Below, piece after piece: positions 1 to 64,000 of a stretch of 64,000 bases of DNA (position 1 is its first letter; every line of letters begins with the position of its first letter). The stretch comes from an uncultured Eudoraea sp. (GTDB lineage Bacteria > Bacteroidota > Bacteroidia > Flavobacteriales > Flavobacteriaceae). Under the pieces are notes generated by a model that was given only the letters and a program-made list of their open reading frames with translations, ran no database searches and was not told where the DNA came from. The DNA is taken from positions 1 through 64,000 of the forward strand of contig CAMYJF010000008.1 of the NCBI GenBank assembly GCA_947258555.1, read 5' to 3'. Made by a program: the position numbers and the translations under genes.

Positions 1-1056
1 CTATTGGTTGGCCGTGAACGATCCAGAAATTATAACAAGCTCCATTACGATACCATTGCTAAACCCACCTGGGACAGATCAATTTTGGCCGAGCCATCTC
101 CAGGCTCACCATTTAAAACATTAAATGCCCTGGTCGCCCTCCAGGAAGGCGTTATTACTCCGAAAACAAAATTCCGTTGTTATAACGGATTCTATGTGGG
201 TAATAAAAAAAGAGGATGCCATTGCGGGGGTGGTGTACGAGACATGAACGTTGGTATTTACAGATCCTGCAATGCGTATTTTGCCGGAACATTCCGAAAG
301 ATCTATGACAAATTCAATACTACGGATGAGGGAATGGAGGTTTGGGAAAAGCATGTAGAAAGTTTTGGACTTGGCAACTATCTGGGTTATGACCTTCCCA
401 ACGGTCGCCCCGGTCGCATTCCCGGCGTATCGTACTATGATAATGTATATGGGGATAACCGCTGGGCGTCTTCATATATTATTTCAAATGCAATAGGTCA
501 GGGCGAAGTTGCAGCCACTCCTATTCAGCTGTCAAATATGACCGCTGCTATCGCAAACAGGGGGTATTTCTATACGCCACATATTATCAAAAAAATTGGG
601 GGTGAAGAGATCAGCATCGATAAATACACCACCCCGAAGCACACTACCATAAACAGGGAACATTTTGATCCTGTCGTCAAAGGAATGGCCGAAGTATATA
701 CCAGGGGAACAGCTAGATGGTTGAAAATTCCAGATATCGCAATAGCCGGGAAAACCGGTACTGTTGAAAATTTCACTATCATAAATGGAGAGAGAAAGCA
801 GCTTACGGACCATTCCATTTTTATTGCCTTTGCCCCGGTTGAAAATCCGAAGATAGCACTAGCCGTGTATATTGAACACGGATACTACGGCGCCCGGTAT
901 GCCGGACATATTGCTTCATTAATGATAGAAAAATATTTAAAAGGGGAGATCAGTCGGACTGATCTTGAAAAGCGGATGCTTGAAAAAACCCTTGAGCATG
1001 AATATGCTAAACCCTACAGCGGTGAAGATTTCAAGATAAACGAATATGTCTGGTAG
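1..1056 (+). CDS. mrdA: Penicillin-binding protein 2 (elongasome transpeptidase), C-terminal part
   Basis: The gene enters from the left edge, so only about 350 C-terminal residues are present. This is the DD-transpeptidase domain that cross-links peptidoglycan during cell elongation, in the periplasm and anchored to the inner membrane. All three active-site motifs are visible: the nucleophile motif S-P-F-K near fragment residue 35, S-C-N near 88 and K-T-G-T near 250. A short Cys-containing stretch lies between the first two motifs (C-Y-N-G ... C-H-C). The stop overlaps the start of rodA by 11 bases, which fits the usual mrdA-rodA pair in which RodA polymerises glycan and PBP2 cross-links it. 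The N-terminal anchor and dimerisation domain lie outside the window. Confidence 0.95.
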   Translation, partial: LLVGRERSRNYNKLHYDTIAKPTWDRSILAEPSPGSPFKTLNALVALQEGVITPKTKFRCYNGFYVGNKKRGCHCGGGVRDMNVGIYRSCNAYFAGTFRKIYDKFNTTDEGMEVWEKHVESFGLGNYLGYDLPNGRPGRIPGVSYYDNVYGDNRWASSYIISNAIGQGEVAATPIQLSNMTAAIANRGYFYTPHIIKKIGGEEISIDKYTTPKHTTINREHFDPVVKGMAEVYTRGTARWLKIPDIAIAGKTGTVENFTIINGERKQLTDHSIFIAFAPVENPKIALAVYIEHGYYGARYAGHIASLMIEKYLKGEISRTDLEKRMLEKTLEHEYAKPYSGEDFKINEYVW

Positions 1057-2320
1057 AACTTGGCTAGGGCGCATTGATTGGCTTAGTATTTTTCTTTTTC
1101 TTATTCTCACTGCCCTGGGCTGGGTAAGTATCTATTCCAGTACATTTTCTGAAGAACATGCTTCCATATTTGATTTTTCTCAACTTTATGGGAAACAATT
1201 TTTCTTTATTGGGCTCAGCTTAGTTGTCGCTATTGCTATTATGCTTGTAGAAAGTAATTTCTACGAACGATTTGGCAGCATCTTTTATATAGGGACCATG
1301 GTCCTCTTACTGGGATTATTTGTTTTTGGAAAGACAATTGCCGGAGCTACTTCATGGTACGATCTTGGATTCTTTAATCTGCAACCTTCCGAGCTGGCAA
1401 AATTTGCTACTGCCTTAGCGCTGGCAAAATATATGAGTGATATACAAACTGATATCAAACGCAGGAAAGATCAGCTCTATTCCTTCCTGATCATCCTCAT
1501 CCCGGTTTTATTGATCATCCCGCAACCGGATCCGGGAAGTGCCATGGTATTTCTCGCACTTATTTTTGTACTATTTCGCGAAGGGCTTCCCTTGTTCTAC
1601 CTGGCACTTGCATTTGTCTTTGTATTAATTTTTGCCACAACTCTAATGTTTGGCACTATCTGGGTTTCAATAGCGCTGGTTCTTATTCTGGCAATCTTCT
1701 TTATGGTGAAGAAAGCTACACTACGGATCCCGATCTTACCTATGGTTGGATTTCTGATCGTAGCCATAGGTTTCTCCTATTCTGTTAGTTTTATATTTGA
1801 TAATGTATTCGAACAGCGACATCGCGACAGGTTTGCACTTTGGTTGCGCTTAGAAAAAGACCCGGAAAAGCTGGAGGAGATCCGAAAGACTATCGGCTAT
1901 AATACATATCAATCAGAAAAAGCCATTGAATCCGGTGGTTTTTTTGGTAAGGGATTTTTAGAAGGAACCCGAACTAAGGGCGATTTCGTACCCGAGCAAC
2001 ACACCGACTATATTTTTACTACTATAGGAGAAGAATGGGGGTTTTTGGGCACTTCTCTTGTCGTTGTTTTATTTTCTTTATTGCTATTGAGACTAGTGAA
2101 TCTGGCAGAACGCCAAAAAACAGATTTTGCCCGGATGTATGGCTATGGTGTCATCTCCATATTGCTTATTCATTACTTTATAAACATCGGAATGGTCATT
2201 GGACTAATGCCTACAGTTGGTATCCCTTTGCCTTTCTTTAGCTATGGGGGTTCTGGCCTGTTAGGCTTTACAATCCTCCTCTTCGTTTTCCTGAAAATAG
2301 ATGCGAGTCGTTTAAATTGA
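1046..2320 (+). CDS. rodA: Rod shape-determining protein RodA (SEDS glycosyltransferase)
   Basis: This is a SEDS-family integral membrane protein of 424 residues with about ten hydrophobic segments. It polymerises lipid II into glycan strands during elongation, together with PBP2 encoded just upstream (overlapping start). Diagnostic segments are P-D-P-G-S-A-M-V near residue 165 and the family C-terminal signature F-S-Y-G-G-S-G near residue 395. The length is normal for RodA. Its TGA stop directly abuts the stop of the convergent nuclease gene, so the two stops form the palindrome TGATCA with no spacer. Confidence 0.95.
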   Translation: MSGRTWLGRIDWLSIFLFLILTALGWVSIYSSTFSEEHASIFDFSQLYGKQFFFIGLSLVVAIAIMLVESNFYERFGSIFYIGTMVLLLGLFVFGKTIAGATSWYDLGFFNLQPSELAKFATALALAKYMSDIQTDIKRRKDQLYSFLIILIPVLLIIPQPDPGSAMVFLALIFVLFREGLPLFYLALAFVFVLIFATTLMFGTIWVSIALVLILAIFFMVKKATLRIPILPMVGFLIVAIGFSYSVSFIFDNVFEQRHRDRFALWLRLEKDPEKLEEIRKTIGYNTYQSEKAIESGGFFGKGFLEGTRTKGDFVPEQHTDYIFTTIGEEWGFLGTSLVVVLFSLLLLRLVNLAERQKTDFARMYGYGVISILLIHYFINIGMVIGLMPTVGIPLPFFSYGGSGLLGFTILLFVFLKIDASRLN

Positions 2321-3136
2321 TCAGCGGAATTTCCAGCCTTTGCTGCTTACAGAACTTTCTAATTTGTCCTCTTGGATATTTGGAAGTTCTTCTAAAAAAT
2401 CGATACCTGTCAGGCGTTCTATTTCATCGACAGATACGACAAAATTTACAAGGGCCTGCTGTGATTCTTTATGCGGCATTAGAAAGGCAATTACTTCAAG
2501 ATCTTCCGCAGGCCCCCTGGTAATGATCTTAAAATAGGCATCTGGCACGGCAACATCTTCTTCCCCGATCACTTCCATACCACGCTCTAACACCCCTCCT
2601 ACCATCACCTGTAAATCTCCATATTGCTTGCACCAGGATCGAACCTGCATCTCGAGTCGGTTCCACACTCCGGCATTAAAATCATTGCGCTGGGGGCTGA
2701 TATTACTCGTATAGAAAGTTTGGTTATAAGCGTATTCGGAGAAGCGCCTGTCGCCGGCAGGGCAGAGATGGCCGCGGTCAAAACCTGAGCCCCGGTAATT
2801 CCGCCAATCTGCCGATTTAGTCCGCACTTTTGGGTCTTCAATAAAATAAGGACGTCTGCGATCATCGAAGGTCAGATGTGATTTCTTCAAATGATATGCT
2901 ACCCATTCTGCCTGTTCGTACCTTTCATTGTAAGAAAGCGTAAAATGATCATGGATTACAATATCTCCTGTGGTGGAAGTCGGCAGCAACAGTTCACCCT
3001 GGTATTCAGTCCTAACTGAAGTATCGGGAGAAGCGTATGGATCCGGAGTGTAAAAATTTTCAAATAGCCAGAAAGCCACTATAAAAAAGAGGATCAATCC
3101 GGTGTAGATCAATTTGTTTTTCTCTCGTTTCCGCAT
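2321..3136 (-). CDS. DNA/RNA non-specific endonuclease (NucA-type, bba-Me finger), membrane-anchored
   Basis: The protein has 271 residues with a single N-terminal hydrophobic anchor (about residues 9-25), so the catalytic part should face the periplasm or outside. The NUC family signature is present: D-R-G-H at residues 120-123 (His is the general base), then S-N-I-S-P-Q near 144-149 and N-R-L-E near 159-162, which includes the metal-binding Asn. The family cleaves DNA and RNA with Mg2+ and is used for nutrient scavenging or defence. It stands alone, divergent from msrB with a 95-base gap. There is no immunity-type partner next to it, so a toxin role is not supported. Confidence 0.9.
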   Translation of the reverse strand: MRKREKNKLIYTGLILFFIVAFWLFENFYTPDPYASPDTSVRTEYQGELLLPTSTTGDIVIHDHFTLSYNERYEQAEWVAYHLKKSHLTFDDRRRPYFIEDPKVRTKSADWRNYRGSGFDRGHLCPAGDRRFSEYAYNQTFYTSNISPQRNDFNAGVWNRLEMQVRSWCKQYGDLQVMVGGVLERGMEVIGEEDVAVPDAYFKIITRGPAEDLEVIAFLMPHKESQQALVNFVVSVDEIERLTGIDFLEELPNIQEDKLESSVSSKGWKFR

Positions 3137-3231
3137 AGGTCTTACTTGCTTTGCAAATAACGGAAAATAAGTACATACTAACGTAAGGTGAGTGCTGTAT
3201 AAGCGACTAAGGATTCCTATATTTATACTCT

Positions 3232-3699
3232 ATGAAAGAAGCAAAAGAACTCAATTGGAAGGATATCATCCACTATGCCACCAAGGGCAATCCTGCACCT
3301 GTACGGAGAGTCGAAAAAACACCTGAAGAATGGCAGGAAATCCTGACCCCCCAGCAATTCAGGATCACCCGAATGAAGGGTACAGAAGCTCCTCATTCCG
3401 GGGCGCTCTGCAGTATTCATGAGCCAGGGAAGTACGGCTGTGTTTGTTGTCAGACTTTGCTGTTTGATTCTAGCTTAAAATTTGAATCCGGCACAGGCTG
3501 GCCAAGTTTTACGCAGCCCATAGAATACAATGCGATTAAGTACCACAAGGATACCAGCTTTGGAATGATCCGGGTTGAGGTCCTTTGCAATACTTGTGAC
3601 GCACATTTAGGTCATGTATTTCCTGACGGTCCCGAGCCTGGTGGTCTCCGTTATTGTGTGAATTCTGAATCACTGATCTTAGAAACCGACATTTCATGA
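3232..3699 (+). CDS. msrB: Peptide-methionine (R)-S-oxide reductase
   Basis: MsrB reduces the R epimer of methionine sulfoxide in proteins, with thioredoxin as reductant. The sequence shows the two zinc Cys pairs (C-V-C-C near residue 72 and C-N-T-C near 122) and the catalytic Cys in R-Y-C-V-N-S near 144. It has no signal peptide, so it should be cytoplasmic. The stop overlaps the msrA start (ATGA), giving a coupled MsrB-MsrA pair that repairs both epimers. A promoter-like TATATTTA box ends seven bases before the ATG, which would imply a very short leader. Confidence 0.95.
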   Translation: MKEAKELNWKDIIHYATKGNPAPVRRVEKTPEEWQEILTPQQFRITRMKGTEAPHSGALCSIHEPGKYGCVCCQTLLFDSSLKFESGTGWPSFTQPIEYNAIKYHKDTSFGMIRVEVLCNTCDAHLGHVFPDGPEPGGLRYCVNSESLILETDIS

Positions 3700-4232
3700 A
3701 ATCATCCCTGGAGAAAGCCACACTTGGAGGAGGATGCTTCTGGTGCACCGAAGCTATATTTATAGAATTGAAGGGAATAGACCGGGTTGTTCCGGGTTAT
3801 ATTGGAGGAGATGCCCCAGGCAAACCAACGTATAGGGAGGTTTGTTCTGGCCTGACCGGTTATGCTGAAGCTATTGAGGTATATTTTAATCCTGCCGATA
3901 TCAGCTACAATGACATCCTCACCATCTTCATGACCACTCATGACCCAACTACCTTAAACAGGCAGGGTGCAGATGTAGGGACCCAATACAGATCGGCTAT
4001 TTTTTATCATTCTGCTGAACAAAAAGAAATAGCTGAAATCGTGATCAAAGAACTGGGGGCTTATTTTGACGATAAGATCGTGACAGAAATAACAGAGGAG
4101 TCAACCTTTTATGAAGCCGAAGACTATCATCATGATTACTACAATCAAAATAGGGAGCAAGGATATTGCAATGCGGTGATCAGCCCCAAATTGACAAAGT
4201 TCAGAAAAGCGTACGCATCCTTCCTAAAATAA
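3696..4232 (+). CDS. msrA: Peptide-methionine (S)-S-oxide reductase
   Basis: MsrA reduces the S epimer of methionine sulfoxide. The catalytic motif G-G-G-C-F-W-C lies near residues 11-17 of a 178-residue protein, the normal size for a single-domain bacterial MsrA. Conserved S-G-x-T-G-Y-A-E and the G-T-Q-Y-R-S segment follow. The start overlaps the msrB stop by four bases, so translation is probably coupled. The gene ends just before a hairpin whose T-run serves the opposite strand. Confidence 0.95.
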   Translation: MKSSLEKATLGGGCFWCTEAIFIELKGIDRVVPGYIGGDAPGKPTYREVCSGLTGYAEAIEVYFNPADISYNDILTIFMTTHDPTTLNRQGADVGTQYRSAIFYHSAEQKEIAEIVIKELGAYFDDKIVTEITEESTFYEAEDYHHDYYNQNREQGYCNAVISPKLTKFRKAYASFLK

Positions 4233-4234
4233 AA

Positions 4235-4255
4235 ATCCCCGGACTAACCGGGGAT
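4235..4255 (-). terminator. Intrinsic terminator of the tail-specific protease gene
   Basis: This is a perfect 8-bp stem (ATCCCCGG/CCGGGGAT) with a 5-base loop. Read on the minus strand, the stem is followed by TTTTT. It sits 22 bases past the stop of the minus-strand protease gene and three bases past the msrA stop, so it may also slow plus-strand transcripts, although the plus-strand T-run is poor. Confidence 0.85.
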
Positions 4256-4276
4256 CTTCTATGATATTGAGGTGTG

Positions 4277-6406
4277 TTATCCTTTTACAGACGCCACCTT
4301 GGCATTGCGTATATTATTTAACATAAGATCCTCAAGCACATTGATCGCTTCTTCAATATATACATCTTTAGCCAGGTTCTCATGCCAACGCTTTCTCTTT
4401 TCGCGAAGCACTTCATCTTCCATGAATAGGGCTTCTTCATATTTTAAAGACTGGAACGTCAACTCAGAATCGTATTCTGAGATCGACTTAAAATACTGCG
4501 ATTGTTCCTTATCCTTTTCTTCTTCGGCTTTATAAGCTGAATAGTTAAGAGAGATCGTAGTTTCTTCTTGTTGTTGTTTCAGCCATTTCGCATTTTGTTC
4601 GATCAAATTGATCTGAGGATTTCCTGTCATCCTTTCATTGCTACTTGCAATGGTGGCTTCATAATCTATATAGCCATTCCAGGGTTCATAATCTGCCGGT
4701 GGGATCTCATCCCATGCCAATGGGTTTTGCTGATCTTTTTCACCAAGGTCTATATAGCTATACTTGTCCGGAACGATCACATCGCTCTTAACACCTTCTA
4801 GTTGAGTAGAACCACCATTAATACGGTAGAACTTTTGTGTCGTTAATTTGATAGCACCGAGGTCTCCAAATTCATTTCCACGAACAATGTTTTCCAAGGG
4901 GATCACATTCTGAACAGTCCCTTTCCCAAACGTTTGCTTGCTTCCAATTACAATAGCTCTTTTATAATCCTGCATGGCAGCAGCAAGGATCTCGGAGGCG
5001 GATGCAGAAAGCTCATTTACCAAAATGACCAGCGGACCATCCCACTGAATGCGTTCATCTTTATCTTCATAAACTTCCCTGTCACTTCCAGATGACCGAA
5101 CCTGAACGATGGGGCCTTCTTTAATAAACAAGCCAGCCATCTCAACTACGGTTTTTAAAGATCCTCCACCATTATCACGCAGGTCAAGAACAAGGCCTTC
5201 CATGCCTTCCTCTTTTAATCTGTCTACCTCTTTGGCAACATCTGTTGCGGCATTACGCTCTGTATAATCTTCAAAATCCACATAGAATTTTGGAAGATTG
5301 ATCAGGCCATATTTTTTATCCTCTTTTAATACAGTTGCCGATTTGGCATAGGATTCTTCCAGGACAACTACATCACGGGTAATAGATATTTCTTCAACGG
5401 TACCATCGACTCTGCGAACAGTTAGATCGACAACAGTGCCTTTTGGGCCTTTGATCAGCTGAATAGCATCATCCAGGCGCATTCCTACAATATCCACGGC
5501 AGATCCACCGTCTTGTGCTACTTTGATGATCTCATCACCAACTTCCAATTTTTGATCACGCCAAACTGGGCCTCCGGAAATGATCTCCACGATCTTTGCT
5601 CCTTCAGGCTTCTTTTGCAGCCGGGCACCGATCCCTTCAAACTTACCGGACATACCTATATTGAATCGATCTCTATCTCTTGGTGCGAAGTAGTATGTAT
5701 GAGGATCAAATTCGTCTACGATGGTATTGATGTACTGTACAAACCAATCCTTGCGTTCCATGTCTCCTACAAAATCAAAAAACTCATTCAGGGTATTCAG
5801 GGTAACTTCTCTTGCTTCTAACTCAATATCTGTAGAAGATTTGAGTTCATAGGACGAATCATCCTCCTTCTTCTGGCCATCATTTTTTATCTTCCCATCA
5901 TAGGTGCCAATGGTAGCATATTTCAATTGTTTCCTCCAACGTTCTTTAAGTTCATTCTTCGTAGTCGCATAGTATTGTTCGTTGTAGTCAATATCGATCG
6001 TCTCTTCTTTAGAATAATCAAAAGGTTCCTCTAATACTTCCTTGTAAATCCCCGTTGCTTCATCCATACGAAGCATGAGTCGGTCGTACACCTGACTAAA
6101 AAAGCCGATCTCAGTATTTTTTATCTGATCATCGATCTGAAATTTGTATTGTTCAAATTCCATGATATCCTCTTCAAGAAAATATCGTTTCGTAGGATCA
6201 ATAACATTGATAAAATCTTCAAATACGCTGACAGAAAAATCATCGTCTATATCCTTGGGTTCATAATGACCTCTTTCCAGGACATAGGTGATCAGGTCGA
6301 GCAAGAGCTTGTCCTTGTCATCGTTTTCAAAAGATTTATTGGTAAAACTACAAGAGGCTACTGCAATCAGTATTACTAGGAATGCCAGCACTAAATTCTT
6401 TTTCAT
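4277..6406 (-). CDS. prc: Carboxy-terminal processing (tail-specific) protease, Prc-type lipoprotein
   Basis: This S41-family periplasmic serine protease trims or degrades proteins from their C-terminus and is linked to envelope quality control. From the chosen ATG the protein starts M-K-K-N-L-V-L and has a lipobox A-V-A-S-C, so it should be lipid-anchored. A start seven codons upstream (position 6427) is possible but less typical. A PDZ domain follows (roughly residues 258-340 in the longer numbering). The catalytic dyad is Ser in N-E-L-S-A-S-A-S-E (near 476) and Lys in T-F-G-K-G-T-V-Q (502). About 150 C-terminal residues match the Prc/DUF3340 extension rich in Glu and Lys. The size of about 710 residues is as expected for Prc. 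Confidence 0.93.
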   Translation of the reverse strand: MKKNLVLAFLVILIAVASCSFTNKSFENDDKDKLLLDLITYVLERGHYEPKDIDDDFSVSVFEDFINVIDPTKRYFLEEDIMEFEQYKFQIDDQIKNTEIGFFSQVYDRLMLRMDEATGIYKEVLEEPFDYSKEETIDIDYNEQYYATTKNELKERWRKQLKYATIGTYDGKIKNDGQKKEDDSSYELKSSTDIELEAREVTLNTLNEFFDFVGDMERKDWFVQYINTIVDEFDPHTYYFAPRDRDRFNIGMSGKFEGIGARLQKKPEGAKIVEIISGGPVWRDQKLEVGDEIIKVAQDGGSAVDIVGMRLDDAIQLIKGPKGTVVDLTVRRVDGTVEEISITRDVVVLEESYAKSATVLKEDKKYGLINLPKFYVDFEDYTERNAATDVAKEVDRLKEEGMEGLVLDLRDNGGGSLKTVVEMAGLFIKEGPIVQVRSSGSDREVYEDKDERIQWDGPLVILVNELSASASEILAAAMQDYKRAIVIGSKQTFGKGTVQNVIPLENIVRGNEFGDLGAIKLTTQKFYRINGGSTQLEGVKSDVIVPDKYSYIDLGEKDQQNPLAWDEIPPADYEPWNGYIDYEATIASSNERMTGNPQINLIEQNAKWLKQQQEETTISLNYSAYKAEEEKDKEQSQYFKSISEYDSELTFQSLKYEEALFMEDEVLREKRKRWHENLAKDVYIEEAINVLEDLMLNNIRNAKVASVKG

Positions 6407-6574
6407 GAATGTGTTATTAAGTTTCATCTTCCCGTAATCTTTCCAGTATTTGGGGGATTGTGACCTAATTAAAGATAGTTAATTCCCCAAGATATTGAAA
6501 AAACTATGCCAGAATCGATCCTGGCAGCTAATTTTTTGTTAAACAACAACAAAAAAATATCTTCTTTAAAAACG

Positions 6575-6582
6575 TATTTTTG
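6575..6582 (+). promoter_or_regulatory. Bacteroidota -7 box upstream of surE
   Basis: TATTTTTG matches the Bacteroidota sigma consensus TAnnTTTG exactly. It ends 18 bases before the chosen surE ATG, which implies a leader of roughly ten bases and argues against the alternative start seven codons upstream, which lies inside the box. I see no clear -33 TTTG at the right distance. Confidence 0.6.
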
Positions 6583-6600
6583 TACAATAAAGTATTCCTT

Positions 6601-7386
6601 ATGACAAAACCCCTTATCCTCGTTACGAATGATGATGGAATTACCGCTCCGGGATTACGTGCACTCGTTCGTTTTATGAAGGAAATTGGGGATGTGATCG
6701 TAGTTGCACCTGATAGTCCACAGTCCGGAATGGGACATGCTATTACCCTGGACAGCACACTGCATACAGAACGGGTGGTGATCGATAAAACGCATGGGGC
6801 CAATGAAGAATACAGCTGCAGTGGAACACCGGCCGATTGTGTAAAATTAGCCCTTCAGGAATTACTCCCCAGAACACCCGATTTATGTGTCAGTGGTATC
6901 AACCACGGGTCCAATTCCTCTATTAATGTGATCTATTCAGGCACCATGAGTGCCGCTATTGAAGCCGGTATCGAAGGCATTCCGGCTATTGGATTTTCCC
7001 TGTGCGACTATTCATGGGAGGCCAATTTTGAATTGGCATCAAGCTATGTCAAGCAGATCGTAAGCCAGGCGCTCTTGCATAAGATCCCAAAGGGAGTTGT
7101 GCTCAATGTCAATATTCCCAAGACGGAAAAAGAAAGTCCGAAAGGGATCCGAATTTGCAGGCAAGCACGTGCAAACTGGAAAGAAAGGTTCGATAAACGT
7201 ATCAGCCCGATGGGAAAAGATTATTATTGGCTGACCGGAGAATTTGAATTACTGGACAAGGGAAAGGATACAGATGAATGGGCACTTGCAAATGGATATA
7301 TCAGTGTAGTCCCAACTCAATTCGACCTTACAGCCCATCACGTAATAGACGATCTAAACCAATGGAACATTCATGAACAGGAATAA
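6601..7386 (+). CDS. surE: 5'-nucleotidase / polyphosphatase SurE
   Basis: SurE dephosphorylates nucleoside 5'- and 3'-monophosphates and is tied to stationary-phase survival. The metal-binding N-terminus L-V-T-N-D-D-G is at residues 6-12 from this start. The conserved S-G-x-N-x-G-x-N (as S-G-I-N-H-G-S-N) and S-G-T-P-A-D-C-V segments are present. The ATG at 6601 is preferred because the upstream in-frame ATG overlaps a consensus promoter box and adds residues not seen in the family. It is the first gene of a run with overlapping or near-overlapping starts reaching comEC. Confidence 0.95.
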   Translation: MTKPLILVTNDDGITAPGLRALVRFMKEIGDVIVVAPDSPQSGMGHAITLDSTLHTERVVIDKTHGANEEYSCSGTPADCVKLALQELLPRTPDLCVSGINHGSNSSINVIYSGTMSAAIEAGIEGIPAIGFSLCDYSWEANFELASSYVKQIVSQALLHKIPKGVVLNVNIPKTEKESPKGIRICRQARANWKERFDKRISPMGKDYYWLTGEFELLDKGKDTDEWALANGYISVVPTQFDLTAHHVIDDLNQWNIHEQE

Positions 7387-7657
7387 AGAAATATTGATAG
7401 GCCTTGTTGTCGGCTTTATTGCCAATGCCATCGGAACAATTTTATATATATTTTTCTTTGTTGATCTGGCCATTTCGGAGGCATTTAAGGCCGCGGTAGA
7501 GCAAGGTTCGTTAGGAAGTATTTTAGCCCTGGGAGCCATATTAAACCTGGTCGCGTTTTTTGGATTTTTAAAGATCAGGCGCGATGACAGAGCCAAAGGC
7601 GTCTTGATCGCAACCCTGGTGACAGCACTGTTGATCCTTTTCTTCAAAGTATTCTGA
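7373..7657 (+). CDS. Small integral membrane protein, unknown function
   Basis: The 94-residue protein has three likely membrane segments (about 7-28, 48-66 and 76-93) and a basic cytoplasmic loop K-I-R-R-D-D-R-A-K between the second and third. I do not recognise a named family. It overlaps surE by 14 bases and its TGA overlaps the ATG of lpxB, so it is translated as part of this operon. That position suggests an envelope-related role, but this is inference only. Confidence 0.8.
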   Translation: MNRNKEILIGLVVGFIANAIGTILYIFFFVDLAISEAFKAAVEQGSLGSILALGAILNLVAFFGFLKIRRDDRAKGVLIATLVTALLILFFKVF

Positions 7658-8766
7658 TGAAGTATTACATTATTTCCGGGGAAGCCTCAGGCGACCTGCA
7701 CGGGTCTAATCTGATCCGTGCCTTGAAATCCATGGATCCGGATGCGCAGTTCCGCGGTTGGGGTGGAGATCAAATGGAAGAAGCCGGGACCACTCTGGTC
7801 AGGCATATTAAAGAAACCGCTTTTATGGGGTTTTTGGAGGTCCTGCTTAATGTGCGAACGATCGCCGGGAATATACGTCAGTGTAAGGAAGATATTGAAG
7901 CCTATCAGCCCGATGCCCTGATATTTATTGATTATTCAGGCTTTAACCTAAGAATAGCACAATGGGCAAAGCCCAAAGGATTTAATACGCATTATTACAT
8001 TTCACCTCAGCTCTGGGCCTCGAGGGCCAATCGGATCGAAAAGATCAAAAAATATATTGATCATATGTATGTGATCCTCCCCTTCGAACAGGCATTTTAT
8101 GCTTCGCACGGTTTTGAAGTGAATTATGTGGGACACCCATTACTAGATGCCATCCAGCGCATGAAGCCTGTCTCAAAAGAGCAATTTCTTTCTTCCCATG
8201 ATCTATTGCCTGATAGACAGATCATTGCCTTATTGCCCGGGAGTCGCAAACAAGAGATCCAAAAAGTTTTGCCGGTGATGTTGTCAGTTGCTTCATCCTT
8301 TCCCGAATATCAATTTGTAATTGCAGGTGCCCCGAATATTGATGCTGAATTTTATCGATCCTTTATTTCGACAACCCCTGTTACGATCATTCATAATGAT
8401 ACCTATTCTCTCTTGAGCCAGGCCTATGCAGCCTTGGTAACCAGTGGTACTGCAACATTGGAAACCGCTCTTTTTAAAGTGCCGCAGGTAGTGTGTTATA
8501 AGGGAAGCTGGTTTTCCTACCAGATCGCCAGGCGCTTGATCACCCTGGATTATATCTCCCTGGTAAACCTGATCATGGATAAAGAAGTGGTCAAAGAGCT
8601 CATCCAAAAAGATCTTACACGCCAAAATATCGAGGCAGAATTAAAGAAAATTTTATCCGGACCTGAAAGGGAATTGCAAAAAACGGCCTATAATTTGCTG
8701 GAGCAAAGACTAGGATCAAGCGGTGCCAGCGAACGGGCTGCCGGGTTGATCATTGAAAATTCTTAA
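7657..8766 (+). CDS. lpxB: Lipid-A-disaccharide synthase
   Basis: LpxB (GT19) joins UDP-2,3-diacylglucosamine and lipid X to form the lipid A disaccharide at the inner face of the inner membrane. Recognised segments are the N-terminal I-S-G-E-A-S-G-D-L-H-G (residues 5-15), Y-Y-I-S-P-Q-L-W-A-S-R near 110-120, and the C-terminal donor site S-G-T-A-T-L-E-T-A near 265. The 369 residues are normal. Start and stop overlap both neighbours. The link to lptC elsewhere in the window is functional only: LpxB makes lipid A and LptC helps export the finished LPS. Confidence 0.95.
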   Translation: MKYYIISGEASGDLHGSNLIRALKSMDPDAQFRGWGGDQMEEAGTTLVRHIKETAFMGFLEVLLNVRTIAGNIRQCKEDIEAYQPDALIFIDYSGFNLRIAQWAKPKGFNTHYYISPQLWASRANRIEKIKKYIDHMYVILPFEQAFYASHGFEVNYVGHPLLDAIQRMKPVSKEQFLSSHDLLPDRQIIALLPGSRKQEIQKVLPVMLSVASSFPEYQFVIAGAPNIDAEFYRSFISTTPVTIIHNDTYSLLSQAYAALVTSGTATLETALFKVPQVVCYKGSWFSYQIARRLITLDYISLVNLIMDKEVVKELIQKDLTRQNIEAELKKILSGPERELQKTAYNLLEQRLGSSGASERAAGLIIENS

Positions 8767-8770
8767 TTTT

Positions 8771-9382
8771 ATGCTCATCAGTCGGATAGGCCAATATAAA
8801 TTCGCTTACTATGTCGGAGGAGTTCTTTTGATCACTCAACTCAGTAGTTGTGGTGTAGTCAAGAAGAAAACCACTTACGGCAAAAACCCTTCTATTACGG
8901 TGGAAGCAGGCGAAGATCCAACAGCCGAATCCCGGGACATACTAACAAACGGAGAGGCACTAGAGGAAGATGGATCAAGCGCCGAGTACCTAGAATTAGG
9001 TAAAGCCGAAGAGATCATTGAAACAGCTTTGGAATATTCCGGTGTCCGCTATAAATACGGCGGCATCACAAAACGAGGCATGGATTGTTCCGGCCTGCTG
9101 TATGTATCCTTCACTACCCATGACATTGCCATTCCGCGAGTTTCCCATCAGATCTTTGACCAGGCAGATCCTATAAAAATGAAAGAAGTTACCAAGGGAG
9201 ATCTGTTATTTTTTAAAACCAACAGGCGTGGTAAACGCATCAATCATGTTGGTCTGGTAGTAGATATTCAAGATGATGAGATAAAATTTATTCATTCCAC
9301 TTCTTCCCGTGGAGTTATCGTTTCTTCCCTCAAAGAGGGGTACTGGAATAGCGCCTTTGTCAAGGCAGCCCGTATCCTCTAG
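8771..9382 (+). CDS. NlpC/P60 (C40) cell-wall peptidase, lipoprotein
   Basis: This is a predicted gamma-D-glutamyl-diamino-acid endopeptidase of peptidoglycan, lipid-anchored in the envelope. From the ATG chosen here a signal peptide ends in a lipobox L-S-S-C (Cys near residue 27). An in-frame TTG six codons upstream, inside lpxB, is less likely. After a linker rich in Glu, Asp and Ser comes the C40 domain, with catalytic Cys in G-M-D-C-S-G (about 106) and His in I-N-H-V-G (about 159). A second His follows in I-H-S-T-S-S. It lies between lpxB and comEC in the same operon, and a start five bases past the lpxB stop fits coupled translation. Confidence 0.9.
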   Translation: MLISRIGQYKFAYYVGGVLLITQLSSCGVVKKKTTYGKNPSITVEAGEDPTAESRDILTNGEALEEDGSSAEYLELGKAEEIIETALEYSGVRYKYGGITKRGMDCSGLLYVSFTTHDIAIPRVSHQIFDQADPIKMKEVTKGDLLFFKTNRRGKRINHVGLVVDIQDDEIKFIHSTSSRGVIVSSLKEGYWNSAFVKAARIL

Positions 9383-9385
9383 GTA

Positions 9386-11410
9386 GTGCTTCTAAAATAC
9401 ATTCCGATCCGTTTAACCGCGGTGCTGATCCTGGGTATTTTACTCGGGAAGTACGTTGATATTCCTATTAACATCTCCTTATTCGTAATCACTTTTGGAT
9501 TGACTTTTTTATGGGTGACTTACAAGCAAAGGGATGGCCAAACTGCCTATTCCTTCGAGATAATAAGCCTGCTGTTGGTATTAGCACTTGGCGTCCTGAT
9601 CATCTGTCTTCATAAACCCAAAAACCAGCCATGGCATTATCTGAATCTCCAGGAGGAAGTGTCAGAAACGTATGCAATCAAGGTTGTGTCCATTTTACGC
9701 CCGGGAACATTTAATAATCGATACCTGGCTGCATTAATACCTGCTACAGAAAACAAAATGAGAGGCAAATTACTTCTTCATTCGCCGGACTCTATTCAAC
9801 TGAATATCGATGAAGAATTACTCCTTTGGAAACCCTGGAAACCTATCGACCCTCCTCTCAACCCCGGGCAATTCAATTATGCCAGATACATGGCCGATCA
9901 AGGTGTATTTGCCCGCATTGACCTCAAGCCCACAAATTTTGTAAGGCTTCCCAAGCCGGCGAAAACATGGAGGGGAAGGATAGGAAGGGCACGGGCGCAT
10001 CTCAGCAGGAAAATTAATGAGATGCCCTTAGAAGCAGATACTAAAGACATTATGCGAGCCATGTTACTCGGTCAGCGAAATACCTTAGATGCTACTTTAT
10101 ATGAAGAATATAAGGATGCCGGTGCCGTTCACCTTTTAGCCATTTCAGGCTTGCACGTGGGGATACTGGTGCTAATGCTGCAATTCATACTTGTCCCGCT
10201 GCGTCGCTTTTCACGTGGTGAGCACAAACAATTTGTAAGTATCGTATTATTTCTATGGGCCTACGCTGCTTTGGCAGGATTTACACCCAGTGTGGTAAGG
10301 GCAGTAACCATGTTCAGTTTTGTTACCTATGCCCTGGTCATAAAAAGGTCGGGCAACTCTTATAACATCATTGCCCTTTCGCTGTTTTTTATCCTTCTTG
10401 TTTTAGATCCTAATTTTTTGTTCCAGGCAGGATTCCAGATGAGCTATGCGGCTGTTCTGGCTATTCTCTGGTTATATCCAAAGTTGATCAGCCTTTGGCA
10501 TCCCAAATCAAAAATCCTGGGTTATTTCTGGCAGCTGCTGGCCGTAAGCATAAGTGCCCAGGTTGGCGTTTTGCCCATCAGCCTTTATTACTTTCATCAA
10601 TTTCCAGGATTGTTCTTTATCTCCAATCTACTGATAGTGCCCATGCTTGGTCTTGTCTTGGGCTTGGGCTTTCTGCTACTTGTCCTTAGTTTGATACAAA
10701 CTACTCCTGTCTTCCTTTTTAAGTTTTATGATCAGTTGCTCATCGCGATGAATACAATAGTGCAATGGGTCGCCCAACAGGAAAACTTCATTTTAAGGGA
10801 TATCCCATTTGATGGTGTTCAGGTCTTTTTAAGTTATAGCATTCTTATTTTGCTGATTGCTGCCATCGAGTATCGAAAAACCAAATTTGTCTGGATCACG
10901 GGCTGTAGCATTCTCCTCTTTCAAGTCTGGGCATTCAGGCAAAAGCTGCATGTGCAAAACAGGTCGGAACTCATACTCTACCATCAGGTAGCCCAGACGC
11001 TGTTAGTTGAAGAATATGCAGAGCAGGCACACGTATTTATCAGAAAAAAAGGGGATGCTTACAGTGCCTCTATATTGCAAAACGCCGCTGTCCACAATAG
11101 GATCAAAGAGATGGAGGTCAAGCCTTTGGAAAATTCCTATGTTTGGAAAGGAAAGCACATTCTACTGGTAGATAAAACAGGGATCCATTACACATTTCCA
11201 AACGAAATTGATTTTCTGATCCTGACGGATAACCCAAAGGTTAATCTGGATAGGGTACTAACATTACATCCTCATGCCAGGATCATTGCAGATGGCAGTA
11301 ATTATACATTTCTGATCGATACCTGGCGTGCGAGTTGCTCAAAAGCAAAACGCCCTTTTCACTATACTGGCGAAAAAGGCGCTTATTATTTTGAAAAAAA
11401 TATTCTTTAA
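9386..11410 (+). CDS. comEC: ComEC/Rec2 family DNA-uptake channel protein
   Basis: This polytopic membrane protein (674 residues) is expected to carry single-stranded DNA across the inner membrane during natural transformation. An N-terminal DUF4131-type region with three hydrophobic segments and an OB-like soluble part (to about residue 190) is followed by the Competence domain, with L-L-A-I-S-G-L-H-V-G near 250 and a long series of membrane segments to about 500. The C-terminal 170 residues resemble the metallo-beta-lactamase-like part but show no H-x-H-x-D-H zinc motif. It starts with GTG three bases after the C40 gene. Its TAA overlaps the TAA of the convergent transporter within the palindrome TTAA. 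Confidence 0.92.
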   Translation: MLLKYIPIRLTAVLILGILLGKYVDIPINISLFVITFGLTFLWVTYKQRDGQTAYSFEIISLLLVLALGVLIICLHKPKNQPWHYLNLQEEVSETYAIKVVSILRPGTFNNRYLAALIPATENKMRGKLLLHSPDSIQLNIDEELLLWKPWKPIDPPLNPGQFNYARYMADQGVFARIDLKPTNFVRLPKPAKTWRGRIGRARAHLSRKINEMPLEADTKDIMRAMLLGQRNTLDATLYEEYKDAGAVHLLAISGLHVGILVLMLQFILVPLRRFSRGEHKQFVSIVLFLWAYAALAGFTPSVVRAVTMFSFVTYALVIKRSGNSYNIIALSLFFILLVLDPNFLFQAGFQMSYAAVLAILWLYPKLISLWHPKSKILGYFWQLLAVSISAQVGVLPISLYYFHQFPGLFFISNLLIVPMLGLVLGLGFLLLVLSLIQTTPVFLFKFYDQLLIAMNTIVQWVAQQENFILRDIPFDGVQVFLSYSILILLIAAIEYRKTKFVWITGCSILLFQVWAFRQKLHVQNRSELILYHQVAQTLLVEEYAEQAHVFIRKKGDAYSASILQNAAVHNRIKEMEVKPLENSYVWKGKHILLVDKTGIHYTFPNEIDFLILTDNPKVNLDRVLTLHPHARIIADGSNYTFLIDTWRASCSKAKRPFHYTGEKGAYYFEKNIL

Positions 11411-12939
11411 TGAACGTTCCCCATCAATCTTTTCATCAGAGGTGATGTAACCAGGACAATAACTCCGGCCCCAAGCGCGTACTTGGCGATCAGCATAAAC
11501 CCATCCGTATACACGTCCAAGGTTTCCAATCCGCCTACATTTACATCCGTACTTTCAATAGACAATTGCTTCCCAATAAATCCAACCACCTGGAAGGCAA
11601 AAGCTGAGGATAAGAACCAAACCCCCATCATAAAAGCGACGATACGTTTTGGTGACAGATCCGTGATCTTAGACAGACCTACGGGCGACATAAAGAGTTC
11701 TCCTACTGAAAGCAAGAAATACATTAATAGTAAGTATGCAAAGGGAACCATACCATCGGCATCAGCGCTTCCTTTACTAATAGCGAGGATATAAAAGCTG
11801 ATTCCTGCAAATACCAATCCGAGTCCAAATTTATACGGCGTGCGCGGATTGAGTCCTTTTTTAGACAGGTAGGTAAATAGTATGGAGATCGGTATAGACA
11901 AAATGATGATAAATACCGGATTAATCGAATTCGTTTGAGCTGCATCAACAAGGAATAGATCCACGTTCCGATCTGCAAATAAGGTGATCACACTACCTGA
12001 AAGTTCATGGAACCCCCAAAATATCGTCATGAAGAAAGTGATCAATACTGCCATAAACAACTTCTTGCGTTCATCTAGGGTGGCCTTGAACATAATATAG
12101 GCCAGGTAGCCTAAAATGGTAATTCCAATCAGATAGAATATGACATTCACAATATTCAGGTCCGCAAAGAAACTTCCTTCCGAACCCAAAGGATGGTAGG
12201 AAGATAGAAGTATGGCAACTATCGGAGCAGCGATAAAAGCCAAGACAGGCACCAATACTTTTTGTTTCACTCCAACAACCTTCCTATCCAATACGGTATC
12301 ATTCGGTGCCATTCCTTTGTTGCCAAAGACATTTTTCTTGATCCCACTCCAAAAGAAGAGCAATCCTATAATCATCCCAATACCTGCCAGTCCGAATCCG
12401 TAATGCCAGCCATATTCACGTCCCAGCCATCCACAGAGGAGGGGTGAAACAAAGGCACCGATATTGATCCCCATATAAAAGATCACAAAACCCGAATCCT
12501 TTCTTGGATCTCCATCTTTGTACAGCGATCCTACGAAAGTGGATATATTGGGTTTGAAAAATCCATTCCCAACAACGATCAAGGCAAGGGCCAGATAGAA
12601 AGTAACATCATGCTCTATGGCCAGGGTAAAATGTCCCAACGCCATAAGGATACCACCCAGGAATATTGAACGCCGCATTCCCAGGATCGTATCGGAAATA
12701 CGACCACCAATTACGGTAGAAGCATAGACCAGGGAGCCATAAGCTGAATATACCGCAGCTGCAGCATAATCCCGCTGCATAAGGGCTTCAAAGACGACAT
12801 TGACCATGTATAACGTGAGCAAGGCACGCATACCGTAGAAACTGAATCGTTCCCATAATTCGGCAAAAAAGAGATAGAAGAGGCCTTTAGGGTGTCCCCA
12901 AATTTGTTGCTCTTCCGTTGTCGTGACATTAGATTCCAT
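11407..12939 (-). CDS. Proton-dependent oligopeptide transporter (POT/PTR2 family)
   Basis: This 510-residue MFS-type inner-membrane symporter takes up di- and tripeptides. The POT signature E-L-W-E-R-F-S-F-Y-G (ExxERFxYY type) is at about residues 26-35, followed by about twelve membrane segments. The F-Y-M-G-I-N-I-G-A-F-V-S-P-L motif near 153-166 matches the PTR2 signature. It lies 24 bases downstream of a secreted DPP IV-type peptidase and is probably cotranscribed with it, so the pair would cut peptides outside and import the products. Its stop overlaps the comEC stop. Confidence 0.93.
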   Translation of the reverse strand: MESNVTTTEEQQIWGHPKGLFYLFFAELWERFSFYGMRALLTLYMVNVVFEALMQRDYAAAAVYSAYGSLVYASTVIGGRISDTILGMRRSIFLGGILMALGHFTLAIEHDVTFYLALALIVVGNGFFKPNISTFVGSLYKDGDPRKDSGFVIFYMGINIGAFVSPLLCGWLGREYGWHYGFGLAGIGMIIGLLFFWSGIKKNVFGNKGMAPNDTVLDRKVVGVKQKVLVPVLAFIAAPIVAILLSSYHPLGSEGSFFADLNIVNVIFYLIGITILGYLAYIMFKATLDERKKLFMAVLITFFMTIFWGFHELSGSVITLFADRNVDLFLVDAAQTNSINPVFIIILSIPISILFTYLSKKGLNPRTPYKFGLGLVFAGISFYILAISKGSADADGMVPFAYLLLMYFLLSVGELFMSPVGLSKITDLSPKRIVAFMMGVWFLSSAFAFQVVGFIGKQLSIESTDVNVGGLETLDVYTDGFMLIAKYALGAGVIVLVTSPLMKRLMGNVH

Positions 12940-12963
12940 ATTGAGTCAGATTAGTTGGTGTTA

Positions 12964-15186
12964 TTATCCTTTAATTGGTTTTTCTTTTGGCATTTGAACT
13001 TCGGGCTCAACCTTAAAGCTTTCATCCACAAAATGTGTCATCTTGGTAAATAAATGAAGCCTTGCTTGCCCGCCTCGTATGCTGTGTGCTTTATCCGGGT
13101 AGATGGCCCAGTCGAATTCCTTATTGGCCTGTATCAATGCTTCTACCATTCGGGTTGTATTCTGTACATGAACATTATCATCTCCGGAGCCATGAACCAG
13201 CAAGTAGTTCCCTTTTAAAAGTTCGGGGTAGTTCAACGGTGAGTTATCATCGTAACCGGAGGCATTTTCCTGTGGTGTTTGCATATAACGCTCCGTATAT
13301 ATGGTATCGTAGAAGCGCCAGCTTGTGACAGGTGCTACAGCAATGGCCATTTCAAATACCTCATTCCCTTTTAAGATACAATTCGTAGACATAAAACCGC
13401 CATAGCTCCATCCCCAAATACCCGTCCGATCTTCGTCGATATAGGGGAGCTTACTTAATTCTTCAGCAGCTGCGATCTGGTCTTCAACTTCATACTTTCC
13501 CAGTTCCTTCTGAGTTACCTTTTTAAAATCCCTTCCCTTAAGGCCCGTTCCCCTGCCATCTACACAAGCGATCACATATCCCTTAGAGGCCAGCAATTGA
13601 TGCCAATAGTCATTAGTCCCTAACCAACGGTCGGCCACTTGTTGTGAGCCAGGCCCGCTGTATTGGAACATGAATAATGGGTATTGTTTATTGGGATCAA
13701 AGTTCGCCGGTTTGATCATATACATGTTTAATTCGTTCCCGTTTACATCAATAGTTGAGAATTCTTTTGGAACTAATTCATAGCCCGTCAATTTTTGCCG
13801 AAGCCCTGCATTGTTCTCTATGGTTCGAACGATCTTGCCTTTTTTGGCTTCATGCAGTTGGTAGGAAGGAGGTGATGTGGCACTAGAATGTGTGTTGATG
13901 AAATAAGCAAAGGAGGAACTAAAGGAAGCACTACTCGTGCCCTGCTCATCTGTAAGTCTTGTTTTTCGTTTGCCATCGACAGAAATGCTATATACATCCC
14001 TTTGTGTGGAATGTCTTTCTGAAGATTGATAAAAGATTCGTTTGGCCTCAGGATCATAACCGTAGTAACCGGTTACTTCCCAGGGACCTTTGGTTAATTG
14101 TTTCTTCTCCTTCCCATCTTTGGAATAGATGTATATATGGTTATTTCCACTGGCTTCGCTGGTCCAGATAAAGTCATCATTAGGCAGAAAAGTGAGGTCA
14201 TTTGTGATATCAATATAGGCATCCTCCCTTTCTTCCATGATCAAATCGACATCGCCATTAGCGGCATCGACTCCATAAAACTGCAGCTGGTTTTGATACC
14301 GGTTTAACAACTGGACAGTCAGCCTGTCTTTATCATTCATCCATTTTATTCGCGGAATGTAATAGGCATCACCCAGATCGATATCCGATCTCTGTTCTGA
14401 TCTCAGATCGTAGATATGCAGAGAAACTTTTGCATTGGCCTCTCCGGCCTTAGGGTATTTAAATACTTGTTGGTCCGGGTAGAGTCCGGTGCCATACATA
14501 TCCATTGAAAATTCAGGTACTTCCTGTTCATCAAATCGCAAAAAGGCAAGGCGTGTCCCATCTGAATTCCAGTCAAAGGCCCTTACAAATGCAAATTCCT
14601 CTTCATATACCCAATCGGTGATCCCGTTAATAATTGCATTGATCTTTCCATCACTCGTGAGCTGTTTTGTGCGTACGCTTTCTAAGTCCTTTACATAGAT
14701 ATTATTTTCCCATACATAGGCGATCTTAGATCCATCAGGCGATAAAAAAGGTTCCTGTATTTTCTCATTCGCAACGTTCATGATCCCACGGGATTCCAGA
14801 GATACCACATAATACACCCCTTTTCGGGAGCGCCTGTATATCTTATCTACTTCGGTTGCCAAAAGCACTTTAGATTCATCATCGCTAAAGGAATATGAAG
14901 TGAAATATGGAACATTGGGCATTTCCGAAGACACCAATGTTTCGATCAATTCTGAAGTCTTGTAATCGTACATTTCTATACTACTGGTTTTGGTCTCATC
15001 ATTCGTCTTTAGTACGGTATAGTGGAGTCCGTCGTTCATGGATCGAAGGACTTGCATACTCTTTGGACTAAAACTTCCATCCCAGATCTCTTCCAGAGTG
15101 ATCTGTTTTTGCTGTGCGTTTATGGTAAGGGTGATACAAATCAAGAAGATGACTTGCAAGGGGCGGATAAAGATATGTTTCGTCAT
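12964..15186 (-). CDS. Dipeptidyl-peptidase IV-type S9 serine peptidase, secreted
   Basis: The protein has 740 residues with a signal peptide ending near N-A-Q-Q. It has a long N-terminal beta-propeller (DPPIV_N) and a C-terminal alpha/beta-hydrolase domain. The catalytic triad is visible: Ser594 in G-W-S-Y-G-G, Asp669 in G-S-G-D-D-N-V-H and His701 in D-K-A-H-S-I-R. The family removes X-Pro or X-Ala dipeptides from the N-terminus of peptides. The double Glu of the DPP IV N-terminus-anchoring motif appears as D-W-V-Y-E-E-E-F near 205-212. It is first in an operon with the POT transporter. Confidence 0.93.
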   Translation of the reverse strand: MTKHIFIRPLQVIFLICITLTINAQQKQITLEEIWDGSFSPKSMQVLRSMNDGLHYTVLKTNDETKTSSIEMYDYKTSELIETLVSSEMPNVPYFTSYSFSDDESKVLLATEVDKIYRRSRKGVYYVVSLESRGIMNVANEKIQEPFLSPDGSKIAYVWENNIYVKDLESVRTKQLTSDGKINAIINGITDWVYEEEFAFVRAFDWNSDGTRLAFLRFDEQEVPEFSMDMYGTGLYPDQQVFKYPKAGEANAKVSLHIYDLRSEQRSDIDLGDAYYIPRIKWMNDKDRLTVQLLNRYQNQLQFYGVDAANGDVDLIMEEREDAYIDITNDLTFLPNDDFIWTSEASGNNHIYIYSKDGKEKKQLTKGPWEVTGYYGYDPEAKRIFYQSSERHSTQRDVYSISVDGKRKTRLTDEQGTSSASFSSSFAYFINTHSSATSPPSYQLHEAKKGKIVRTIENNAGLRQKLTGYELVPKEFSTIDVNGNELNMYMIKPANFDPNKQYPLFMFQYSGPGSQQVADRWLGTNDYWHQLLASKGYVIACVDGRGTGLKGRDFKKVTQKELGKYEVEDQIAAAEELSKLPYIDEDRTGIWGWSYGGFMSTNCILKGNEVFEMAIAVAPVTSWRFYDTIYTERYMQTPQENASGYDDNSPLNYPELLKGNYLLVHGSGDDNVHVQNTTRMVEALIQANKEFDWAIYPDKAHSIRGGQARLHLFTKMTHFVDESFKVEPEVQMPKEKPIKG

Positions 15187-15340
15187 AGTGGTATAAAAAC
15201 CTCCAAGTTTACTAATATTTTCGCTAAAATGGCGTATTCCGCTTGATTTTAACCGAATTCAAATACCATAAATCAACCTCTTTTGACAAAAGTGAAATAC
15301 AGGGCGAATCCGTATCTTTAGCCCCATTAACAATGGGCGA

Positions 15341-16657
15341 ATGACAGCACGAATCGACGGATTTTCAAAACTCTCCAAGGTAGACAAAATTGATTGGATC
15401 GTCTCCAATTTCACCCATGATCCTGAGGGCTTCAAGAAGCTTCTCGAGCAATATTGGAATGATGATACGGAATTGCAGCGTATCCATGACGAATTTGCCG
15501 AGAACACTATCTCCAATTTTTATCTCCCCCTGGGCATTGCGCCTAACTTCCTGATCAACGGTATAATATATGCCATACCCATGGCCGTAGAGGAAAGTTC
15601 CGTGGTGGCCGCAGCAAGCAAAGCAGCTAAGTACTGGGGAGACAGAGGCGGGTTCAAAGCCGAGGTGTTGCGTACTGAAAAAGTGGGGCAGGTCCATTTT
15701 ACATTTAGCGGGGATGCTTCCTGGTTAGAAGATGCCTTCCTTGACCTAAAGCCAAAATTGATACAGGATCTGAAACCCATCATGCGCAATATGGAAGCAC
15801 GCGGCGGAGGGTTGTTGGAACTTGAATTGCGAAATAAGACCGACTTGCTGGAAGATTACTTTCAATTGCACGCCACATTCGAGACAAAAGATGCCATGGG
15901 GGCTAATTTTATCAATAGTTGCCTGGAGCAAATAGCTGCGACCTGGGAAGAAGAAATAGTTGCACGTAAATACCCGGGTGAAGCACATCCTCATACGGAG
16001 ATCGTCATGAGTATATTAAGCAATTACGTGCCGGATTGTCTAGTTCGGGCCGAAGTGAGCTGCCCAGTAAGCGAATTGGATGAAGATGCTCTGGACGCCG
16101 ATCTGTTCGCCAGGAAAATGATACAGGCAGTTAACATTGCCCAGGTAGAACCTTTTAGGGCAGTAACTCATAACAAGGGCATCATGAACGGGGTAGACGC
16201 CGTGGTCCTGGCCACAGGAAATGATTTCCGCGCTATTGAAGCTGGCGTTCATGCCTATGCGGCAAGAGAAGGCAGTTATAAAGGATTGACCGAAGCCTGG
16301 ATTGAAGAAGGACAATTTACCTTACGTGTGGATCTTCCACTAGCCCTGGGTACTGTAGGCGGGCTTACCCGTTTGCATCCCTTAGTGCGTTTTTCTATGG
16401 AAGTGCTGGGTCAACCCTCAGCTAAAGAATTAATGGAACTGGTTGCTGTCGCCGGACTGGCACAGAATTTTGCAGCCCTCCGTTCCCTGGTCACAACGGG
16501 AATCCAACAAGGACATATGAAGATGCACTTGCTTAATATTCTCAATCAGCTTGGGGCATCCTCCTCAGAAAAAGAAAAAGTTGTAGCCCATTTCAAAACT
16601 GCAACTGTGAGTTTTAGTGCTGCTCAGGAAGTGTTGGAACAAATCAGGCAATCCTAA
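15341..16657 (+). CDS. mvaA: Hydroxymethylglutaryl-CoA reductase, class II type
   Basis: It interconverts HMG-CoA and mevalonate with NAD(P)H. The 438-residue length and motifs fit class II enzymes: E-E-S-S-V-V-A-A near 84-91, catalytic Lys in H-N-K-G-I-M-N-G near 279, Asp in T-G-N-D-F-R-A near 295 and the C-terminal G-H-M-K-M-H near 391-396. Context argues for biosynthesis rather than mevalonate catabolism: a GHMP kinase gene follows directly and mvk and mvaD occur 40 kb on. A TATCTTTA box ends 20 bases before the ATG and an inverted CCCATT/AATGGG lies in the leader. Confidence 0.93.
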   Translation: MTARIDGFSKLSKVDKIDWIVSNFTHDPEGFKKLLEQYWNDDTELQRIHDEFAENTISNFYLPLGIAPNFLINGIIYAIPMAVEESSVVAAASKAAKYWGDRGGFKAEVLRTEKVGQVHFTFSGDASWLEDAFLDLKPKLIQDLKPIMRNMEARGGGLLELELRNKTDLLEDYFQLHATFETKDAMGANFINSCLEQIAATWEEEIVARKYPGEAHPHTEIVMSILSNYVPDCLVRAEVSCPVSELDEDALDADLFARKMIQAVNIAQVEPFRAVTHNKGIMNGVDAVVLATGNDFRAIEAGVHAYAAREGSYKGLTEAWIEEGQFTLRVDLPLALGTVGGLTRLHPLVRFSMEVLGQPSAKELMELVAVAGLAQNFAALRSLVTTGIQQGHMKMHLLNILNQLGASSSEKEKVVAHFKTATVSFSAAQEVLEQIRQS

Positions 16658-17587
16658 ATGAAGCGCTTCTACAGTCATGGAAAATTATTACTGACAGGCG
16701 AATATGCCATACTGGATGGTGCACCAGGACTAGCCCTTCCAACAAAATTAGGCCAGTCATTGACCGTTGAAAAAAGAGATGGCAATGAACTTCATTGGAA
16801 AAGCCTTGACGAGGAGGATAAGACATGGTTTGAAGCGGTATTTACCCTGGATCCCCAAAATAAAATTCAATTCTCATCCCTTAATCCACCCAGTAAAAGC
16901 TCAGAAGAAACGGCTGGAGTTCTGGCATTGATCCTTGAAAAGGCCATTGCCTTAAACCCATCCTTCGCAGAAGTTATCTCAGAGGTGATGATCACGACCA
17001 AACTGGAGTTTAAGAGGGCTTGGGGCTTGGGATCATCTTCTACACTAATCAGCAATATCGCCCAATGGGCTGAGGTAGATCCATTTTCACTCCTGTTCCA
17101 AACCATGGGAGGAAGCGGTTATGATATTGCATGTGCACAGGCCGAAGGGCCCATTTTATATCAGTTGGAAAATGAGGAACCCATAATTGAGCATGTAAGG
17201 TTTGAGCCTACATTTACCAGGGAAATCTACTTTGTCTATTTAAATAAAAAGCGACGAAGTGCAGATGCCATTGATCAATATCGCAAGGTAAAGGGCATAT
17301 CGACCGAACTAATAGATAGCATTAGTTCCCTGACAAGAAAGATCTTAGAATGCAAGGATCGCCAACTATTTGAAGCCTTGCTGTTGGAACACGAACGGCT
17401 GCTTAGCCAGTCACTTAAAATACCGACGGTACAAGAAGCCTTGTTCCCGGAATATCCCGGGACGATAAAAAGCCTGGGGGCATGGGGTGGCGATTTTGTG
17501 CTAGTTACTGCCGAATCAGATCCCAGGGAATACTTCAAAAAAAAGGGGTTTACCGTAGTAATCCCCTATTCTGATCTAATCCTTTAA
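16658..17587 (+). CDS. GYDIA-family GHMP kinase, candidate phosphomevalonate kinase
   Basis: This small-molecule kinase of the GHMP fold has 309 residues. Visible motifs are an N-terminal H-G-K-L-L-L-T-G-E-Y-A-I-L substrate loop (7-19), the ATP-binding loop W-G-L-G-S-S-S-T near 122-129, and G-G-S-G-Y-D-I-A near 151-158, which gives the family its informal name. It begins at the base right after the HMG-CoA reductase stop. From memory, fungal phosphomevalonate kinase has a similar G-S-G-F-D-V-A-A segment. That likeness and the operon suggest the phosphomevalonate kinase step, but substrate assignment is inference. The end is five bases from the stop of the convergent ppiD gene. Confidence 0.85.
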   Translation: MKRFYSHGKLLLTGEYAILDGAPGLALPTKLGQSLTVEKRDGNELHWKSLDEEDKTWFEAVFTLDPQNKIQFSSLNPPSKSSEETAGVLALILEKAIALNPSFAEVISEVMITTKLEFKRAWGLGSSSTLISNIAQWAEVDPFSLLFQTMGGSGYDIACAQAEGPILYQLENEEPIIEHVRFEPTFTREIYFVYLNKKRRSADAIDQYRKVKGISTELIDSISSLTRKILECKDRQLFEALLLEHERLLSQSLKIPTVQEALFPEYPGTIKSLGAWGGDFVLVTAESDPREYFKKKGFTVVIPYSDLIL

Positions 17588-17592
17588 TTTCT

Positions 17593-19710
17593 TTAATAGA
17601 AAACCGAGCGGTTGTCTTCGATCTCAGCTTTCTCTTTCAAGGCGTTATAGACAGCCGTATTAACCCGGGTAGAATTTGAAGTACCCAGGGTATTTGCATA
17701 GGTGGCATAATTTTCCAGGTCCGGGGCTACTTCCTTTTTCGTAACCTCGATCATGAAGATCCCCGTTTCTCCTTTAATGAGTCCGGATGTTCCTCCCTGA
17801 TCCAACCCAAATGCAGATCCTACAACCAGGGGTTCTCTACCCGCTCCGGCTATAGTTGGTGCTTTCACCGTCAAAGCCGTTGCCGTAGAGATTACGGTAT
17901 TATTAGCCGATGCAAGATCTTCTAAGGATTTGCCTGCATTCGCCATCATGATCTGTTCGGCTTTCTTATCCTTACGTATCTGTGGTAATACGGTCGCAGA
18001 GGCATCCTCCACCGCCATAACACCTTCTCTATATTTAGCAGTTAATTGAACAACGGCATAGCCATTGTTAATATTAAATCTTCTAATATCCCCTACTTCT
18101 GTATCATCGTTGAAAGCCCACTGGACAATATTCCTTTGAGTAGATAAGCCAGGAAGATTTTCATCCATAGCTTTGATCTGGTTTACAGGACGAATAATAT
18201 ATTCACTTTCTCTAGCCACATCGGTAAATGCTTTATCGCCATCTATTGTGGCCATTTCAAACTTGGTAGCATCAGTAAACAATGTGTTGATCGTTTGCTC
18301 AGAAGGCTCTATCTCCCTGCTAAGGGTAGCGATCTTTACCAAGTCTTGCTTCTCCATTACCTTCACAATGTGATATCCGAATTCTGTTTCCACTATACCA
18401 ACATAGCCAACCCGATTTCCAAAAGCAAAGTCATTGAACTTTGGTGTCATGATCCCTTCCTGGAAAAATCCCAGATCCCCACCTTGAGGGGCGGAAGGTC
18501 CGTCTGAATTGTTTCGGGCAAGTTCCGCAAAATCTGTATCCGATTTAAGTGCTTCAGCCAGCACTTCGTTAGCCTTAGCCTCAGCATCTTCTTTGGAGCG
18601 TGTTATAGAAGGGTCTACCCTTTCAGCCCCGGCATAAGCCAGTAAAATATGACTGGCTTTTACAGACCCATTCGATTTTTTGTCGATCATCTTCGAAACC
18701 TTAAATGCATTGGCATATTTATAAGGTCCGAATAGTTCACCGATGTTCAGTGCCATCAAAGAATCGGCAAATTGGGTCGGCAACTCAGATTTAGCTTTAA
18801 ATATGGTATCGAATTTTGTATCAGAATTTCGGGCCAAAAAGGTTTCTACATCTGTTGTATTCCTAAAACCTGGAATAGTATCTGTCGTGTCACTTTCTTC
18901 AAGATACTCTACCGTATCTCCTAGCAATTTTTTAATCGATTCCTGAATTGCCGCTTCGTCTTCAACCGAAGGCTTTTCTTCGAAATAAACGAATTGAATA
19001 TCACGGGCTTCCTCTTGTTTATACTCTTCTTTACGATCATTGATATATGCAGCGATCTCATCTTTGGTCACTACGATCGTACTATCTGCAATGGAAGTAT
19101 ATGGTACACGCACATAACGCAGATCTACCTTGTCATTCGCAAGTTTATATTCCCACTCCCCTTCTTTTAAGGTAGCCCCTACGCCTGCTTTGATGTAGTT
19201 TAAATACGTCTGTTCTTTGGCACTTTGAACAATAGATGCTTCATCCTGTAACCAATCGTCGTATTGCGTAGGTGCATTTGCGCGCATTTCTGCAATGAAG
19301 TCCCGAAATCTGTTCTCATCAAAAAGTCCGTTTTCATCCTGAAACTGAGGATTTTGAGAAAGGCCTGGGCTATTTTTGATCACATCAATGATCTGGTTTC
19401 CTTCTATTGAGATCCCCAGCCTATTGATCTGTTGTCCCAGGATCGTATTCCGTTCCATCTGGCTCCAAATGCTATTTACCAATTGCATGGAAGAAGTGCC
19501 ACGGGATAACCTTGATGCACGTTCTATACGTTTACGAAATTCATCAATAGATACCTCTTCTCCATTGATCTCTGCGACAGAGGAACCTGTTTTAGCACCT
19601 CCCGCATCATTCCCGGTAAAAATACCGGAGACCACGAAAGCAAAAAGGGCCATACCAATGATCAGGATCAGTACTGTTGTACGTTTTCGAATGTTCTCTA
19701 AAATTGCCAT
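17593..19710 (-). CDS. ppiD: PpiD/SurA-type peptidyl-prolyl isomerase, membrane-anchored
   Basis: This periplasmic folding factor is anchored by one N-terminal membrane segment (about 12-30) and has 705 residues. A SurA_N-type chaperone region follows (E-I-N-G-E-E-V-S-I-D-E-F-R near 45-58), then a parvulin PpiC domain near 345-460 with K-A-S-H-I-L-L-A-Y, G-P-S-A-P-Q-G-G-D-L-G-F and G-Y-H-I-V-K-V. The remaining C-terminal part resembles a second, degenerate rotamase-like domain. It is the last gene of a long minus-strand envelope operon, which suits a role in outer-membrane protein folding. Confidence 0.9.
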   Translation of the reverse strand: MAILENIRKRTTVLILIIGMALFAFVVSGIFTGNDAGGAKTGSSVAEINGEEVSIDEFRKRIERASRLSRGTSSMQLVNSIWSQMERNTILGQQINRLGISIEGNQIIDVIKNSPGLSQNPQFQDENGLFDENRFRDFIAEMRANAPTQYDDWLQDEASIVQSAKEQTYLNYIKAGVGATLKEGEWEYKLANDKVDLRYVRVPYTSIADSTIVVTKDEIAAYINDRKEEYKQEEARDIQFVYFEEKPSVEDEAAIQESIKKLLGDTVEYLEESDTTDTIPGFRNTTDVETFLARNSDTKFDTIFKAKSELPTQFADSLMALNIGELFGPYKYANAFKVSKMIDKKSNGSVKASHILLAYAGAERVDPSITRSKEDAEAKANEVLAEALKSDTDFAELARNNSDGPSAPQGGDLGFFQEGIMTPKFNDFAFGNRVGYVGIVETEFGYHIVKVMEKQDLVKIATLSREIEPSEQTINTLFTDATKFEMATIDGDKAFTDVARESEYIIRPVNQIKAMDENLPGLSTQRNIVQWAFNDDTEVGDIRRFNINNGYAVVQLTAKYREGVMAVEDASATVLPQIRKDKKAEQIMMANAGKSLEDLASANNTVISTATALTVKAPTIAGAGREPLVVGSAFGLDQGGTSGLIKGETGIFMIEVTKKEVAPDLENYATYANTLGTSNSTRVNTAVYNALKEKAEIEDNRSVFY

Positions 19711-19783
19711 GCGCTGCGTATTTTATTGAGTTCGCGAAATTAAGGTTTTCTGTTGGCTATTTAAAATTTGAAGGGCGAAAAGA

Positions 19784-21073
19784 CTAGTCCTGATCCAGTA
19801 CTTCCAGAATTACCAGGTCAATCTTGGTATTAGAGACCTCATGGATCCGAAAAAGGAAACCTTTAATGCGGATCTCCGCATTCTGCTCAGGTATCTCCCC
19901 GGTTTCATGTACGATCAGACCCCCAAGGGTTTCATATTCTTCCCCTTCAGGGAGATTCAATTTGTATTGTTCGTTGAGATAGTCGACTTCCAAGCGGGCA
20001 GAAAATCTATAGATATCCGTATCGATCTGTTTTTCTTCAAGGTCCGTGGAATCGTGTTCATCTTCAATTTCACCAAATAGTTCTTCAATGATATCTTCTA
20101 CCGTCATAATTCCTGAAGTCCCGCCATATTCATCCAGCACTACGGCAATACTTTTCCGTTTTTTGGTCAGTATATTCAAAATTTCATGGATAAACATGGA
20201 TTCCGGAACCATTTCAGCAGGTAGTAGTATACTTTTAATACTCTTAGGCTTTTTGAACAGTTCATAAGAATGAACATATCCAATGATATTATCAATGTTT
20301 TCCTTGTAGACCAGTATCTTGGAAAGTCCGGTCTCTGTAAAAAGAGCAGCAAGTGTTTTGGGCGACTCGTGGAATTCTACGGCTACGATCTCTGTCCTGG
20401 GGATCATAACCTCCCGCGCTTTAACTTCGGTAAATTCCAGGGCGTTCTGAAAGATCTGAATCTCAGAATCAATATCTTCTTCTTCCTCAATAGATTCCAT
20501 TTGTTCTGTGATATAATCCCCCAATTCCAATTTGCTAAAGGTTAACTGCACTTGATCTCCATCCGTCCTGAAAAATGTTTTTAAGATGAGGTCTGATACT
20601 TTGATGACAAATTCTGAGATCAATGAAAAAAGCAGATAAAAAATATAGGCCGGAAGGGCGAGGACTTTAAGAAGCGTATTCGCATAGATCTGGAAGATCA
20701 CCTTGGGAAGGAATTCGGCTGTAAGTAAGATGATAATTGTTGAAATTATCGTCTGCGTCAAGAGGCTGAAATCTGTTAGCATAAGCTCCAAAAAGCTACT
20801 TGAAGCTGGCAGGAACCCCTGGAACCATTGCATGAGCAGATCGCCCATGAACAATCCATAAACGACCAGGGCAACATTATTACCTATAAGCATGGTCGCT
20901 ATAAATTTGGATGGCTTTCTGGTAAGTCGGTTCAGGATACCGGCCAGCAATCCTTCCTGTTTCTTTTCTATTTCGATATGGATCTTATTCGCAGATACGT
21001 AGGCGATCTCCATCCCAGAAAAAAAAGCCGAGAGGAACAGGCAAATAAGGATAATGATAATAGAAGTTTCCAC
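19784..21073 (-). CDS. CNNM/CorC-type membrane protein (hemolysin family, GldE-like architecture)
   Basis: The 429 residues fall into a DUF21/CNNM membrane domain (about 1-190, four hydrophobic segments with F-S-G-M-E-I-A-Y-V-S near 19-28), a CBS-domain pair (about 210-335, with V-M-I-P-R-T-E-I and V-L-D-E-Y-G-G-T-S-G-I-M-T-V-E-D) and a C-terminal CorC_HlyC domain. The family is linked to Mg2+ or Co2+ handling. In gliding Flavobacteriia a protein of this build, GldE, is a gliding factor, but no gld neighbours are here, so that name is not claimed. The start is GTG and overlaps the TAG of the small gene upstream (TAGTG). Confidence 0.88.
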   Translation of the reverse strand: METSIIIILICLFLSAFFSGMEIAYVSANKIHIEIEKKQEGLLAGILNRLTRKPSKFIATMLIGNNVALVVYGLFMGDLLMQWFQGFLPASSSFLELMLTDFSLLTQTIISTIIILLTAEFLPKVIFQIYANTLLKVLALPAYIFYLLFSLISEFVIKVSDLILKTFFRTDGDQVQLTFSKLELGDYITEQMESIEEEEDIDSEIQIFQNALEFTEVKAREVMIPRTEIVAVEFHESPKTLAALFTETGLSKILVYKENIDNIIGYVHSYELFKKPKSIKSILLPAEMVPESMFIHEILNILTKKRKSIAVVLDEYGGTSGIMTVEDIIEELFGEIEDEHDSTDLEEKQIDTDIYRFSARLEVDYLNEQYKLNLPEGEEYETLGGLIVHETGEIPEQNAEIRIKGFLFRIHEVSNTKIDLVILEVLDQD

Positions 21074-21279
21074 TATGTTGGATCTTGATCTCTTTTATGT
21101 TGTTCAAAACGTTTACGATATCGCCTTCTGAAAATGAACATACCGATAGAAACAATGGCAAAAAAAATAAAGATATAAGTGTCTTCACGATTCCCTTGCC
21201 AAAGGGTAATGATCTTGTAAATAGAAATAATAGCAACAAACAGGTACAAGTATTCTGTATACCTTAAAATTTTGATCAT
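21073..21279 (-). CDS. Small two-segment membrane protein, unknown function
   Basis: The 68-residue protein has two hydrophobic segments (about 9-26 and 35-50) and a strongly basic tail R-R-R-Y-R-K-R-F. I do not recognise the family. Its ATG overlaps the stop of lptC (ATGA) and its TAG overlaps the GTG of the CNNM gene, so it is very probably a real, coupled operon member. The basic tail should face the cytoplasm. Confidence 0.75.
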   Translation of the reverse strand: MIKILRYTEYLYLFVAIISIYKIITLWQGNREDTYIFIFFAIVSIGMFIFRRRYRKRFEQHKRDQDPT

Positions 21280-21677
21280 GATTCGTCTTCTTTAAGTGTC
21301 ATCAGCCCATAGGTTTTATGTGCTGTAAGGAAGTTAAAACTCCGGTTAAAGTCCATACCTTCTCCATCCATAACCGTACCTTCCTCCGGATTGGTAAATT
21401 TAAATTTTTGCTGGGTAAAAATCCAGTCTTGCTTTCTGTCCCAATACAGCTGAGGTGCTTCCAGCTTCTTCCCATCATAAGTGATAAGGGTCACATTGCC
21501 TTGCAAATCAAGTAAGTTGGTATTGGAATAGATGATACCGTAATCAGCGGTCAGAATACTTTGATTCCCTTCTTCATCAAAGAAAGTAACTTCCAGGCCT
21601 TCGGGAAAGGTCCTGTACTGAAATTGGAGGTTATCAAAATCTTCGCTGATCGGGCTATTTAAAATGGCAACGACACG

Positions 21678-21721
21678 GGAGGCATCTTCATCCTCTGTAG
21701 GAGGCATCTTCATCCTCTGTA
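21678..21721. repeat. Exact tandem duplication, 2 x 22 bp, inside lptC
   Basis: The unit runs from GGAGGCATC to CTCTGTA (22 bases) and occurs twice head to tail with no mismatch. Twenty-two is not a multiple of three, so one copy keeps lptC in frame and two copies break it. This geometry suits slipped-strand gain or loss. Confidence 0.97.
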
Positions 21722-21835
21722 CTCATTTCCTCATTCGTTTCTGTATATGTGAGCACAAAGTTTTGTGCTACCCCTTGAGGATAGATCACGGTGTCTGCTT
21801 CCTCTCCAATACGTTCATAGGTGTCCTTACAAGAC

Positions 21836-21873
21836 AAAAAAAGCATTGCCACAGATAATCCTGTGGCAATGCT
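21836..21873 (-). terminator. Intrinsic terminator hairpin embedded in the lptC signal-peptide codons
   Basis: This is a perfect 13-bp stem (AGCATTGCCACAG with CTGTGGCAATGCT) and a 6-base loop. On the minus strand it is followed by six further T residues. It starts 36 bases past the stop of the TPR-protein gene, where that gene's terminator is expected, but the same bases encode residues 11-23 of the LptC signal sequence (S-I-A-T-G-L-S-V-A-M-L-F-L). It should cut transcription from the TPR gene into lptC and downstream genes. Confidence 0.8.
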
Positions 21874-21908
21874 GTATATGGTAAATCCGCTTAGGGATCT
21901 CATGTAAA

Positions 21909-23279
21909 TTATAGCTTGGGTACTCTCACACTTCCGCCTACCCAACATTTAAAGGTAATCGTTTGTCCTGCCAAACCGGAGTTAAAGATATCCGTTTTGG
22001 ATGGCGCCTTAGCGCTATAGCTGGCAGCAGAGCGACTCGCTCTTCCGCTTAGTGAAGGATCTACCCTTCCAGCTTTTCTGGCCATATCAGCTGCTTTCCA
22101 ATAGATAGCTCGCTTTTCAAAAGGCGTGGTACCACAATCATTAGCACTTGTTGCATACAGATTAGCAATCAGCAAGTATGCCTTCCCGTTAGACGGATTT
22201 GCGTCTACAGCTTTAAGTGCATAGCTTCTTCCTTGCGACTTGCTTTTCTTGCGTACCGTAGTGGCGATCTTATAGAGGATATTAGATTTTCTATAGGAAT
22301 CAGTTTCCAGGTCAACGGCTTTGTTGAAGTCTGCAATCGCCCCATTCGTGTCCCCTGCTTTCTGCTTCAAGGTACCTCCATAAAGGTAAGCATCAGCTGA
22401 TGGTTCAAGAGCCAATTGTGCTTCAAATAGTTGTCTGAACAACGGATCATCCGTACAATCTTTACTAAACATTCTTCCAACAGCCCGCTTTACCCAGCTG
22501 ATATCATTTCTCTTGGCATCAAAACTCTTCTGATACAGTGGGATAAGGTTTCCGCAATCTGCAAGTGCTCCCAATTTAGCATCAATACTTTCATTGATCT
22601 TTCCATACGATTCAGAATTCGTATTAGCCACTTTTAACTGCCTTTTCTCTTTGGAAGTAAGACTACCGGCTTCTTCTTTTGGAAGTAGCTTTGTGATCAA
22701 AGCAGTTAATTTTTTGTTCTCTTCTTCAATTTTCTCAGTAACATCATCATAGGCATCAAATACAGCTGACAAGTCTTTTGAACCAGCGTTGTACAGATCT
22801 ACCAGGCTAGAGAAATACAAGTAGAGTGCTTTTGGATTCTTGAAATTAGCACGGTCTTCTATAAATGCCTTTTCCAACAAATTGAATAATTCGGCATCAG
22901 AGGCCATTTTGTTGTCATATTTCAACAATGCCTTGTCTATGGCTACACCCGCCTTTGGAAACTTGGCCGGGAAATATTTCAAGGACGCATCATGCAGCGT
23001 GATAAGATCCTGAATATAGCCGTCCTTTTCAGCTCCTGCGGAATTCTTAATTTTGTGCATTAAGATCTTTTCCCCATAAGAGAAATTTGCCTTATTTATC
23101 GCCGGACAGTTTTCATAAACCATTTTCCAGGGGGAAAAGGCCGCATCATAATTTTTTACTTTGGCATGTTCCGCATATATGGATAAGTTGGTCATACATT
23201 CGGGGTTTTGAGCCTGTGCATAAGAAACGCTTGTGGCTCCAAAGATCGCCAACAACATGAAGTAAAATTTCGTTTTCAT
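21909..23279 (-). CDS. Secreted TPR-repeat protein, unknown function
   Basis: The 456 residues begin with a signal peptide ending near S-Y-A-Q-A-Q. The body is helical with tetratricopeptide-like repeats, clearest near 285-400 (D-A-Y-L-Y-G-G-T-L-K-Q-K-A-G-D and S-N-G-K-A-Y-L-L-I-A-N-L-Y-A). An E-K-I-E-E-E-N-K-K-L coiled-coil-like stretch lies near 190. It belongs to the coaX / outer-membrane protein / TPR / lptC operon. It is probably a periplasmic scaffold for envelope proteins, but no substrate can be named. A strong hairpin just after its stop suggests it is the most expressed gene of this part of the operon. Confidence 0.8.
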   Translation of the reverse strand: MKTKFYFMLLAIFGATSVSYAQAQNPECMTNLSIYAEHAKVKNYDAAFSPWKMVYENCPAINKANFSYGEKILMHKIKNSAGAEKDGYIQDLITLHDASLKYFPAKFPKAGVAIDKALLKYDNKMASDAELFNLLEKAFIEDRANFKNPKALYLYFSSLVDLYNAGSKDLSAVFDAYDDVTEKIEEENKKLTALITKLLPKEEAGSLTSKEKRQLKVANTNSESYGKINESIDAKLGALADCGNLIPLYQKSFDAKRNDISWVKRAVGRMFSKDCTDDPLFRQLFEAQLALEPSADAYLYGGTLKQKAGDTNGAIADFNKAVDLETDSYRKSNILYKIATTVRKKSKSQGRSYALKAVDANPSNGKAYLLIANLYATSANDCGTTPFEKRAIYWKAADMARKAGRVDPSLSGRASRSAASYSAKAPSKTDIFNSGLAGQTITFKCWVGGSVRVPKL

Positions 23280-23321
23280 AGTTCCTTCTATTTTAAGTGG
23301 TTAATGTACTAAATTTTTTCT

Positions 23322-24587
23322 TTAATTTATCTTTCTTTTTTGGAACCATCTGTCGTTCAATGACAAGCCTATAATCACTTTAAAGTAGTTTTCTTGTACA
23401 AGGTTGGCCGACGTTGTCCCTGTTTTCCCGTATTCTAGCCCCAGGTTGGCATTGGAGAAGGAGCTCCCCAACGGTAAACCAAAACCAAAAGTTATGCCAA
23501 AATCATCAATCTCCTGATTATTCACTAACATACCGGTTTTTGCGAAGCGCACCCCTGCACGGTATGTAATGCGTTTTAAGTAGCCCGAAAAGCTGCTGTA
23601 ATCGGGTACAAAAAACCCGCCAAACCGGATAGTACTGGCATCCTGGTAGCCCAGGTTCTCAGTGGCTATAAACTCATTGCTAAAGGAACTTAGTTGTTGA
23701 AAACTGTACTCCCCTCCGAGAAACCATTTTTTGTCCTCTCCAAATCCGAGTCCGACCGTGGTAATCGTAGGCACTTTAACATCCGTTCGTAGCAGCCCCT
23801 GCGCCTCAAGGTCTACATCTATAGTTTCTATTTCACGTCCGCTGATCTGAGCAAAAGACCCGATACGCTGGCTATTCTCAGCACCTAAATTTGCCTGGGT
23901 ATCAACCGTAAGAGAAGTAAACAAGCTGTGTTTAGGTGTTATTTTGGGCGTATAGGTAAGGCCATAATTAAAATCATAACCTTTCACCCTTTGAGTTCGT
24001 CTATCCAGGGTGCCAAATTGCACGTTTTCAACGCTTTGGATCCGCTGATTTTCAAGATTACCAAAATTGTAGTTAACTGTTGCGCCCAGGTAGACATTTT
24101 TAATAGGGTTAACACCCAGGGTAAAATGCACCTGGTTTAAACCACCTTCACCTGTGAATATATTGGTAACGGTATTTCCATTAGTATTTATGCTTTCCGA
24201 GCGTAAGCTATAGCCAACTGATGAAAAGGGCATGATCCCAAGACCCACTCCCATTTTGGGACTTATCGGGAAGCCAAGCGCTAGATATTCCAGGGCACTT
24301 ACACTTGCATTTTGAGATTCTGTGACATTCTCTAATTTCACTTGTTTCAGGCCAACACCGACAGCATAGGTAGTTAGTTTTAATTTTCCATAAGCCGCGG
24401 GATTATTGAAATTAAGGTGTACACTATCTGTATACATACTCATTCTGCCCATCAATTGATTTTCAATGGTTCCGCCAGCGCGCATTTCACCTATACCAAA
24501 GTAGGAATAGGGCGAGAGGGTACTGTTTTGTCCATATACCTGCAAAGCCATCATCGCCAAGGCGGCAACCAAAAATTTCCTGATCAT
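23322..24587 (-). CDS. Outer-membrane beta-barrel protein, uncharacterised
   Basis: The protein has 421 residues with a signal peptide ending at Q-V-Y-G-Q. The rest shows alternating hydrophobic and polar residues typical of beta strands, an N-terminal S-Y-F-G-I-G-E segment, and a final aromatic strand W-F-Q-K-R-K-I-N. The N-F-N-N-P-A-A-Y-G stretch near 58-66 recalls FadL- or PorV-like barrels (N-P-A segment), but I cannot assign a substrate. Its ATG follows the coaX stop immediately (TAA-ATG) and the TPR gene follows after 42 bases. Confidence 0.8.
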   Translation of the reverse strand: MIRKFLVAALAMMALQVYGQNSTLSPYSYFGIGEMRAGGTIENQLMGRMSMYTDSVHLNFNNPAAYGKLKLTTYAVGVGLKQVKLENVTESQNASVSALEYLALGFPISPKMGVGLGIMPFSSVGYSLRSESINTNGNTVTNIFTGEGGLNQVHFTLGVNPIKNVYLGATVNYNFGNLENQRIQSVENVQFGTLDRRTQRVKGYDFNYGLTYTPKITPKHSLFTSLTVDTQANLGAENSQRIGSFAQISGREIETIDVDLEAQGLLRTDVKVPTITTVGLGFGEDKKWFLGGEYSFQQLSSFSNEFIATENLGYQDASTIRFGGFFVPDYSSFSGYLKRITYRAGVRFAKTGMLVNNQEIDDFGITFGFGLPLGSSFSNANLGLEYGKTGTTSANLVQENYFKVIIGLSLNDRWFQKRKIN

Positions 24588-25287
24588 TTAATGCTTGTTG
24601 AGTTCCAGTAGATAATTTAAGCCCTCCAGGAGAAAATTAGAATGGGCAAATATGGTATTTTTTAGTCGTTTAGACAAGAATTGGCCATCTCCTCCTGTGA
24701 GTATTACGGTCACTTTTCTATATTCTGATCGATAGCTTTCTATCATTCCGTCTACTTCACTGATCACGCCGTTTATGATCCCGCTGTGGATACTAGTATC
24801 CGTGGAGTTTCCAACCAATTCAGCTGTATCGGTTTTCTCCAGATCCGGAAGGTTTGCGGTAAAGGTGTTCAAGGCTTTATAGCGCATGGCTATTCCCGGG
24901 GAAATTGAGGAAATCGTAGGTAATACAGGATCCTGCATCAATGATCAGGACATTGGTATTGGGATAGGCCTCTGTTGCTGCGGCCACCAGCGCTATCCTG
25001 TCTAAACCCAGCGTATCCGGGGTGCCGTATTTGTTCTTGAAGGGAAACCGACTTGCAGAATGCAAAATATGTGCTTCAGAGTTTTTTTTGAGAATATCGA
25101 TGATCTCATTAGCCACCGGAGTTACTGCTGCCAGGATACTATGACTGATCTTAGGGTAGGCGCGAATGACTTTTTGAACCTCCGGTTTCAGGTCTTCCTG
25201 TTGCATGGATTTATGGTGCAAGATCTGCGAGCCATTGTAGACTGCCATCTTTACCCACGAATTTCCCACATCGATGATCAGGTTCAT
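24588..25287 (-). pseudogene. coaX: Type III pantothenate kinase, interrupted by a frameshifting internal deletion
   Basis: CoaX phosphorylates pantothenate, the first step of coenzyme A synthesis. The 5' part has D-V-G-N-S-W-V-K (6-13), G-L-D-R and the I-D-A-G-S-C-I-T-Y-D-F-L segment, then leaves frame and stops at 24877. The 3' part, in another frame, continues with S-I-S-P-G-I-A-M-R-Y-K-A-L, G-N-S-T-D-T-S-I and I-L-T-G-G-D-G-Q. Family members normally have about ten residues with a G-G pair between D-F-L and S-P-G. Here they are missing, so about 29 bases appear to be lost near 24908. Whether this is biological or an assembly fault cannot be told here. No other pantothenate kinase is in the window. 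Confidence 0.85.
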
Positions 25288-25337
25288 TCCACAAAGATGA
25301 ACATTTGAAAAAAAACAGCTTAGGAATTAACTTTTTA

Positions 25338-25368
25338 TTTGCAGTTCGTGAAATTGGATTTATCTTTG
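25338..25368 (+). promoter_or_regulatory. Consensus Bacteroidota promoter reading towards tRNA-Phe
   Basis: TTTG (25338-25341), a 19-base spacer and TATCTTTG (25361-25368) match the Bacteroidota -33/-7 consensus exactly. It points to tRNA-Phe, about 200 bases downstream, so a long precursor containing the 5' tRNA-like fragment is predicted. Confidence 0.7.
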
Positions 25369-25575
25369 TCCACCTTTGCTACGCCTACGGCGCAGCTACG
25401 GCGGACGCGCCCCCAACCTCTGAGCCAATTTATTCAAGTTCACGGTTGCGTCAAAAGAGAAATAAACATACTGGTACCTTAGCTCATCCTGACGGCCTTA
25501 GGCATCAGGATTGACAAATTAAAGTCTAGCTAATATGTTGGACTTGGTACGTATAAGAATATACTTTGACAAATT
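25369..25575. other. Leader of the tRNA-Phe transcript with a 5' tRNA fragment
   Basis: No gene is convincing here. The stretch holds a CG-rich inverted segment (CGCCTACGGCG near 25383) of a kind common between flavobacterial genes. It also holds a 15-base exact copy of the tRNA-Phe 5' end (25472-25486) running into an imperfect palindrome TCCTGA...TCAGGA (25487-25510), and a 10-base direct repeat TTGACAAATT (25511-25520 and 25566-25575). Confidence 0.7.
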
Positions 25576-25648
<73 letters not shown>

Positions 25649-25676
25649 CGAAACGAAGTGTAGTGGGAGCTACAGT

Positions 25677-25707
25677 AAAAAGCGCATCAAATAGATGCGC
25701 TTTTTTT
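25677..25707 (+). terminator. Intrinsic terminator after tRNA-Phe
   Basis: The stem AAAAAGCGCATC / GATGCGCTTTTT has a 5-base loop and seven consecutive T residues. The stem is GC-rich at the top and A:T at the base, a classic form. Confidence 0.9.
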
Positions 25708-26008
25708 ATGCCATCAGGCATAGAATCGAAGCCTGTGCTGAAGGACCACCAGGTCCCTTCAGTAATGCCTGGAGGTACCACATCAAGCACAAAACCCGCT
25801 CGAGAGAGTGGGTTTGGTGTTTTTGAGGGGTATAGAAAGCTTGCTTTCTTTAGCCCAGAGAAAACACCAAACGAGCTGCCGAAGGTAGCAGGTTTTGTAC
25901 CTGCCTCCCCCGACAGCTATCAGGAGAAGTTAATCCTGGACTTAAATTCATACCATATTGCCTAAACTTATCTCGAAACCTGTAGGGACAAAATACTATC
26001 TTGTATTG
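25708..26008. repeat. Hairpin array with a 3' tRNA-Phe fragment, non-coding
   Basis: No real gene is seen here; reading frames that cross it start inside the tRNA. In order it holds ATGCC/GGCAT (25708-25721), a 10-bp stem CTGAAGGACC with one bulge (25738-25762), and a 14-base exact copy of the tRNA 3' end, CCTGGAGGTACCAC (25768-25781). Next come AAACCCGCTC/GAGTGGGTTT (25792-25815, terminator-like), an 11-bp inverted repeat TTTGGTGTTTT/AAAACACCAAA (25813-25823 with 25861-25871) enclosing AGAAAGC/GCTTTCT, and then GCTGCC/GGTAGC and GCAGGT/ACCTGC. This looks like the decayed 3' part and terminator of a second tRNA-Phe copy plus other palindromes. Confidence 0.75.
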
Positions 26009-26050
26009 CATATAACGAGTTGGCCTTCATTATGACAAACCATCTAACCA

Positions 26051-26743
26051 ATGATTAAATTCTTTCGAAAAATTAGATACGACCTTATGGAAAAAAATAA
26101 AACAGGAAAATATTTGAAATATTCCGTTGGTGAAATTTTACTTCTTGTTATCGGAATTTTAATTGCCCTTCAAATTAACAATTGGAATGACAATAGACTG
26201 TTGGTTGAGCTTCAAAAAGACTTCATTCTAAACATTAAAGAAGACTTAAAGATGGACAGGGAAAATCTCCAAAATATCATCTCGATACAAAAAGAAAAAT
26301 ATGATTACACTCAAAGACTTCTGAATGAGATGCCAAATATAAATCAAGAAAACAAAAAGCAATTAGATTCATTAATGAATTCAATCCTATATGAAAATCC
26401 GACTTTTTTTCCAGTTATTGGTTCTTATCAATCAGCCTTATCAAGTGGAAAATTTGCTCGATTTAAAGGAAATACCGTCACATCAGATATAGCAAGTTTA
26501 TATGAGAATTATTATTCTCGTTTGGTCTATGTTGGTGAAGCTTTGGATGATCGTTTTTTTAAGATGGGTGAAAAATATAAATTTGAAAGAAGAACAAAAC
26601 AGTTTAGGGAAATGAATGAAATTGAAAATTCAGAATTTCAGGATAATATTCATTGGCTGAGCAGCATTATCGATTTTTATTTAAAACGTAGTAATGAAAC
26701 ACTTACAAAAATTAATGAGGTTTTAGTTCTTCAATTACCGTAA
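26051..26743 (+). CDS. DUF6090 family membrane-anchored protein
   Basis: The 230-residue protein opens with the DUF6090 pattern: a basic N-terminus (M-I-K-F-F-R-K-I-R) and K-Y-S-V-G-E-I-L-L-L-V-I-G-I-L-I-A-L-Q-I near 25-44, which is the only membrane segment. N-N-W-N follows, and then a long charged helical domain with coiled-coil character. Function is unknown; such genes are common, often in several copies, in Flavobacteriia. The gene is clearly AT-richer than its neighbours and uses AAA, GAA and ATT-type codons heavily. The same 10-base sequence (CATATAACGA) lies before and after it, and an attC-like palindrome follows the stop, so a cassette origin is suspected. Confidence 0.85.
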   Translation: MIKFFRKIRYDLMEKNKTGKYLKYSVGEILLLVIGILIALQINNWNDNRLLVELQKDFILNIKEDLKMDRENLQNIISIQKEKYDYTQRLLNEMPNINQENKKQLDSLMNSILYENPTFFPVIGSYQSALSSGKFARFKGNTVTSDIASLYENYYSRLVYVGEALDDRFFKMGEKYKFERRTKQFREMNEIENSEFQDNIHWLSSIIDFYLKRSNETLTKINEVLVLQLP

Positions 26744-26760
26744 AGCAACTTATTATTCAA

Positions 26761-26825
26761 CATATAACGAAAGGCTAACAATGTATATAAATCATTAAAA
26801 CGGTTTATATACAAAACCGTTAGCC
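26761..26825. repeat. attC-like palindrome after the DUF6090 gene
   Basis: Outer arms GGCTAAC (26773-26779) and GTTAGCC (26819-26825) pair perfectly. Inner arms TGTATATAAA (26782-26791) and TTTATATACA (26804-26813) also pair perfectly, with unequal spacers (2 and 5 bases) and a 12-base loop. The layout of two short outer boxes, spacers and an inner stem is that of integron attC sites (RYYYAAC ... GTTRRRY), with one mismatch in each box. CATATAACGA at its left edge also occurs at 26009-26018 before the gene. No integrase gene is in the window. Confidence 0.5.
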
Positions 26826-26828
26826 CAT

Positions 26829-28181
26829 TTAAAATTCCCTATACGGAACATCCAGATATTTATTAGCAGCTTCTTCATCAAATCTGGAAGTTTCACTATT
26901 CCAGTGAAGCGTCTGATTAGGGAAATATCCAGCAATAACGCCCAGCAGTATTGTCTCCGTTAACCTGGCTGCATAAGAGAACGGAGCAGTACATTTTCCA
27001 TGACCTAAGCAAGCATCTACAAACTGGTGATAATGTGCTTTGCTCTCTTCTTCGTAATTTCTGACGGGAGCACCTTTTGGTCTTATCGATTCCTCTATTA
27101 TCGAATAATCCAATTCCTGATATTTCCCTTCAATGATGAGTCGGGGTAATTCCATAAAATGAGGAAGAAATAGTCTTCCTTTTTCTCCAACAAACATTGC
27201 CCCTTGATCATGTAATGTTTCTTTGGGATCTGGTAATTCAAGATCTTTTTGAGCAGCAGGGGCTCCTATACCATCATACCATATCCACTGCATTTTCTCT
27301 GTAGTATATTTCGTCCCGGGAAACTCATAGGTGACAACATTGTGTTCCGGAAAACCATAACCATTGGGTTCTCTACATTCATTTTTTATAGTGTAAGGAA
27401 TATCAAGCGCCAAAGCATTGTAAGGGGTATCAAAAATATGGACGCCCATATCCCCCAAAGTACCACAGCCATAATCAACCAGTTTTCTCCAGTTTACAGG
27501 ATGATAGAATCCTTCTTTGTAGTCCCTATCTTTAGCAGTTCCGAGCCATAGATTCCAATCCAGATATTCAGGAACGGGATCCTTTCCTTCCGGTACCGGA
27601 CCATCATAACCCCACACTTTTGGAGACCAAGCAATGACCTTACTCACTTTGCCTATGACACCAGCTTGTATCAATTGTGTCGCTAATTTGTAATCATGAA
27701 AGGAATGCACCTGAATACCCATTTGTGTAACCAGATTTTTCTCTTTTGCCTTTTTATCCATTGCCCTTGCCTCTGATACATAATGTGTGAGAGGTTTTTG
27801 ACAATAAACGGCTTTGTCCTTTTCCATCGCCAGCATAGATGCAGGAGCATGTGTATGATCCGGTGTAGAAACAACTACAGCATCGATAGAAGTATCAAGT
27901 TCGCTAAGCATTATTCTATAATCGGTGTATGTTTTAGCCTTGGGAAAAAGTGCCGAGGCAGCTTTTAAAGCCCTGGAATCAACGTCACATAAAGCTGTCA
28001 CTTCCACAGCACTATGAGAAGCTATCGCCTTTAGATCTTCCATGCCCATCCCGCCGACACCTATATGTGCTGTTCTTAGCTTTTGTGTTTTAAAAGATGT
28101 CAATAATGCTGATGGGCTTAACACTACAGCGGAGGCCAATAAGCCTGAAGTCTTTTTTATAAAATCTCTTCGATTTGACAT
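26829..28181 (-). CDS. Gfo/Idh/MocA family oxidoreductase with Tat signal
   Basis: This NAD(P)-dependent sugar-type dehydrogenase has 450 residues. The N-terminus has a twin-arginine signal (S-N-R-R-D-F-I-K-K), so it should be exported folded with its cofactor. A Rossmann fold starts near 36-45 (H-I-G-V-G-G-M-G) and the E-K-D-K-A-V-Y-C-Q-K-P motif lies near 130-140 (family EKP). A C-terminal oxidoreductase domain follows. It sits four bases after a DUF1080 gene in the same transcript. That pairing is typical of pathways that oxidise sugars to 3-keto forms and then hydrolyse the 3-keto-glycoside. The exact sugar is unknown. Confidence 0.9.
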   Translation of the reverse strand: MSNRRDFIKKTSGLLASAVVLSPSALLTSFKTQKLRTAHIGVGGMGMEDLKAIASHSAVEVTALCDVDSRALKAASALFPKAKTYTDYRIMLSELDTSIDAVVVSTPDHTHAPASMLAMEKDKAVYCQKPLTHYVSEARAMDKKAKEKNLVTQMGIQVHSFHDYKLATQLIQAGVIGKVSKVIAWSPKVWGYDGPVPEGKDPVPEYLDWNLWLGTAKDRDYKEGFYHPVNWRKLVDYGCGTLGDMGVHIFDTPYNALALDIPYTIKNECREPNGYGFPEHNVVTYEFPGTKYTTEKMQWIWYDGIGAPAAQKDLELPDPKETLHDQGAMFVGEKGRLFLPHFMELPRLIIEGKYQELDYSIIEESIRPKGAPVRNYEEESKAHYHQFVDACLGHGKCTAPFSYAARLTETILLGVIAGYFPNQTLHWNSETSRFDEEAANKYLDVPYREF

Positions 28182-28184
28182 CGG

Positions 28185-29510
28185 TTATAATTTTCTGATC
28201 TTAATATTTTTAAACCAAACAGGACTATCATGATCCTGTAATCCTATGAATCCTTTCTTAAACTTTCCATAATCAGGAAAGTCTTTCCATTTGCCATTTG
28301 CTTTTCTCTGATTCCATTCATCTGACCAAGGGATAAAGCTTAATACCTTTTTTCCATTTAAGAAATGGCTTACCAATTCCTCAGTAAATACAATCCGCGA
28401 AGTATTCCATTCTCCGCCTGGATTTAATATTTTCTCATCCACCTGTACAGGATACATGGAATAGTCGGCACCTGTCTTTTGCCAATCTTCAAGTTTTGCA
28501 TTATTCAATCTTTCCCATCCCTCATCATCCAGTAATTGATATTCCGGACTCACCTCCCAAGGTCCATCATAACCTTCTTGCAAATGATAAAATATACCAC
28601 TATTGCCTCCTTCTCCTACTTTCCATTCCAGTGATAATTCGAAGTTGTCAAACTCCTCCTTTGAATAAATAATGTCATTTCCACCTGTCCATTCTTCTTC
28701 GAGTTTTAATGCCGTATCAAAGGTCAACATGCCGTCTTTTACAATCCATTTTGGGGGCATCTCCTTAGAATTGTATGCTCTCCATCCATCCATATTTTTG
28801 CCATTGAATAGATCTATCCACTCATCATCTGACGTAGCTGTCTTCATGGATTGGTCAGCATCATTAATAGCTCTAACTACGATATCTTTCCATCTTACTT
28901 TAATACCACCTCCGTCATGTATTTGTAATGCGATGGCACCTTTTCCCATGCCAATTTTAGCATCCGCCATTGATATCATTTCTGTACCATTAACCCAGGT
29001 TGTAACTTTGTCTCCTACGACTAGGATTCTCATTTCATTCCATTCGCCCATTTTCAATGCTTTATCCTTTTCGGGACTAGGTTTGATCAGCCATCCTCTG
29101 CCATAAGATTCGTAAACCCCACCTGTATGGTTTTCCGGAGGAGCTACTTCTACTTGCCATCCGGTAATTTTGGTTCCCTCCAGTGTAGACCGAAAGAATA
29201 CACCACTATTGCCATTTGCATCTTGTTTAAACTTCAGATTCAATTCGAAGTCGTCATACAATTTTTCCGTAGATAGGTAGCCATATTCTTTCTTGGGTCC
29301 GCTTTCGCAAACGAGTTCTCCATTTTCTACGTACCATTTCTCTTCGCCATGATTGATCCAGCCTTCGAGATTTTCCCCATTGAATATGTCTACGAATCCA
29401 GATTTCTCTTGCGATACCTGGGATGTAGATTTCGTGTTGCAAGACATTTGAGTAACTAAGAGAAGACCCAAGGCAAGCGATATTCTGGTAAGTGAGAGAT
29501 GAATTTCCAA
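28185..29510 (-). CDS. Two-domain DUF1080 (3-keto-disaccharide hydrolase-type) lipoprotein
   Basis: The 441 residues carry a lipoprotein signal (V-T-Q-M-S-C near 20-25) and two successive LamG-like DUF1080 domains. One spans about 37-215, with D-I-F-N-G-E-N-L-E-G-W and N-S-G-V-F-F-R. The other spans about 230-441, with D-L-F-N-G-K-N-M-D-G-W and N-S-G-I-F-Y-H. Members of the family have been shown to hydrolyse 3-keto-glycosides. With the exported Gfo/Idh/MocA enzyme just downstream it would form an envelope-located sugar-degradation pair. No transporter or regulator is adjacent. Confidence 0.88.
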   Translation of the reverse strand: MEIHLSLTRISLALGLLLVTQMSCNTKSTSQVSQEKSGFVDIFNGENLEGWINHGEEKWYVENGELVCESGPKKEYGYLSTEKLYDDFELNLKFKQDANGNSGVFFRSTLEGTKITGWQVEVAPPENHTGGVYESYGRGWLIKPSPEKDKALKMGEWNEMRILVVGDKVTTWVNGTEMISMADAKIGMGKGAIALQIHDGGGIKVRWKDIVVRAINDADQSMKTATSDDEWIDLFNGKNMDGWRAYNSKEMPPKWIVKDGMLTFDTALKLEEEWTGGNDIIYSKEEFDNFELSLEWKVGEGGNSGIFYHLQEGYDGPWEVSPEYQLLDDEGWERLNNAKLEDWQKTGADYSMYPVQVDEKILNPGGEWNTSRIVFTEELVSHFLNGKKVLSFIPWSDEWNQRKANGKWKDFPDYGKFKKGFIGLQDHDSPVWFKNIKIRKL

Positions 29511-30028
29511 AGTATATTAATTTAAAAGTAAGTGCATGATGGAAGTAAATTAGTAAAATTTTGGAGATTGAAATTATCAATAACTAAAAAGTATATGACA
29601 ACGAATTGATTAACGCCAGTAGCTTACAACGCTTATAAGCCAATCGCCAGCCAAGGCTTGCGTTAAATCCCTGTCTTAGTTTCTATTAAATCGCCATAGT
29701 TTGGAATGCGCCTCCAGGGGCCAGCCATAGCCGTGGCCGTTTTAAACCATAATGACTAGTAATCAAAATTTTAGTTATGATTCCATTCATCACCAATAGC
29801 CAAAAGCTATGGGTTTCCTAAATGACAAACCTGCATGCCCCGACAGCATTGCGCTATCGGGCAGGCGGCAGGCAGGTTCCAATAAATCCCTAATATTGTA
29901 TTCTGAGTGATTGAAACTTGAATAATATCACGTATGTAAATGGATCGGCCAATTTGGGTTCATCCTAATTGTTCAACAAACAGGATCAAAAGGGTCTTGA
30001 TATTCATCCCTTTAAAAAAGATGGTTAA
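29511..30028. repeat. 518-base gene-free stretch with palindromes
   Basis: No coding frame is supported. It contains an attC-like inverted pair (GATTAAC at 29608-29614 and GTTAAAT at 29662-29668; TTAACGC/GCGTTAA) around the perfect palindrome GCTTATAAGC (29631-29640). A GGCCA/TGGCC hairpin lies near 29719 and ATAGC/GCTAT at 29796-29810. A compound palindrome at about 29828-29877 (AACCTGC...GCAGGTT enclosing CCCCGA...TCGGG) is of the kind scattered through flavobacterial genomes. The last 100 bases before the phosphatase gene should hold its promoter, but no exact TAnnTTTG box is seen. Confidence 0.65.
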
Positions 30029-31168
30029 ATGAAAAATTCAGGAATTGCATTTACTCTGATCGCAATCACATTATTATCATGTAAATCTGGAGGAGTAGAC
30101 CAAAAGGGAGTAGCAGACCATAAGGAAATTGCACCTAAAAACGTAATCCTCTTAATTAGTGATGGTACAGGACTGACGCAGATCAGTTCTGCCTTCTTCT
30201 TTAAAGAGACCTTACCGCAATACTCACGATTCAAGCATATTGGCTTGATCAATACCCCATCTTCAAGGCAAAATGTAACCGATTCCGGTGCGGCCGCGAC
30301 GGCTTTTGCTTGCGGGGTAAAAACCTATAACGGGGCTATTGGCGTTGCCGATGATTCTACTGATGTAAAAAATCTGGTAGAAATAGCTTCTTTACAAAAT
30401 ATAAAAACCGGTGTGATTGCTACCTCCTCAATTACCCATGCCACTCCGGCCAGTTTTTATGCACACACTGTCAGTCGTGCTTTAGATGAGGACATAGCTA
30501 TGCAATTGGTGCACTCGGAAATAGATTTCTTTGCAGGAGGCGGATTGCAGTTCTTTAACAAACGGAAAGACGAACAAAATCTACTGATCGAATTAGAGGA
30601 AAAACAATTCACAATTGATACGCTAAGATTGAAAGCTTATTCGAACATCCGATCCAACAGTAAAGCAGCATTTCTTCTTGCGAATAACGCTATGGCTCCC
30701 GCATCTGAAGGTCGGGGTAATTTTCTTTTGAAAGCCACAGAATTATCCCTTAAATTTTTAAGTAAAGACCAATCCAACTTTTTCGTTATGATCGAAGGTT
30801 CCCAAATAGATTGGGCTGGCCATTCAAACAATTCGGAGTACTTAGTTACTGAACTGAATGATTTTGATGATGCCATTGGAATTGCGTTGGATTACGCAGA
30901 AAAAGATGGTAATACCCTGGTTATTGTGACATCTGACCATGAAACCGGCGGATTTACCTTAGCTGCAAAAACAAAGAAATCTGAGGATGGCAGTGAATAT
31001 AGTGACTACAGTGAAATTGGCATGACTTTCTCTACTACAGGACATACGGCTACATTGATACCTGTATTTGCTTATGGACCTGGTGCAGAAGAGTTTAATG
31101 GAATATATGAGAATACGGAGATCTTCGACAAGATTTTAAAGGTCACCAATTGGACAAGGGGAAACTAA
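30029..31168 (+). CDS. Alkaline phosphatase, PhoA family, lipoprotein
   Basis: The protein has 379 residues with a lipoprotein signal (T-L-L-S-C near 14-18). Active-site parts of the PhoA family are visible: metal Asp in I-S-D-G-T-G near 44-49, the phosphorylated Ser in T-D-S-G-A-A-A-T-A near 88-96, D-W-A-G-H near 264-268, S-D-H-E-T-G-G near 303-309 and T-G-H-T-A near 335-339. It hydrolyses phosphomonoesters in the periplasm for phosphate supply. It is shorter than E. coli PhoA (about 450 residues), but no key motif is missing. It is a single gene with no pho regulon partner in view. Confidence 0.92.
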   Translation: MKNSGIAFTLIAITLLSCKSGGVDQKGVADHKEIAPKNVILLISDGTGLTQISSAFFFKETLPQYSRFKHIGLINTPSSRQNVTDSGAAATAFACGVKTYNGAIGVADDSTDVKNLVEIASLQNIKTGVIATSSITHATPASFYAHTVSRALDEDIAMQLVHSEIDFFAGGGLQFFNKRKDEQNLLIELEEKQFTIDTLRLKAYSNIRSNSKAAFLLANNAMAPASEGRGNFLLKATELSLKFLSKDQSNFFVMIEGSQIDWAGHSNNSEYLVTELNDFDDAIGIALDYAEKDGNTLVIVTSDHETGGFTLAAKTKKSEDGSEYSDYSEIGMTFSTTGHTATLIPVFAYGPGAEEFNGIYENTEIFDKILKVTNWTRGN

Positions 31169-31298
31169 CCCATTGAGTTTCCAGGAATTACTTTTTATAG
31201 GCTTTTAATTTATTGATAGCAATGCTATTTTACTATTGAGTTCCTACTTCTGCTTCGTAAATGTAAAATACACCATAGAAGGATCTAATGTAATTCCA

Positions 31299-32858
31299 TT
31301 ACCACACCCTTTCCACTTTGGCTGGCCCCCGAAGTCTGTAGGATACCCGTTCTTCTGAACTGTTTTCCACTATCATCAGGTTATACTTTTCCCTTGGAAA
31401 GATCTGCTCCGTCATCACATATTGGCCTCCATTGATAAATACTTCAATAGACGACCAATCCAGCAGGATGCGTAATTCAAATTGCTCCGGCAGATCGGGC
31501 ACGGGCATCGTGTGCATTTTCTTTCCAAATTCTTCCTGGAATTCTGTAATACCAGATTTAGTCCGATCCAGATGGAAGGTCTTGGAAGCTGTGTCTAATT
31601 CCAGGATTAGTTCGTCACCTAGCGGGTTATTGAAAACGATCCTGGTATGGGTATTTCTTAATTCCAACAGGATATCCGATTGATTGAGGTGATCACTGGC
31701 CAGGGAAACACTTGCACCAGCTTCCAGGTTGATATTTTTAGGCTCCGATTCGATTTCTGAGTCAAAGACCGGCAATGGGTAATTCGTAACTACATATTCT
31801 TCTTCAATTTTTTCCAACTGCAGTTTTCTAGGTACGGTCATTGCACTCCGCCATACTTTTGTTGGGGTATCGCGGGCATAGGCCCAGTTGCTCATCCAAC
31901 CAATAAAGATCCTGTCTCCATTGGGCACATTGTTATAGGTTACACCGGCATAATTATCTGTTCCCCAATCCAGCCATCTGGCATCCTCCTGGTCTGTGGT
32001 AAAGGCTGTACCATCCCAGTCGCCAATAAAATATTGGGTGCCGCTACCCCCATTAGGCGCACCGGGATTTATACTTATGATCAATATCCATTTTTCTTCT
32101 CCTGTGGATGAGTCTTTTAAGGGAAACAAGTCAGGGCATTCCCATACGCCGCCGTGGGCACCTTTGTCTTTGCCAAATTCACTGATCAAAGCCCATTCTT
32201 TTAGATCTGCAGATCGATAAAATTTTGCATGATCCCCTGCCACTAATGCCATGATCCAGCTGTCACTAATATCATCCCAAAACACCTTGGGATCTCTGAA
32301 ATCCCGGATGCCTTCATTCCCGATAACCGGATTGCCCTCATACTTGGTCCAGCTTTCTCCATTATCCAGGCTATATGCGATTCCCTGCGTCTGAAAAGTA
32401 TCTTCACCCCCTTGTTCCCCCTCCATATCGTGATATGTATAGATGGCAACCAAGGGCGGATCAGTCTCCGATCCAAAACCCGATGTATTCTTGTGGTCTA
32501 TGACAGCACTTCCTGAAAAGATCAAACCATGTTCATCAGGATACAACGCAATAGGTTTGTGTTCCCAGTGTCTCATATCTTTACTTACGGCATGGCCCCA
32601 ATGCATTGGCCCCCAAACGATGTCATCCGGATAATACTGATAGAATAAATGATACATCCCCTGGTGGTATACAAGTCCATTAGGGTCATTCATCCATTTT
32701 TCAGGCGGACTAAAATGAAACTGAGGCCTGTACGCCTCTGAATAATAATCGTCTGCTGTGGTGTTATTATTTTTGTCAGCGGGTTCTTCCTCCCAGGCAC
32801 GTTTACATGAGCTGAAAACCAAGAAAAGAATAAGTAAAAAGGATAAAGCTGATCGCAT
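31299..32858 (-). CDS. Glycoside hydrolase family 32 (fructan/sucrose-hydrolysing) lipoprotein
   Basis: The 519 residues carry a lipoprotein signal (F-S-S-C near 15-18). The five-bladed GH32 propeller has the nucleophile Asp in W-M-N-D-P-N-G (near 56-62), the transition-state motif F-R-D-P-K near 187-191 and the acid/base Glu in W-E-C-P-D near 238-242. A C-terminal beta-sandwich follows from about 370. The enzyme cleaves beta-fructosides such as levan, inulin or sucrose. No SusC/SusD pair or fructokinase lies beside it, so it is not a full utilisation locus here. Confidence 0.93.
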   Translation of the reverse strand: MRSALSFLLILFLVFSSCKRAWEEEPADKNNNTTADDYYSEAYRPQFHFSPPEKWMNDPNGLVYHQGMYHLFYQYYPDDIVWGPMHWGHAVSKDMRHWEHKPIALYPDEHGLIFSGSAVIDHKNTSGFGSETDPPLVAIYTYHDMEGEQGGEDTFQTQGIAYSLDNGESWTKYEGNPVIGNEGIRDFRDPKVFWDDISDSWIMALVAGDHAKFYRSADLKEWALISEFGKDKGAHGGVWECPDLFPLKDSSTGEEKWILIISINPGAPNGGSGTQYFIGDWDGTAFTTDQEDARWLDWGTDNYAGVTYNNVPNGDRIFIGWMSNWAYARDTPTKVWRSAMTVPRKLQLEKIEEEYVVTNYPLPVFDSEIESEPKNINLEAGASVSLASDHLNQSDILLELRNTHTRIVFNNPLGDELILELDTASKTFHLDRTKSGITEFQEEFGKKMHTMPVPDLPEQFELRILLDWSSIEVFINGGQYVMTEQIFPREKYNLMIVENSSEERVSYRLRGPAKVERVW

Positions 32859-32903
32859 TTTCTTAGATTTAGATCTTAAAAATAGGTGAATATATTGATC
32901 AAT

Positions 32904-33413
32904 ATGAAATCCTTAAAACGTGTAAACTCGATCGGCCTCCTATTTCCTGTTTGGTTTGGGATGCTGGCAGCCTGTGGGCAAGCCAGTATTGAAACTACAT
33001 TAGAGCGACTCAATCGTGAAAGCGTACCCTATATTTCGGTAGAAGAACTCAGTTCATCACAAGGGCTGGTCTTACTAGATACAAGATCTCTGGACGAATA
33101 TCAGGTTAGCCATTTGCAGGGCGCTGCCTGGGTGGGCTATAAAAAATTTGACATAGACAAGGTTCAGGAAGCCTATCCAGATAAGAATACACCAATAGTT
33201 GTGTATTGTTCTGTGGGTGTTCGCTCAGAAAACATCGGTGAGAAATTGTTGAAAGCAGGCTATACAGATGTAAAAAATCTATACGGCGGTATTTTTAGAT
33301 GGAAGAACAAAGATTTTTTGGTTTATACACCTGAAGGGAAGGCAACCGAAAAAGTACATGCCTACGGCCGCAGATGGGGAAGATTGCTCAACAATGCAGA
33401 AAAGATCTACTAA
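32904..33413 (+). CDS. Rhodanese-domain lipoprotein heading the arsenosugar-type operon
   Basis: From the ATG chosen, a signal peptide leads to a lipobox L-A-A-C; an in-frame GTG six codons upstream is less likely. A single rhodanese domain follows, with the active Cys in V-V-Y-C-S-V-G-V-R-S near 104-113. The C-terminal tail is basic (Y-G-R-R-W-G-R). Rhodaneses move sulfur or act as sulfur- or arsenate-binding Cys enzymes. Being lipid-anchored, this one should work in the envelope. It lies 18 bases before the TIGR04282-type gene and looks to be the first gene of that operon, but its role there is unknown. Confidence 0.85.
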   Translation: MKSLKRVNSIGLLFPVWFGMLAACGQASIETTLERLNRESVPYISVEELSSSQGLVLLDTRSLDEYQVSHLQGAAWVGYKKFDIDKVQEAYPDKNTPIVVYCSVGVRSENIGEKLLKAGYTDVKNLYGGIFRWKNKDFLVYTPEGKATEKVHAYGRRWGRLLNNAEKIY

Positions 33414-33431
33414 CTCAAACTCACTTTTTTC

Positions 33432-34052
33432 TTGACAGCTTCCAAAAACCTACTTCTCATATTAACCCGGAATCCGGAATTGGGAAAATGTAAAACTCGA
33501 TTGGCCGCCACTATTGGCGACCAGGCAGCCCTGGAAGTTTATAAGATCCTGTTAGATCATACCGTACATATAACCCAAGAATTGCCATGCGATAAACATG
33601 TGTATTATTCAGAAAGGATCATCCGCGAGGATATCTGGGATAATGAGCTTTATGTTAAAAAACTGCAGCGCGGGGCAGATCTTGGACAGCGAATGCAAGA
33701 CGCTTTTCAAAGCGGATTTAATGAAGGATATACAAAAGTTGTGGTCATAGGTAGCGATATGTTCGACCTTGATCATCAAGATATTATGAGTGCTTTTGCC
33801 AAACTAGACGACAATGATGCTGTGCTAGGCCCGGCCAAGGATGGAGGCTATTATTTACTGGGTATGAAGCAGCTATTCCCTTCAGTATTTCAATCAAAAA
33901 ACTGGGGCACAGATACCGTATTTGAAGATACCATGAAGGATTTGCAAGACATGAAAGTCGGCCTCCTGGATGAAAGGAATGATGTGGATCGCTACGAGGA
34001 TATTCTTGGCATCCCGGTCTTCAAAGCATTTTTAATAGATTTGCGCCCATGA
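33432..34052 (+). CDS. TIGR04282-type (arsenosugar biosynthesis) glycosyl/nucleotidyltransferase-like protein
   Basis: The 206 residues have a GT-A/nucleotidyltransferase-like fold. L-I-L-T-R-N-P-E-L-G-K-C-K-T-R-L near 9-24 is the diagnostic N-terminus, and V-I-G-S-D near 107-111 and G-P-A-K-D-G-G-Y-Y-L-L-G near 133-144 follow. The family name comes from its co-occurrence with arsM/arsS; its reaction is not proven. The start is TTG: no in-frame ATG or GTG lies close upstream and the conserved N-terminus begins within eight codons. The stop overlaps the next gene by four bases. Confidence 0.85.
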   Translation: MTASKNLLLILTRNPELGKCKTRLAATIGDQAALEVYKILLDHTVHITQELPCDKHVYYSERIIREDIWDNELYVKKLQRGADLGQRMQDAFQSGFNEGYTKVVVIGSDMFDLDHQDIMSAFAKLDDNDAVLGPAKDGGYYLLGMKQLFPSVFQSKNWGTDTVFEDTMKDLQDMKVGLLDERNDVDRYEDILGIPVFKAFLIDLRP

Positions 34053-34864
34053 CCCAGGAACAAATAAACGATTCTGTCGAATTTCTAAGGGAAAAAGGAT
34101 TTGAGCAACCTGAGATCGGCATCATACTAGGCACCGGACTCGGTAAACTGGTAGATGAAATTGAAGATGCCATTGAAGCGCATTACCACAATATCCCCTT
34201 CTTCCCCCTGGCAACGGTGGAATTCCACACTGGAAAATTGATCTATGGTGCCCTGAGTGGAAAGAAAGTAGTTGTTATGCAGGGCAGATTTCATCTGTAT
34301 GAAGGCTATGCCCTCCAGGACATTACATACTCTGTTAGGGTCATGAGAGAGCTGGGTATCCAAAAATTATTTATTTCTAATGCCGCCGGAGCAGTGAACC
34401 TCAATTTTAAAAAAGGGGATCTGATGCTCATTGAAGACCATCTAAATTTACAGGGAAGTTCTCCTTTAGCCTTTAAAAATGTATCTGATTTTGGCGATAG
34501 ATTTGTTGATATGGCCGCCCCGTATGATGAGTCGATGTCCTCAAAACTGGAACAGATCGCTGTTGAAAAAGGGATCACACTACACAAAGGAGTCTATGCC
34601 GCAGTTGTGGGTCCACAGCTGGAGACTCGTGCAGAATACCGGATGCTAAAAATTATCGGTGCCGATGCTGTGGGAATGAGTACGGTGCCGGAAGTAATTG
34701 TTGCCAATCATTTACGACTACCTGTTATAGCAGTCTCTGTGTTAACAGATGAATGCGACCCGGATAACCTGGCAGCCGTTGATATCAAGGAGATCCTGGC
34801 AATCGCCGATAAGGCAGAACCAAAAATGATTACACTTTTTAAAGCACTAATACAAGATCTATGA
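34049..34864 (+). CDS. Purine-nucleoside phosphorylase (trimeric class)
   Basis: It splits purine nucleosides with phosphate into base and ribose-1-phosphate. The 271 residues match the trimeric PNP family: G-T-G-L-G-K-L near 28-34 (phosphate loop), M-Q-G-R-F-H-L-Y-E-G-Y near 76-86, V-G-P-Q-L-E-T-R-A-E-Y near 188-198 and V-S-V-L-T-D-E-C near 228-235. ATGA overlaps on both sides lock it between the TIGR04282-type gene and arsM. This placement suggests it acts on an arsenic-bearing adenosine derivative, removing adenine before sugar transfer. That is inference; ordinary purine salvage is the alternative. Confidence 0.92.
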   Translation: MTQEQINDSVEFLREKGFEQPEIGIILGTGLGKLVDEIEDAIEAHYHNIPFFPLATVEFHTGKLIYGALSGKKVVVMQGRFHLYEGYALQDITYSVRVMRELGIQKLFISNAAGAVNLNFKKGDLMLIEDHLNLQGSSPLAFKNVSDFGDRFVDMAAPYDESMSSKLEQIAVEKGITLHKGVYAAVVGPQLETRAEYRMLKIIGADAVGMSTVPEVIVANHLRLPVIAVSVLTDECDPDNLAAVDIKEILAIADKAEPKMITLFKALIQDL

Positions 34865-35826
34865 GCTATTTAGATGCGACTACTGAACTGTATAAAGAAG
34901 CAGCCATCACTCCGGATGTCGGACTCTGTTGTACGACGAACCCGATCTGGCAGTTTCCCGGACTGTCCATCCCAAAGATCATGCAGGAGATGAATTACGG
35001 ATGCGGGAGCACCGTGTCTGCCCAGGATCTGATAAATGATCCTAAGATCCTGTACGTAGGCGTGGGAGGCGGAATGGAATTATTACAGTTTTCCTATTTC
35101 TCCAGGCAACCCGGTGGCGTGACCGGTGTTGATGTTGTTGACGAAATGCTCGATGCCTGCCGGGCGAATTTCAAGATCGCAGAAATTGAAAATGATTGGT
35201 TCAAAAGCGAATATGTTTCCCTGGTTAAAGGGGATGCTTTTAACCTTCCAGTGGCCGATGAGAGTATGGATATAGCTGCTCAGAATTGCTTGTTCAATAT
35301 TTTTAAGGAAGAAGATCTGCGGAAAGCTATTGCTGAGATGTACCGGATCCTCAAACCCCATGGCCGCCTCGTAATGAGCGATCCGATATGCGAACAGCCC
35401 ATGAGTCAGGAGTTAAGAAATGATGACAGGTTAAGAGCCCTGTGTTTGAGCGGAAGTATTCCGCTAAAGCAATATGTCAAAATGCTGACCGATGCCGGAT
35501 TTGGCACTATTGAGATCCGGGCAAAGAAATCGTATCGGGTACTTACACCGAATCATTATCCGACCGATGAGCTGATCTATATTGAATCTATAGAAATAGC
35601 AGCCATCAAAGATCCCATGCCTGAAGATGGCCCTTGCGTCTTTACCGGAAAAACAGCGATATACTATGGAGATGAGGAATATTTTGATGACCAAAAAGGG
35701 CATGTTCTCCTTCAGAATCAACCTCAGGCGATCTGTGATAAAACAGCTGCCATGCTGGCTCAGGCCAGTGATCAGATCCATGTGAGTGAAAGCACATGGC
35801 ACTACAACGGAGGCGGCTGCTGTTAA
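34861..35826 (+). CDS. arsM: ArsM-type arsenite S-adenosylmethionine methyltransferase
   Basis: This is a class I methyltransferase of 321 residues. The SAM-binding loop I-L-Y-V-G-V-G-G-G-M-E-L-L lies near 64-76. An N-terminal Cys pair in G-L-C-C-T-T-N-P near 20-27, Y-G-C-G-S-T near 47-52 and a C-terminal Y-N-G-G-G-C-C end are the arsenic-binding-type Cys seen in the arsenosugar-linked ArsM subgroup. It methylates As(III) stepwise. It overlaps PNP by four bases. The radical-SAM partner ArsS, expected next to it in comparable loci, is absent here. Confidence 0.88.
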   Translation: MSYLDATTELYKEAAITPDVGLCCTTNPIWQFPGLSIPKIMQEMNYGCGSTVSAQDLINDPKILYVGVGGGMELLQFSYFSRQPGGVTGVDVVDEMLDACRANFKIAEIENDWFKSEYVSLVKGDAFNLPVADESMDIAAQNCLFNIFKEEDLRKAIAEMYRILKPHGRLVMSDPICEQPMSQELRNDDRLRALCLSGSIPLKQYVKMLTDAGFGTIEIRAKKSYRVLTPNHYPTDELIYIESIEIAAIKDPMPEDGPCVFTGKTAIYYGDEEYFDDQKGHVLLQNQPQAICDKTAAMLAQASDQIHVSESTWHYNGGGCC

Positions 35827-35891
35827 TTTTCTACGCTCATGCGTAAGTAAAAGGCTTTCTTTCCTACCAAGGATATAGATAAAATTGCATC

Positions 35892-36641
35892 ATGATATTA
35901 GCTGCGTTTCTGGAAGGACTGATCTGGTCATTGCTATTTATTGCTAATAGCCCTGCCAAAACTGAAATGCTACCATCCGGGGAACTTCAACCCAAACCCA
36001 ACCATTTATTGTGGGAACAAGTACTCATAAAATACGTGGATGACAGCGGTAATGTAAATTACAAAGAGCTAACATCAGAACCCGGGCCACTGTTGGGGTA
36101 TTTAGATCATATGTCTGAAAATCCCCCGGCCCCAAGCTGGACCCGGTCAGATAGCCTAGCGTATTACATCAATCTTTACAATGCCGCCACGGTAAAGTTG
36201 ATCATCGATAATTATCCGGTGAAAAGTATTAAAGACATAAAAAACCCCTGGCTAAAAAAACGGGTGCTGATCGGCGATGAAAAAGTCTCCCTGGCACATA
36301 TTGAGAATAAAGTCTTGCGTAAAATGGATGAGCCAAGGATACACTTTGCCATTAATTGTGCGTCTTTCTCTTGTCCGAAACTGATCAATATGGCTTTTAA
36401 GGCAGATGAAATTGAAGAACAATTAGCGTCGGTTACCAAAGATTTTATCGCAGATACAACACGGAATAGGGTTTCTTCAAACAAACTGGAATTGTCAAAA
36501 ATCTTCCAATGGTATAAGGGCGATTTCAAATCAAGAGGAGGATTGCGTATTTTTATAAATGAAAATTCCCCTGTTGATATTGAAAAAGATGCAGAGATCA
36601 TTTTTCTCAAATACGATTGGTCGTTAAATGAAGCCCGCTAA
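35892..36641 (+). CDS. DUF547 family exported protein
   Basis: The 249 residues start with a hydrophobic signal or anchor (about 1-18). The DUF547 core has L-A-Y-Y-I-N-L-Y-N-A-A-T-V near 95-107, H-I-E-N-K-V-L near 133-139 and H-F-A-I-N-C-A-S-F-S-C-P near 148-159, with two Cys spaced as in the family. No reaction is established for DUF547, although the Cys-His content suggests a papain-like or metal-binding enzyme. It lies 65 bases after arsM and overlaps the TIGR04283-type gene by 14 bases, the usual company of the family in these loci. Confidence 0.85.
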   Translation: MILAAFLEGLIWSLLFIANSPAKTEMLPSGELQPKPNHLLWEQVLIKYVDDSGNVNYKELTSEPGPLLGYLDHMSENPPAPSWTRSDSLAYYINLYNAATVKLIIDNYPVKSIKDIKNPWLKKRVLIGDEKVSLAHIENKVLRKMDEPRIHFAINCASFSCPKLINMAFKADEIEEQLASVTKDFIADTTRNRVSSNKLELSKIFQWYKGDFKSRGGLRIFINENSPVDIEKDAEIIFLKYDWSLNEAR

Positions 36642-37338
36642 AACTCCCCATATCAGCATAATAATACCGGTGCTTAATGAAGCCGGCAACCTCCATTCGC
36701 TCAAAGCCCAGCTAAAAGCGCAAGCCTTTTCCTATAGTTCTTTAGAAATATTACTTGTCGATGGCGGAAGCACAGATGATACCCGTTCTATTGCTTCTGC
36801 ATTGGATTTCAAAGTTGTTTCCTCCCATAAAGGAAGAGCGAAGCAGATGAATCGAGGCGCGGCACTGGCCTCAGCTGATATCCTGTATTTTTTACATGCG
36901 GATACCCTTCCTCCCAAAAATTTTGACATTTCAATTCGAGATTCAGTGGCAAATGGCAACAAAGCGGGTTGCTTCCGGATGCGTTTTGATTCCGAAAGTC
37001 CATTTCTAAAATTCTTTTCCTGGTTTAGCCGATTGAATCACAGGTTGTGCCGTGGAGGTGATCAGTCGCTCTTTATCTCCAAAGACCTATTTTATAAATT
37101 AGGCGGCTTTGATGAAAACTATACAGTGTATGAGGATAGCGAATTCATAAACCGTATCTATAAACAGAGTGCGTTTAGAATTATCCCGGAATCAGTAGTA
37201 ACTTCAGCACGGAAATATGAGGACAGAGGTGAGCTAACCTTGCAGTACCACTTTGGCGTCATCCACTTAAAGAATTACTTAGGTGCCGGACCTGAGCAGT
37301 TATATGAGTATTACAAGAAGAATATTGAGTCTTACTGA
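36628..37338 (+). CDS. TIGR04283-type (arsenosugar biosynthesis) family 2 glycosyltransferase
   Basis: This GT-A glycosyltransferase of 236 residues has S-I-I-I-P-V-L-N-E-A-G-N near 10-21, the donor-site V-D-G-G-S-T-D-D-T near 44-52 and the D-x-D-like H-A-D-T-L near 90-94. It also has the family's G-G-D-Q-S-L-F-I near 141-148 and E-D-S-E-F near 168-172. It probably transfers a glycosyl group in arsenosugar or arsenolipid formation; acceptor and donor are unknown. It overlaps DUF547 at the start and the convergent GH113-like gene by seven bases at the end. Confidence 0.85.
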   Translation: MKPAKTPHISIIIPVLNEAGNLHSLKAQLKAQAFSYSSLEILLVDGGSTDDTRSIASALDFKVVSSHKGRAKQMNRGAALASADILYFLHADTLPPKNFDISIRDSVANGNKAGCFRMRFDSESPFLKFFSWFSRLNHRLCRGGDQSLFISKDLFYKLGGFDENYTVYEDSEFINRIYKQSAFRIIPESVVTSARKYEDRGELTLQYHFGVIHLKNYLGAGPEQLYEYYKKNIESY

Positions 37339-38336
37339 TTGTTCTTATAGTAGGTTCTTATAACCTCCTGTGCCGGTTTATTCTGAGGTGTGAATCGGTT
37401 ATCATCGGATCCTCCTGCCGCATCGTGATGGGTAAACCATTTCCACAGAAAGCCGCCAGCGAACCAGGGTTCCGACCAGAATTTTTCAAATAATGCCTTT
37501 TTTGCATTCACCTGGGCATCCATATTGGCCTGCTCCTCATTACGATCTACCAACCATGGTTTTTTAGCCGTATAATCCATACTCCTGTAGCCAAATTCCG
37601 TGAATATCACAGGTTTGTCATAGGTAGCAGAAAGTTCAGATAATTCCTCTTTCCACCGGTCCCAGCCTTCCGACAATTGGTCTACACTGGGTGTTTTTTC
37701 TTCGGATAAGGGAAAATAGGCGTCTACCCCAATATAATCCAGGCTAGACCAAAACGGTGTTCGTGTATATTCATCCCAGTTAGCTGCATAGGTCAGTTTC
37801 CCTGGGTAGATATTTTTGATGTCTACAATTAACTTCTCCCAATACAGCGGACGCTGACTAATAAATTCTTCTAATTCCGTTCCAATACAAAACATCTCCA
37901 CGCGCATATCTTTTGCGAGCTTGGCAAAAGTCAGAATAAACTCTTTATAAGATCTTTCCAGGATCTGCCACTCACTTTCTGTCTTCATTGCGAGATCCCC
38001 GGTAAACTCCCCTCGCCAGATCCAGATCTGAGGTTTGAGCATTACTTTTATCTTATTCCGGTGTAAGACACGGATATACTGTTCCGCACCTTCAATTGTT
38101 TCTCCAAACCACTGCCTGTCTGTATTAAAAATGATATCAGGGGAGCTCAAATCCCTGATAAAGCCAAAGGGCATAACGGCAGCATATCCTGCATTTATAT
38201 CTAATACAGGGTTCACATGTTTCTGCATGGCCTTATCCCGTGAAGCAACAAAGCTCACACCGTTGATCTTCCCGGCATACTGGCTCGCGCAGGAGACCTG
38301 AAGGAAAATAATTACAAGTAGGGTGAATCTCTTCAT
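37332..38336 (-). CDS. GH113-like TIM-barrel lipoprotein (possible endo-mannanase)
   Basis: A (beta/alpha)8 hydrolase-like protein of about 334 residues from the chosen ATG, which gives a clean lipoprotein signal (F-L-Q-V-S-C). The ATG 17 codons upstream lies before a consensus promoter box and would add an odd leader. Candidate catalytic acids lie in F-C-I-G-T-E-L-E-E (mid protein) and V-I-F-T-E-F-G-Y-R (late), as expected for clan A enzymes near strands 4 and 7. Family 113 contains beta-mannanases, but the substrate here is not proven. It lies antisense between two halves of the arsenosugar region. Confidence 0.8.
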   Translation of the reverse strand: MKRFTLLVIIFLQVSCASQYAGKINGVSFVASRDKAMQKHVNPVLDINAGYAAVMPFGFIRDLSSPDIIFNTDRQWFGETIEGAEQYIRVLHRNKIKVMLKPQIWIWRGEFTGDLAMKTESEWQILERSYKEFILTFAKLAKDMRVEMFCIGTELEEFISQRPLYWEKLIVDIKNIYPGKLTYAANWDEYTRTPFWSSLDYIGVDAYFPLSEEKTPSVDQLSEGWDRWKEELSELSATYDKPVIFTEFGYRSMDYTAKKPWLVDRNEEQANMDAQVNAKKALFEKFWSEPWFAGGFLWKWFTHHDAAGGSDDNRFTPQNKPAQEVIRTYYKNNQ

Positions 38337-38341
38337 ACTGG

Positions 38342-38349
38342 CAAAGATA
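38342..38349 (-). promoter_or_regulatory. -7 box of the GH113-like gene, implying a leaderless mRNA
   Basis: On the minus strand this reads TATCTTTG, an exact TAnnTTTG match. Its last base is only five bases before the ATG at 38336, so transcription should start at or within a base or two of the start codon. Confidence 0.6.
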
Positions 38350-38442
38350 GCAAGTGCTACATTTCTATAAAAAACGTAAAAAATCAACTTATCTTTTAGT
38401 TTTTATCTTTAAAGGTGACAAAATGAGGAATAAGCCCAATAC

Positions 38443-39792
38443 ATGGAGACCATATTAATTATAGGAAACGGGATTTCAGGGATCACCGCTGCAAGGCATA
38501 TCCGCAAACTTTCCGACAAACGCATCATTGTAATTTCTGGTGAAACAGATCATTTTTTCTCAAGAACAGCTTTGATGTATGTATATATGGGCCATATGCA
38601 ATACGAACATATTAAGCCCTATGAAGATTGGTTTTGGGGAAAAAATCGGATTGAGTTATTGCGTGCTTTTGTGACTAAAGTGAATCCCGAAACAAAGGAA
38701 ATCACCCTGGATAATATCCGTAACTTAAAATATGATAAGCTTGTTATAGCCACTGGTTCGAAACCAAATAAGTTTGGCTGGCCCGGACAGGACCTTCATG
38801 GCGTCCAGGGTTTGTATTCCAAACAAGATCTGGACCTCCTGGAAGTGAATGCGCCAAACAAGGATGTATGCAGACGTGCCGTGATCGTTGGAGGCGGATT
38901 AATAGGTATAGAATTGGCAGAAATGCTCCGGAGTCGGGATATTCCTGTTACCTTCCTCGTACGTGAAAATTCGTTCTGGGATGGAGTTCTACCGGATGGC
39001 GAATCGGCTATGATCAATGAACACATACGCGAGCATCATATAGACCTTAAATTAAAAACCAATTTAGTCGAGATCCTCGATGACGGACACGGAAAAGTAA
39101 AAGCCGTAACCACAGACCAGGGACAGACCATACCCTGTGATATAGTGGGACTGACCCCAGGTGTTACCCCAAATATCGATTTCCTAAAAGACTCAGGGAT
39201 CGAACTGGGCCGGGGCGTAAAAGTCAATCGTTTTCTGGAGACCAATAAAGCCGATATATATGCCATTGGGGATTGTGCTGAACAGCATGAACCCATAGGC
39301 AACCGAAGGCCCATTGAAGCGGTATGGTATACAGGCAGAATGATGGGAGAAGCACTGGCTCAGACCCTATGTAATAACCGCTCAGAATACAAGCCGGGGC
39401 ATTGGTTCAATTCAGCTAAATTCCTGGACATAGAATACCAAACCTATGGCTGGGTATTTAGTACCCATGGCATGAAAGACTACGAAGCTCAGTTTCATTG
39501 GAGACATCCCCGTGAAAAAATATGCATTACAGTCTCCTACGATAAAAATGATGGGAAATTCCTGGGCATAAACACGTTTGGGATCCGCTTGCGCCATGAA
39601 GTTTTTGATCGATGGCTCACAGCAGAAACTCATGTTCATGATGTTATGAAACACTTGGCCGATGCCAATTTTGATCCTGAATTCTATGCGCATTATGAAG
39701 CCGATATTATGGCAGCATATAACGATCACGCGGGCATAGCATTGAAAGCGCAGAAAGCCAACACAAATTCCATTTTTCAACACCAATCCTAG
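38443..39792 (+). CDS. FAD/NAD(P)-dependent pyridine nucleotide-disulfide-type oxidoreductase
   Basis: The 449-residue flavoprotein has an N-terminal FAD Rossmann motif I-I-G-N-G-I-S-G-I-T-A-A near 5-16, a second NAD(P) Rossmann motif V-I-V-G-G-G-L-I-G-I-E near 147-157 and the FAD-closing D-I-Y-A-I-G-D-C-A near 269-277. No redox-active C-x4-C disulfide is seen, so it resembles NADH:rubredoxin or ferredoxin reductases. It ends three bases before a membrane 4Fe-4S protein gene, which suggests the two form an electron pathway from NAD(P)H to a membrane acceptor. A TATCTTTA box lies 31 bases before the ATG. Confidence 0.87.
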   Translation: METILIIGNGISGITAARHIRKLSDKRIIVISGETDHFFSRTALMYVYMGHMQYEHIKPYEDWFWGKNRIELLRAFVTKVNPETKEITLDNIRNLKYDKLVIATGSKPNKFGWPGQDLHGVQGLYSKQDLDLLEVNAPNKDVCRRAVIVGGGLIGIELAEMLRSRDIPVTFLVRENSFWDGVLPDGESAMINEHIREHHIDLKLKTNLVEILDDGHGKVKAVTTDQGQTIPCDIVGLTPGVTPNIDFLKDSGIELGRGVKVNRFLETNKADIYAIGDCAEQHEPIGNRRPIEAVWYTGRMMGEALAQTLCNNRSEYKPGHWFNSAKFLDIEYQTYGWVFSTHGMKDYEAQFHWRHPREKICITVSYDKNDGKFLGINTFGIRLRHEVFDRWLTAETHVHDVMKHLADANFDPEFYAHYEADIMAAYNDHAGIALKAQKANTNSIFQHQS

Positions 39793-39795
39793 ATA

Positions 39796-41388
39796 ATGAG
39801 CAGAAGCACATACGATAGAAATATGTCCTTAACCGGACAACCTCCACAGAACTTATCTGCCGGACAAAAACTGTCTACGTTAGTTGGCTTGGCTGGCCTG
39901 ATGATACTGCTCCTAGCAGTCTTTAATGTAAATTTTCCAGGCAAAGGTTGGTGGTTAACACTCTCTCTGGGTCTGATCTTTGGAGCGACGTACTGGTTCA
40001 GTAAAACATCTTACGGAAATAAACACAAAGGGATCAAGAATGACGGTGTTTGGTTCAAGTCACTATCCAGTCGCGGCTTTTGGGCCTGGATTGCGGGAAT
40101 TTCACTTACCGGTTTCTACGTAGTCCTCTATTTCTATCCGGAATATCTGGGACTGGTTCAAGGCGGACAGAGCAAAGGGCTTATATCTTTATTTGACCCG
40201 CTTTCAAGGATGCTAAGTGGCAATCCTGCCAGTCAATGGTTTGTTTATGGAACACTTTATACGGTGGCCATTCTTGCGTTTGGAGTGAAATTTATCTGGA
40301 AATACAGACATAACCGTTATGAGGTCATCCGTACATTTTCGGTCATGTTCTTTCAAACGGCCTTTGCTTTTATAATTCCCGAGATAATGGCCCGCTTGAA
40401 TGGCAATTTGCCTTACTATGACCTCAAAAATATTTGGCCCTTAAACTATTACAATTTTGAACGCTATCGTATAAACGCATTTATAGATGCCGGCGACATT
40501 GGCATGGCTATGTTGATCTTCGGTGTACTGTCTATCTTCGTTATTACACCTATCCTAACTTATAAATACGGTAAAAGATGGTATTGTTCCTGGGTGTGTG
40601 GCTGTGGCGGTTTGGCCGAAACTGCCGGGGATCCGTTCAGGCATCTTAGCGATAAGCGATTATCGGCCTGGAAGGTAGAACGATGGGTAGTTCACAGTGT
40701 GGTAGTTTTTGTGACACTGATGACTACAGCAGTTATCTATTCCTATCTCGGCAATGATACTTCTAAATACTGGCTTACCAAAGGAATGTTTTTAGGAGGT
40801 GTTACCGCACTGATCACCCTGGTCTTTTTATGGGCAATGATCTTTAAAAGAGCCCAGCTCCAAAAAGATGCCCAATACGGGGCCATTGGTTATTTCGTAG
40901 TCATTATCGCCTTGATCGCTATGCATTATTTCAGCGGTGACGGGAACATATTCCTGTTTAAATCTGAATCCTTGCGGAAGTCTTACGGATTCCTTATCGG
41001 CAGCATCTTTTCAGGTGTGATCGGTACCGGATTCTACCCTATTTTCGGAAACCGGGTATGGTGCAGGTTCGGATGTCCGATGGCGGCGATCCTGGGCTTT
41101 CAACAGCGACTCTTCTCCCGCTTCAGGATCACGACCAATGGAGGTCAATGCATTTCCTGCGGGAATTGCTCCACCTATTGCGAGATGGGTATTGATGTCA
41201 GGGCCTATGCTCAAAAAGGAGAGAACATCGTCCGTTCCAGTTGTGTGGGTTGTGGAATCTGTTCTGCCGTATGTCCCAGAGGTGTACTTAAGTTAGAAAA
41301 TGGGCCACTAAAAGGGCGGATCAAGCCTAATGAAGTTCTTTTAGGTAACGATGTAGACCTGATGGAGCTGGTAAACGAATCTCAGTAG
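39796..41388 (+). CDS. Membrane-bound 4Fe-4S ferredoxin-type protein (NapH/RdxA-like)
   Basis: The 530-residue protein has several membrane segments (about 30-65, 95-115, 155-170, 185-200, 230-250, 295-315, 330-350, 360-375 and 400-420). A short C-S-W-V-C-G-C motif follows one of them near 269-275 and R-F-G-C-P lies near 424-428. The C-terminus carries two ferredoxin clusters: C-I-S-C-G-N-C-S-T-Y-C near 451-461 and C-V-G-C-G-I-C-S-A-V-C-P near 481-492. Such proteins pass electrons across or along the membrane. It probably takes electrons from the flavoprotein directly upstream; the final acceptor is unknown. Confidence 0.87.
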   Translation: MSRSTYDRNMSLTGQPPQNLSAGQKLSTLVGLAGLMILLLAVFNVNFPGKGWWLTLSLGLIFGATYWFSKTSYGNKHKGIKNDGVWFKSLSSRGFWAWIAGISLTGFYVVLYFYPEYLGLVQGGQSKGLISLFDPLSRMLSGNPASQWFVYGTLYTVAILAFGVKFIWKYRHNRYEVIRTFSVMFFQTAFAFIIPEIMARLNGNLPYYDLKNIWPLNYYNFERYRINAFIDAGDIGMAMLIFGVLSIFVITPILTYKYGKRWYCSWVCGCGGLAETAGDPFRHLSDKRLSAWKVERWVVHSVVVFVTLMTTAVIYSYLGNDTSKYWLTKGMFLGGVTALITLVFLWAMIFKRAQLQKDAQYGAIGYFVVIIALIAMHYFSGDGNIFLFKSESLRKSYGFLIGSIFSGVIGTGFYPIFGNRVWCRFGCPMAAILGFQQRLFSRFRITTNGGQCISCGNCSTYCEMGIDVRAYAQKGENIVRSSCVGCGICSAVCPRGVLKLENGPLKGRIKPNEVLLGNDVDLMELVNESQ

Positions 41389-41488
41389 TATTCCTATTTC
41401 AACAAATTCGGCCTACAGCCACTACTTAGATAATTTTCAACTTGCCGGATATTAATCTAGTATTTTTACGACTTCCTATGTGGATACT

Positions 41489-42178
41489 ATGGCGCGGATC
41501 AAAGTAATCATACCGGCATTTAACGAGGAAAACTCGATAGGATTGGTAATAAAAGAGATCCCCTCTTTTGTTGAGGAAATTATTGTTGTGAACAATAATT
41601 CCAGCGATAAGACGGAGGAAAAAGCCAGGGAGGCAGGTGCCACTGTACTCTTAGAAGAGCGAATGGGTTATGGATATGCCTGTAAAAAAGGAGTGCAGTA
41701 CGTCGGGAAACAATCCAATCCACCCGATATTGTCGTATTTATCGACGGAGACTATTCTGATTACCCGGAAGAACTTCCAAAAGTGGTGGATCCAATCCTG
41801 AATAATGGCATGGACATGGTGATCGGAGCGAGGGTTAAAAACCTTCGGGAAGCCGGTTCAATGACCCCTCAGCAAGTGTTTGGGAACTGGTTAGCTACCT
41901 CATTAATGCGCTTACTCTTTAGGTCTTCTTTTACAGATCTAGGACCTTTTAGGGCAATCAGATACCCTGCCCTTAAAAGCCTTGAGATGGAGGATAACAC
42001 TTATGGGTGGACAGTTGAAATGCAGTTAAAAGCACTAAAACAAGAGCTTGCAGTTTGCCAAGTACCAGTACGTTACAAAAAAAGAATAGGGGTCTCAAAA
42101 GTGTCAGGAACGGTAAAAGGTACTATATTTGCAGGCGTAAAAATCTTGGGTTGGATATTCAAATACAGTTTTAAATAA
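41489..42178 (+). CDS. Family 2 glycosyltransferase, dolichol-phosphate-mannose-synthase-like
   Basis: From the chosen ATG (M-A-R-I-K-V-I-I-P-A-F-N-E-E-N) the protein is 229 residues; an in-frame GTG three codons upstream is the alternative. Motifs are V-V-N-N-N-S-S-D-K-T near 34-43 and the metal-binding F-I-D-G-D-Y-S-D-Y near 85-93. The family moves a sugar from a nucleotide donor to a polyprenyl phosphate. It lies one base before a cellulose-synthase-like gene. A TATTTTTA box 20 bases upstream suggests a new promoter after the ferredoxin gene. Confidence 0.85.
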   Translation: MARIKVIIPAFNEENSIGLVIKEIPSFVEEIIVVNNNSSDKTEEKAREAGATVLLEERMGYGYACKKGVQYVGKQSNPPDIVVFIDGDYSDYPEELPKVVDPILNNGMDMVIGARVKNLREAGSMTPQQVFGNWLATSLMRLLFRSSFTDLGPFRAIRYPALKSLEMEDNTYGWTVEMQLKALKQELAVCQVPVRYKKRIGVSKVSGTVKGTIFAGVKILGWIFKYSFK

Positions 42179-42179
42179 T

Positions 42180-43664
42180 ATGGGATTAGCCTTAGCCTAC
42201 TTTATTATTGCTATTTATACGATAGCCCTACTTCTTATCTTCTTCTACAGCCTTGCGCAGTTGAATTTATTGATCAACTACCTCAGTTATAAACAGCGTA
42301 ATGAGGAAGCACCCAAATTCAATCTATTAGATCCAAGGGAAATTCCACACGTTACCATCCAACTTCCCATCTATAATGAGAAGTATGTAATGGAGCGTTT
42401 ACTCGATAATATTTCGCAACTGGAGTATCCTAAAAGCAAACTGGAGATCCAGGTTCTCGATGATTCTACTGACGACTCAGTACAGGAAACAGAAGAACGC
42501 ATTAAAGTGCTTCAGGAAACAGGATTGGATATTCAGCATATCAGAAGGGAAAACCGGGAAGGTTATAAAGCTGGTGCCCTCAAAGAAGGACTGATAACTG
42601 CCAAAGGTGATTTCATCGCCATATTTGATGCAGATTTCCTTCCGGATAATGACTGGCTTAAGAAGACTGTTATCTATTTCAAAGATGAAGAGATCGGCGT
42701 GGTACAAACCCGCTGGGGACATATCAACCGAGATTACTCCACACTGACTAAGATCCAGGCCTTTGCCCTGGATGCGCATTTTACTTTGGAACAAGTGGGC
42801 CGAAATTCAAAAGGCCACTTTATTAACTTTAATGGGACAGCTGGTATCTGGCGGAAAGAATGCATCCTGGATGCCGGAAACTGGGAAGGCGATACTTTGA
42901 CAGAAGACCTTGATCTAAGTTATAGAGCACAGTTAAAGAATTGGAAGTTCAAATACCTGGAGGATGTAGAAACACCTGCAGAACTTCCGGTTGTGATCAG
43001 CGCAGCGCGCTCACAACAATTCCGATGGAACAAAGGAGGGGCTGAAAATTTCAGGAAAACTGTGTTGAGTGTGATCGCATCCAAAAATATTTCCTTTAAA
43101 ACGAAATTTCACGGAGTAATGCATTTGCTCAACAGTTCTATGTTCCTCTGCGTTTTTGTCGTGGCTGTATTGAGCATTCCGATGCTTTACATTAAAAATA
43201 TTTACGGGCATTTAGGGTGGATATTTGAAGTCACCAGTTTCTTTATTATCAGTACCGTTATTCTCTTTATTTGTTATTGGTTTACCTACAGGAGTATACA
43301 GGGGAAAACCTTTGATGATTTTGTGGACTATATCAAGCTCTTTTTTACCTTTTTCTCAGTTGCCCTCGGATTCTCCTTGCATAATACCGTGGCAGTCCTG
43401 GAAGGTCATATGGGGAAACGCTCAGAATTTGTACGTACGCCTAAATTCAATATCAACAATCTTACAGACAGTTGGAAGGGTAACAGGTACCTGGCAAAAA
43501 AGCTTTCGCCAAACACCATACTTGAATTTGCCCTGATGGTGTATTTTCTCTTTGGTATGTATTCTGCCATTCCATTGAACGACTTTGGTCTGTTCCCATT
43601 TCACGTGATGCTTTTCTGTGGTTTCGGCTTCGTCTTTTATAAGTCGGCCTTCGCCAAAGCATAA
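42180..43664 (+). CDS. Processive family 2 glycosyltransferase, cellulose-synthase-like
   Basis: The 494-residue membrane enzyme has one N-terminal membrane segment, a cytosolic GT-A domain and four C-terminal membrane segments. The processive-enzyme motifs are all present: V-L-D-D-S-T-D-D-S near 94-102, F-D-A-D-F-L-P near 149-155, T-E-D-L-D-L-S near 241-247 and Q-Q-F-R-W near 279-283 (the Q-x-x-R-W box). It builds a beta-linked glycan or a multi-sugar glycolipid; the sugar is unknown. No bcsB- or bcsC-type partner is present, which argues against secreted cellulose. Confidence 0.88.
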   Translation: MGLALAYFIIAIYTIALLLIFFYSLAQLNLLINYLSYKQRNEEAPKFNLLDPREIPHVTIQLPIYNEKYVMERLLDNISQLEYPKSKLEIQVLDDSTDDSVQETEERIKVLQETGLDIQHIRRENREGYKAGALKEGLITAKGDFIAIFDADFLPDNDWLKKTVIYFKDEEIGVVQTRWGHINRDYSTLTKIQAFALDAHFTLEQVGRNSKGHFINFNGTAGIWRKECILDAGNWEGDTLTEDLDLSYRAQLKNWKFKYLEDVETPAELPVVISAARSQQFRWNKGGAENFRKTVLSVIASKNISFKTKFHGVMHLLNSSMFLCVFVVAVLSIPMLYIKNIYGHLGWIFEVTSFFIISTVILFICYWFTYRSIQGKTFDDFVDYIKLFFTFFSVALGFSLHNTVAVLEGHMGKRSEFVRTPKFNINNLTDSWKGNRYLAKKLSPNTILEFALMVYFLFGMYSAIPLNDFGLFPFHVMLFCGFGFVFYKSAFAKA

Positions 43665-43769
43665 CGAACATCACCACATTTTTCGATCCATTATCCCTAA
43701 TCAGGGACCCCTTGGTTTTGCGACCTATTAAAATTTTAGTTTCTTGTATTTCCTAGCAGAGAGGTAATC

Positions 43770-45131
43770 TTGACCAACAACGTAACCACATATTGGAAAT
43801 TACACAAGATCCCGATCCTCCTCGGTATCCTCAGCCTCATTTTCTATTTCGTATTTGCCTATCATTTGATCCGATCCGATTTTATTAGATTGATCACTCT
43901 ATATGCCGGTTTATTCCTGTTGTGTTATAAGTTGATCCAGTTCGAGAAATTCAATACCAAGTTCCTATTTGGATTGGGTTTATTATTCAGACTCGTATTC
44001 CTTTTGGCTATCCCTAACCTATCTCAGGATTTCTATCGTTTCATTTGGGATGGACAAATGATCCTCAATGGCTTCAATCCCTATCTCCATTTGCCTGGAG
44101 AAGCGTCATCAGAAATACTGAATGTCATTCCTTTTGCCTCTGAACTGGTATCTAATATGGGAACGCTTAGCGCAAGAACGTATAGCAACTATCCTCCTGT
44201 AAACCAACTGGCCTTTGCTTTAGCTGCTTTGATCGGGGGTAAAAGTATAGTGGGCCAGGTAGTGGTGTTACGTCTTATGCTGATCGGGGCAGACATAGGT
44301 GTTTTCTACTATGGGCGAAAAGTGCTGTCCAGGTTAAATGTATCACCACACATGATCTTTTGGTATTTCCTCAACCCGCTTGTGATCATAGAACTTAGTG
44401 GGAACCTGCACTTTGAAGGCTTCATGTTATTTTTCTTCATACTATCCCTTTATTTCATTTTTAAGAAACACTGGTATTGGGGAGCGGTATTTATGGGAGT
44501 TTCCATTAGCGTAAAGCTTATCCCCTTGTTTTTTCTGCCCTTGCTCCTTTCACATTACAAATTCAAAAAGAGCATTTTATTCTATACCCTCACAGGTCTG
44601 GTCGTCCTGGCAAGCATGCTACCCTTTGCGAGTACAGCCATGATGTCTAATTTCGGCAATACGCTATCCCTGTGGTTCTCCAATTTTGAGTTCAATGCCG
44701 GGATCTATAATGCCGTAAAATACCTGGGCGTGCAACTGGAAGAAAAACCCTGGGAGATGATAAAGACCTATGGCAAACTCGTTCCAATTATTGTATTGAT
44801 CATAGTATTCTTTACGACAACCCTTAGAAACAACAAGAATCCGCGGATCCTGGTTTCATCCATGTTACTCATTCTAAGTGCATATTATCTGATGACCCCA
44901 ACCGTACACCCATGGTATCTGGTCTTCCCGATCTTTCTGTGCCTGGGTACAGAGTATCGCTTCCCCCTGTTCTGGTCTGCCCTGGTTATGCTGAGCTATT
45001 CGGCGTACAGGTTTGAGGAAACGGAAGAGGTTTTATGGCTGATATTCATTGAATATTTTGTGGTAATCTCAATGTTGATTTATGAATTTTTCAGATTTAA
45101 TCGTGAAAACCTGCGCATTCATAAAAATTAG
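43770..45131 (+). CDS. Polytopic membrane glycosyltransferase (GT87/mannosyltransferase-like)
   Basis: The 453 residues have about ten to twelve hydrophobic segments. S-Q-D-F-Y-R-F-I-W-D-G near 87-97 is the acidic loop motif after the first segments typical of polyprenyl-phosphate-dependent GT-C enzymes, and N-P-Y-L-H-L near 105-110 follows. Together with the dolichol-P-mannose-synthase-like gene upstream this suggests use of a polyprenyl-phosphate sugar on the periplasmic side. The start is TTG (preceded by GAGAGG), since no ATG lies before the first membrane segment. This is the last gene before the arginine leader region. Confidence 0.82.
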   Translation: MTNNVTTYWKLHKIPILLGILSLIFYFVFAYHLIRSDFIRLITLYAGLFLLCYKLIQFEKFNTKFLFGLGLLFRLVFLLAIPNLSQDFYRFIWDGQMILNGFNPYLHLPGEASSEILNVIPFASELVSNMGTLSARTYSNYPPVNQLAFALAALIGGKSIVGQVVVLRLMLIGADIGVFYYGRKVLSRLNVSPHMIFWYFLNPLVIIELSGNLHFEGFMLFFFILSLYFIFKKHWYWGAVFMGVSISVKLIPLFFLPLLLSHYKFKKSILFYTLTGLVVLASMLPFASTAMMSNFGNTLSLWFSNFEFNAGIYNAVKYLGVQLEEKPWEMIKTYGKLVPIIVLIIVFFTTTLRNNKNPRILVSSMLLILSAYYLMTPTVHPWYLVFPIFLCLGTEYRFPLFWSALVMLSYSAYRFEETEEVLWLIFIEYFVVISMLIYEFFRFNRENLRIHKN

Positions 45132-45176
45132 AGGATCTTTAGGTAGATCTATGAGAATTTGTACATTAGCACTCTC

Positions 45177-45260
45177 ATGACAACAAAAACAGACATATTA
45201 TTCTTCTTGCAGGTACTAGATCTGCGTCCTGTTTTTTCTCCGACACGTCGTCGCCCGTAG
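45177..45260 (+). CDS. Candidate arginine leader peptide (attenuator), 27 residues
   Basis: This short frame reads M-T-T-K-T-D-I-L-F-F-L-Q-V-L-D-L-R-P-V-F and ends S-P-T-R-R-R-P-stop. Three consecutive Arg codons (CGT CGT CGC, 45246-45254) lie two codons before the stop. It begins 168 bases upstream of the first gene of the arginine operon, with palindromes and a T-run in between. That is the layout of transcription-attenuation leader peptides, in which stalling at codons for the end product signals shortage. It is much too short for an enzyme. The assignment rests on position and the Arg run only; expression is not shown. Confidence 0.65.
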   Translation: MTTKTDILFFLQVLDLRPVFSPTRRRP

Positions 45261-45278
45261 GGGTGTACTATAGTCTTT

Positions 45279-45320
45279 GGAACTAGGTGAGTCCAGTTCC
45301 GCATAATCATTCACTTTTTT
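45279..45320 (+). promoter_or_regulatory. Overlapping hairpins and T-run between leader peptide and arginine operon
   Basis: Two exclusive pairings are possible. GGAACT (45279-45284) can pair with AGTTCC (45295-45300). GTGAGT (45287-45292) can pair with ATTCAC (45309-45314, one G-U pair), directly followed by TTTTTT (45315-45320). The second would be terminator-like, with a weak 6-8 bp stem and 16-base loop. The first would block it by enclosing GTGAGT in its loop. This fits an antiterminator/terminator switch, but the stems are short. Confidence 0.45.
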
Positions 45321-45344
45321 GTTTCACTTTCAAATTCCTTAGCA

Positions 45345-45962
45345 ATGGAAATAGTAGTTGCTAATGAAACCCATTTAAAATTTGCATCGATTATCTCTGA
45401 AACCATCGCAGAATCTGCCAAGGTCAGAGGTACAGGTATTGCATTGCGAACACCCGAATATCTCAGGCAACGAATCCGAAATGGGAATGCAGTGATTTCC
45501 TTGGATGGAGATAAGTTTGTTGGATTTTGTTATATCGAGGTATGGGATCATAACCAGTATGTGGTCAATTCAGGTTTGATCGTACATCCGGATTACAGGC
45601 AGCTGGGCTATGCCCGCAAGATCAAGCAGGCCATTTTTAAACTCTCCAGAAAGAAATACCCCAAAGCAAAGATCTTTGGGATCACAACCGGCCTGGCCGT
45701 CATGAAGATGAATTACCAACTCGGCTATAAGCCAGTGACTTTTTCTGAGCTCACGGACGACCCCGAATTCTGGAAAGGTTGCCAAACCTGCAAAAATTTT
45801 GATGTCCTGACACGTACCGATCGTAAAATGTGCCTGTGCACCGGAATGTTGTATGACCCCGAAAAGAAGAATTCAAAAAAATCCAAAGCCTTGAATAGCA
45901 AAGCTTTCAGGCGACTAAAAAAGATCAAAGAACAACTTTTTCTTAAAAAGAACGGATCATGA
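45345..45962 (+). CDS. GNAT acyltransferase of the arginine operon, candidate N-acylglutamate synthase
   Basis: The GNAT fold has 205 residues. The acyl-CoA binding segment L-I-V-H-P-D-Y-R-Q-L-G-Y-A near 78-90 is clear. A C-terminal extension has C-Q-T-C near 146-149 and C-L-C near 162-164, four Cys spaced as for a zinc or Fe-S site, then a Lys-rich tail. It is first in the arginine operon and overlaps argG by four bases. No argA or argJ is in the operon, so it is the best candidate to acylate glutamate in the first step, with acetyl or succinyl. This is inference from position. Confidence 0.85.
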   Translation: MEIVVANETHLKFASIISETIAESAKVRGTGIALRTPEYLRQRIRNGNAVISLDGDKFVGFCYIEVWDHNQYVVNSGLIVHPDYRQLGYARKIKQAIFKLSRKKYPKAKIFGITTGLAVMKMNYQLGYKPVTFSELTDDPEFWKGCQTCKNFDVLTRTDRKMCLCTGMLYDPEKKNSKKSKALNSKAFRRLKKIKEQLFLKKNGS

Positions 45963-47140
45963 AAAAAATAGTATTGGCCTATAGTGGCGGTCTTGATACC
46001 TCTTACTGCCTTAGTAATCTCAGTCAAGAATATGGGTACGCTGTACACGCGGTGACAGTAAATACCGGTGGATTCACCCCAGAAGAGATCGAGGAAATGA
46101 AAAAGCAGGCCATACAAATGGGCGCAGCACATTTTACAGCCATTGATGCGATCGAAACCTATTACGAAAAAGCCATTAAATACCTGGTGTTCGGTAATGT
46201 ACTTCGGAATAATACATACCCTTTAAGTGTTAGTGCAGAGCGGATCATTCAGGCCATGGAAATCGTTACCTATGCCAAAAAAATTGAGGCAGATGGGATA
46301 GCCCATGGCAGTACAGGTGCAGGTAACGACCAGGTTAGATTCGACACCATCTTTCAAACGATCGCTCCTGAGATTGAGATCATAACCCCGATCCGTGATA
46401 ACAGTTTATCGAGACAAGAGGAAATCGATTATTTAAATTCCAAAGGGTATACTACTTCCTGGAATAAAGCCAAATATTCAATTAACCAGGGGCTCTGGGG
46501 CACTTCTGTTGGGGGAGCAGAAACCCTGACTTCCAGGAATCCCTTACCGGATGACGCATATCCTTCACAAGTAACCGAATCCGTTCCTAAAACACTAAAA
46601 CTCAGTTTTGAAAAAGGAGAACTCATAGCACTGGATGGGCGGAAAGATAGCCATGTTGCCAACATACAGAAACTTCAGCAAATAGCCGGCAATTACGCCA
46701 TTGGCAGGGATATTCATGTGGGTGATACCATTATCGGCATAAAAGGCAGGGTTGGATTTGAAGCGGCAGCTGCTATCCTGATAATAAAAGCGCATCATCT
46801 ACTTGAAAAGCATACGCTCAGTAAATGGCAGCTCTTTCAAAAAGAACAAATGGCTTCTTTCTATGGCATGCTACTGCACGAAGGTCAGTACCTGGATGCC
46901 GTGATGCGTGATATTGAGGCTTACATGGACCATTCACAGAGATATGTGACGGGAGACGTATTTGTAACCCTGCATCCGTACCGTTATGAGTTGGAAGGCA
47001 TTGAATCAAAATACGATCTCATGGCTTCCGGAGCTGGCACCTATGGGGAAGAAAATAAAGGCTGGTCTGCAGATGACGCCAAAGGATTTATTAAAATTTC
47101 GGCCAATGCCGGGAAAATAGCAAGGCAAATTCAGAAATGA
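45959..47140 (+). CDS. argG: Argininosuccinate synthase
   Basis: It joins citrulline and aspartate with ATP to form argininosuccinate. The N-terminal PP-loop A-Y-S-G-G-L-D-T-S (8-16) and H-G-S-T-G-A-G-N-D-Q-V-R-F near 114-126 are the family hallmarks. The 393 residues are normal. It overlaps the GNAT gene and is followed after one base by argC. Confidence 0.96.
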   Translation: MKKIVLAYSGGLDTSYCLSNLSQEYGYAVHAVTVNTGGFTPEEIEEMKKQAIQMGAAHFTAIDAIETYYEKAIKYLVFGNVLRNNTYPLSVSAERIIQAMEIVTYAKKIEADGIAHGSTGAGNDQVRFDTIFQTIAPEIEIITPIRDNSLSRQEEIDYLNSKGYTTSWNKAKYSINQGLWGTSVGGAETLTSRNPLPDDAYPSQVTESVPKTLKLSFEKGELIALDGRKDSHVANIQKLQQIAGNYAIGRDIHVGDTIIGIKGRVGFEAAAAILIIKAHHLLEKHTLSKWQLFQKEQMASFYGMLLHEGQYLDAVMRDIEAYMDHSQRYVTGDVFVTLHPYRYELEGIESKYDLMASGAGTYGEENKGWSADDAKGFIKISANAGKIARQIQK

Positions 47141-47141
47141 T

Positions 47142-48113
47142 ATGAAACGAATAGGAATCATAGGAGGGTCAGGTTATACAGCCGGAGAACTGATACGTAT
47201 TCTCATCAATCATCCCCATGTGGAGATCGATTTGGTATACAGTCGGACCAATCCAGGCAAACTCGTGTCGTCTGTCCACACCGATCTTACAGGACAGACA
47301 GAACTCGAATTCACAGATGATCCAGACAAGGAAGTTGATGTCCTTTTTCTCTGCCTGGGTCATGGTAAATCCAGGGCCTTTCTGGAGGAGCATTCTGTTT
47401 CCAGCAATACCATTTTGATCGATATGAGTCGGGATTTCAGGCTAAAAGAGGAGCCCGGCATACAGGATCGAACCTTTGTTTATGGGTTAACGGACCTAAA
47501 CAAAGAAGCGATCACAGCCAGCAAGAGTATTGCCAATCCCGGTTGTTTTGCCACGGCTATCCAACTTGCATTATTACCATTGGCCAAAAGTGGTCTGCTG
47601 GATAATGACATTCATGTGCATGCCATCACTGGAAGTACGGGCGCCGGTGTTATGCCCTCGCCTACAACCCATTTTTCATGGCGGAATAACAACGTGAGCT
47701 GGTATAAGCCTTTTGTGCATCAGCATGAAACTGAGATCATCCAAAGCCTGGAGCAGTGTGGTGCTAAACCAACACTTCGGTTTCTGCCTATCCGAGGAGA
47801 TTTTCCAAGAGGTATTTATGCGACAAGCTATACCCGGTTTTCGGGATCCCTTGAAGAAGCCCAAACGCTTTATACCGATTACTATCGCAATTCTTGTTTC
47901 ACAAAGCTCGCCTCTGAACCCGTTCATTTAAAGCAGGTGGTGAATACTAATTATTGCCATGTGCATCTGCATACACATGAGGATCAACTCCTTGTTACTA
48001 CCGCCTTAGATAATTTAATGAAAGGTGCTTCTGGCCAAGCTGTAGAAAATATGAATTTGGCCCTGGGTCTCCCACAGGATACGGGATTACGAATTAAAGC
48101 ATCTGTGTACTAA
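47142..48113 (+). CDS. argC: N-acetyl-gamma-glutamyl-phosphate reductase (N-acyl)
   Basis: An NADPH-dependent reductase of the third step of ornithine synthesis, with 323 residues. G-I-I-G-G-S-G-Y-T-A-G-E near 5-16 is the cofactor-binding start, and the catalytic Cys lies in N-P-G-C-F-A-T near 133-139. H-A-I-T-G-S-T-G-A-G follows. It acts on the product of ArgB, which is encoded further down the same operon. Confidence 0.95.
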   Translation: MKRIGIIGGSGYTAGELIRILINHPHVEIDLVYSRTNPGKLVSSVHTDLTGQTELEFTDDPDKEVDVLFLCLGHGKSRAFLEEHSVSSNTILIDMSRDFRLKEEPGIQDRTFVYGLTDLNKEAITASKSIANPGCFATAIQLALLPLAKSGLLDNDIHVHAITGSTGAGVMPSPTTHFSWRNNNVSWYKPFVHQHETEIIQSLEQCGAKPTLRFLPIRGDFPRGIYATSYTRFSGSLEEAQTLYTDYYRNSCFTKLASEPVHLKQVVNTNYCHVHLHTHEDQLLVTTALDNLMKGASGQAVENMNLALGLPQDTGLRIKASVY

Positions 48114-48130
48114 CCAATAAATTGAGCAAA

Positions 48131-48928
48131 ATGAAAATAGCAATAATAGGAGCAGGCAACCTTGGTATTTCGATAGCAGAAGGAATTTTGCATTCCAATG
48201 GAGCCACGAGCATGTACATGACCCGAAGAGACCTGTCTGCGATACAGCCGTACGAGAAGTATGGCAATGTAATAGTCAGCTCAGACAACAGGGAGGCCGT
48301 AAAAGCATCAGATATACTCATCTGCTGTGTACAACCCGCACAATTTGCTGCAGTTTTGGAGGAAGTAAAAGATCTGCTTCACGAAAACCATATGATCCTT
48401 TCCACTATTACGGGATTCACGATAAGCGAGATAGAAGCTATCGTCGGTAAATCAGCCACCATAGTGCGGAGTATGCCTAATACAGCCATTGCTGTTGGTA
48501 ATTCCATGACGTGCCTTTGTGCTAATGAGACAGGGAAAAATAAGATCGATATTGCGAAAGCTATATTTAACCGCCTCGGGCATACCATGGAGATCCAGGA
48601 AGATCTGATGCAGGCGTCTACTGTGATCTGCGCCAGTGGAATTGCTTTCTGGATGCGCCTTATCCGGGCCACCACACAGGGAGCTATTCAGCTGGGATTC
48701 CATGCCGAAGAAGCACAGGAATTAGCAATGCATACGTGCAATGGGGCAGCTTCGCTCTTGATATCCTCAGGCAATCATCCGGAAGAAGAGATCGATAAGG
48801 TGACCACACCCATGGGATGTACCATTGAAGGTTTAAATGAAATGGAACACGAAGGGCTTAGTTCTTCCTTGATAAAAGGCATAGTTGCCTCCTATCAAAA
48901 GATCAGTGAATTCAGAAAACAAGAGTAG
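48131..48928 (+). CDS. proC: Pyrroline-5-carboxylate reductase
   Basis: It reduces pyrroline-5-carboxylate to proline with NAD(P)H. The N-terminal Rossmann motif I-A-I-I-G-A-G-N-L-G near 3-12 and the C-terminal T-T-P-M-G-C-T-I-E-G-L near 234-244 (family T-P-G-G-x-T-x-x-G-L) identify it. The ATG at 48131 is preferred to the in-frame TTG three codons upstream. Its place inside the arginine operon links proline and arginine synthesis at glutamate and ornithine. It may let proline be made from ornithine-derived pyrroline-5-carboxylate. Confidence 0.93.
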   Translation: MKIAIIGAGNLGISIAEGILHSNGATSMYMTRRDLSAIQPYEKYGNVIVSSDNREAVKASDILICCVQPAQFAAVLEEVKDLLHENHMILSTITGFTISEIEAIVGKSATIVRSMPNTAIAVGNSMTCLCANETGKNKIDIAKAIFNRLGHTMEIQEDLMQASTVICASGIAFWMRLIRATTQGAIQLGFHAEEAQELAMHTCNGAASLLISSGNHPEEEIDKVTTPMGCTIEGLNEMEHEGLSSSLIKGIVASYQKISEFRKQE

Positions 48929-48933
48929 AAGGT

Positions 48934-50061
48934 ATGGAATTGTTTGATGTGTATACTACCTATGACATAGCCCCGGTATCGGCAAAAGGCTATTACCTGT
49001 TCGATGGAGAAGGAAACAAATACCTGGACCTCTACGGAGGCCATGCTGTGATCTCCATAGGGCATGCCCATCCTATCTATGTAAAAAAGTTAGTGGAGCA
49101 ATTAGACCGATTGGCATTCTATAGCAATTCTGTAATCAGCCCCTTACAGCAGCAGGTTGCTGATATGCTGGAAACCGAGTCGGGCTGCACAGACTATTCA
49201 TTGTTCCTGTGCAATTCGGGTGCTGAAGCGAATGAAAATGCGCTGAAACTAGCTTCATTTTACACCGGTAAATCCAGGATCGTTGCTTTTAATAATGGGT
49301 TTCACGGAAGAACATCTGCCGCCGTAGCAGCCACTGATAATTCAGCGATCCAGGCCCCTATTAACAAGCAACACGCTGTTTCTATTTTGGCATTGAATGA
49401 TCTGGTAGCATTAGAAAAGACCCTGGAGAAAGGCGATGTGGCCGCTATCATACTGGAAATGATCCAGGGCGTAGGCGGATTGGATGAACCTGAACCAGGT
49501 TTTCTTGACTCGCTCTATGAATTAGCACACAAATATGGAGCCCTGGTGATCGCCGATGAAGTACAATCAGGATTCGGCCGGACCGGCAAATACTTTGCCT
49601 TTCAACATTTTCCACAGCAACCCGATATCATTACTATGGCTAAGGGTATGGGGAACGGTTTTCCAGTAGCCGGGCTATTGATTCATTCTAAAATTGAGGC
49701 TAAAAAAGGTATGCTGGGAACAACTTTTGGGGGTAATCCGCTTGCCTGTACCGCGATATTATCGGTCATGGAAGTTCTTGCCAAAGAAAATCTTCTGGAA
49801 AATGCCACAAAAATGGAAGCGTACTTCCGCAAAAAGGCCAGTGCCCTTTCTCTTCCTCTTCAGGTGAAAGGTAAGGGCTTGATGCTGGGAATAGATTTCG
49901 GATTTCCGGTAAAGGAATTACGGGCCAACTTAATTTATACACATCAAATATTCACAGGTAGTTCCAAGAACCCAAACGTATTACGGATCTTACCGCCTCT
50001 GAATATTGACGAGCAAGCTCTGGACCAATTATTTGATGCACTTAAAACAGAATTATCATGA
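48934..50061 (+). CDS. argD: N-acetylornithine aminotransferase (class III, PLP)
   Basis: The PLP enzyme of 375 residues makes N-acylornithine from the semialdehyde with glutamate as amino donor. N-S-G-A-E-A-N-E-N-A near 94-103, I-A-D-E-V-Q-S-G-F-G-R-T-G near 205-217 and the PLP Lys in M-A-K-G-M-G-N-G near 234-241 are visible. It is slightly shorter than typical ArgD (about 400), with loss mainly at the ends. The stop overlaps argF' by four bases. Confidence 0.93.
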   Translation: MELFDVYTTYDIAPVSAKGYYLFDGEGNKYLDLYGGHAVISIGHAHPIYVKKLVEQLDRLAFYSNSVISPLQQQVADMLETESGCTDYSLFLCNSGAEANENALKLASFYTGKSRIVAFNNGFHGRTSAAVAATDNSAIQAPINKQHAVSILALNDLVALEKTLEKGDVAAIILEMIQGVGGLDEPEPGFLDSLYELAHKYGALVIADEVQSGFGRTGKYFAFQHFPQQPDIITMAKGMGNGFPVAGLLIHSKIEAKKGMLGTTFGGNPLACTAILSVMEVLAKENLLENATKMEAYFRKKASALSLPLQVKGKGLMLGIDFGFPVKELRANLIYTHQIFTGSSKNPNVLRILPPLNIDEQALDQLFDALKTELS

Positions 50062-50993
50062 AGCATTTCTTAGGAATTGAAGCCATTGATGATATGCATC
50101 TCTGGGTCCGGGAGGCAAGGGATCTGAAAAAAGACCCGGCAGCCTATTCGCATCTGGGGAAAAACAAAACACTGGGCTTGCTCTTTTTTAACAACAGTCT
50201 CAGAACGCGAATGAGCACCCAGAAGGCTGCTTTTAATCTGGGATTGAACGCCCTGGTCATGAATGTAGGGCAAGATGGTTGGTCTCTGGAATTCGAAGAC
50301 AATGTGATCATGAATGGCGAATCCGCAGAGCACATCAAAGAAGCAGCAGGGGTACTTGGTCAGTATTGCGACCTCATTGGGGTTCGTGCTTTTGCCGGCC
50401 TCAAAGACAAAGAAAAGGATGAGAAGGATAGGGTGCTCAATGCCCTGGCAACTTATTCCGGCATCCCGGTGATCAATATGGAGAGCACACTTGGCCATCC
50501 CTTGCAAGCCCTGGCAGATGCCATTACTATTGATGAGAACAAAATAGTGGAACGGCCAAAAGTTGTGCTATCCTGGGCACCACACCCCAGAGCTTTGCCC
50601 CATGCGGTTCCACATTCATTTGTCAGAATGATCCAACAAATAACGGCAGACCTGGTCATAACACATCCGGAAGGATATGAACTGGATCCGGGTGTTACTC
50701 AAAATACAACCATAGAATACGATCAGGAGAAAGCGCTGAAGGATGCCGATTTTGTCTATGTCAAAAACTGGAGTAGTTATTCTCAATACGGAAAAGTACT
50801 TTCTCAGGATACCAGTTGGATGATGACCCGGGAAAAGCTAGGTACAGCGAATTTCATGCATTGCCTGCCGGTAAGACGAAATGTAGTCGTTTCAGGCGAA
50901 GTCCTCGAAGGAAATAAATCACTTGTCATGCAACAGGCAAATAACAGAACGTATGCTGCGCAGCTCGTCCTGAAAAAATTATTGGGATCATGA
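50058..50993 (+). CDS. argF': N-acylornithine carbamoyltransferase (Bacteroidota ArgF')
   Basis: It carbamoylates N-succinyl- or N-acetylornithine, the step that marks the Bacteroidota variant of arginine synthesis. N-S-L-R-T-R-M-S-T near 46-54 is the carbamoyl-phosphate site and F-M-H-C-L-P-V-R-R near 272-280 the C-terminal signature. The segment E-A-A-G-V-L-G-Q-Y-C-D-L-I-G-V-R near 95-110 is where acyl-group specificity is set in studied homologues. I cannot decide succinyl or acetyl by eye. It overlaps both argD and argB by four bases. Confidence 0.92.
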   Translation: MKHFLGIEAIDDMHLWVREARDLKKDPAAYSHLGKNKTLGLLFFNNSLRTRMSTQKAAFNLGLNALVMNVGQDGWSLEFEDNVIMNGESAEHIKEAAGVLGQYCDLIGVRAFAGLKDKEKDEKDRVLNALATYSGIPVINMESTLGHPLQALADAITIDENKIVERPKVVLSWAPHPRALPHAVPHSFVRMIQQITADLVITHPEGYELDPGVTQNTTIEYDQEKALKDADFVYVKNWSSYSQYGKVLSQDTSWMMTREKLGTANFMHCLPVRRNVVVSGEVLEGNKSLVMQQANNRTYAAQLVLKKLLGS

Positions 50994-51772
50994 AAAAGAA
51001 GCAGCTGTCCATAGTTAAGATTGGTGGGGAGATCCTGAACGAGGAAAACACAACAGAGATATTCCTGAAAAAATTCAAGGCTCTGCCCGGGAAAAAAATA
51101 CTCGTACATGGAGGTGGCAAACAAGCCAGTACCCTTGCAGGTAACATGGGAATTGAAAGCAAAATGGTCAATGGCAGGCGCATTACAGATGCCGCAAATC
51201 TCGATATTGCGATCATGGTTTATGGTGGCTTATTGAATAAAAAGCTCGTGGCCAGGCTGCAAGCTTCGGGGTGCCCTGCCATAGGTGTAAGTGGCGCAGA
51301 TGGTAATGCTGTCCTCGCCAATAAAAGGCCTCCTGAACCTATAGATTTTGGGTTTGCAGGGGATATTGAAAAAGTAAACACAGATTTCATAAACCTGCTG
51401 TTGGAGGGAGGATATACCCCTGTAATGTGTGCTCTTTCGCATGATGGCAAAGGCCAAATGTTGAATACGAATGCCGACACAATTGCTGCAGAAACGGCTA
51501 TTGCCATGAGTTCCCTGTACGATACCAAACTGTATTATGTATTTGATAAACCCGGTGTTCTTGAAGATGTGAATGATGAAAGTTCTGTCATACGCGACAT
51601 GAGTGAAGCAAACTACCAGGACTTGATCGAATCAAATCAAATAACCGATGGGATGATCCCAAAGCTTGATAATGGGTATCACGCCTTGCACCACCAGGTT
51701 GGGCAGGTGCAATTAGGGAGCGCTGACATGCTTTCAGACGCAAATAATCCTTCAACCCGGATACGATTATGA
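50990..51772 (+). CDS. argB: N-acetylglutamate kinase (N-acyl)
   Basis: The amino-acid kinase of 260 residues phosphorylates N-acylglutamate. V-K-I-G-G-E near 8-13, V-H-G-G-G-K-Q-A near 38-45 and N-T-N-A-D-T-I-A near 161-168 are family motifs. It starts with an ATGA overlap to argF' and ends with one to argE, so the four genes argD-argF'-argB-argE are translationally coupled. Confidence 0.94.
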   Translation: MKKKQLSIVKIGGEILNEENTTEIFLKKFKALPGKKILVHGGGKQASTLAGNMGIESKMVNGRRITDAANLDIAIMVYGGLLNKKLVARLQASGCPAIGVSGADGNAVLANKRPPEPIDFGFAGDIEKVNTDFINLLLEGGYTPVMCALSHDGKGQMLNTNADTIAAETAIAMSSLYDTKLYYVFDKPGVLEDVNDESSVIRDMSEANYQDLIESNQITDGMIPKLDNGYHALHHQVGQVQLGSADMLSDANNPSTRIRL

Positions 51773-52851
51773 GAACAAAAAAGGAACTTTCAGACAAGGC
51801 GATAGTATTGCTGCAAGAATTGATAGCTACGCCTTCCTTTTCCACAGAAGAAGCACAAACGGCTTTGTGTATTCAGAATTGGCTGGACCAACTCGGGATA
51901 CCTCAAAGGCGTTCCGGAAATAATATCATAGCACAAAATAAGCACTATGACGCCTCAAAACCCTCATTACTGCTTAATTCCCATCACGATACTGTAAAGC
52001 CCAATGCTGGATACACCAGAGATCCTTTTACGCCAGAGATCATCGATGGAAAATTGTATGGCCTGGGAAGTAATGATGCCGGTGGCCCATTGGTTTCCTT
52101 AATGGCTGCATTTGCCTACTTCTATGAAGTTGCTGATTTATCACATAACGTTATCCTGGTAGCCTCAGGGGAAGAAGAGAATTCAGGTCCGAACGGACTT
52201 AGAAAAGTAATGACAGAGATCCCGGCCATCGATGTGGCGATCGTGGGCGAGCCTACCCTAATGCAATTGGCCATAGCCGAAAAAGGGCTTGTAGTCTTTG
52301 ACGCAACTGTAAACGGCGTTTCCTCTCATGCGGCCCATCTAAACCTTGAAAATCCTATTTACAAATGCGTAGATGTGCTGGAATGGTTCAGGGATTTTAA
52401 ATTCGATAAGGTCTCAGAATCACTAGGCCCGGTAAAGACCACGGTGACACAAATTAATGCCGGATCGGCGCACAATGTAGTCCCTGCCCAGGTAGATCTG
52501 GTGGTAGATGTACGTGTAAACGATAAATATTCCAATCAGCAGATCGCAGAAATCCTGGAACGGGAAGCCCCTTGTAAAATGAAAGCGCGTTCCCTTCGGC
52601 ATCAGTCATCATCAATTGATCCGGACCATCCTTTAGTAAAGGCAGGTGTAAAACTAGGTCGGGAAACTTACGGTTCCCCTACCCTTTCTGATCAGGCTGT
52701 CCTAACTTGCCCGTCATTAAAACTGGGGCCCGGCGACAGTACGAGATCTCACACAGCAAACGAATTTATATTTGTAGAGGAAATTTTTGAGGGGATCTCG
52801 ATCTATATCGATATGCTTGAAGAATTCTTGCTCACTCCAACAAATAAGTAA
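51769..52851 (+). CDS. argE: M20 peptidase-family deacylase (ArgE-type)
   Basis: It removes the acyl group late in the pathway, probably from N-acylcitrulline, because carbamoylation here happens on the acylated substrate. The 360-residue M20 enzyme shows the metal-site motifs L-L-N-S-H-H-D-T-V near 65-73, L-G-S-N-D-A-G-G near 102-109 and the catalytic Glu pair in S-G-E-E-E-N-S-G near 137-144. A dimerisation domain lies in the middle (about 175-285). Confidence 0.9.
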   Translation: MRTKKELSDKAIVLLQELIATPSFSTEEAQTALCIQNWLDQLGIPQRRSGNNIIAQNKHYDASKPSLLLNSHHDTVKPNAGYTRDPFTPEIIDGKLYGLGSNDAGGPLVSLMAAFAYFYEVADLSHNVILVASGEEENSGPNGLRKVMTEIPAIDVAIVGEPTLMQLAIAEKGLVVFDATVNGVSSHAAHLNLENPIYKCVDVLEWFRDFKFDKVSESLGPVKTTVTQINAGSAHNVVPAQVDLVVDVRVNDKYSNQQIAEILEREAPCKMKARSLRHQSSSIDPDHPLVKAGVKLGRETYGSPTLSDQAVLTCPSLKLGPGDSTRSHTANEFIFVEEIFEGISIYIDMLEEFLLTPTNK

Positions 52852-52875
52852 AAACAATCCTTAAATAGACTGTCT

Positions 52876-54159
52876 ATGAAAATTTGGGAAAAAGGAATTG
52901 GAATTGACGAAAAGATAGAGGCATTCACAGTTGGTGAAGACCGAATTCTGGATATGCATTTGGCAAAATATGATATCCGGGCTTCAAAAGCCCATGCCCA
53001 TATGCTAGGCAAAACAGGGATCATAGATAGGGAAGATAGCAAGGCATTGATAGACGCTCTAAATCAGCTGGATAGCAAAATTCAAGATGGATCTTTTCAG
53101 ATCGAAAAGGAATTCGAAGATGTGCATTCTAAGATCGAATATGAACTGATCCAATTGCTCGGCGATACCGGAAAGAAGATACATACGGCTCGTTCCCGGA
53201 ACGATCAGGTACTGACAGCTTTGCAATTATACCTCAAAGATCAGCTGCAAAACACTCATAAGGCCACGGAATCCCTGGGGCGGATCCTGCTAACGCTGGC
53301 CGAATCACATAAAGATGTATTGCTACCAGGATATACGCATTTACAGGTTGCCATGCCTTCATCATTCGGGTTGTGGTTTTCGGCCTATGCGGAAAGCCTG
53401 GCTGATGACCTGATATTTTTAGATGCCGCTTATCGCATAGCAGATCAGAATCCACTCGGAAGTGCGGCAGGCTATGGGTCTTCCTTTCCTATAGATCGCG
53501 AGATGACTACAGCAGAATTAGAATTTAACACCTTGAAATACAATGTAGTTGCCGCTCAGATGGGTCGGGGTAAGGTAGAGAAAAGCGCTGCCATGGCCAT
53601 CAGCTCCCTTGCCGGAACCCTGTCAAAACTGGCTGCTGATATCTGTCAATATTTAAGTCAGAATTTTGATTTTATATCCTTTCCAGATACATTGACTACT
53701 GGCAGTAGTATTATGCCGCACAAAAAGAATCCGGATGTTTTTGAGTTGATTCGGGCAAACTGCAATCAGCTTCAAAACGTGCCCAATGAACTCAATCTGA
53801 TCACGGCTAATCTGACCAGTGGATATTTCCGTGACCTACAAATGACTAAGGGTATAATCATTAACGCATTTTCTAAGATCCATGCCTGCCTGGATATCCT
53901 ACAATATAGCCTGCCCCAGATCGAGGTGCGAACCGATATCCTTGAGGAAGAGAAATACAAATACCTGTATTCGGTGGAAGAAGTGAATAAAGAAGTGATG
54001 AAAGGCACACCCTTTCGGGATGCCTATCAAAAGGTAGCGAAGGCTATTAAAAAAGGGGAATTCCAGGCACCTTCCGAACTGGATCACACACATGTTGGGA
54101 GCCTAGGAAATCTCTGTTTGGAAAAGATTGCAGAAAAGCTCGGTCGAACCATCGGCTAG
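52876..54159 (+). CDS. argH: Argininosuccinate lyase
   Basis: It splits argininosuccinate into arginine and fumarate, the last step. The 427-residue fumarase-superfamily protein has S-R-N-D-Q near 111-115 and the signature G-S-S-I-M-P-H-K-K-N-P near 277-287, which includes the catalytic Ser loop. It is somewhat shorter than the usual 450-470 residues, but no motif is missing. It lies 24 bases after argE and ends the operon. Its TAG is part of a small palindrome shared with the convergent gene. Confidence 0.94.
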   Translation: MKIWEKGIGIDEKIEAFTVGEDRILDMHLAKYDIRASKAHAHMLGKTGIIDREDSKALIDALNQLDSKIQDGSFQIEKEFEDVHSKIEYELIQLLGDTGKKIHTARSRNDQVLTALQLYLKDQLQNTHKATESLGRILLTLAESHKDVLLPGYTHLQVAMPSSFGLWFSAYAESLADDLIFLDAAYRIADQNPLGSAAGYGSSFPIDREMTTAELEFNTLKYNVVAAQMGRGKVEKSAAMAISSLAGTLSKLAADICQYLSQNFDFISFPDTLTTGSSIMPHKKNPDVFELIRANCNQLQNVPNELNLITANLTSGYFRDLQMTKGIIINAFSKIHACLDILQYSLPQIEVRTDILEEEKYKYLYSVEEVNKEVMKGTPFRDAYQKVAKAIKKGEFQAPSELDHTHVGSLGNLCLEKIAEKLGRTIG

Positions 54160-54173
54160 GCCGGGCCTATTTT
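54157..54173. terminator. Short palindrome carrying both stop codons of argH and the convergent pseudouridine synthase gene
   Basis: TAGGC (54157-54161) pairs with GCCTA (54165-54169), followed by TTTT on the plus strand. The argH stop TAG forms the left arm and the opposite gene's stop (CTA on the plus strand) the right arm. The five-base stem is weak, so termination efficiency is doubtful. Confidence 0.4.
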
Positions 54174-54904
54174 ATCATTTGAAGATTGATTATTTCCTGC
54201 TGCCTAAGATGACGCCAGTGCCCTCTGGGTAAGTCTTTCTTTGTAAGTCCGGCAAATAGAACACGGTCAAGTCTGATAACGTCGTATCCGAGATGTTCAA
54301 AGATGCGGCGTACGATTCGGTTTTTCCCACTGTGGATTTTTATGCCAACTTCCGACTTACCGCCCTGTTCTATGTAACTTATTTCATCCACCTTGACACG
54401 TCCGTCATCTAATTGGAAACCCGAACGGATCTTATCGAGATCTGCGGCCTTTACATTCTTGTTCAAAACGACATGATATAACTTGGAAACACCGTGTCTT
54501 GGGTGTGTCAGTTTTTTAGCAAGGTCGCCATCATTGGTGAACAGTAGAAGTCCAGTTGTATTTCTGTCGAGTCGGCCCACAGGTACGAGTCGGCTTTTAG
54601 AAGCTTTGGCAACTAATTCCATTACAGTACGCCTGCCTTTTTCATCCTTTGTGGTCGTAATGAAGTTCTTAGGCTTATTAAGGAGTACGTATTCTTTTTT
54701 TTCGGCTTTAAGGAGCTCGCCATTAAAACGGACTTCATCGGTCGGATTCACCTTAAACCCCATTTCAGTAACTATTTTCCCGTTCACACTTACATTGCCG
54801 GTTGCAATAAAGGTATCGGCCTCTCTACGGGAACAAATTCCGGCATGAGCAAGGTATTTATTCAATCGTATTTTGGTATCAGTACTTCCTGTCATCTTCA
54901 TCAA
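54167..54904 (-). CDS. rRNA pseudouridine synthase, RluB/RsuA family
   Basis: It isomerises a uridine in ribosomal RNA. An N-terminal S4 RNA-binding domain (I-R-L-N-K-Y-L-A-H-A-G near 12-22, C-S-R-R-E-A-D) is followed by the catalytic domain with the nucleophile Asp in V-G-R-L-D-R-N-T-T-G near 118-127. The 245-residue size fits RluB, RluE, RluF or RsuA; which rRNA site it modifies cannot be read off. It is the last gene of the mvaD operon on the minus strand. The start could be the first or the third codon of the M-M-K-M run. Confidence 0.9.
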   Translation of the reverse strand: MMKMTGSTDTKIRLNKYLAHAGICSRREADTFIATGNVSVNGKIVTEMGFKVNPTDEVRFNGELLKAEKKEYVLLNKPKNFITTTKDEKGRRTVMELVAKASKSRLVPVGRLDRNTTGLLLFTNDGDLAKKLTHPRHGVSKLYHVVLNKNVKAADLDKIRSGFQLDDGRVKVDEISYIEQGGKSEVGIKIHSGKNRIVRRIFEHLGYDVIRLDRVLFAGLTKKDLPRGHWRHLRQQEIINLQMIK

Positions 54905-54939
54905 ATTGGCGCCAAAGGTACGTAATTCTTATAGGAAGC

Positions 54940-55890
54940 TCAGTCTTCAAAATCCACAGTAGATTGCCGCTCTCTGTTTACGATAATACGAGTAACATCG
55001 GGTCTGGAATAATGCCCTACAGGATCAAAGTTCTGGCGTTCCTGAAGTACCCGTTGATAATCCAGTTTCCCATAGATAATACCTTCAGTATCAGGAACAG
55101 GGGGCGTTATCCACTCGCCATCCGGACCGGCGATACAAGAACCTCCGTTAGAAAGTTCCTCCGGTAATTTTTCCATCAGAAGATCGTAGTGAGGCGTATT
55201 TGAGGGGATGTCATTCTTCTTCATCAAAGCTGAGACGGAGAGAACATAACTACGGGATTCGCGAGCAATAAAGCGGGTGATATCTTTGGTATTGTGAACA
55301 CTTCCGGGCCATACGGCAATATGTAAGTTTTCACCTTGGCCGTACAATGCAGTTCGTGCCAGTGGCATCCAATTTTCCCAGCAATTCAACCCACCTGCTG
55401 TGAACTGTTTAATGCCATGGGTAACCAGGCCATGTCCATCCCCTTGCGACCAGGTGAGTCGCTCATCATAGGTGGGTTGCAGTTTGCGATGCACAGATCC
55501 GATCTTGCCTTTGGGATCAATATATATAAGGCTGGCATATAAACTATGACCTCCCCTGTTCTTTGCTCTTTCTATAGTCCCCAGGTATATGGCCATTTGA
55601 TGTTTGCTCGCACTGGCACATATTTCATCCAGCTCTCCTGATTCGGGTTGAATAGCGTTCTGGATATAATGACTATGTATTTCCTTATTGATCTTGAGAT
55701 CCCAGGCTGCTCCGTCTGTATAGGCCAGCCAATACGGGTATCCGGGCAACAATCCTTCCCCAAAAACCAGGAGTTCTGTATCCTGAGAGGCGGCTTCTTC
55801 TATTGTTTGCAGAATTTTAGCGATCGTGGCTGACTTATCCAGCCATACCGGTGAAATCTGAGCTAAACCAACTTTTAAAAGATGTTCCAT
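54940..55890 (-). CDS. Nitrilase-superfamily carbon-nitrogen hydrolase
   Basis: The 316-residue enzyme has the Glu-Lys-Cys triad: E45 in F-G-E-G-L-L-P-G-Y-P, K136 in H-R-K-L-Q-P-T and C170 in G-L-N-C-W-E-N-W-M. The C-W-E-N-W environment is that of true nitrilases and cyanide-active members, which turn a nitrile into acid and ammonia. It overlaps the end of the ubiA-type prenyltransferase gene by 16 bases, so it is translated with the mevalonate genes. The link between a nitrilase and isoprenoid synthesis is unexplained. Confidence 0.88.
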   Translation of the reverse strand: MEHLLKVGLAQISPVWLDKSATIAKILQTIEEAASQDTELLVFGEGLLPGYPYWLAYTDGAAWDLKINKEIHSHYIQNAIQPESGELDEICASASKHQMAIYLGTIERAKNRGGHSLYASLIYIDPKGKIGSVHRKLQPTYDERLTWSQGDGHGLVTHGIKQFTAGGLNCWENWMPLARTALYGQGENLHIAVWPGSVHNTKDITRFIARESRSYVLSVSALMKKNDIPSNTPHYDLLMEKLPEELSNGGSCIAGPDGEWITPPVPDTEGIIYGKLDYQRVLQERQNFDPVGHYSRPDVTRIIVNRERQSTVDFED

Positions 55891-56795
55891 TGCCGAAAGC
55901 GGTTTAATACGAGATCAATATCGATCAGCAAAATACTAAATACCCCGATGACGATGATAAATTTTAGAATATTATGAAGCCATACAAAATGGGCTTTATG
56001 TTTTGACCGCCAAAGCAAAAATATAAAGACAACCAAGGTCCCTATACTTCCGTAAAAGTAGATCCACATCCAGCCAATATTGAAGTATCTTATTAATAAG
56101 AAAGCAGGGATCAACGTCAATAAGACTAAGCCCGTAATACACACCTTAGAGACCCTTAATCCGTAAAGGATGGGTACTGTTCTATAGCCCTGGGCCATAT
56201 CTCCAGGCATGTTCTCCATGTCTTTGATCATTTCACGGGCCAGGATGAGCAAAAAGAGAAATAGGGCGTGAACAAAAATGACCACTTCAAAATTCTTGTA
56301 ATAGACAAAAATGGCAAAGAAGGGAGTGATGGCCAGCAAGGCAGATACAAGGTTGCCAAAGAAAGGAATCCGTTTAAGTTTATGTGAATAGATCCATATC
56401 CCAAAAATGTAGCCCGCGAAGAATAAAGCTGCCCTGAAAGAAACATAAGCAGCAAAAAGTACGGCCAGGAAATTTAATGCGAAATATGCAGACAATTTTG
56501 TACGCTGAGGCACCAGTCTGTCCAGCATACTCTTTCTGGGTTTATTGATCAGATCTTTCTCAGAATCGTAAAAACTATTAATGATATAGCCAGCAGCAAT
56601 AACCATAGCTGTAGTCAGGACCAATACAAAAAGTTTTCTGTCTAATACCACCTGCCTTACTGGGAGCTCATAGGCCAGAATATAGATAGTGGCCAGGTAC
56701 TGAGCCAGGATAATGATGAGGATATTGTATCCTCGTACAATGGAAAAAAGACTAAGGATCTTGAGCAGGCGAAGCCGGTTCTTCCTGTTGAGCAT
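55875..56795 (-). CDS. UbiA-superfamily prenyltransferase (annotated in relatives as geranylgeranylglycerol-phosphate type)
   Basis: This integral membrane prenyltransferase has 306 residues and about eight or nine membrane segments. The first Asp-rich motif N-S-F-Y-D-S-E-K-D near 73-81 binds Mg-diphosphate. The second appears as D-M-E-N-M-P-G-D near 191-198. It transfers an isoprenyl chain to an acceptor that cannot be named from sequence. It lies ten bases after mvk in the mevalonate operon, so its substrate is plausibly the pathway's own product. Confidence 0.87.
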   Translation of the reverse strand: MLNRKNRLRLLKILSLFSIVRGYNILIIILAQYLATIYILAYELPVRQVVLDRKLFVLVLTTAMVIAAGYIINSFYDSEKDLINKPRKSMLDRLVPQRTKLSAYFALNFLAVLFAAYVSFRAALFFAGYIFGIWIYSHKLKRIPFFGNLVSALLAITPFFAIFVYYKNFEVVIFVHALFLFLLILAREMIKDMENMPGDMAQGYRTVPILYGLRVSKVCITGLVLLTLIPAFLLIRYFNIGWMWIYFYGSIGTLVVFIFLLWRSKHKAHFVWLHNILKFIIVIGVFSILLIDIDLVLNRFRQWNIF

Positions 56796-56805
56796 TATGG
56801 CCGGC

Positions 56806-57759
56806 TTAGAAGTTGTAGACTACTTCTAACTGATGGTCTTTGAGGGCTTTTTTTGCTTTGTCAATATCTTGTGTGAAGCCTAGAATATAACCTCCGCCAC
56901 CAGATCCACAAAGTTTTAGGTAGTACTCGTTGGTCTCGATCCCGCGTTTCCACAATGTTTGGAACTCTTTGGGGATCATAGGTTTAAAATGATCCAGCAC
57001 TACATGCGAGAGTTGTTTAATATTACTGAAAAGGGATTTTATATTTCCATTGATAAAATCTTCCACACAGGCATCTGTATGTGTGATGAATTCTTCTTTG
57101 ATCACTTTCCGGAAACCTTCCTGTTTCATCTTCTCCATAAAGATCTGTACCATGGGTGCTGTTTCTCCCGACATCCCAGAGTCTAGTAAAAACACCGCTC
57201 CCTGTCCCTTTTGATGTTGTGAAGGGATGGAAGTAGATTCAATATCGTCTTTTGAATTGATCAGGATCGGCAGGCTCAAATAACTATTCAATGGATCAAG
57301 TCCTGATGATCTCCCGTGGAAAAATGATTCCATTTTACCAAAGATGGATTTAAGGACAAGTAATTTTTCCCGGGTGAGATTTTCCAGTATGGTGATCTTG
57401 TTATAAGCGTATTTATCATAGATCGCTGCAACCAGTGCGCCACTACTTCCAATACCATATCCCTGAGGTATAGAACTGTCAAAATACATACCCTCTTCAA
57501 TATCTGACCTCAGCCTCTCCAAATCAAAGCTTACCAATTCCGGAGCTTCCTCCTGTAAGTTGGTGAGGTGATCTGCAAACTCTTTTAAGCCGTCATTCGA
57601 AAGCCTTGCCTCTTCAGATTTCAAGGCATCTTTTTTTAAAGCTCCTTTGAAAAAATTATAGGGAATGGACAAGCCTTTGGAATCTTTGATGATACCATAT
57701 TCTCCGAAGAGAAGAATTTTTGAATAGAATAATGGGCCTTTCATAGTACTGTCAGTCAA
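56806..57759 (-). CDS. mvk: Mevalonate kinase
   Basis: The 317-residue GHMP kinase has an N-terminal substrate loop F-Y-S-K-I-L-L-F-G-E-Y-G near 11-22, the ATP loop P-Q-G-Y-G-I-G-S-S-G-A-L near 98-109 and the C-terminal K-L-C-G-S-G-G-G-G-Y near 283-292. It phosphorylates mevalonate from the HMG-CoA reductase step encoded 40 kb away. It lies ten bases after mvaD. A second possible ATG is at codon 6. Phosphomevalonate kinase activity cannot be excluded by eye, but neighbours support mevalonate. Confidence 0.85.
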   Translation of the reverse strand: MTDSTMKGPLFYSKILLFGEYGIIKDSKGLSIPYNFFKGALKKDALKSEEARLSNDGLKEFADHLTNLQEEAPELVSFDLERLRSDIEEGMYFDSSIPQGYGIGSSGALVAAIYDKYAYNKITILENLTREKLLVLKSIFGKMESFFHGRSSGLDPLNSYLSLPILINSKDDIESTSIPSQHQKGQGAVFLLDSGMSGETAPMVQIFMEKMKQEGFRKVIKEEFITHTDACVEDFINGNIKSLFSNIKQLSHVVLDHFKPMIPKEFQTLWKRGIETNEYYLKLCGSGGGGYILGFTQDIDKAKKALKDHQLEVVYNF

Positions 57760-57769
57760 CTAAAGGTAC

Positions 57770-58879
57770 TTATTTTACAAGTGTTTTACTGGCACTGGCG
57801 TTAATTTTTTTTGCGCCATTGCCTACCATATCGCAAATATAACCCCCGTTTTCACAATAGCCAACCAATTCATTCTTAATAAATTGGTAAACCTCTTCCC
57901 GTTCTGAATCAGGATAAAGTATATGCACATTAGCGCCTGCATCTAGTGTAAAACAAGGATGCAGACCGCTGGTTTCGCGAAAATGCTGTAATCTTCTGAT
58001 CACTTTCAGGGTGTTTGGTTTCATTAAGATAAAAGAGGGATTGCTTGTCAGCATCATGGCATGAAGGGTAAGTGCCTCTAACTCCACTAAGGTGGTAAAT
58101 GATTCCAGGTCTCCGGAGCGCAAGGCTTCCTGTAATTGCGAAAGATGTTCATGGGCTTGACTAAAACGCCTCTCGGCATAGGTATGATCTTCCATTAACC
58201 CATGTCCTACTGTGCTGCTAACTTGCTTTTCTCCCTGATCTATCAAAAGGATGGTGTCATGATACGTCTTAAAGATCTCGTGTGCTTCTTCCTCCCAGTC
58301 AATGCCGTATAGATCGGAACTTCCGTTGGTTTCCTCATGTACGCCCCATTCTACTATCTTACCCTGTACACTTCGGCATGCAGATCCAGATCCCAGTCTG
58401 GCAATAAATGAGGCTTTTGTATGGTCTAGTGCCTCTTCAGGCAGTCCTAAAAGCTGACGTTCGATATCTACAAAACAAATAGCCAAAGCAGCCATACTAC
58501 TCGCTGAAGAAGCTATGCCACTGCTATGGGGAAAAGTATTCTCGGAGCGGATCTCAAAATGGTATGTGCTAAGGAAAGGTAAATAGGGTTGGGCGCGTTT
58601 CAAAAATGTGTTGATCTTAGGCAAAAAATCTTCTTTTTTTTCACCCTCAAAGTAAAAATCGATGGAGTAGTCCGAGGAATGATCTGTGCGTAACGAAAAC
58701 CCCACCGATGTCCGGGTAGCACATGCTGTTAATGTGAAACTCAGGGAAGGGTTTCTGGGGATCTGTATCTCTTTCTTACCCCAATATTTGATAAGCGCAA
58801 TATTAGAGGGTGCCTGCCAGCATACTTCTCCCTGTGGGATAGTTTTAGTATATGCTGCGGGGTAGAATCGATCAGACAT
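57770..58879 (-). CDS. mvaD: Diphosphomevalonate decarboxylase
   Basis: It decarboxylates mevalonate diphosphate to IPP with ATP. The 369-residue GHMP-fold protein has N-I-A-L-I-K-Y-W-G-K-K near 26-36, S-S-G-I-A-S-S-A-S-S-M near 118-128 and G-S-G-S-A-C-R-S-V near 165-173, all diagnostic. The late D-A-G-A-N-V-H segment holds the catalytic Asp. It is the first gene of the minus-strand operon, behind a consensus -7 box. Confidence 0.94.
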   Translation of the reverse strand: MSDRFYPAAYTKTIPQGEVCWQAPSNIALIKYWGKKEIQIPRNPSLSFTLTACATRTSVGFSLRTDHSSDYSIDFYFEGEKKEDFLPKINTFLKRAQPYLPFLSTYHFEIRSENTFPHSSGIASSASSMAALAICFVDIERQLLGLPEEALDHTKASFIARLGSGSACRSVQGKIVEWGVHEETNGSSDLYGIDWEEEAHEIFKTYHDTILLIDQGEKQVSSTVGHGLMEDHTYAERRFSQAHEHLSQLQEALRSGDLESFTTLVELEALTLHAMMLTSNPSFILMKPNTLKVIRRLQHFRETSGLHPCFTLDAGANVHILYPDSEREEVYQFIKNELVGYCENGGYICDMVGNGAKKINASASKTLVK

Positions 58880-58893
58880 GTAAAAAATTTACG

Positions 58894-58901
58894 CAAAGAT
58901 A
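58894..58901 (-). promoter_or_regulatory. -7 box of the mvaD operon
   Basis: It reads TATCTTTG on the minus strand, an exact TAnnTTTG match. It ends 14 bases before the mvaD ATG, predicting a leader of under ten bases. No good -33 TTTG is seen. Confidence 0.65.
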
Positions 58902-58925
58902 GAATAAAGCGATTTGCGGTTTCAA

Positions 58926-59471
58926 CTATCCGGACATCTCTGATGCCATTTGTTCCATCCTTTTCATAGTCTTCCAGTTTCGGGCTGTTGTCTGTATTTT
59001 AAGTCGCCTTTCAAAGAAGTTACTGTTAAATTTGGTATTACCGTAGCCCTGTTGACTATTAAGATAAATGCAAGCGGGGGTTATGGTGAGTTCCTCATTA
59101 ACAAATGTTTCATTTTGTAATGCTTCCGACAGCGCACTTTCGGGCTCATCGAATAAAAGGACGAAGTATATTGCCTTATTGTCTTCCGGGGTTGCCGGAT
59201 AGGGGTTTTCTTTTAATATCATCTCAAGTGTTGAATATGTCAGCGTCAGAACCGGCACATCAAATCCGAATGAATCGAGGATCACCTGATGAATTTTCGT
59301 TGAGACTTCGTTTGTAGAAGCCTTTGATTGCACAATTAAGTTACCGCTTTGGATATACGTTTGTGCCGAATGGAATCCCGCATTTGACAGCGATGATCTT
59401 AATTCTGCCATTCGGATCTTCTTGTGTCCGCCTACGTTGATACCTCTTAGAAAAACGATATAAGTGTGCAT
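58926..59471 (-). CDS. DUF1697 family protein
   Basis: The 181-residue protein begins T-Y-I-V-F-L-R-G-I-N-V-G-G, the DUF1697 signature (residues 3-15), followed by S-G-N-L-I-V-Q near 42-48 and the central F-V-L-L-F-D-E-P. No reaction has been shown for the family. It lies 46 bases upstream of mvaD in the same direction but has its own consensus -7 box, so it may feed transcription into that operon. Confidence 0.87.
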   Translation of the reverse strand: MHTYIVFLRGINVGGHKKIRMAELRSSLSNAGFHSAQTYIQSGNLIVQSKASTNEVSTKIHQVILDSFGFDVPVLTLTYSTLEMILKENPYPATPEDNKAIYFVLLFDEPESALSEALQNETFVNEELTITPACIYLNSQQGYGNTKFNSNFFERRLKIQTTARNWKTMKRMEQMASEMSG

Positions 59472-59496
59472 TGCTGTATGAGCTTTTTGTATACAC

Positions 59497-59504
59497 CAAA
59501 GATA
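59497..59504 (-). promoter_or_regulatory. -7 box of the DUF1697 gene
   Basis: TATCTTTG on the minus strand, an exact consensus match, 25 bases before the ATG. Confidence 0.6.
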
Positions 59505-59583
59505 AAATTGAAATTATGATGTCTACCGTAAATCTTATACATTTATCATCAACGGATAACTCCGAAATAACAAGTAACGCTAC

Positions 59584-61065
59584 ATGCAAGAACTAATTCT
59601 TGCCCTTGATCAGGGTACCACTAGCTGCAGAGCCTTATTATTTAACAGACAAGGTCAAATACAAGCAACTGCTCAGAAGGAATTCACTCAACACTTTCCA
59701 AAACCTGGATGGGTGGAACACGATGCCCTCGAGATTTGGGAGACGCAATTAAGTGTAACGCGAGAGATCGTTGGAGATAATAGTACCAATATTAAAGCCA
59801 TTGGAATTACAAATCAGCGTGAGACTGTCGTAGTATGGAATAAACATAGTGGAGAACCTATACATCATGCCTTAGTATGGCAGGATAAACGTACGGCAGC
59901 GTATTGCGATTCATTGAATGAAGAAGGAAAAGCCGGGTGGGTCAGAGAAAAAACAGGTCTTGTGATCGATGCTTATTTTTCTGGAACTAAGATCAAATGG
60001 TTATTAGACAATGTAGAAGGCGCTAGGGCATCTGCCGATGCCGGAGACCTTTTAGCCGGTACCATCGACACCTGGCTTATATGGAAACTAACTAAAGGGA
60101 AGCTGCATGTGACAGATGTTTCGAATGCGTGCAGGACGCTGCTCTTCAATATAAATACACTTGACTGGGATGAAGAATTGCTCAGTTTAATGGACATCCC
60201 CAGAAAGATGCTACCCGATGTCAAGGCTTCCAGTGCGCACTATGGCAATACAGATGCAGAAATACTGGGAACGGAAATACCCATTGCCGGGATCGCGGGT
60301 GACCAACAGGCCGCCTTATTCGGGCAGATGTGTACTGAAAAAGGAATGGTCAAGAACACCTATGGTACCGGTTGTTTTATGTTAATGAACATTGGTTCAG
60401 AACCCCTTGTATCAAAAAACAACTTGCTGACATCCATTGGCTGGCAGATCGGAAATGAAGTTACCTATGTCCTGGAAGGCAGTATTTTTATAGCCGGAGC
60501 TGTTGTGCAATGGCTGCGTGACGGTCTGAAAATAATTGAGTCATCTTCTGAAGTAGAATCACTGGCCACTTCTGTGGAAGATACAGGAGGAGTGATATTT
60601 GTCCCTGCCTTTGCAGGTTTGGGCGCTCCGCATTGGAATCAGCATGCAAAAGGAACACTGTTCGGTTTAACAAGGGGAAGCACTGATGCGCATATTGCCA
60701 GGGCAGCGCTGGAATCTATCGCCTATCAAACACGGGATGTGGTGAAAGCCATGGAAGCCGATTCAGGATTAGAAATACGTGAATTGCGTGTCGATGGTGG
60801 CGCTACCGTAAATGATCTTCTGATGCAGTTCCAGGCCGATGTTCTTCAAACTGTAACGGTACGACCAAAAATAGTAGAAACGACTGTGATGGGCGCTGCT
60901 TTCCTTGCAGGTCTGGCTGTAGGGTATTGGAATTCCCTGGAAGAGATCCGCCAATTATGGGAAGAAGACAGACGATTCAACCCGACAGATAATACCGAAA
61001 AAATTGATTCAGGGATTGCACGATGGCAAAAAGCTGTGGCGGCTCTGGAATATTGGACTAATTAA
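59584..61065 (+). CDS. glpK: Glycerol kinase
   Basis: The FGGY-family kinase of 493 residues phosphorylates glycerol to glycerol-3-phosphate. The N-terminal [11 protein letters not shown] near 7-17 is the ATP phosphate-1 loop, and G-I-T-N-Q-R-E-T near 75-82, the glycerol-site W-Q-D-K-R-T near 99-104 and D-G-G-A-T-V-N near 404-410 follow. It lies 14 bases before glpF. A TACATTTA box 38 bases upstream is a possible promoter. Confidence 0.96.
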
Positions 61066-61079
61066 TCAACTCTACTTAT

Positions 61080-61814
61080 ATGACACCTTTTATTGCTGAA
61101 ATTATTGGTACGTTTCTATTGATGCTTTTAGGTTGCGGCGTAAACGCCAATGTGGTTCTCCAGGGCACCAAAGGCAATAATTCCGGTTGGATCGTGATCA
61201 CTACGGGCTGGGCCATTGCTGTATTTGTTGCTGTATTCGTGAGTGCACCATATAGCGGCGCCCATATTAACCCCGCAGTAACAGTTGGTCTGGCCGCTGC
61301 CGGAGAATTTCCCTGGAGCGATGTACCGGCCTACCTGTTAGCACAAATGATCGGGGCTATGTTGGGGGCGCTTTTTGTCTACCTGGCATACCGAGATCAT
61401 TTTAATGCCACAGAAGATCAGGGGGCACAACTTGGCACCTTTAGTACGGTGCCTGCCAAACGCAATTATGTATGGAATTTTATCACTGAGGTCATAGGCA
61501 CCTTCGTTCTTGTTTTTGCTGTCTTATATATGACTGATGCATCAATGTTGGAATCCGGTCAGGTGATAGGACTGGGTTCAATTGGTGCTCTTCCTGTTGC
61601 TTTTGTAGTATGGGGGATCGGATTAAGCTTGGGAGGATCTACCGGCTATGCGATTAACCCGGCCCGTGATCTGGGACCACGCATTATGCATGCGATCCTG
61701 CCCATAAAAAATAAAGGTGGAAGTGATTGGGGATATAGTTGGGTGCCTGTATTAGCACCTATTGCCGGAGGGGTTTTAGCTGCAGCCCTGGACATGGCAT
61801 TAAACATGGCCTAG
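61080..61814 (+). CDS. glpF: Glycerol facilitator, aquaglyceroporin
   Basis: The 244-residue MIP channel has six membrane segments and two half-helices with N-P-A boxes: H-I-N-P-A-V near 62-67 and A-I-N-P-A-R-D near 191-197. The Asp after the second N-P-A-R is typical of glycerol-conducting rather than water-only channels. It passes glycerol across the inner membrane to the kinase encoded just upstream. One base separates its stop from the convergent flavoprotein stop. Confidence 0.95.
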   Translation: MTPFIAEIIGTFLLMLLGCGVNANVVLQGTKGNNSGWIVITTGWAIAVFVAVFVSAPYSGAHINPAVTVGLAAAGEFPWSDVPAYLLAQMIGAMLGALFVYLAYRDHFNATEDQGAQLGTFSTVPAKRNYVWNFITEVIGTFVLVFAVLYMTDASMLESGQVIGLGSIGALPVAFVVWGIGLSLGGSTGYAINPARDLGPRIMHAILPIKNKGGSDWGYSWVPVLAPIAGGVLAAALDMALNMA

Positions 61815-61815
61815 A

Positions 61816-62907
61816 CTAAACTACTATCTTTTTGGCAAGGGTTCTTATCGACATAACGACTGCCTTGCTATCACCTTTTATGTGAGTTAATTGATCGCTC
61901 CGGATACTCCCAGAGAAGTATATACCCGGGTGCTCCAGGCATTGACCACTTTTATCCATGGCGGTTAAAGCTACACCGCCTTTATAAGCGATCGAACCCT
62001 TCTTTACTAGAGCTGGTTTTGTAATTAACTGCATATCTGTAAGTTGTTCTGCTAAATCCTGGTATTGCCCTTCTTCAAGGGCTTTCCAAAGGGTTTCCCT
62101 ATCTATTCCTGCGGCCAGGACTAAGGAGGTCCACAATCGTCTGGGTAAACTGAAAAGCGGTGTTCTGATGACGGTTTTATGGCCTTCCAATTGCCCGGCT
62201 TCCCTTAGGTAATTTACAATTCCCTCCAGCTCATATTCGGGTGACCAATTGATACAGACTTTTATCAAATTAGGAATGGGATCCAGTTGCGATGTAATGA
62301 ATTGAGTTAGCTGATAGACCACTGGCCCACTGATCATGTTAGCCCGCATTTGCAATTGGCCGTCTAATTGTTTTATGGGTTTTGAGGCAGGGGCACTGGC
62401 CAATTGAATACGTATCTTTTTTTTCGGCGGACTCATTTTCACCCAGGATAGTTGAACCGGTATTTCTGTTTGTCTTAAACCAACTAATCTCGGATCATTA
62501 CTCTCCAGAGGAAATGCCGCCGGTGCTACTTCATCAATGGCCAGGGATAAATCCCGCAGCAGGCCAAGGATCCGGCTGTCTTTTCCACTACAAAAGACCA
62601 CCTTTGTCGCTTTGTATTCTGCCCTTCTTGTCCTGATCTCATAACCTGCCGATCGTGCCTCAAAATTTAGGGCCGTAACTGCACTACTTTTATAGACCTG
62701 AATCCCTTTCTCATGAAGCATGGTATCCAGATCTTTCCTGGAAAATAGTTGATCATTAAAAGGAAATGTTTCAGTCTCAGAATATGAAGACAGCAATTGC
62801 TTCGCCTTTTCGAAAATGGAAATTCGAAGTCTGTTATTTTCAGAATGTAGATAAAGGGCTGTAAGCACTCCGTGTACTCCGCCCCCAATAATGATCACAT
62901 CAAACAT
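61816..62907 (-). CDS. Shortened HI0933/YhiN-like FAD protein of unknown function
   Basis: The 363 residues open with the FAD motif I-I-I-G-G-G-V-H-G-V-L near 5-15. The middle has M-I-S-G-P-V-V-Y-Q-L near 191-200 (compare G-L-S-G-P-A-I-L-Q in HI0933 proteins), and the end has G-G-V-A-L-T-A-M-D and G-I-Y-F-S-G-S. Two hallmark motifs are missing: the early G-G-G-R-C-N segment and the final G-G-Y-N-x-Q. About 40-50 residues near position 40 appear absent. It may bind FAD differently or be inactive. Its ATG overlaps the GDPD stop, so it belongs with glycerol phosphodiester use. Confidence 0.75.
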   Translation of the reverse strand: MFDVIIIGGGVHGVLTALYLHSENNRLRISIFEKAKQLLSSYSETETFPFNDQLFSRKDLDTMLHEKGIQVYKSSAVTALNFEARSAGYEIRTRRAEYKATKVVFCSGKDSRILGLLRDLSLAIDEVAPAAFPLESNDPRLVGLRQTEIPVQLSWVKMSPPKKKIRIQLASAPASKPIKQLDGQLQMRANMISGPVVYQLTQFITSQLDPIPNLIKVCINWSPEYELEGIVNYLREAGQLEGHKTVIRTPLFSLPRRLWTSLVLAAGIDRETLWKALEEGQYQDLAEQLTDMQLITKPALVKKGSIAYKGGVALTAMDKSGQCLEHPGIYFSGSIRSDQLTHIKGDSKAVVMSIRTLAKKIVV

Positions 62908-63653
62908 TAATGCATTCTTTCAGGGTAATTGATGAAAATACCATCAACCCCAAAATCGGTCATACGTGCAATATCTTCAGGCTCATTCACCGTATAGGTA
63001 TATACTTTAAATCCAGCATCGTGAATGGCTTTTACATTTTCCGCGCTTAGTGTAATATAAGACGGATTGATCGCCTCTGCGTTCAGTTCTTTTGCAATAT
63101 CAATCGCTTCAAGAGGGTCCCCTTCGGTCAGAACAGCAATGGCCATATCCGGGTTGATCGCTCTCATGCTTCGTAATTCATCCCAGTTGAAACTGGAGAT
63201 CAGGAAATTTTTTGCTTCCCATCCTCTGTTCTCGATATAATAATTTGTAATGAAGTTAACGGGATCTGAGGTGTTAATTCCTTTCAGCTCGATATTGAGT
63301 CGTACTTCGTTGTTGATCAATTTCAACACATCTTGAAGTACCGGAATACGGTGGTTCCCCTCCAGTACTAATTGACGCATATCGTACATATTATATTCTT
63401 CAATGCGCCCCCCACCATTGGTCAGGCGTTCTACCCGCTCATCATGAAAAACAGCCACTTCGCCACTAGAGATCCGGAAGACGTCAATTTCGATCACATC
63501 CACTCCTATATCAAGGGCTTTTTGAATAGAGGCGAGGGTATTTTCGGTCTCATGGCCCATTGCCCCGCGATGGCCAATGATCAAAGGTTTGTTTTCCATC
63601 ATATCACATCCTAAAAAGAGAAAAATAAACGAAAGGGTAAGAATTCTGTGCAT
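62907..63653 (-). CDS. Glycerophosphodiester phosphodiesterase, lipoprotein
   Basis: It hydrolyses glycerophosphodiesters to glycerol-3-phosphate and an alcohol. The 248 residues carry a lipoprotein signal (L-F-L-G-C, Cys16). The GDPD barrel starts with I-G-H-R-G near 26-30 and E-T-E-N-T near 35-39, then V-I-E-I-D-V near 54-59 and V-F-H-D-E near 72-76, the metal and catalytic residues. With glpF and glpK across the junction it forms a salvage set for phospholipid head groups. It has an exact -7 box upstream. Confidence 0.93.
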   Translation of the reverse strand: MHRILTLSFIFLFLGCDMMENKPLIIGHRGAMGHETENTLASIQKALDIGVDVIEIDVFRISSGEVAVFHDERVERLTNGGGRIEEYNMYDMRQLVLEGNHRIPVLQDVLKLINNEVRLNIELKGINTSDPVNFITNYYIENRGWEAKNFLISSFNWDELRSMRAINPDMAIAVLTEGDPLEAIDIAKELNAEAINPSYITLSAENVKAIHDAGFKVYTYTVNEPEDIARMTDFGVDGIFINYPERMH

Positions 63654-63670
63654 GGTAAAACTTTTGCGTT

Positions 63671-63678
63671 CAAAAATA
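63671..63678 (-). promoter_or_regulatory. -7 box of the glycerophosphodiesterase gene
   Basis: TATTTTTG on the minus strand, an exact TAnnTTTG match, 17 bases before the ATG. Confidence 0.6.
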
Positions 63679-63797
63679 CGATTTGCATTGAAAACACCTA
63701 CTTATCCCGGCATTTGGCTATTTTTCTCACTTCTTCTGAAATATCATATTACTAATTTTTATGTTATTTTATTGTCTTTTTCTCAATTTTTATTTAA

Positions 63798-63805
63798 TAA
63801 ATTTG
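63798..63805 (+). promoter_or_regulatory. -7 box for the last, partial gene
   Basis: TAAATTTG, an exact consensus match, ends 29 bases before the ATG at 63835. A TTG lies 23 bases upstream of the box, slightly far for a -33 element. Confidence 0.6.
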
Positions 63806-63834
63806 CGATACTATTAACCAATTAATTCAAAGTC

Positions 63835-64000
63835 ATGTTTTCAAAGCAAAATTTATTAGCCACATTGGCAGGTCTTGTTGTAGCTAACCTATTGGGTTGG
63901 GGCATCTGGGGATTTGCAATGGCAGATTTTTTTGAAGGCCATACCATCACCCAGGCGATGAAAGAGCCGGTAGATATGGTTTGGCTGGTGATTGCCAATT
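63835..64000 (+). CDS. Membrane protein, N-terminal part, unknown function
   Basis: Fifty-five codons are present before the right edge. The frame starts M-F-S-K-Q-N-L-L-A-T-L-A-G and has a hydrophobic segment at about 8-30 (G-L-V-V-A-N-L-L-G-W-G-I-W-G-F). A polar loop follows (F-F-E-G-H-T-I-T) and a second hydrophobic stretch begins (V-W-L-V-I-A-N). A consensus promoter box upstream and the clear start support a real gene. The family cannot be named from this piece. Confidence 0.7.
   Translation, partial: MFSKQNLLATLAGLVVANLLGWGIWGFAMADFFEGHTITQAMKEPVDMVWLVIAN

Follow-up and report, generated by a model that had tools for sequence, protein, structure and literature searches.

A DUF6090 gene cassette in an uncultured Eudoraea genome: a probable relic of an integron-like system of Bacteroidota

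The stretch of DNA analysed here, referred to as the window, comprises 64,000 nucleotides (G000:C8:1-64000) of an uncultured Eudoraea sp. genome of 2.73 Mb that is 95% complete and assembled in 104 contigs. The locus under study carries a gene whose product matches the DUF6090 profile with 89.9 bits (gathering score 23.5, E 2.2e-25). It lies within a unit of 800 bp with a GC content of 28.7%, compared to 42.8% for the whole window, and an equally low value is reached in 1 of 632 sliding 800-bp windows. A palindrome, GGCTAAC...GTTAGCC, is found at positions 26773-26825, 29 bases past the DUF6090 stop codon, with the inner arms TGTATATAAA and TTTATATACA and spacers of AA and AAACC. The 10-base repeat CATATAACGA occurs three times in the window (26009-26018, 26761-26770 and at 39716), whereas 0.13 copies are expected from shuffled sequences. 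Nine exact copies exist in the genome, and by inspection the only ones that look intergenic are the two at the locus and one at G000:C6:3284. An Rfam scan of the locus found nothing but tRNA above the gathering score, and a search of plasmid DNA with the window as query gave no match. The features are listed in Table 1.

Table 1 Features of the DUF6090 cassette locus and its surroundings, in window coordinates.
Feature	Position	Strand	Basis or remark
Decayed integrase gene, 3' end	25949..26008	+	Upstream of attI; 60 bp aligned to the integrase gene end of sister genome G409
attI-like core, CATATAACGA followed by G	26009..26019	+	Insertion point between G26019 and T26020
Mobile gene cassette, TTGGCCTTC ... 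ACCG, 800 bp	26020..26819	+	End pairing and homology breaks
DUF6090 gene, 230 aa, function unknown, hydrophobic N-terminal stretch	26051..26743	+	PF19578
Second CATATAACGA, inside cassette 3' end	26761..26770	+	Similar letters in related cassettes
attC-like site, short-loop form	26772..26826	+	Covariance model R1, 48.2 bits
R''-type box GGCTAAC	26773..26779	+	Sequence
R'-type box G/TTAGCC	26819..26825	+	Crossover expected after G26819; homology to G396:C26 begins at 26819
Possible decayed second attC-like site	29614..29770	+	Behind the Gfo/Idh-DUF1080 block; weak, not proven

The original prediction described an AT-rich gene, framed by a 10-base repeat and followed by a palindrome of attC architecture with inner arms and unequal spacers. 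All three descriptions held, the second with a correction: the two CATATAACGA copies at the locus differ in origin, the first being the attI core and the second part of the cassette 3' end. DUF6090 cassettes of other genomes carry letters like ATAACGAAAGGCTAAC where the window has its second CATATAACGA.

In relatives, represented by Flavobacteriaceae-like genomes, a literal search for the palindrome (ATATAACGN{28,58}CGTTAGC) in 120 genomes showed no enrichment, with 11 matches versus 19 in the backward control. The exact letters are therefore not shared; the structure is common, and a structural model was used instead. The pattern CATATAACGAGTTG, searched in 296 genomes of the order, matched in eight. 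Most of these matches look coding by eye; one (locus L127) lies 490 bp behind an IntI-like tyrosine recombinase gene. In the genome designated G318, CATATAACCAGTTG lies 17 bp after the recombinase stop codon, and the genes that come next mostly have a site of ~140 bp behind them. A basic pattern search (YAACA, a stem of 5 bp or more, AAAMM[CG]GTTR) over 194 loci totalling 1.13 Mb gave 35 matches, whereas the reversed sequence gave none; this contrast is not independent evidence, since a few of the same sites had served to define the pattern.

The covariance model, R1, was built from 20 seed sites, all from genera other than that of the window; the regular expression behind these seeds was itself derived from a few of them. 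R1 recognizes the palindrome of the window with E values of 2.9e-9 over 147 kb and 5.5e-8 over the genome. Of 120 Flavobacteriaceae genomes, 106 contain sites found with R1; of 198 genomes from across Bacteroidota, 61 do. Deeper scoring of five genomes yielded 110 sites in G308, 39 in G318, seven in G396, six in the window's own genome and none in G409.

An R1 site adjoins the gene at 41 of 80 DUF6090 loci of other genomes (before the gene in 23, after it in 25 and on both sides in seven). Sites located before the gene often end 24 bp ahead of the start codon, and all 117 sites in DUF6090 loci are on the gene strand. The original prediction would have been refuted by the absence of further copies of the palindrome from the genome and from the vicinity of DUF6090 genes; the six matches in the own genome and the 41 loci show that this is not the case. 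The system is not specific to DUF6090: genes of other kinds occupy most cassettes, and DUF6090 proteins are also encoded outside cassettes in the own genome. One such cluster, on contig C47 (G000:C47; L037 7200-12000), consists of genes separated by repeats like GTCAGGTCGAGCGGAGTCGAGACCT.

The organization of the sites was analysed in G308, an assembly of one contig, by running R1 on 155 kb taken from it. Of the 110 sites, 109 are on the minus strand and one on the plus strand, and nearly all belong to two arrays. Three of the minus-strand sites have no readable GTT and were dropped from the pairing, folding, ORF and copy analyses (n = 106). In a simple hairpin the adjacent outer arms should match each other, whereas at a cassette junction the counterpart of each arm should lie at the other end of the same cassette. 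Arms of the same cassette pair over a mean of 9.36 bp, with at least 9 bp in 93 of 103 cassettes; adjacent arms pair over a mean of 4.96 bp (at least 9 bp in 12 of 106), compared to a mean of 4.56 bp after shuffling. The cassettes have a median length of 740 bp between site cores. Their longest ORF runs along the array direction in 87 of 103 cases and opposite to it in six, while 10 have no ORF of at least 40 aa.

Ninety pairs of G308 cassettes are at least 95% identical over their full length. Seventy-eight of these pairs derive from one cassette present in 13 copies, and the remaining 12 belong to eight further cassette families. One cassette is identical over 1677 of 1677 bp in both arrays, 0.56 Mb apart and with unrelated flanks; further identical pairs measure 704, 741, 765 and 1418 bp. 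Full-length copies with exact edges and unrelated flanks indicate that cassettes have moved as exact units.

Two observations concern the cassette contents. The 13-copy cassette (L248-L255, ~558 bp) has no ORF longer than 44 aa in the copy examined and no ORF of at least 30 aa on the array strand, and is perhaps a promoter or RNA cassette. Other G308 cassette ORFs (L255/L254; G308:C1:2786124 and 2763290) resemble by eye the RelE/ParE-type toxins of toxin-antitoxin pairs, which also occur in known superintegrons.

The same data bear on the alternative that the hairpins which follow the genes are merely ordinary terminators or REP-like repeats and that the DUF6090 gene is immobile. In its favour, the site of the window lies 29 bases past the stop codon and folds stably. 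However, the arms of a terminator or REP element would pair with the neighbouring arm, whereas here the partner of an arm lies at the opposite end of its cassette; cassettes recur in full length with precise edges; and full pairing is found on the bottom strand in 84 of 106 sites versus one on the top strand. For the site family, arm pairing and cassette copies refute this alternative, and as an account of the locus it can be practically dismissed. The arm test alone cannot decide the site of the window: the cassette start GTTGGCCTT pairs with the cassette end AAGGCTAAC over 9 bp, including one G.T, and the adjacent arms also pair, over 7 bp.

The strand asymmetry resides in the 16-nt inner arms, where the full pairing of the bottom strand in G308 includes G.T pairs. 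Among the 20 seed sites, full pairing is seen in none on the top strand versus 11 on the bottom strand. DNA folding energies favour the bottom strand in 98 of 106 G308 sites, compared to 84 of 200 random fragments. Where the top strand has mismatches, the bottom strand has G.T pairs, a pattern expected from selection for a folded bottom strand. Such selection is evident from the sequences, although it rests on computation only. No bulged base was seen in the 16-nt arms of 93 of the 106 sites; no canonical attC was run as a control for this count. It is conceivable that the unequal spacers of 3 and 6 nt stand in for extrahelical bases. The site of the window, taken alone, carries little of the strand signal: it is a short form without top-strand mismatches, with folding energies of -10.2 (top) and -11.0 kcal/mol (bottom).

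The original prediction had suggested a search for a tyrosine recombinase gene. Such genes were found heading arrays elsewhere, and no array-type recombinase was detected in the own genome, within the limits of its completeness and contig number, where only Xer-like ones were found. In 25 sequences of array-head recombinases the catalytic residues R238, K263, H327, R330, H353 and Y362 are invariant. Thirteen of 30 scanned integrase loci hold an R1 site, which in 12 of the 13 lies downstream on the same strand; in the exception, L169, it lies on the other side and the other strand. An attI-like motif directly follows the integrase stop codon. By eye, over the 30 loci, it reads ATATAAC-N-[AC]-GTTR in the clade that shares the window motif, and an ATATAAC-type site with GTT behind the stop codon was noted in L153, L156, L163, L168, L170, L171, L173 and L176. 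Other integrase clades have other motifs at this place.

Across the 120 genomes, the integrase is present in 70 of 79 with at least 10 sites and missing from 12 of 14 without sites (Fisher p 6e-9 for integrase presence at 10 or more versus fewer sites, kinship ignored). The threshold, a best E below 1e-70, was set after a gap in the scores was seen. The integrase is lacking in nine genomes that have 10 or more sites. Two of these, G350 and G362, are single-contig assemblies; with 22 scored sites in G350 and at least 27 in G362, they may have lost the integrase or use another recombinase.

Two mobile elements carry the sites as well. A plasmid of Chryseobacterium sp. SNU WT5 (NZ_CP041688.1, 8980-17680; L276) encodes an array-type integrase together with four same-strand sites, located among Crp/Fnr, RidA and GLPGLI genes; the system can thus travel. 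The lytic Polaribacter phage P12002L (L288) holds eight R1 sites at E < 0.01, several of them near DNA methyltransferase genes.

The array integrases have a fold like that of XerA and IntI. Between the halves that match IntI, 30-31 residues are found in 31 of 31 array integrases, compared to 71-73 in five of five IntI and 34-38 in Xer proteins, and the pairwise alignment to the IntI structure 2a3v breaks at the IntI-specific (I2) domain. The short stretch and the alignment break indicate that this domain is absent from the array integrases, and the predicted model has no helix where it would be. Most array integrases have an additional N-terminal domain of ~75-100 aa that is absent from IntI and from some shorter array integrases. 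In G318 this domain (residues 1-76 of L193:1007-2212) is predicted to be beta-beta-alpha-beta-beta-alpha-beta (pLDDT ~92), and it has no Pfam match. No protein in 60 genomes exceeded the cut-off of the integron integrase profile TIGR02249; the G236 integrase reaches 214 bits, versus a cut-off of 265. Taken alone, this profile matches Xer proteins everywhere, including in all 14 control genomes.

A tree was computed for 46 proteins, after the removal of five truncated Xer rows and without L144 and L162, in which no ORF was found. The array integrases form one group in it (91/92), distinct from the Xer proteins of the same genomes. A split with 94/86 support places them with IntI, away from XerA and Xer; the rooting is unsettled, and their position nearest to IntI is moderately supported. 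The best PDB matches in sequence and fold are XerA-type archaeal recombinases (5hxy, 4a8e), which share the common core without the IntI insertion, and one array integrase scores just above the cut-off of the XerA-type family NF040815 (NCBIfam). Unlike XerA, the array integrases group with IntI in the tree and adjoin cassette arrays.

Two further alternatives can be weighed on this evidence. The first is a standard integron, having an IntI with I2 and canonical attC sites, whose integrase is merely missing or was not found. The architecture and the G/TT junction are the same, and P12002L_attC2, a site of a Polaribacter phage, was recombined by the class 1 integrase IntI1 (PMC9892861), although its identity with any R1 site is unchecked. 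Against it stand the 30-31 residues in all 31 array integrases versus 71-73 in all five IntI, the 0 of 60 genomes over the TIGR02249 cut-off and the 93 of 106 sites without a bulged arm base, which together leave this alternative very little room. The second holds that the units are pdif modules, mobilized by the host's XerC/XerD through dif-like sites, or are mobilized by single-strand transposases of the IS200/IS605 type. The units do contain single genes, and hairpin ends also occur in single-strand transposition. However, the sites are one-direction hairpins of ~130 nt, whereas dif-like sites are short, and a dedicated recombinase clade, apart from the own Xer proteins, heads the arrays and tracks the number of sites. 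Although this clade tracks the arrays, sequence does not exclude an involvement of Xer. We consider this alternative very unlikely.

The reading we prefer for the window itself, a relic of an integron-like system, rests on comparison with sister genomes. G409 encodes one array-type integrase, whose gene end (...NFKG*) runs into CATATAACGA/GTTG. The 60 bp that precede the first CATATAACGA of the window align to the 3' end of this gene plus attI with a score of 45 and 41 identities, compared to 35.5 for the best of 2000 shuffles. G000:C74, G396:C161 and G396:C154 likewise match the integrase gene end, and C6 does not. The homologous DUF6090 cassettes on G396:C161, G396:C20 and G000:C74 have as their first base the one that corresponds to 26019, and similarity to G396:C26 sets in again precisely at 26819, so that the cassette boundaries coincide with the breaks in homology to the sister genomes. 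One G318 site ends in AAAACCGTTGTGCTTCATTATGACCAACCATTAACC-ATG and the window has CGAGTTGGCCTTCATTATGACAAACCATCTAACCA-ATG, a likeness by which the region upstream of the gene looks like a fusion of an attI-like left half with the right half of a cassette site. A clean empty site was not found, as the sister genomes are rearranged at the locus and cannot be used for this comparison. Taken together, the window very likely (probability of about 0.9) holds an integrase stub, attI, one DUF6090 cassette and attC left over from an integron-like system, recombination being inferred and not shown.

Two neighbouring regions are recorded separately. Directly behind attC lies a 2.8-kb block (26819-29613) with genes for a Gfo/Idh oxidoreductase and a DUF1080-like protein, both named by eye. 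G396 has the same block with a pfkB-like gene on one side and an 88-aa gene on the other; the corresponding place in the own genome (C29) lacks it. On the left the block begins at precisely the base where crossover is expected, and its homology to G396 ends at 29613. By eye, the adjoining positions 29614-29770 resemble degenerate attC-like sites of the genus, of which only three complete examples were available; neither R1 nor the arm scan detected them, and they remain below the significance of the model. Upstream of the cassette, the tRNA-Phe gene has its 5' end repeated upstream and its 3' end (CCTGGAGGTACCAC) repeated downstream (25471-25484, 25576-25649 and 25768-25783), as would be seen after a past integration at a tRNA gene. 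The upstream copy is kept in G409 and absent from G396.

The system resembles the sedentary chromosomal integrons of the Vibrio type (superintegrons) in having a one-direction array of one-gene cassettes behind a tyrosine recombinase with attI behind it, in the G/TT junction, in the better fold of the bottom strand and in repeated cassettes that include ORF-poor ones. It differs from them in that the Bacteroidota integrase has no I2, stays below the TIGR02249 cut-off and mostly has an extra ~100 aa at the N-terminus; in that the sites lack single-base bulges and instead have A.C mismatches on the top and G.T pairs on the bottom strand; and in that integrase and array point in the same way. The window and the C6 and C74 loci are like CALINs (attC clusters lacking an integrase) in that cassettes and attC occur without an integrase, but the attC is of the Bacteroidota type, and attI and an integrase stub remain at the window and C74.

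Among published surveys, IntegronFinder 2.0 reported one complete integron in Bacteroidetes, in Salinibacter ruber, and named the extra domain as the trait that distinguishes IntI (PMC9024848), and a review counts Bacteroidota among the integron-bearing phyla (PMC8618304). Smyshlyaev et al. found the IntI insertion to be not fully conserved in an integron-like subgroup, yet essential (PMC8138268). Escudero et al. (2016) described I2 and the extrahelical bases as having co-evolved and called their origin a paradox (PMC4792948). In a phage study, IntI1 was assayed on six attC sites from three phages; one of the two P12002L sites tested was used, on the bottom strand only and without top-strand recombinants (PMC9892861). 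Our search of the open-access literature, which leaves out preprints and most subscription journals, found nothing on chromosomal arrays of Flavobacteriaceae or on integron integrases without I2.

The complete form of the system consists of a tyrosine recombinase gene, an attI-like site directly behind it (ATATAAC-N-A/C-G/TTR in one clade) and a one-direction array of one-gene cassettes, with an attC-like site closing each cassette. In the mechanism we propose, the hairpin site would be present on a free cassette, its bottom strand would fold, and the integrase would join this folded strand, between G and TT, either to attI in double-stranded form or to a further attC; an inserted cassette could later be cut out or moved again. 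At the window, the integrase gene would have been lost save ~60 bp, leaving attI, one DUF6090 cassette and attC.

The anatomy, the cassette boundaries, the copying of whole cassettes between arrays and the association with the recombinase are established by the sequences. That the array recombinase performs the reaction, with a single folded strand as its substrate, is inferred, no recombination experiment having been done. It is likewise an inference that the strand is chosen through the G.T/A.C asymmetry and the 3/6-nt spacers and not through the I2 of IntI and extrahelical bases. We regard the DUF6090 unit as, with high confidence, an integron-like mobile cassette, and an integrase without I2 as the probable, still untested, driver of such cassettes. 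The integron-like part of the original prediction is thereby supported, with two qualifications: the lack of DUF6090 specificity noted above and the departure from a standard integron, since the integrase lacks the IntI domain. Integrons as now defined have criteria that remain unmet here, on the integrase domain and on the extrahelical bases. The window is best described as the relic of a widespread integron variant missed by standard IntI criteria.

A bolder reading, on which the evidence leaves us undecided, is that Bacteroidota harbour a second great integron lineage without I2 or extrahelical bases, in which G.T pairs would mark the strand. It might represent a stage preceding I2 and be a main gene-capture platform of Flavobacteriaceae, and it would have stayed unseen because search criteria require the I2 domain.

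Integrons are thought to be nearly absent from Bacteroidetes. The sites occur in 106 of the 120 Flavobacteriaceae genomes, and extensive traffic of mobile genes has been missed in a group that is dominant in marine and other environments. If an integrase without the extra domain does drive these arrays, the definition of the integron would be too narrow, and the paradox of the joint origin of I2 and attC (PMC4792948) would become testable with living examples. Should the bolder reading prove true, the chicken-and-egg problem of a folded attC and the domain that reads it would be resolved.

Follow-up and report, generated by a model that had tools for sequence, protein, structure and literature searches.

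Leader peptides and arginine control

Arginine genes are usually under the control of ArgR. The fungal arginine attenuator peptide, encoded by the arg-2/CPA1 uORF, is eukaryotic and senses excess arginine by nascent-chain arrest. Among bacterial leaders, the Corynebacterium ilvB-II motif has a conserved uORF overlapping a structured RNA and is described as transcription attenuation (PMC10272879), and one account of the Salmonella speF leader, which contains orf34, includes discussion of Arg codons as reporters of arginine level (PMC6386406). In Flavobacterium psychrophilum leader-peptide attenuation has been inferred, and the main text on it names conserved elements upstream of pheA and hisG (PMC9723704). 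Searches of the open literature turned up no Arg leader at any arginine operon of Bacteroidota.

The leader considered here is from the window, the whole stretch of 64,000 nucleotides of DNA that was analysed, which belongs to a Flavobacteriaceae assembly of 2.7 Mb whose closest named relatives are uncultured MAGs. All features given below are on its forward (+) strand. The first gene of the arginine operon (45345 to 45962) encodes a GNAT-type N-acyltransferase, without an NCBIfam model match, that is presumed to be the glutamate N-acyltransferase of the arginine pathway. The rest of the operon (45959 to 54159) comprises argG, argC, proC, argD, the gene for N-acylornithine carbamoyltransferase, argB, an argE/dapE-type deacylase gene and argH. 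The GNAT protein carries a Cys cluster, GCQTCKNF...MCLCTG, at its C-terminal end, and it has a basic tail, KKIKEQLFLKK.

The leader reading frame

The leader ORF, MTTKTDILFFLQVLDLRPVFSPTRRRP followed by a stop (45177 to 45260), has 27 codons, with its ATG at 45177 and its TAG at 45258 to 45260. The regulatory Arg run, CGT CGT CGC, and the terminal Pro codon, CCG, are at 45246 to 45257 (45246 to 45260 with the TAG), and exactly 84 bases (45261 to 45344) lie between the stop and the first operon gene at 45345. The initial annotation had pointed to just such a frame, ending R-R-R-P-stop at that distance from the operon, and is exact on this. It had also proposed that the upstream regions of relatives be compared, and that the idea be given up if no Arg-rich frame were conserved there. 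Virtually every relative with the operon has a homologous R-R-P-stop frame at this place, and the start, as well as the frame, is conserved. The GNAT upstream regions compared were those of 30 relatives, 80 named genome contigs and 60 further genomes from covariance-model matches. Of the first 110 loci, 105 have the leader with its RNA element ahead of the GNAT-argG operon, and all 60 fetched model matches sit just upstream of GNAT (56 to 111 nt where measured), nearly all with an open frame of 20 to 40 codons ending Arg-Arg-Pro-stop, a few of which read slightly further. Conservation of the R-R-P-stop frame, to judge from these alignments, is far above chance, keeping in mind that many loci are kin to each other and that the counts are not of independent events.

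Codon usage was counted at 90 non-redundant loci, which had been chosen for R-P-stop in the hairpin termed H1 below: there the codon at position -2 is Arg in 100%, is always CGC and is paired in H1, that at -3 is Arg in 96% (63 CGT, 22 CGC and 1 CGA) and that at -4 is Arg in 68%. The third position of codons -3 and -4 varies mostly synonymously and, since these two codons are outside the H1 stem, this variation is a mark of coding. Over the remaining frame pairwise differences number 796, 425 and 1173 at codon positions 1, 2 and 3, respectively. Leader Arg codons are CGC or CGT (CGY) in 91% of cases versus 28% in the adjacent GNAT genes, where AGA is commonest, which supports selection for CGY as the arginine codons of the leader. 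Of the features by which an attenuator is recognized, a run of end-product codons near the end of the ORF is present, as is a short ORF with its own promoter right before the operon and comparative evidence of its translation. Taken together, the comparisons support a true leader peptide with Arg codons in Bacteroidota, in a lineage that lacks ArgR. A short ACATAT box within the leader ORF (about 45194 to 45199 in the window), some 50 to 60 nt upstream of H1, recurs in relatives even where the surrounding frame differs.

Promoter and tandem leaders

A -7 promoter box, TACATTAG (45162 to 45169), with the Bacteroidota consensus TAnnTTTG, precedes the leader ATG and is conserved in that position. 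At 54 of 67 non-redundant loci with an ATG start, against 2.5 expected, a TAnnTT[TA][GA] box is found no more than 24 nt upstream of the ATG, with a modal distance of 7 nt that is also the distance in the window. In F. johnsoniae the spacing from -7 box to transcription start is 4 to 5 nt (PMC6847099). Transcription in the window is predicted to start at about 45174, a few bases from the ATG of the leader. With the promoter box upstream of the frame, a transcription start downstream of 45260, the other result that the initial annotation had named as fatal to its proposal, is unlikely.

About 20 of the 90 non-redundant loci have a tandem variant in which a second ORF rich in Arg, with RRR or the like at its end (examples are MKNLKNKIRCSVPGLPARNYRRCF and MNLTKNRNREIQPTRSTLRERRR, each followed by a stop), is 130 to 150 nt upstream of the first, and the promoter is further upstream (these loci include L011, L014, L015, L017, L019, L159 and about 15 more). 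The downstream leader of these loci has ATG, GTG or TTG as its start codon, 30 to 31 codons before its stop, a distance that hardly varies. The second ORF cannot be a by-product of H1 and, as far as its codons tell, fits Arg sensing. No terminator was found between the tandem leaders (0 versus 2 expected). A U-rich stretch, ACGTAATTTTATTTTTTT-like, precedes the start codon of the downstream leader, whether ATG, GTG or TTG, at tandem loci.

The RNA element

Hairpin H0, GCAGGU-ACUAG-AUCUGC (45209 to 45225), is inside the leader ORF and has a pair probability of 0.94. The mean z of its zone is -1.39 +/- 0.18 in 36 relatives, its sequence is without conservation and it is the weakest part of the element. 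Hairpin H1, CGCCC-GUAG-GGGUG (45252 to 45265; pair probability 0.98), holds the last Arg codon and the Pro codon, with the stop codon in its loop. Three of 98 aligned sequences have an A-U replacement of a C-G pair in it, and H1 together with the spacer that follows has a mean z of -1.60. This U-rich spacer (45266 to 45278) is of near-constant length, about 10 to 14 nt in relatives, is 52% T over 12 nt and ends in a conserved pyrimidine-G step. The geometry of H1 and spacer would be closer to that of a hairpin-stabilized RNA polymerase pause than to that of a terminator.

Hairpin H2, GGAACU / bulged A / GG-UGAGU-CC / AGUUCC (45279 to 45300), has a stem of six pairs, then a bulge on the 5′ side whose last base is A, then two G-C pairs and a UGNGU loop, and the loop, AGGUGNGUCC, is almost invariant. 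At each of the five outer pairs tested, and at the inner U-A pair, both partners change. Covariation scores 0.30 versus 0.14 for shuffles, of which 0 of 500 scored as high, and partners that had been slid out of register score at most 0.09. The apical G-C pair is GC in 97 sequences and AU in one, the swap being in L199. Structure cells are paired in 94% of cases over the 98 aligned sequences, an alignment that was fitted to the model and so leans towards structure; given the effect size and the unfitted alignments, that the H1 and H2 signal is an artefact of the fitting is implausible. The whole leader folds no better than shuffles (z -0.99), and on the comparative evidence the structural signal is confined to H1 and H2 and visible only by comparison. 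Rfam release 15 has no match to the element at or above any family's score cut-off. In the fold model only H1 responds to the position of the ribosome: its pair probability falls from 0.98 to 0.00 when a ribosome occupies either the Arg codons or the stop, and H2 persists.

Two other ideas about H2 were considered. That its loop serves as a Shine-Dalgarno-like site (AGGUG..UCC) was dropped, since H2-like hairpins in other orders lack the sequence and their loops are often UACGY. Docking of H1, by way of a GNRA loop, into the G-C pairs of H2 gets no support from covariation as judged by eye.

Terminators and alternative pairing

The initial annotation had classed the locus as a candidate attenuator with two mutually exclusive pairings, the second followed by six T residues. 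The part of this that concerns an Arg-codon leader peptide holds, and the terminator and antiterminator do not: neither a conserved intrinsic terminator before the first gene nor conserved, mutually exclusive terminator and antiterminator pairings were found in relatives. The complementary stretches do exist (GTGAGT at 45287 to 45292 and ATTCAC at 45309 to 45314, then T), yet they are not predicted to pair. As a terminator, GUGAGU/AUUCAC with its T6 was discarded, the mean pair probability being 0.011 in free RNA and 0.000 to 0.019 with a ribosome modelled on the leader. This stem competes with the much stabler H2 and is disrupted in L002, one of two congeners, which has ATTCAA. Over 51 relatives the downstream stretch pairs less well with the loop and 5′ arm of H2 than shuffled sequences do (mean z +0.47). 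In a search that spanned the leader, the arms of H1, the spacer, H2 and the downstream stretch, 17 segment pairs were tested and none beats shuffles, so that the exclusive pairings are not borne out as conserved features.

Strong intrinsic terminators (at least 7 bp, 4 of them GC) were found in 6 of 90 arg leaders versus 14 of 14 his leaders from the same genome set. A looser rule yields terminator-like sites at 57 of 90 arg leaders versus 19.3 expected, mostly H1 followed by the distant U-rich spacer. There is no U-tract right after H1, and after H2 there is one only in some species. Upstream of hisG in the window's own genome (L140, on G000 contig C15) there is a textbook His leader, MNKKHTHLHFDPGAQAR and stop, with a strong intrinsic terminator and its U run, and a his leader and terminator of the textbook kind occur in 14 of 15 genomes (one was unparsed), other Flavobacteriales families included. 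The same cells appear, from these predicted structures, to use textbook terminator attenuation for histidine.

Distribution and ArgR

The covariance model has a match in 183 of 300 Flavobacteriaceae, with a second match in only three among the genomes listed, and in 25 of 60 relatives, where it matches once each, before GNAT. By this measure the element is essentially single-copy per genome and at the arginine operon. That H2 might be a general flavobacterial element was rejected, the two extra weak matches that were inspected being within or opposite coding regions. At carA in the same genomes no convincing Arg leader was found, the matches there looking like the conserved tail of a neighbouring gene.

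An ArgR domain was found in none of 60 genomes, the window's genome and 59 relatives; with the same search 9 of 14 control genomes were positive, including a Bacteroides. Among 149 Bacteroidia genomes ArgR is present at E <= 0.001 in 8, 7 of them above the cut-off. Four of the Bacteroidia genomes examined have argR together with GNAT (L263 to L266); in them argR is directly upstream of GNAT, the place of the leader, and no clear leader was seen at these four loci.

In other Bacteroidia orders Arg-rich ORFs that end RR, RRA, RRP, RV or RI are found at the same position. The pentaloop of H2 is UGNGU in Flavobacteriaceae, and in other orders its putative counterpart is YNNGY, often UACGY. A hairpin with a YNNGY loop follows the leader stop at 15 of 43 other-order loci versus 3.3 expected, and a UACGY loop at 5 versus 0.1 expected, counts that are partly post hoc since the YNNGY pattern was noticed on part of these loci before the full count; among the 19 loci that were read later there are three YNNGY matches, two of them UACGU. 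This is suggestive of a relative of H2 in the other orders. Hairpins with UACGU or UACGC loops after an Arg leader were seen at L027, L028, L235, L238, L247 and L262, in other families and orders, and a distant form of H2 is a possible description of them.

Proposed mechanism and alternatives

The region from 45162 to 45300 is probably a cis-regulatory leader of the arginine operon in which the sensing of codon supply controls H1 and the readout is independent of a terminator. On the comparative evidence, the promoter directly upstream would drive the 27-codon leader ORF, whose last Arg codon and stop make up one arm and the loop of H1, with H2 next. A ribosome translating the leader would measure the supply of arginyl-tRNA, and the leader would thereby take the place of the repressor protein missing from these bacteria. 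With enough arginine it would terminate and leave, H1 would form beside H2 and the operon would be kept low; with arginyl-tRNA short it would stay on the CGY run, H1 would be blocked and the operon would be expressed. The direction of the response is assumed to be that of other amino-acid leaders, by analogy. As a ribosome blocks H1 equally whether it sits on the Arg codons or the stop, discrimination would have to rest on dwell time, and on the CGY run this would be long when arginyl-tRNA is short.

For the readout, the candidates are Rho-dependent termination on a stretch with more C than G, a protein recognizing the H2 loop, and RNA polymerase that is acted on directly or recognizes H2. The most likely seems to be a factor that acts on the RNA of H1 and H2 or on the exposed C-over-G stretch behind H2. 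That stretch, from H2 to the first gene (45301 to 45344), is G-poor and unstructured (mean z +0.38), its C/G ratio is 2.7 over relatives versus 1.16 for controls and its YC density is ordinary. The C/G ratio is the one pointer to Rho, whose involvement has the standing of a candidate.

Ribosome stalling that replaces a terminator hairpin by an antiterminator, as in classical attenuation, would account for the run of Arg codons and the position of the leader, has the his precedent in the same genome and could draw on the excess of terminator-like sites under the loose rule. It is nonetheless unlikely in view of the rarity of strong terminators compared with the his leaders, the missing U-tract directly after H1 and its patchy occurrence after H2, the want of a conserved competing pairing, the GUGAGU/AUUCAC stem having a pair probability of 0.01, and the tandem leaders, which are also without a terminator between them. 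An arrest peptide, with the nascent RRRP-stop chain sensing arginine or ornithine in the exit tunnel and blocking termination (compare TnaC, SpeFL and the fungal arginine attenuator peptide), would explain why the last residue is Pro without exception in the 90 loci, but these had been picked for an R-P-stop in H1, whose stem dictates the Pro codon. At 7 to 8 residues before the stop a loose [P/S]-F motif does recur, with PVRPxF in other orders. Its distance to the stop varies, however, leaders outside the family end RR, RRA, RV or RI, and apart from Arg the residues show little conservation, the strict ones being just the Arg run and the Pro that the structure imposes. The bias of the Arg codons to CGY, which a peptide sensor does not require, adds to making nascent-chain arrest quite improbable.

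Were H1 and H2 a metabolite-binding riboswitch or a protein operator on their own, with the leader ORF secondary, the near-invariant loop of H2 on a covarying stem with a bulged A would fit, being an architecture typical of recognized hairpins, and so would the retention of H1 and H2 where a second Arg ORF lies upstream. That the start, frame and Arg codons of the leader are conserved throughout as well, and that the element is small, without a multi-helix junction and without an Rfam match, makes this very improbable. Hardly credible is the idea of an untranslated leader whose RRP-stop run is a by-product of H1 conserved as RNA. Codon -2 and the Pro codon are indeed within the H1 stem; codons -3 and -4, outside it, stay Arg with synonymous third-position changes, there is a third-position excess over the rest of the ORF, and the position of the start codon and the promoter spacing are conserved, the start being about 30 codons before the stop even when it is GTG or TTG.

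Sensing of arginyl-tRNA supply with a terminator-independent readout may extend beyond the family. Arginine control across the class Bacteroidia, by a leader that measures arginyl-tRNA and a factor that recognizes H2 and reads the signal, with no intrinsic terminator and with ArgR having taken over the leader's place before the operon in a few families, is conceivable, though we lean against it. The locus suggests how Bacteroidota without ArgR, in a phylum whose cis-regulation is little studied, could regulate arginine synthesis, and it defines a compact and widely distributed RNA element that is single-copy in nearly every genome and has a clear codon signal. It also poses the question of how leader translation is coupled to operon expression, given that there is no terminator and yet apparent terminator attenuation at his in the same cells.

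Comparison with known systems

The signal and the operon are those of ArgR regulation, but ArgR is absent from the window's genome and the 59 relatives. The fungal arginine attenuator peptide is likewise a short upstream peptide at arginine synthesis. The Salmonella speF leader, as described in that account, controls ornithine decarboxylase, and so polyamines, rather than arginine synthesis, and is of a different phylum and RNA (PMC6386406). The ilvB-II motif shares with the arginine leader a uORF overlapping structured RNA before an amino-acid operon, and differs in being for branched-chain amino acids and in Actinobacteria (PMC10272879). Structured 5′ regions before amino-acid operons are known in F. 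psychrophilum, also one of the Flavobacteriaceae, for which the main text names no arginine leader (PMC9723704). The arginine leader is like the hisL, trpL, thrL, leuL and ilv attenuators in having a promoter, a short ORF rich in codons for the product, and a hairpin over the regulatory codons and stop, all before a biosynthetic operon. Unlike attenuators of the hisL and trpL type it is for arginine, no terminator or antiterminator was found, the stop is followed by H2 with its almost invariant loop, and about a quarter of the non-redundant arg loci have tandem leaders.
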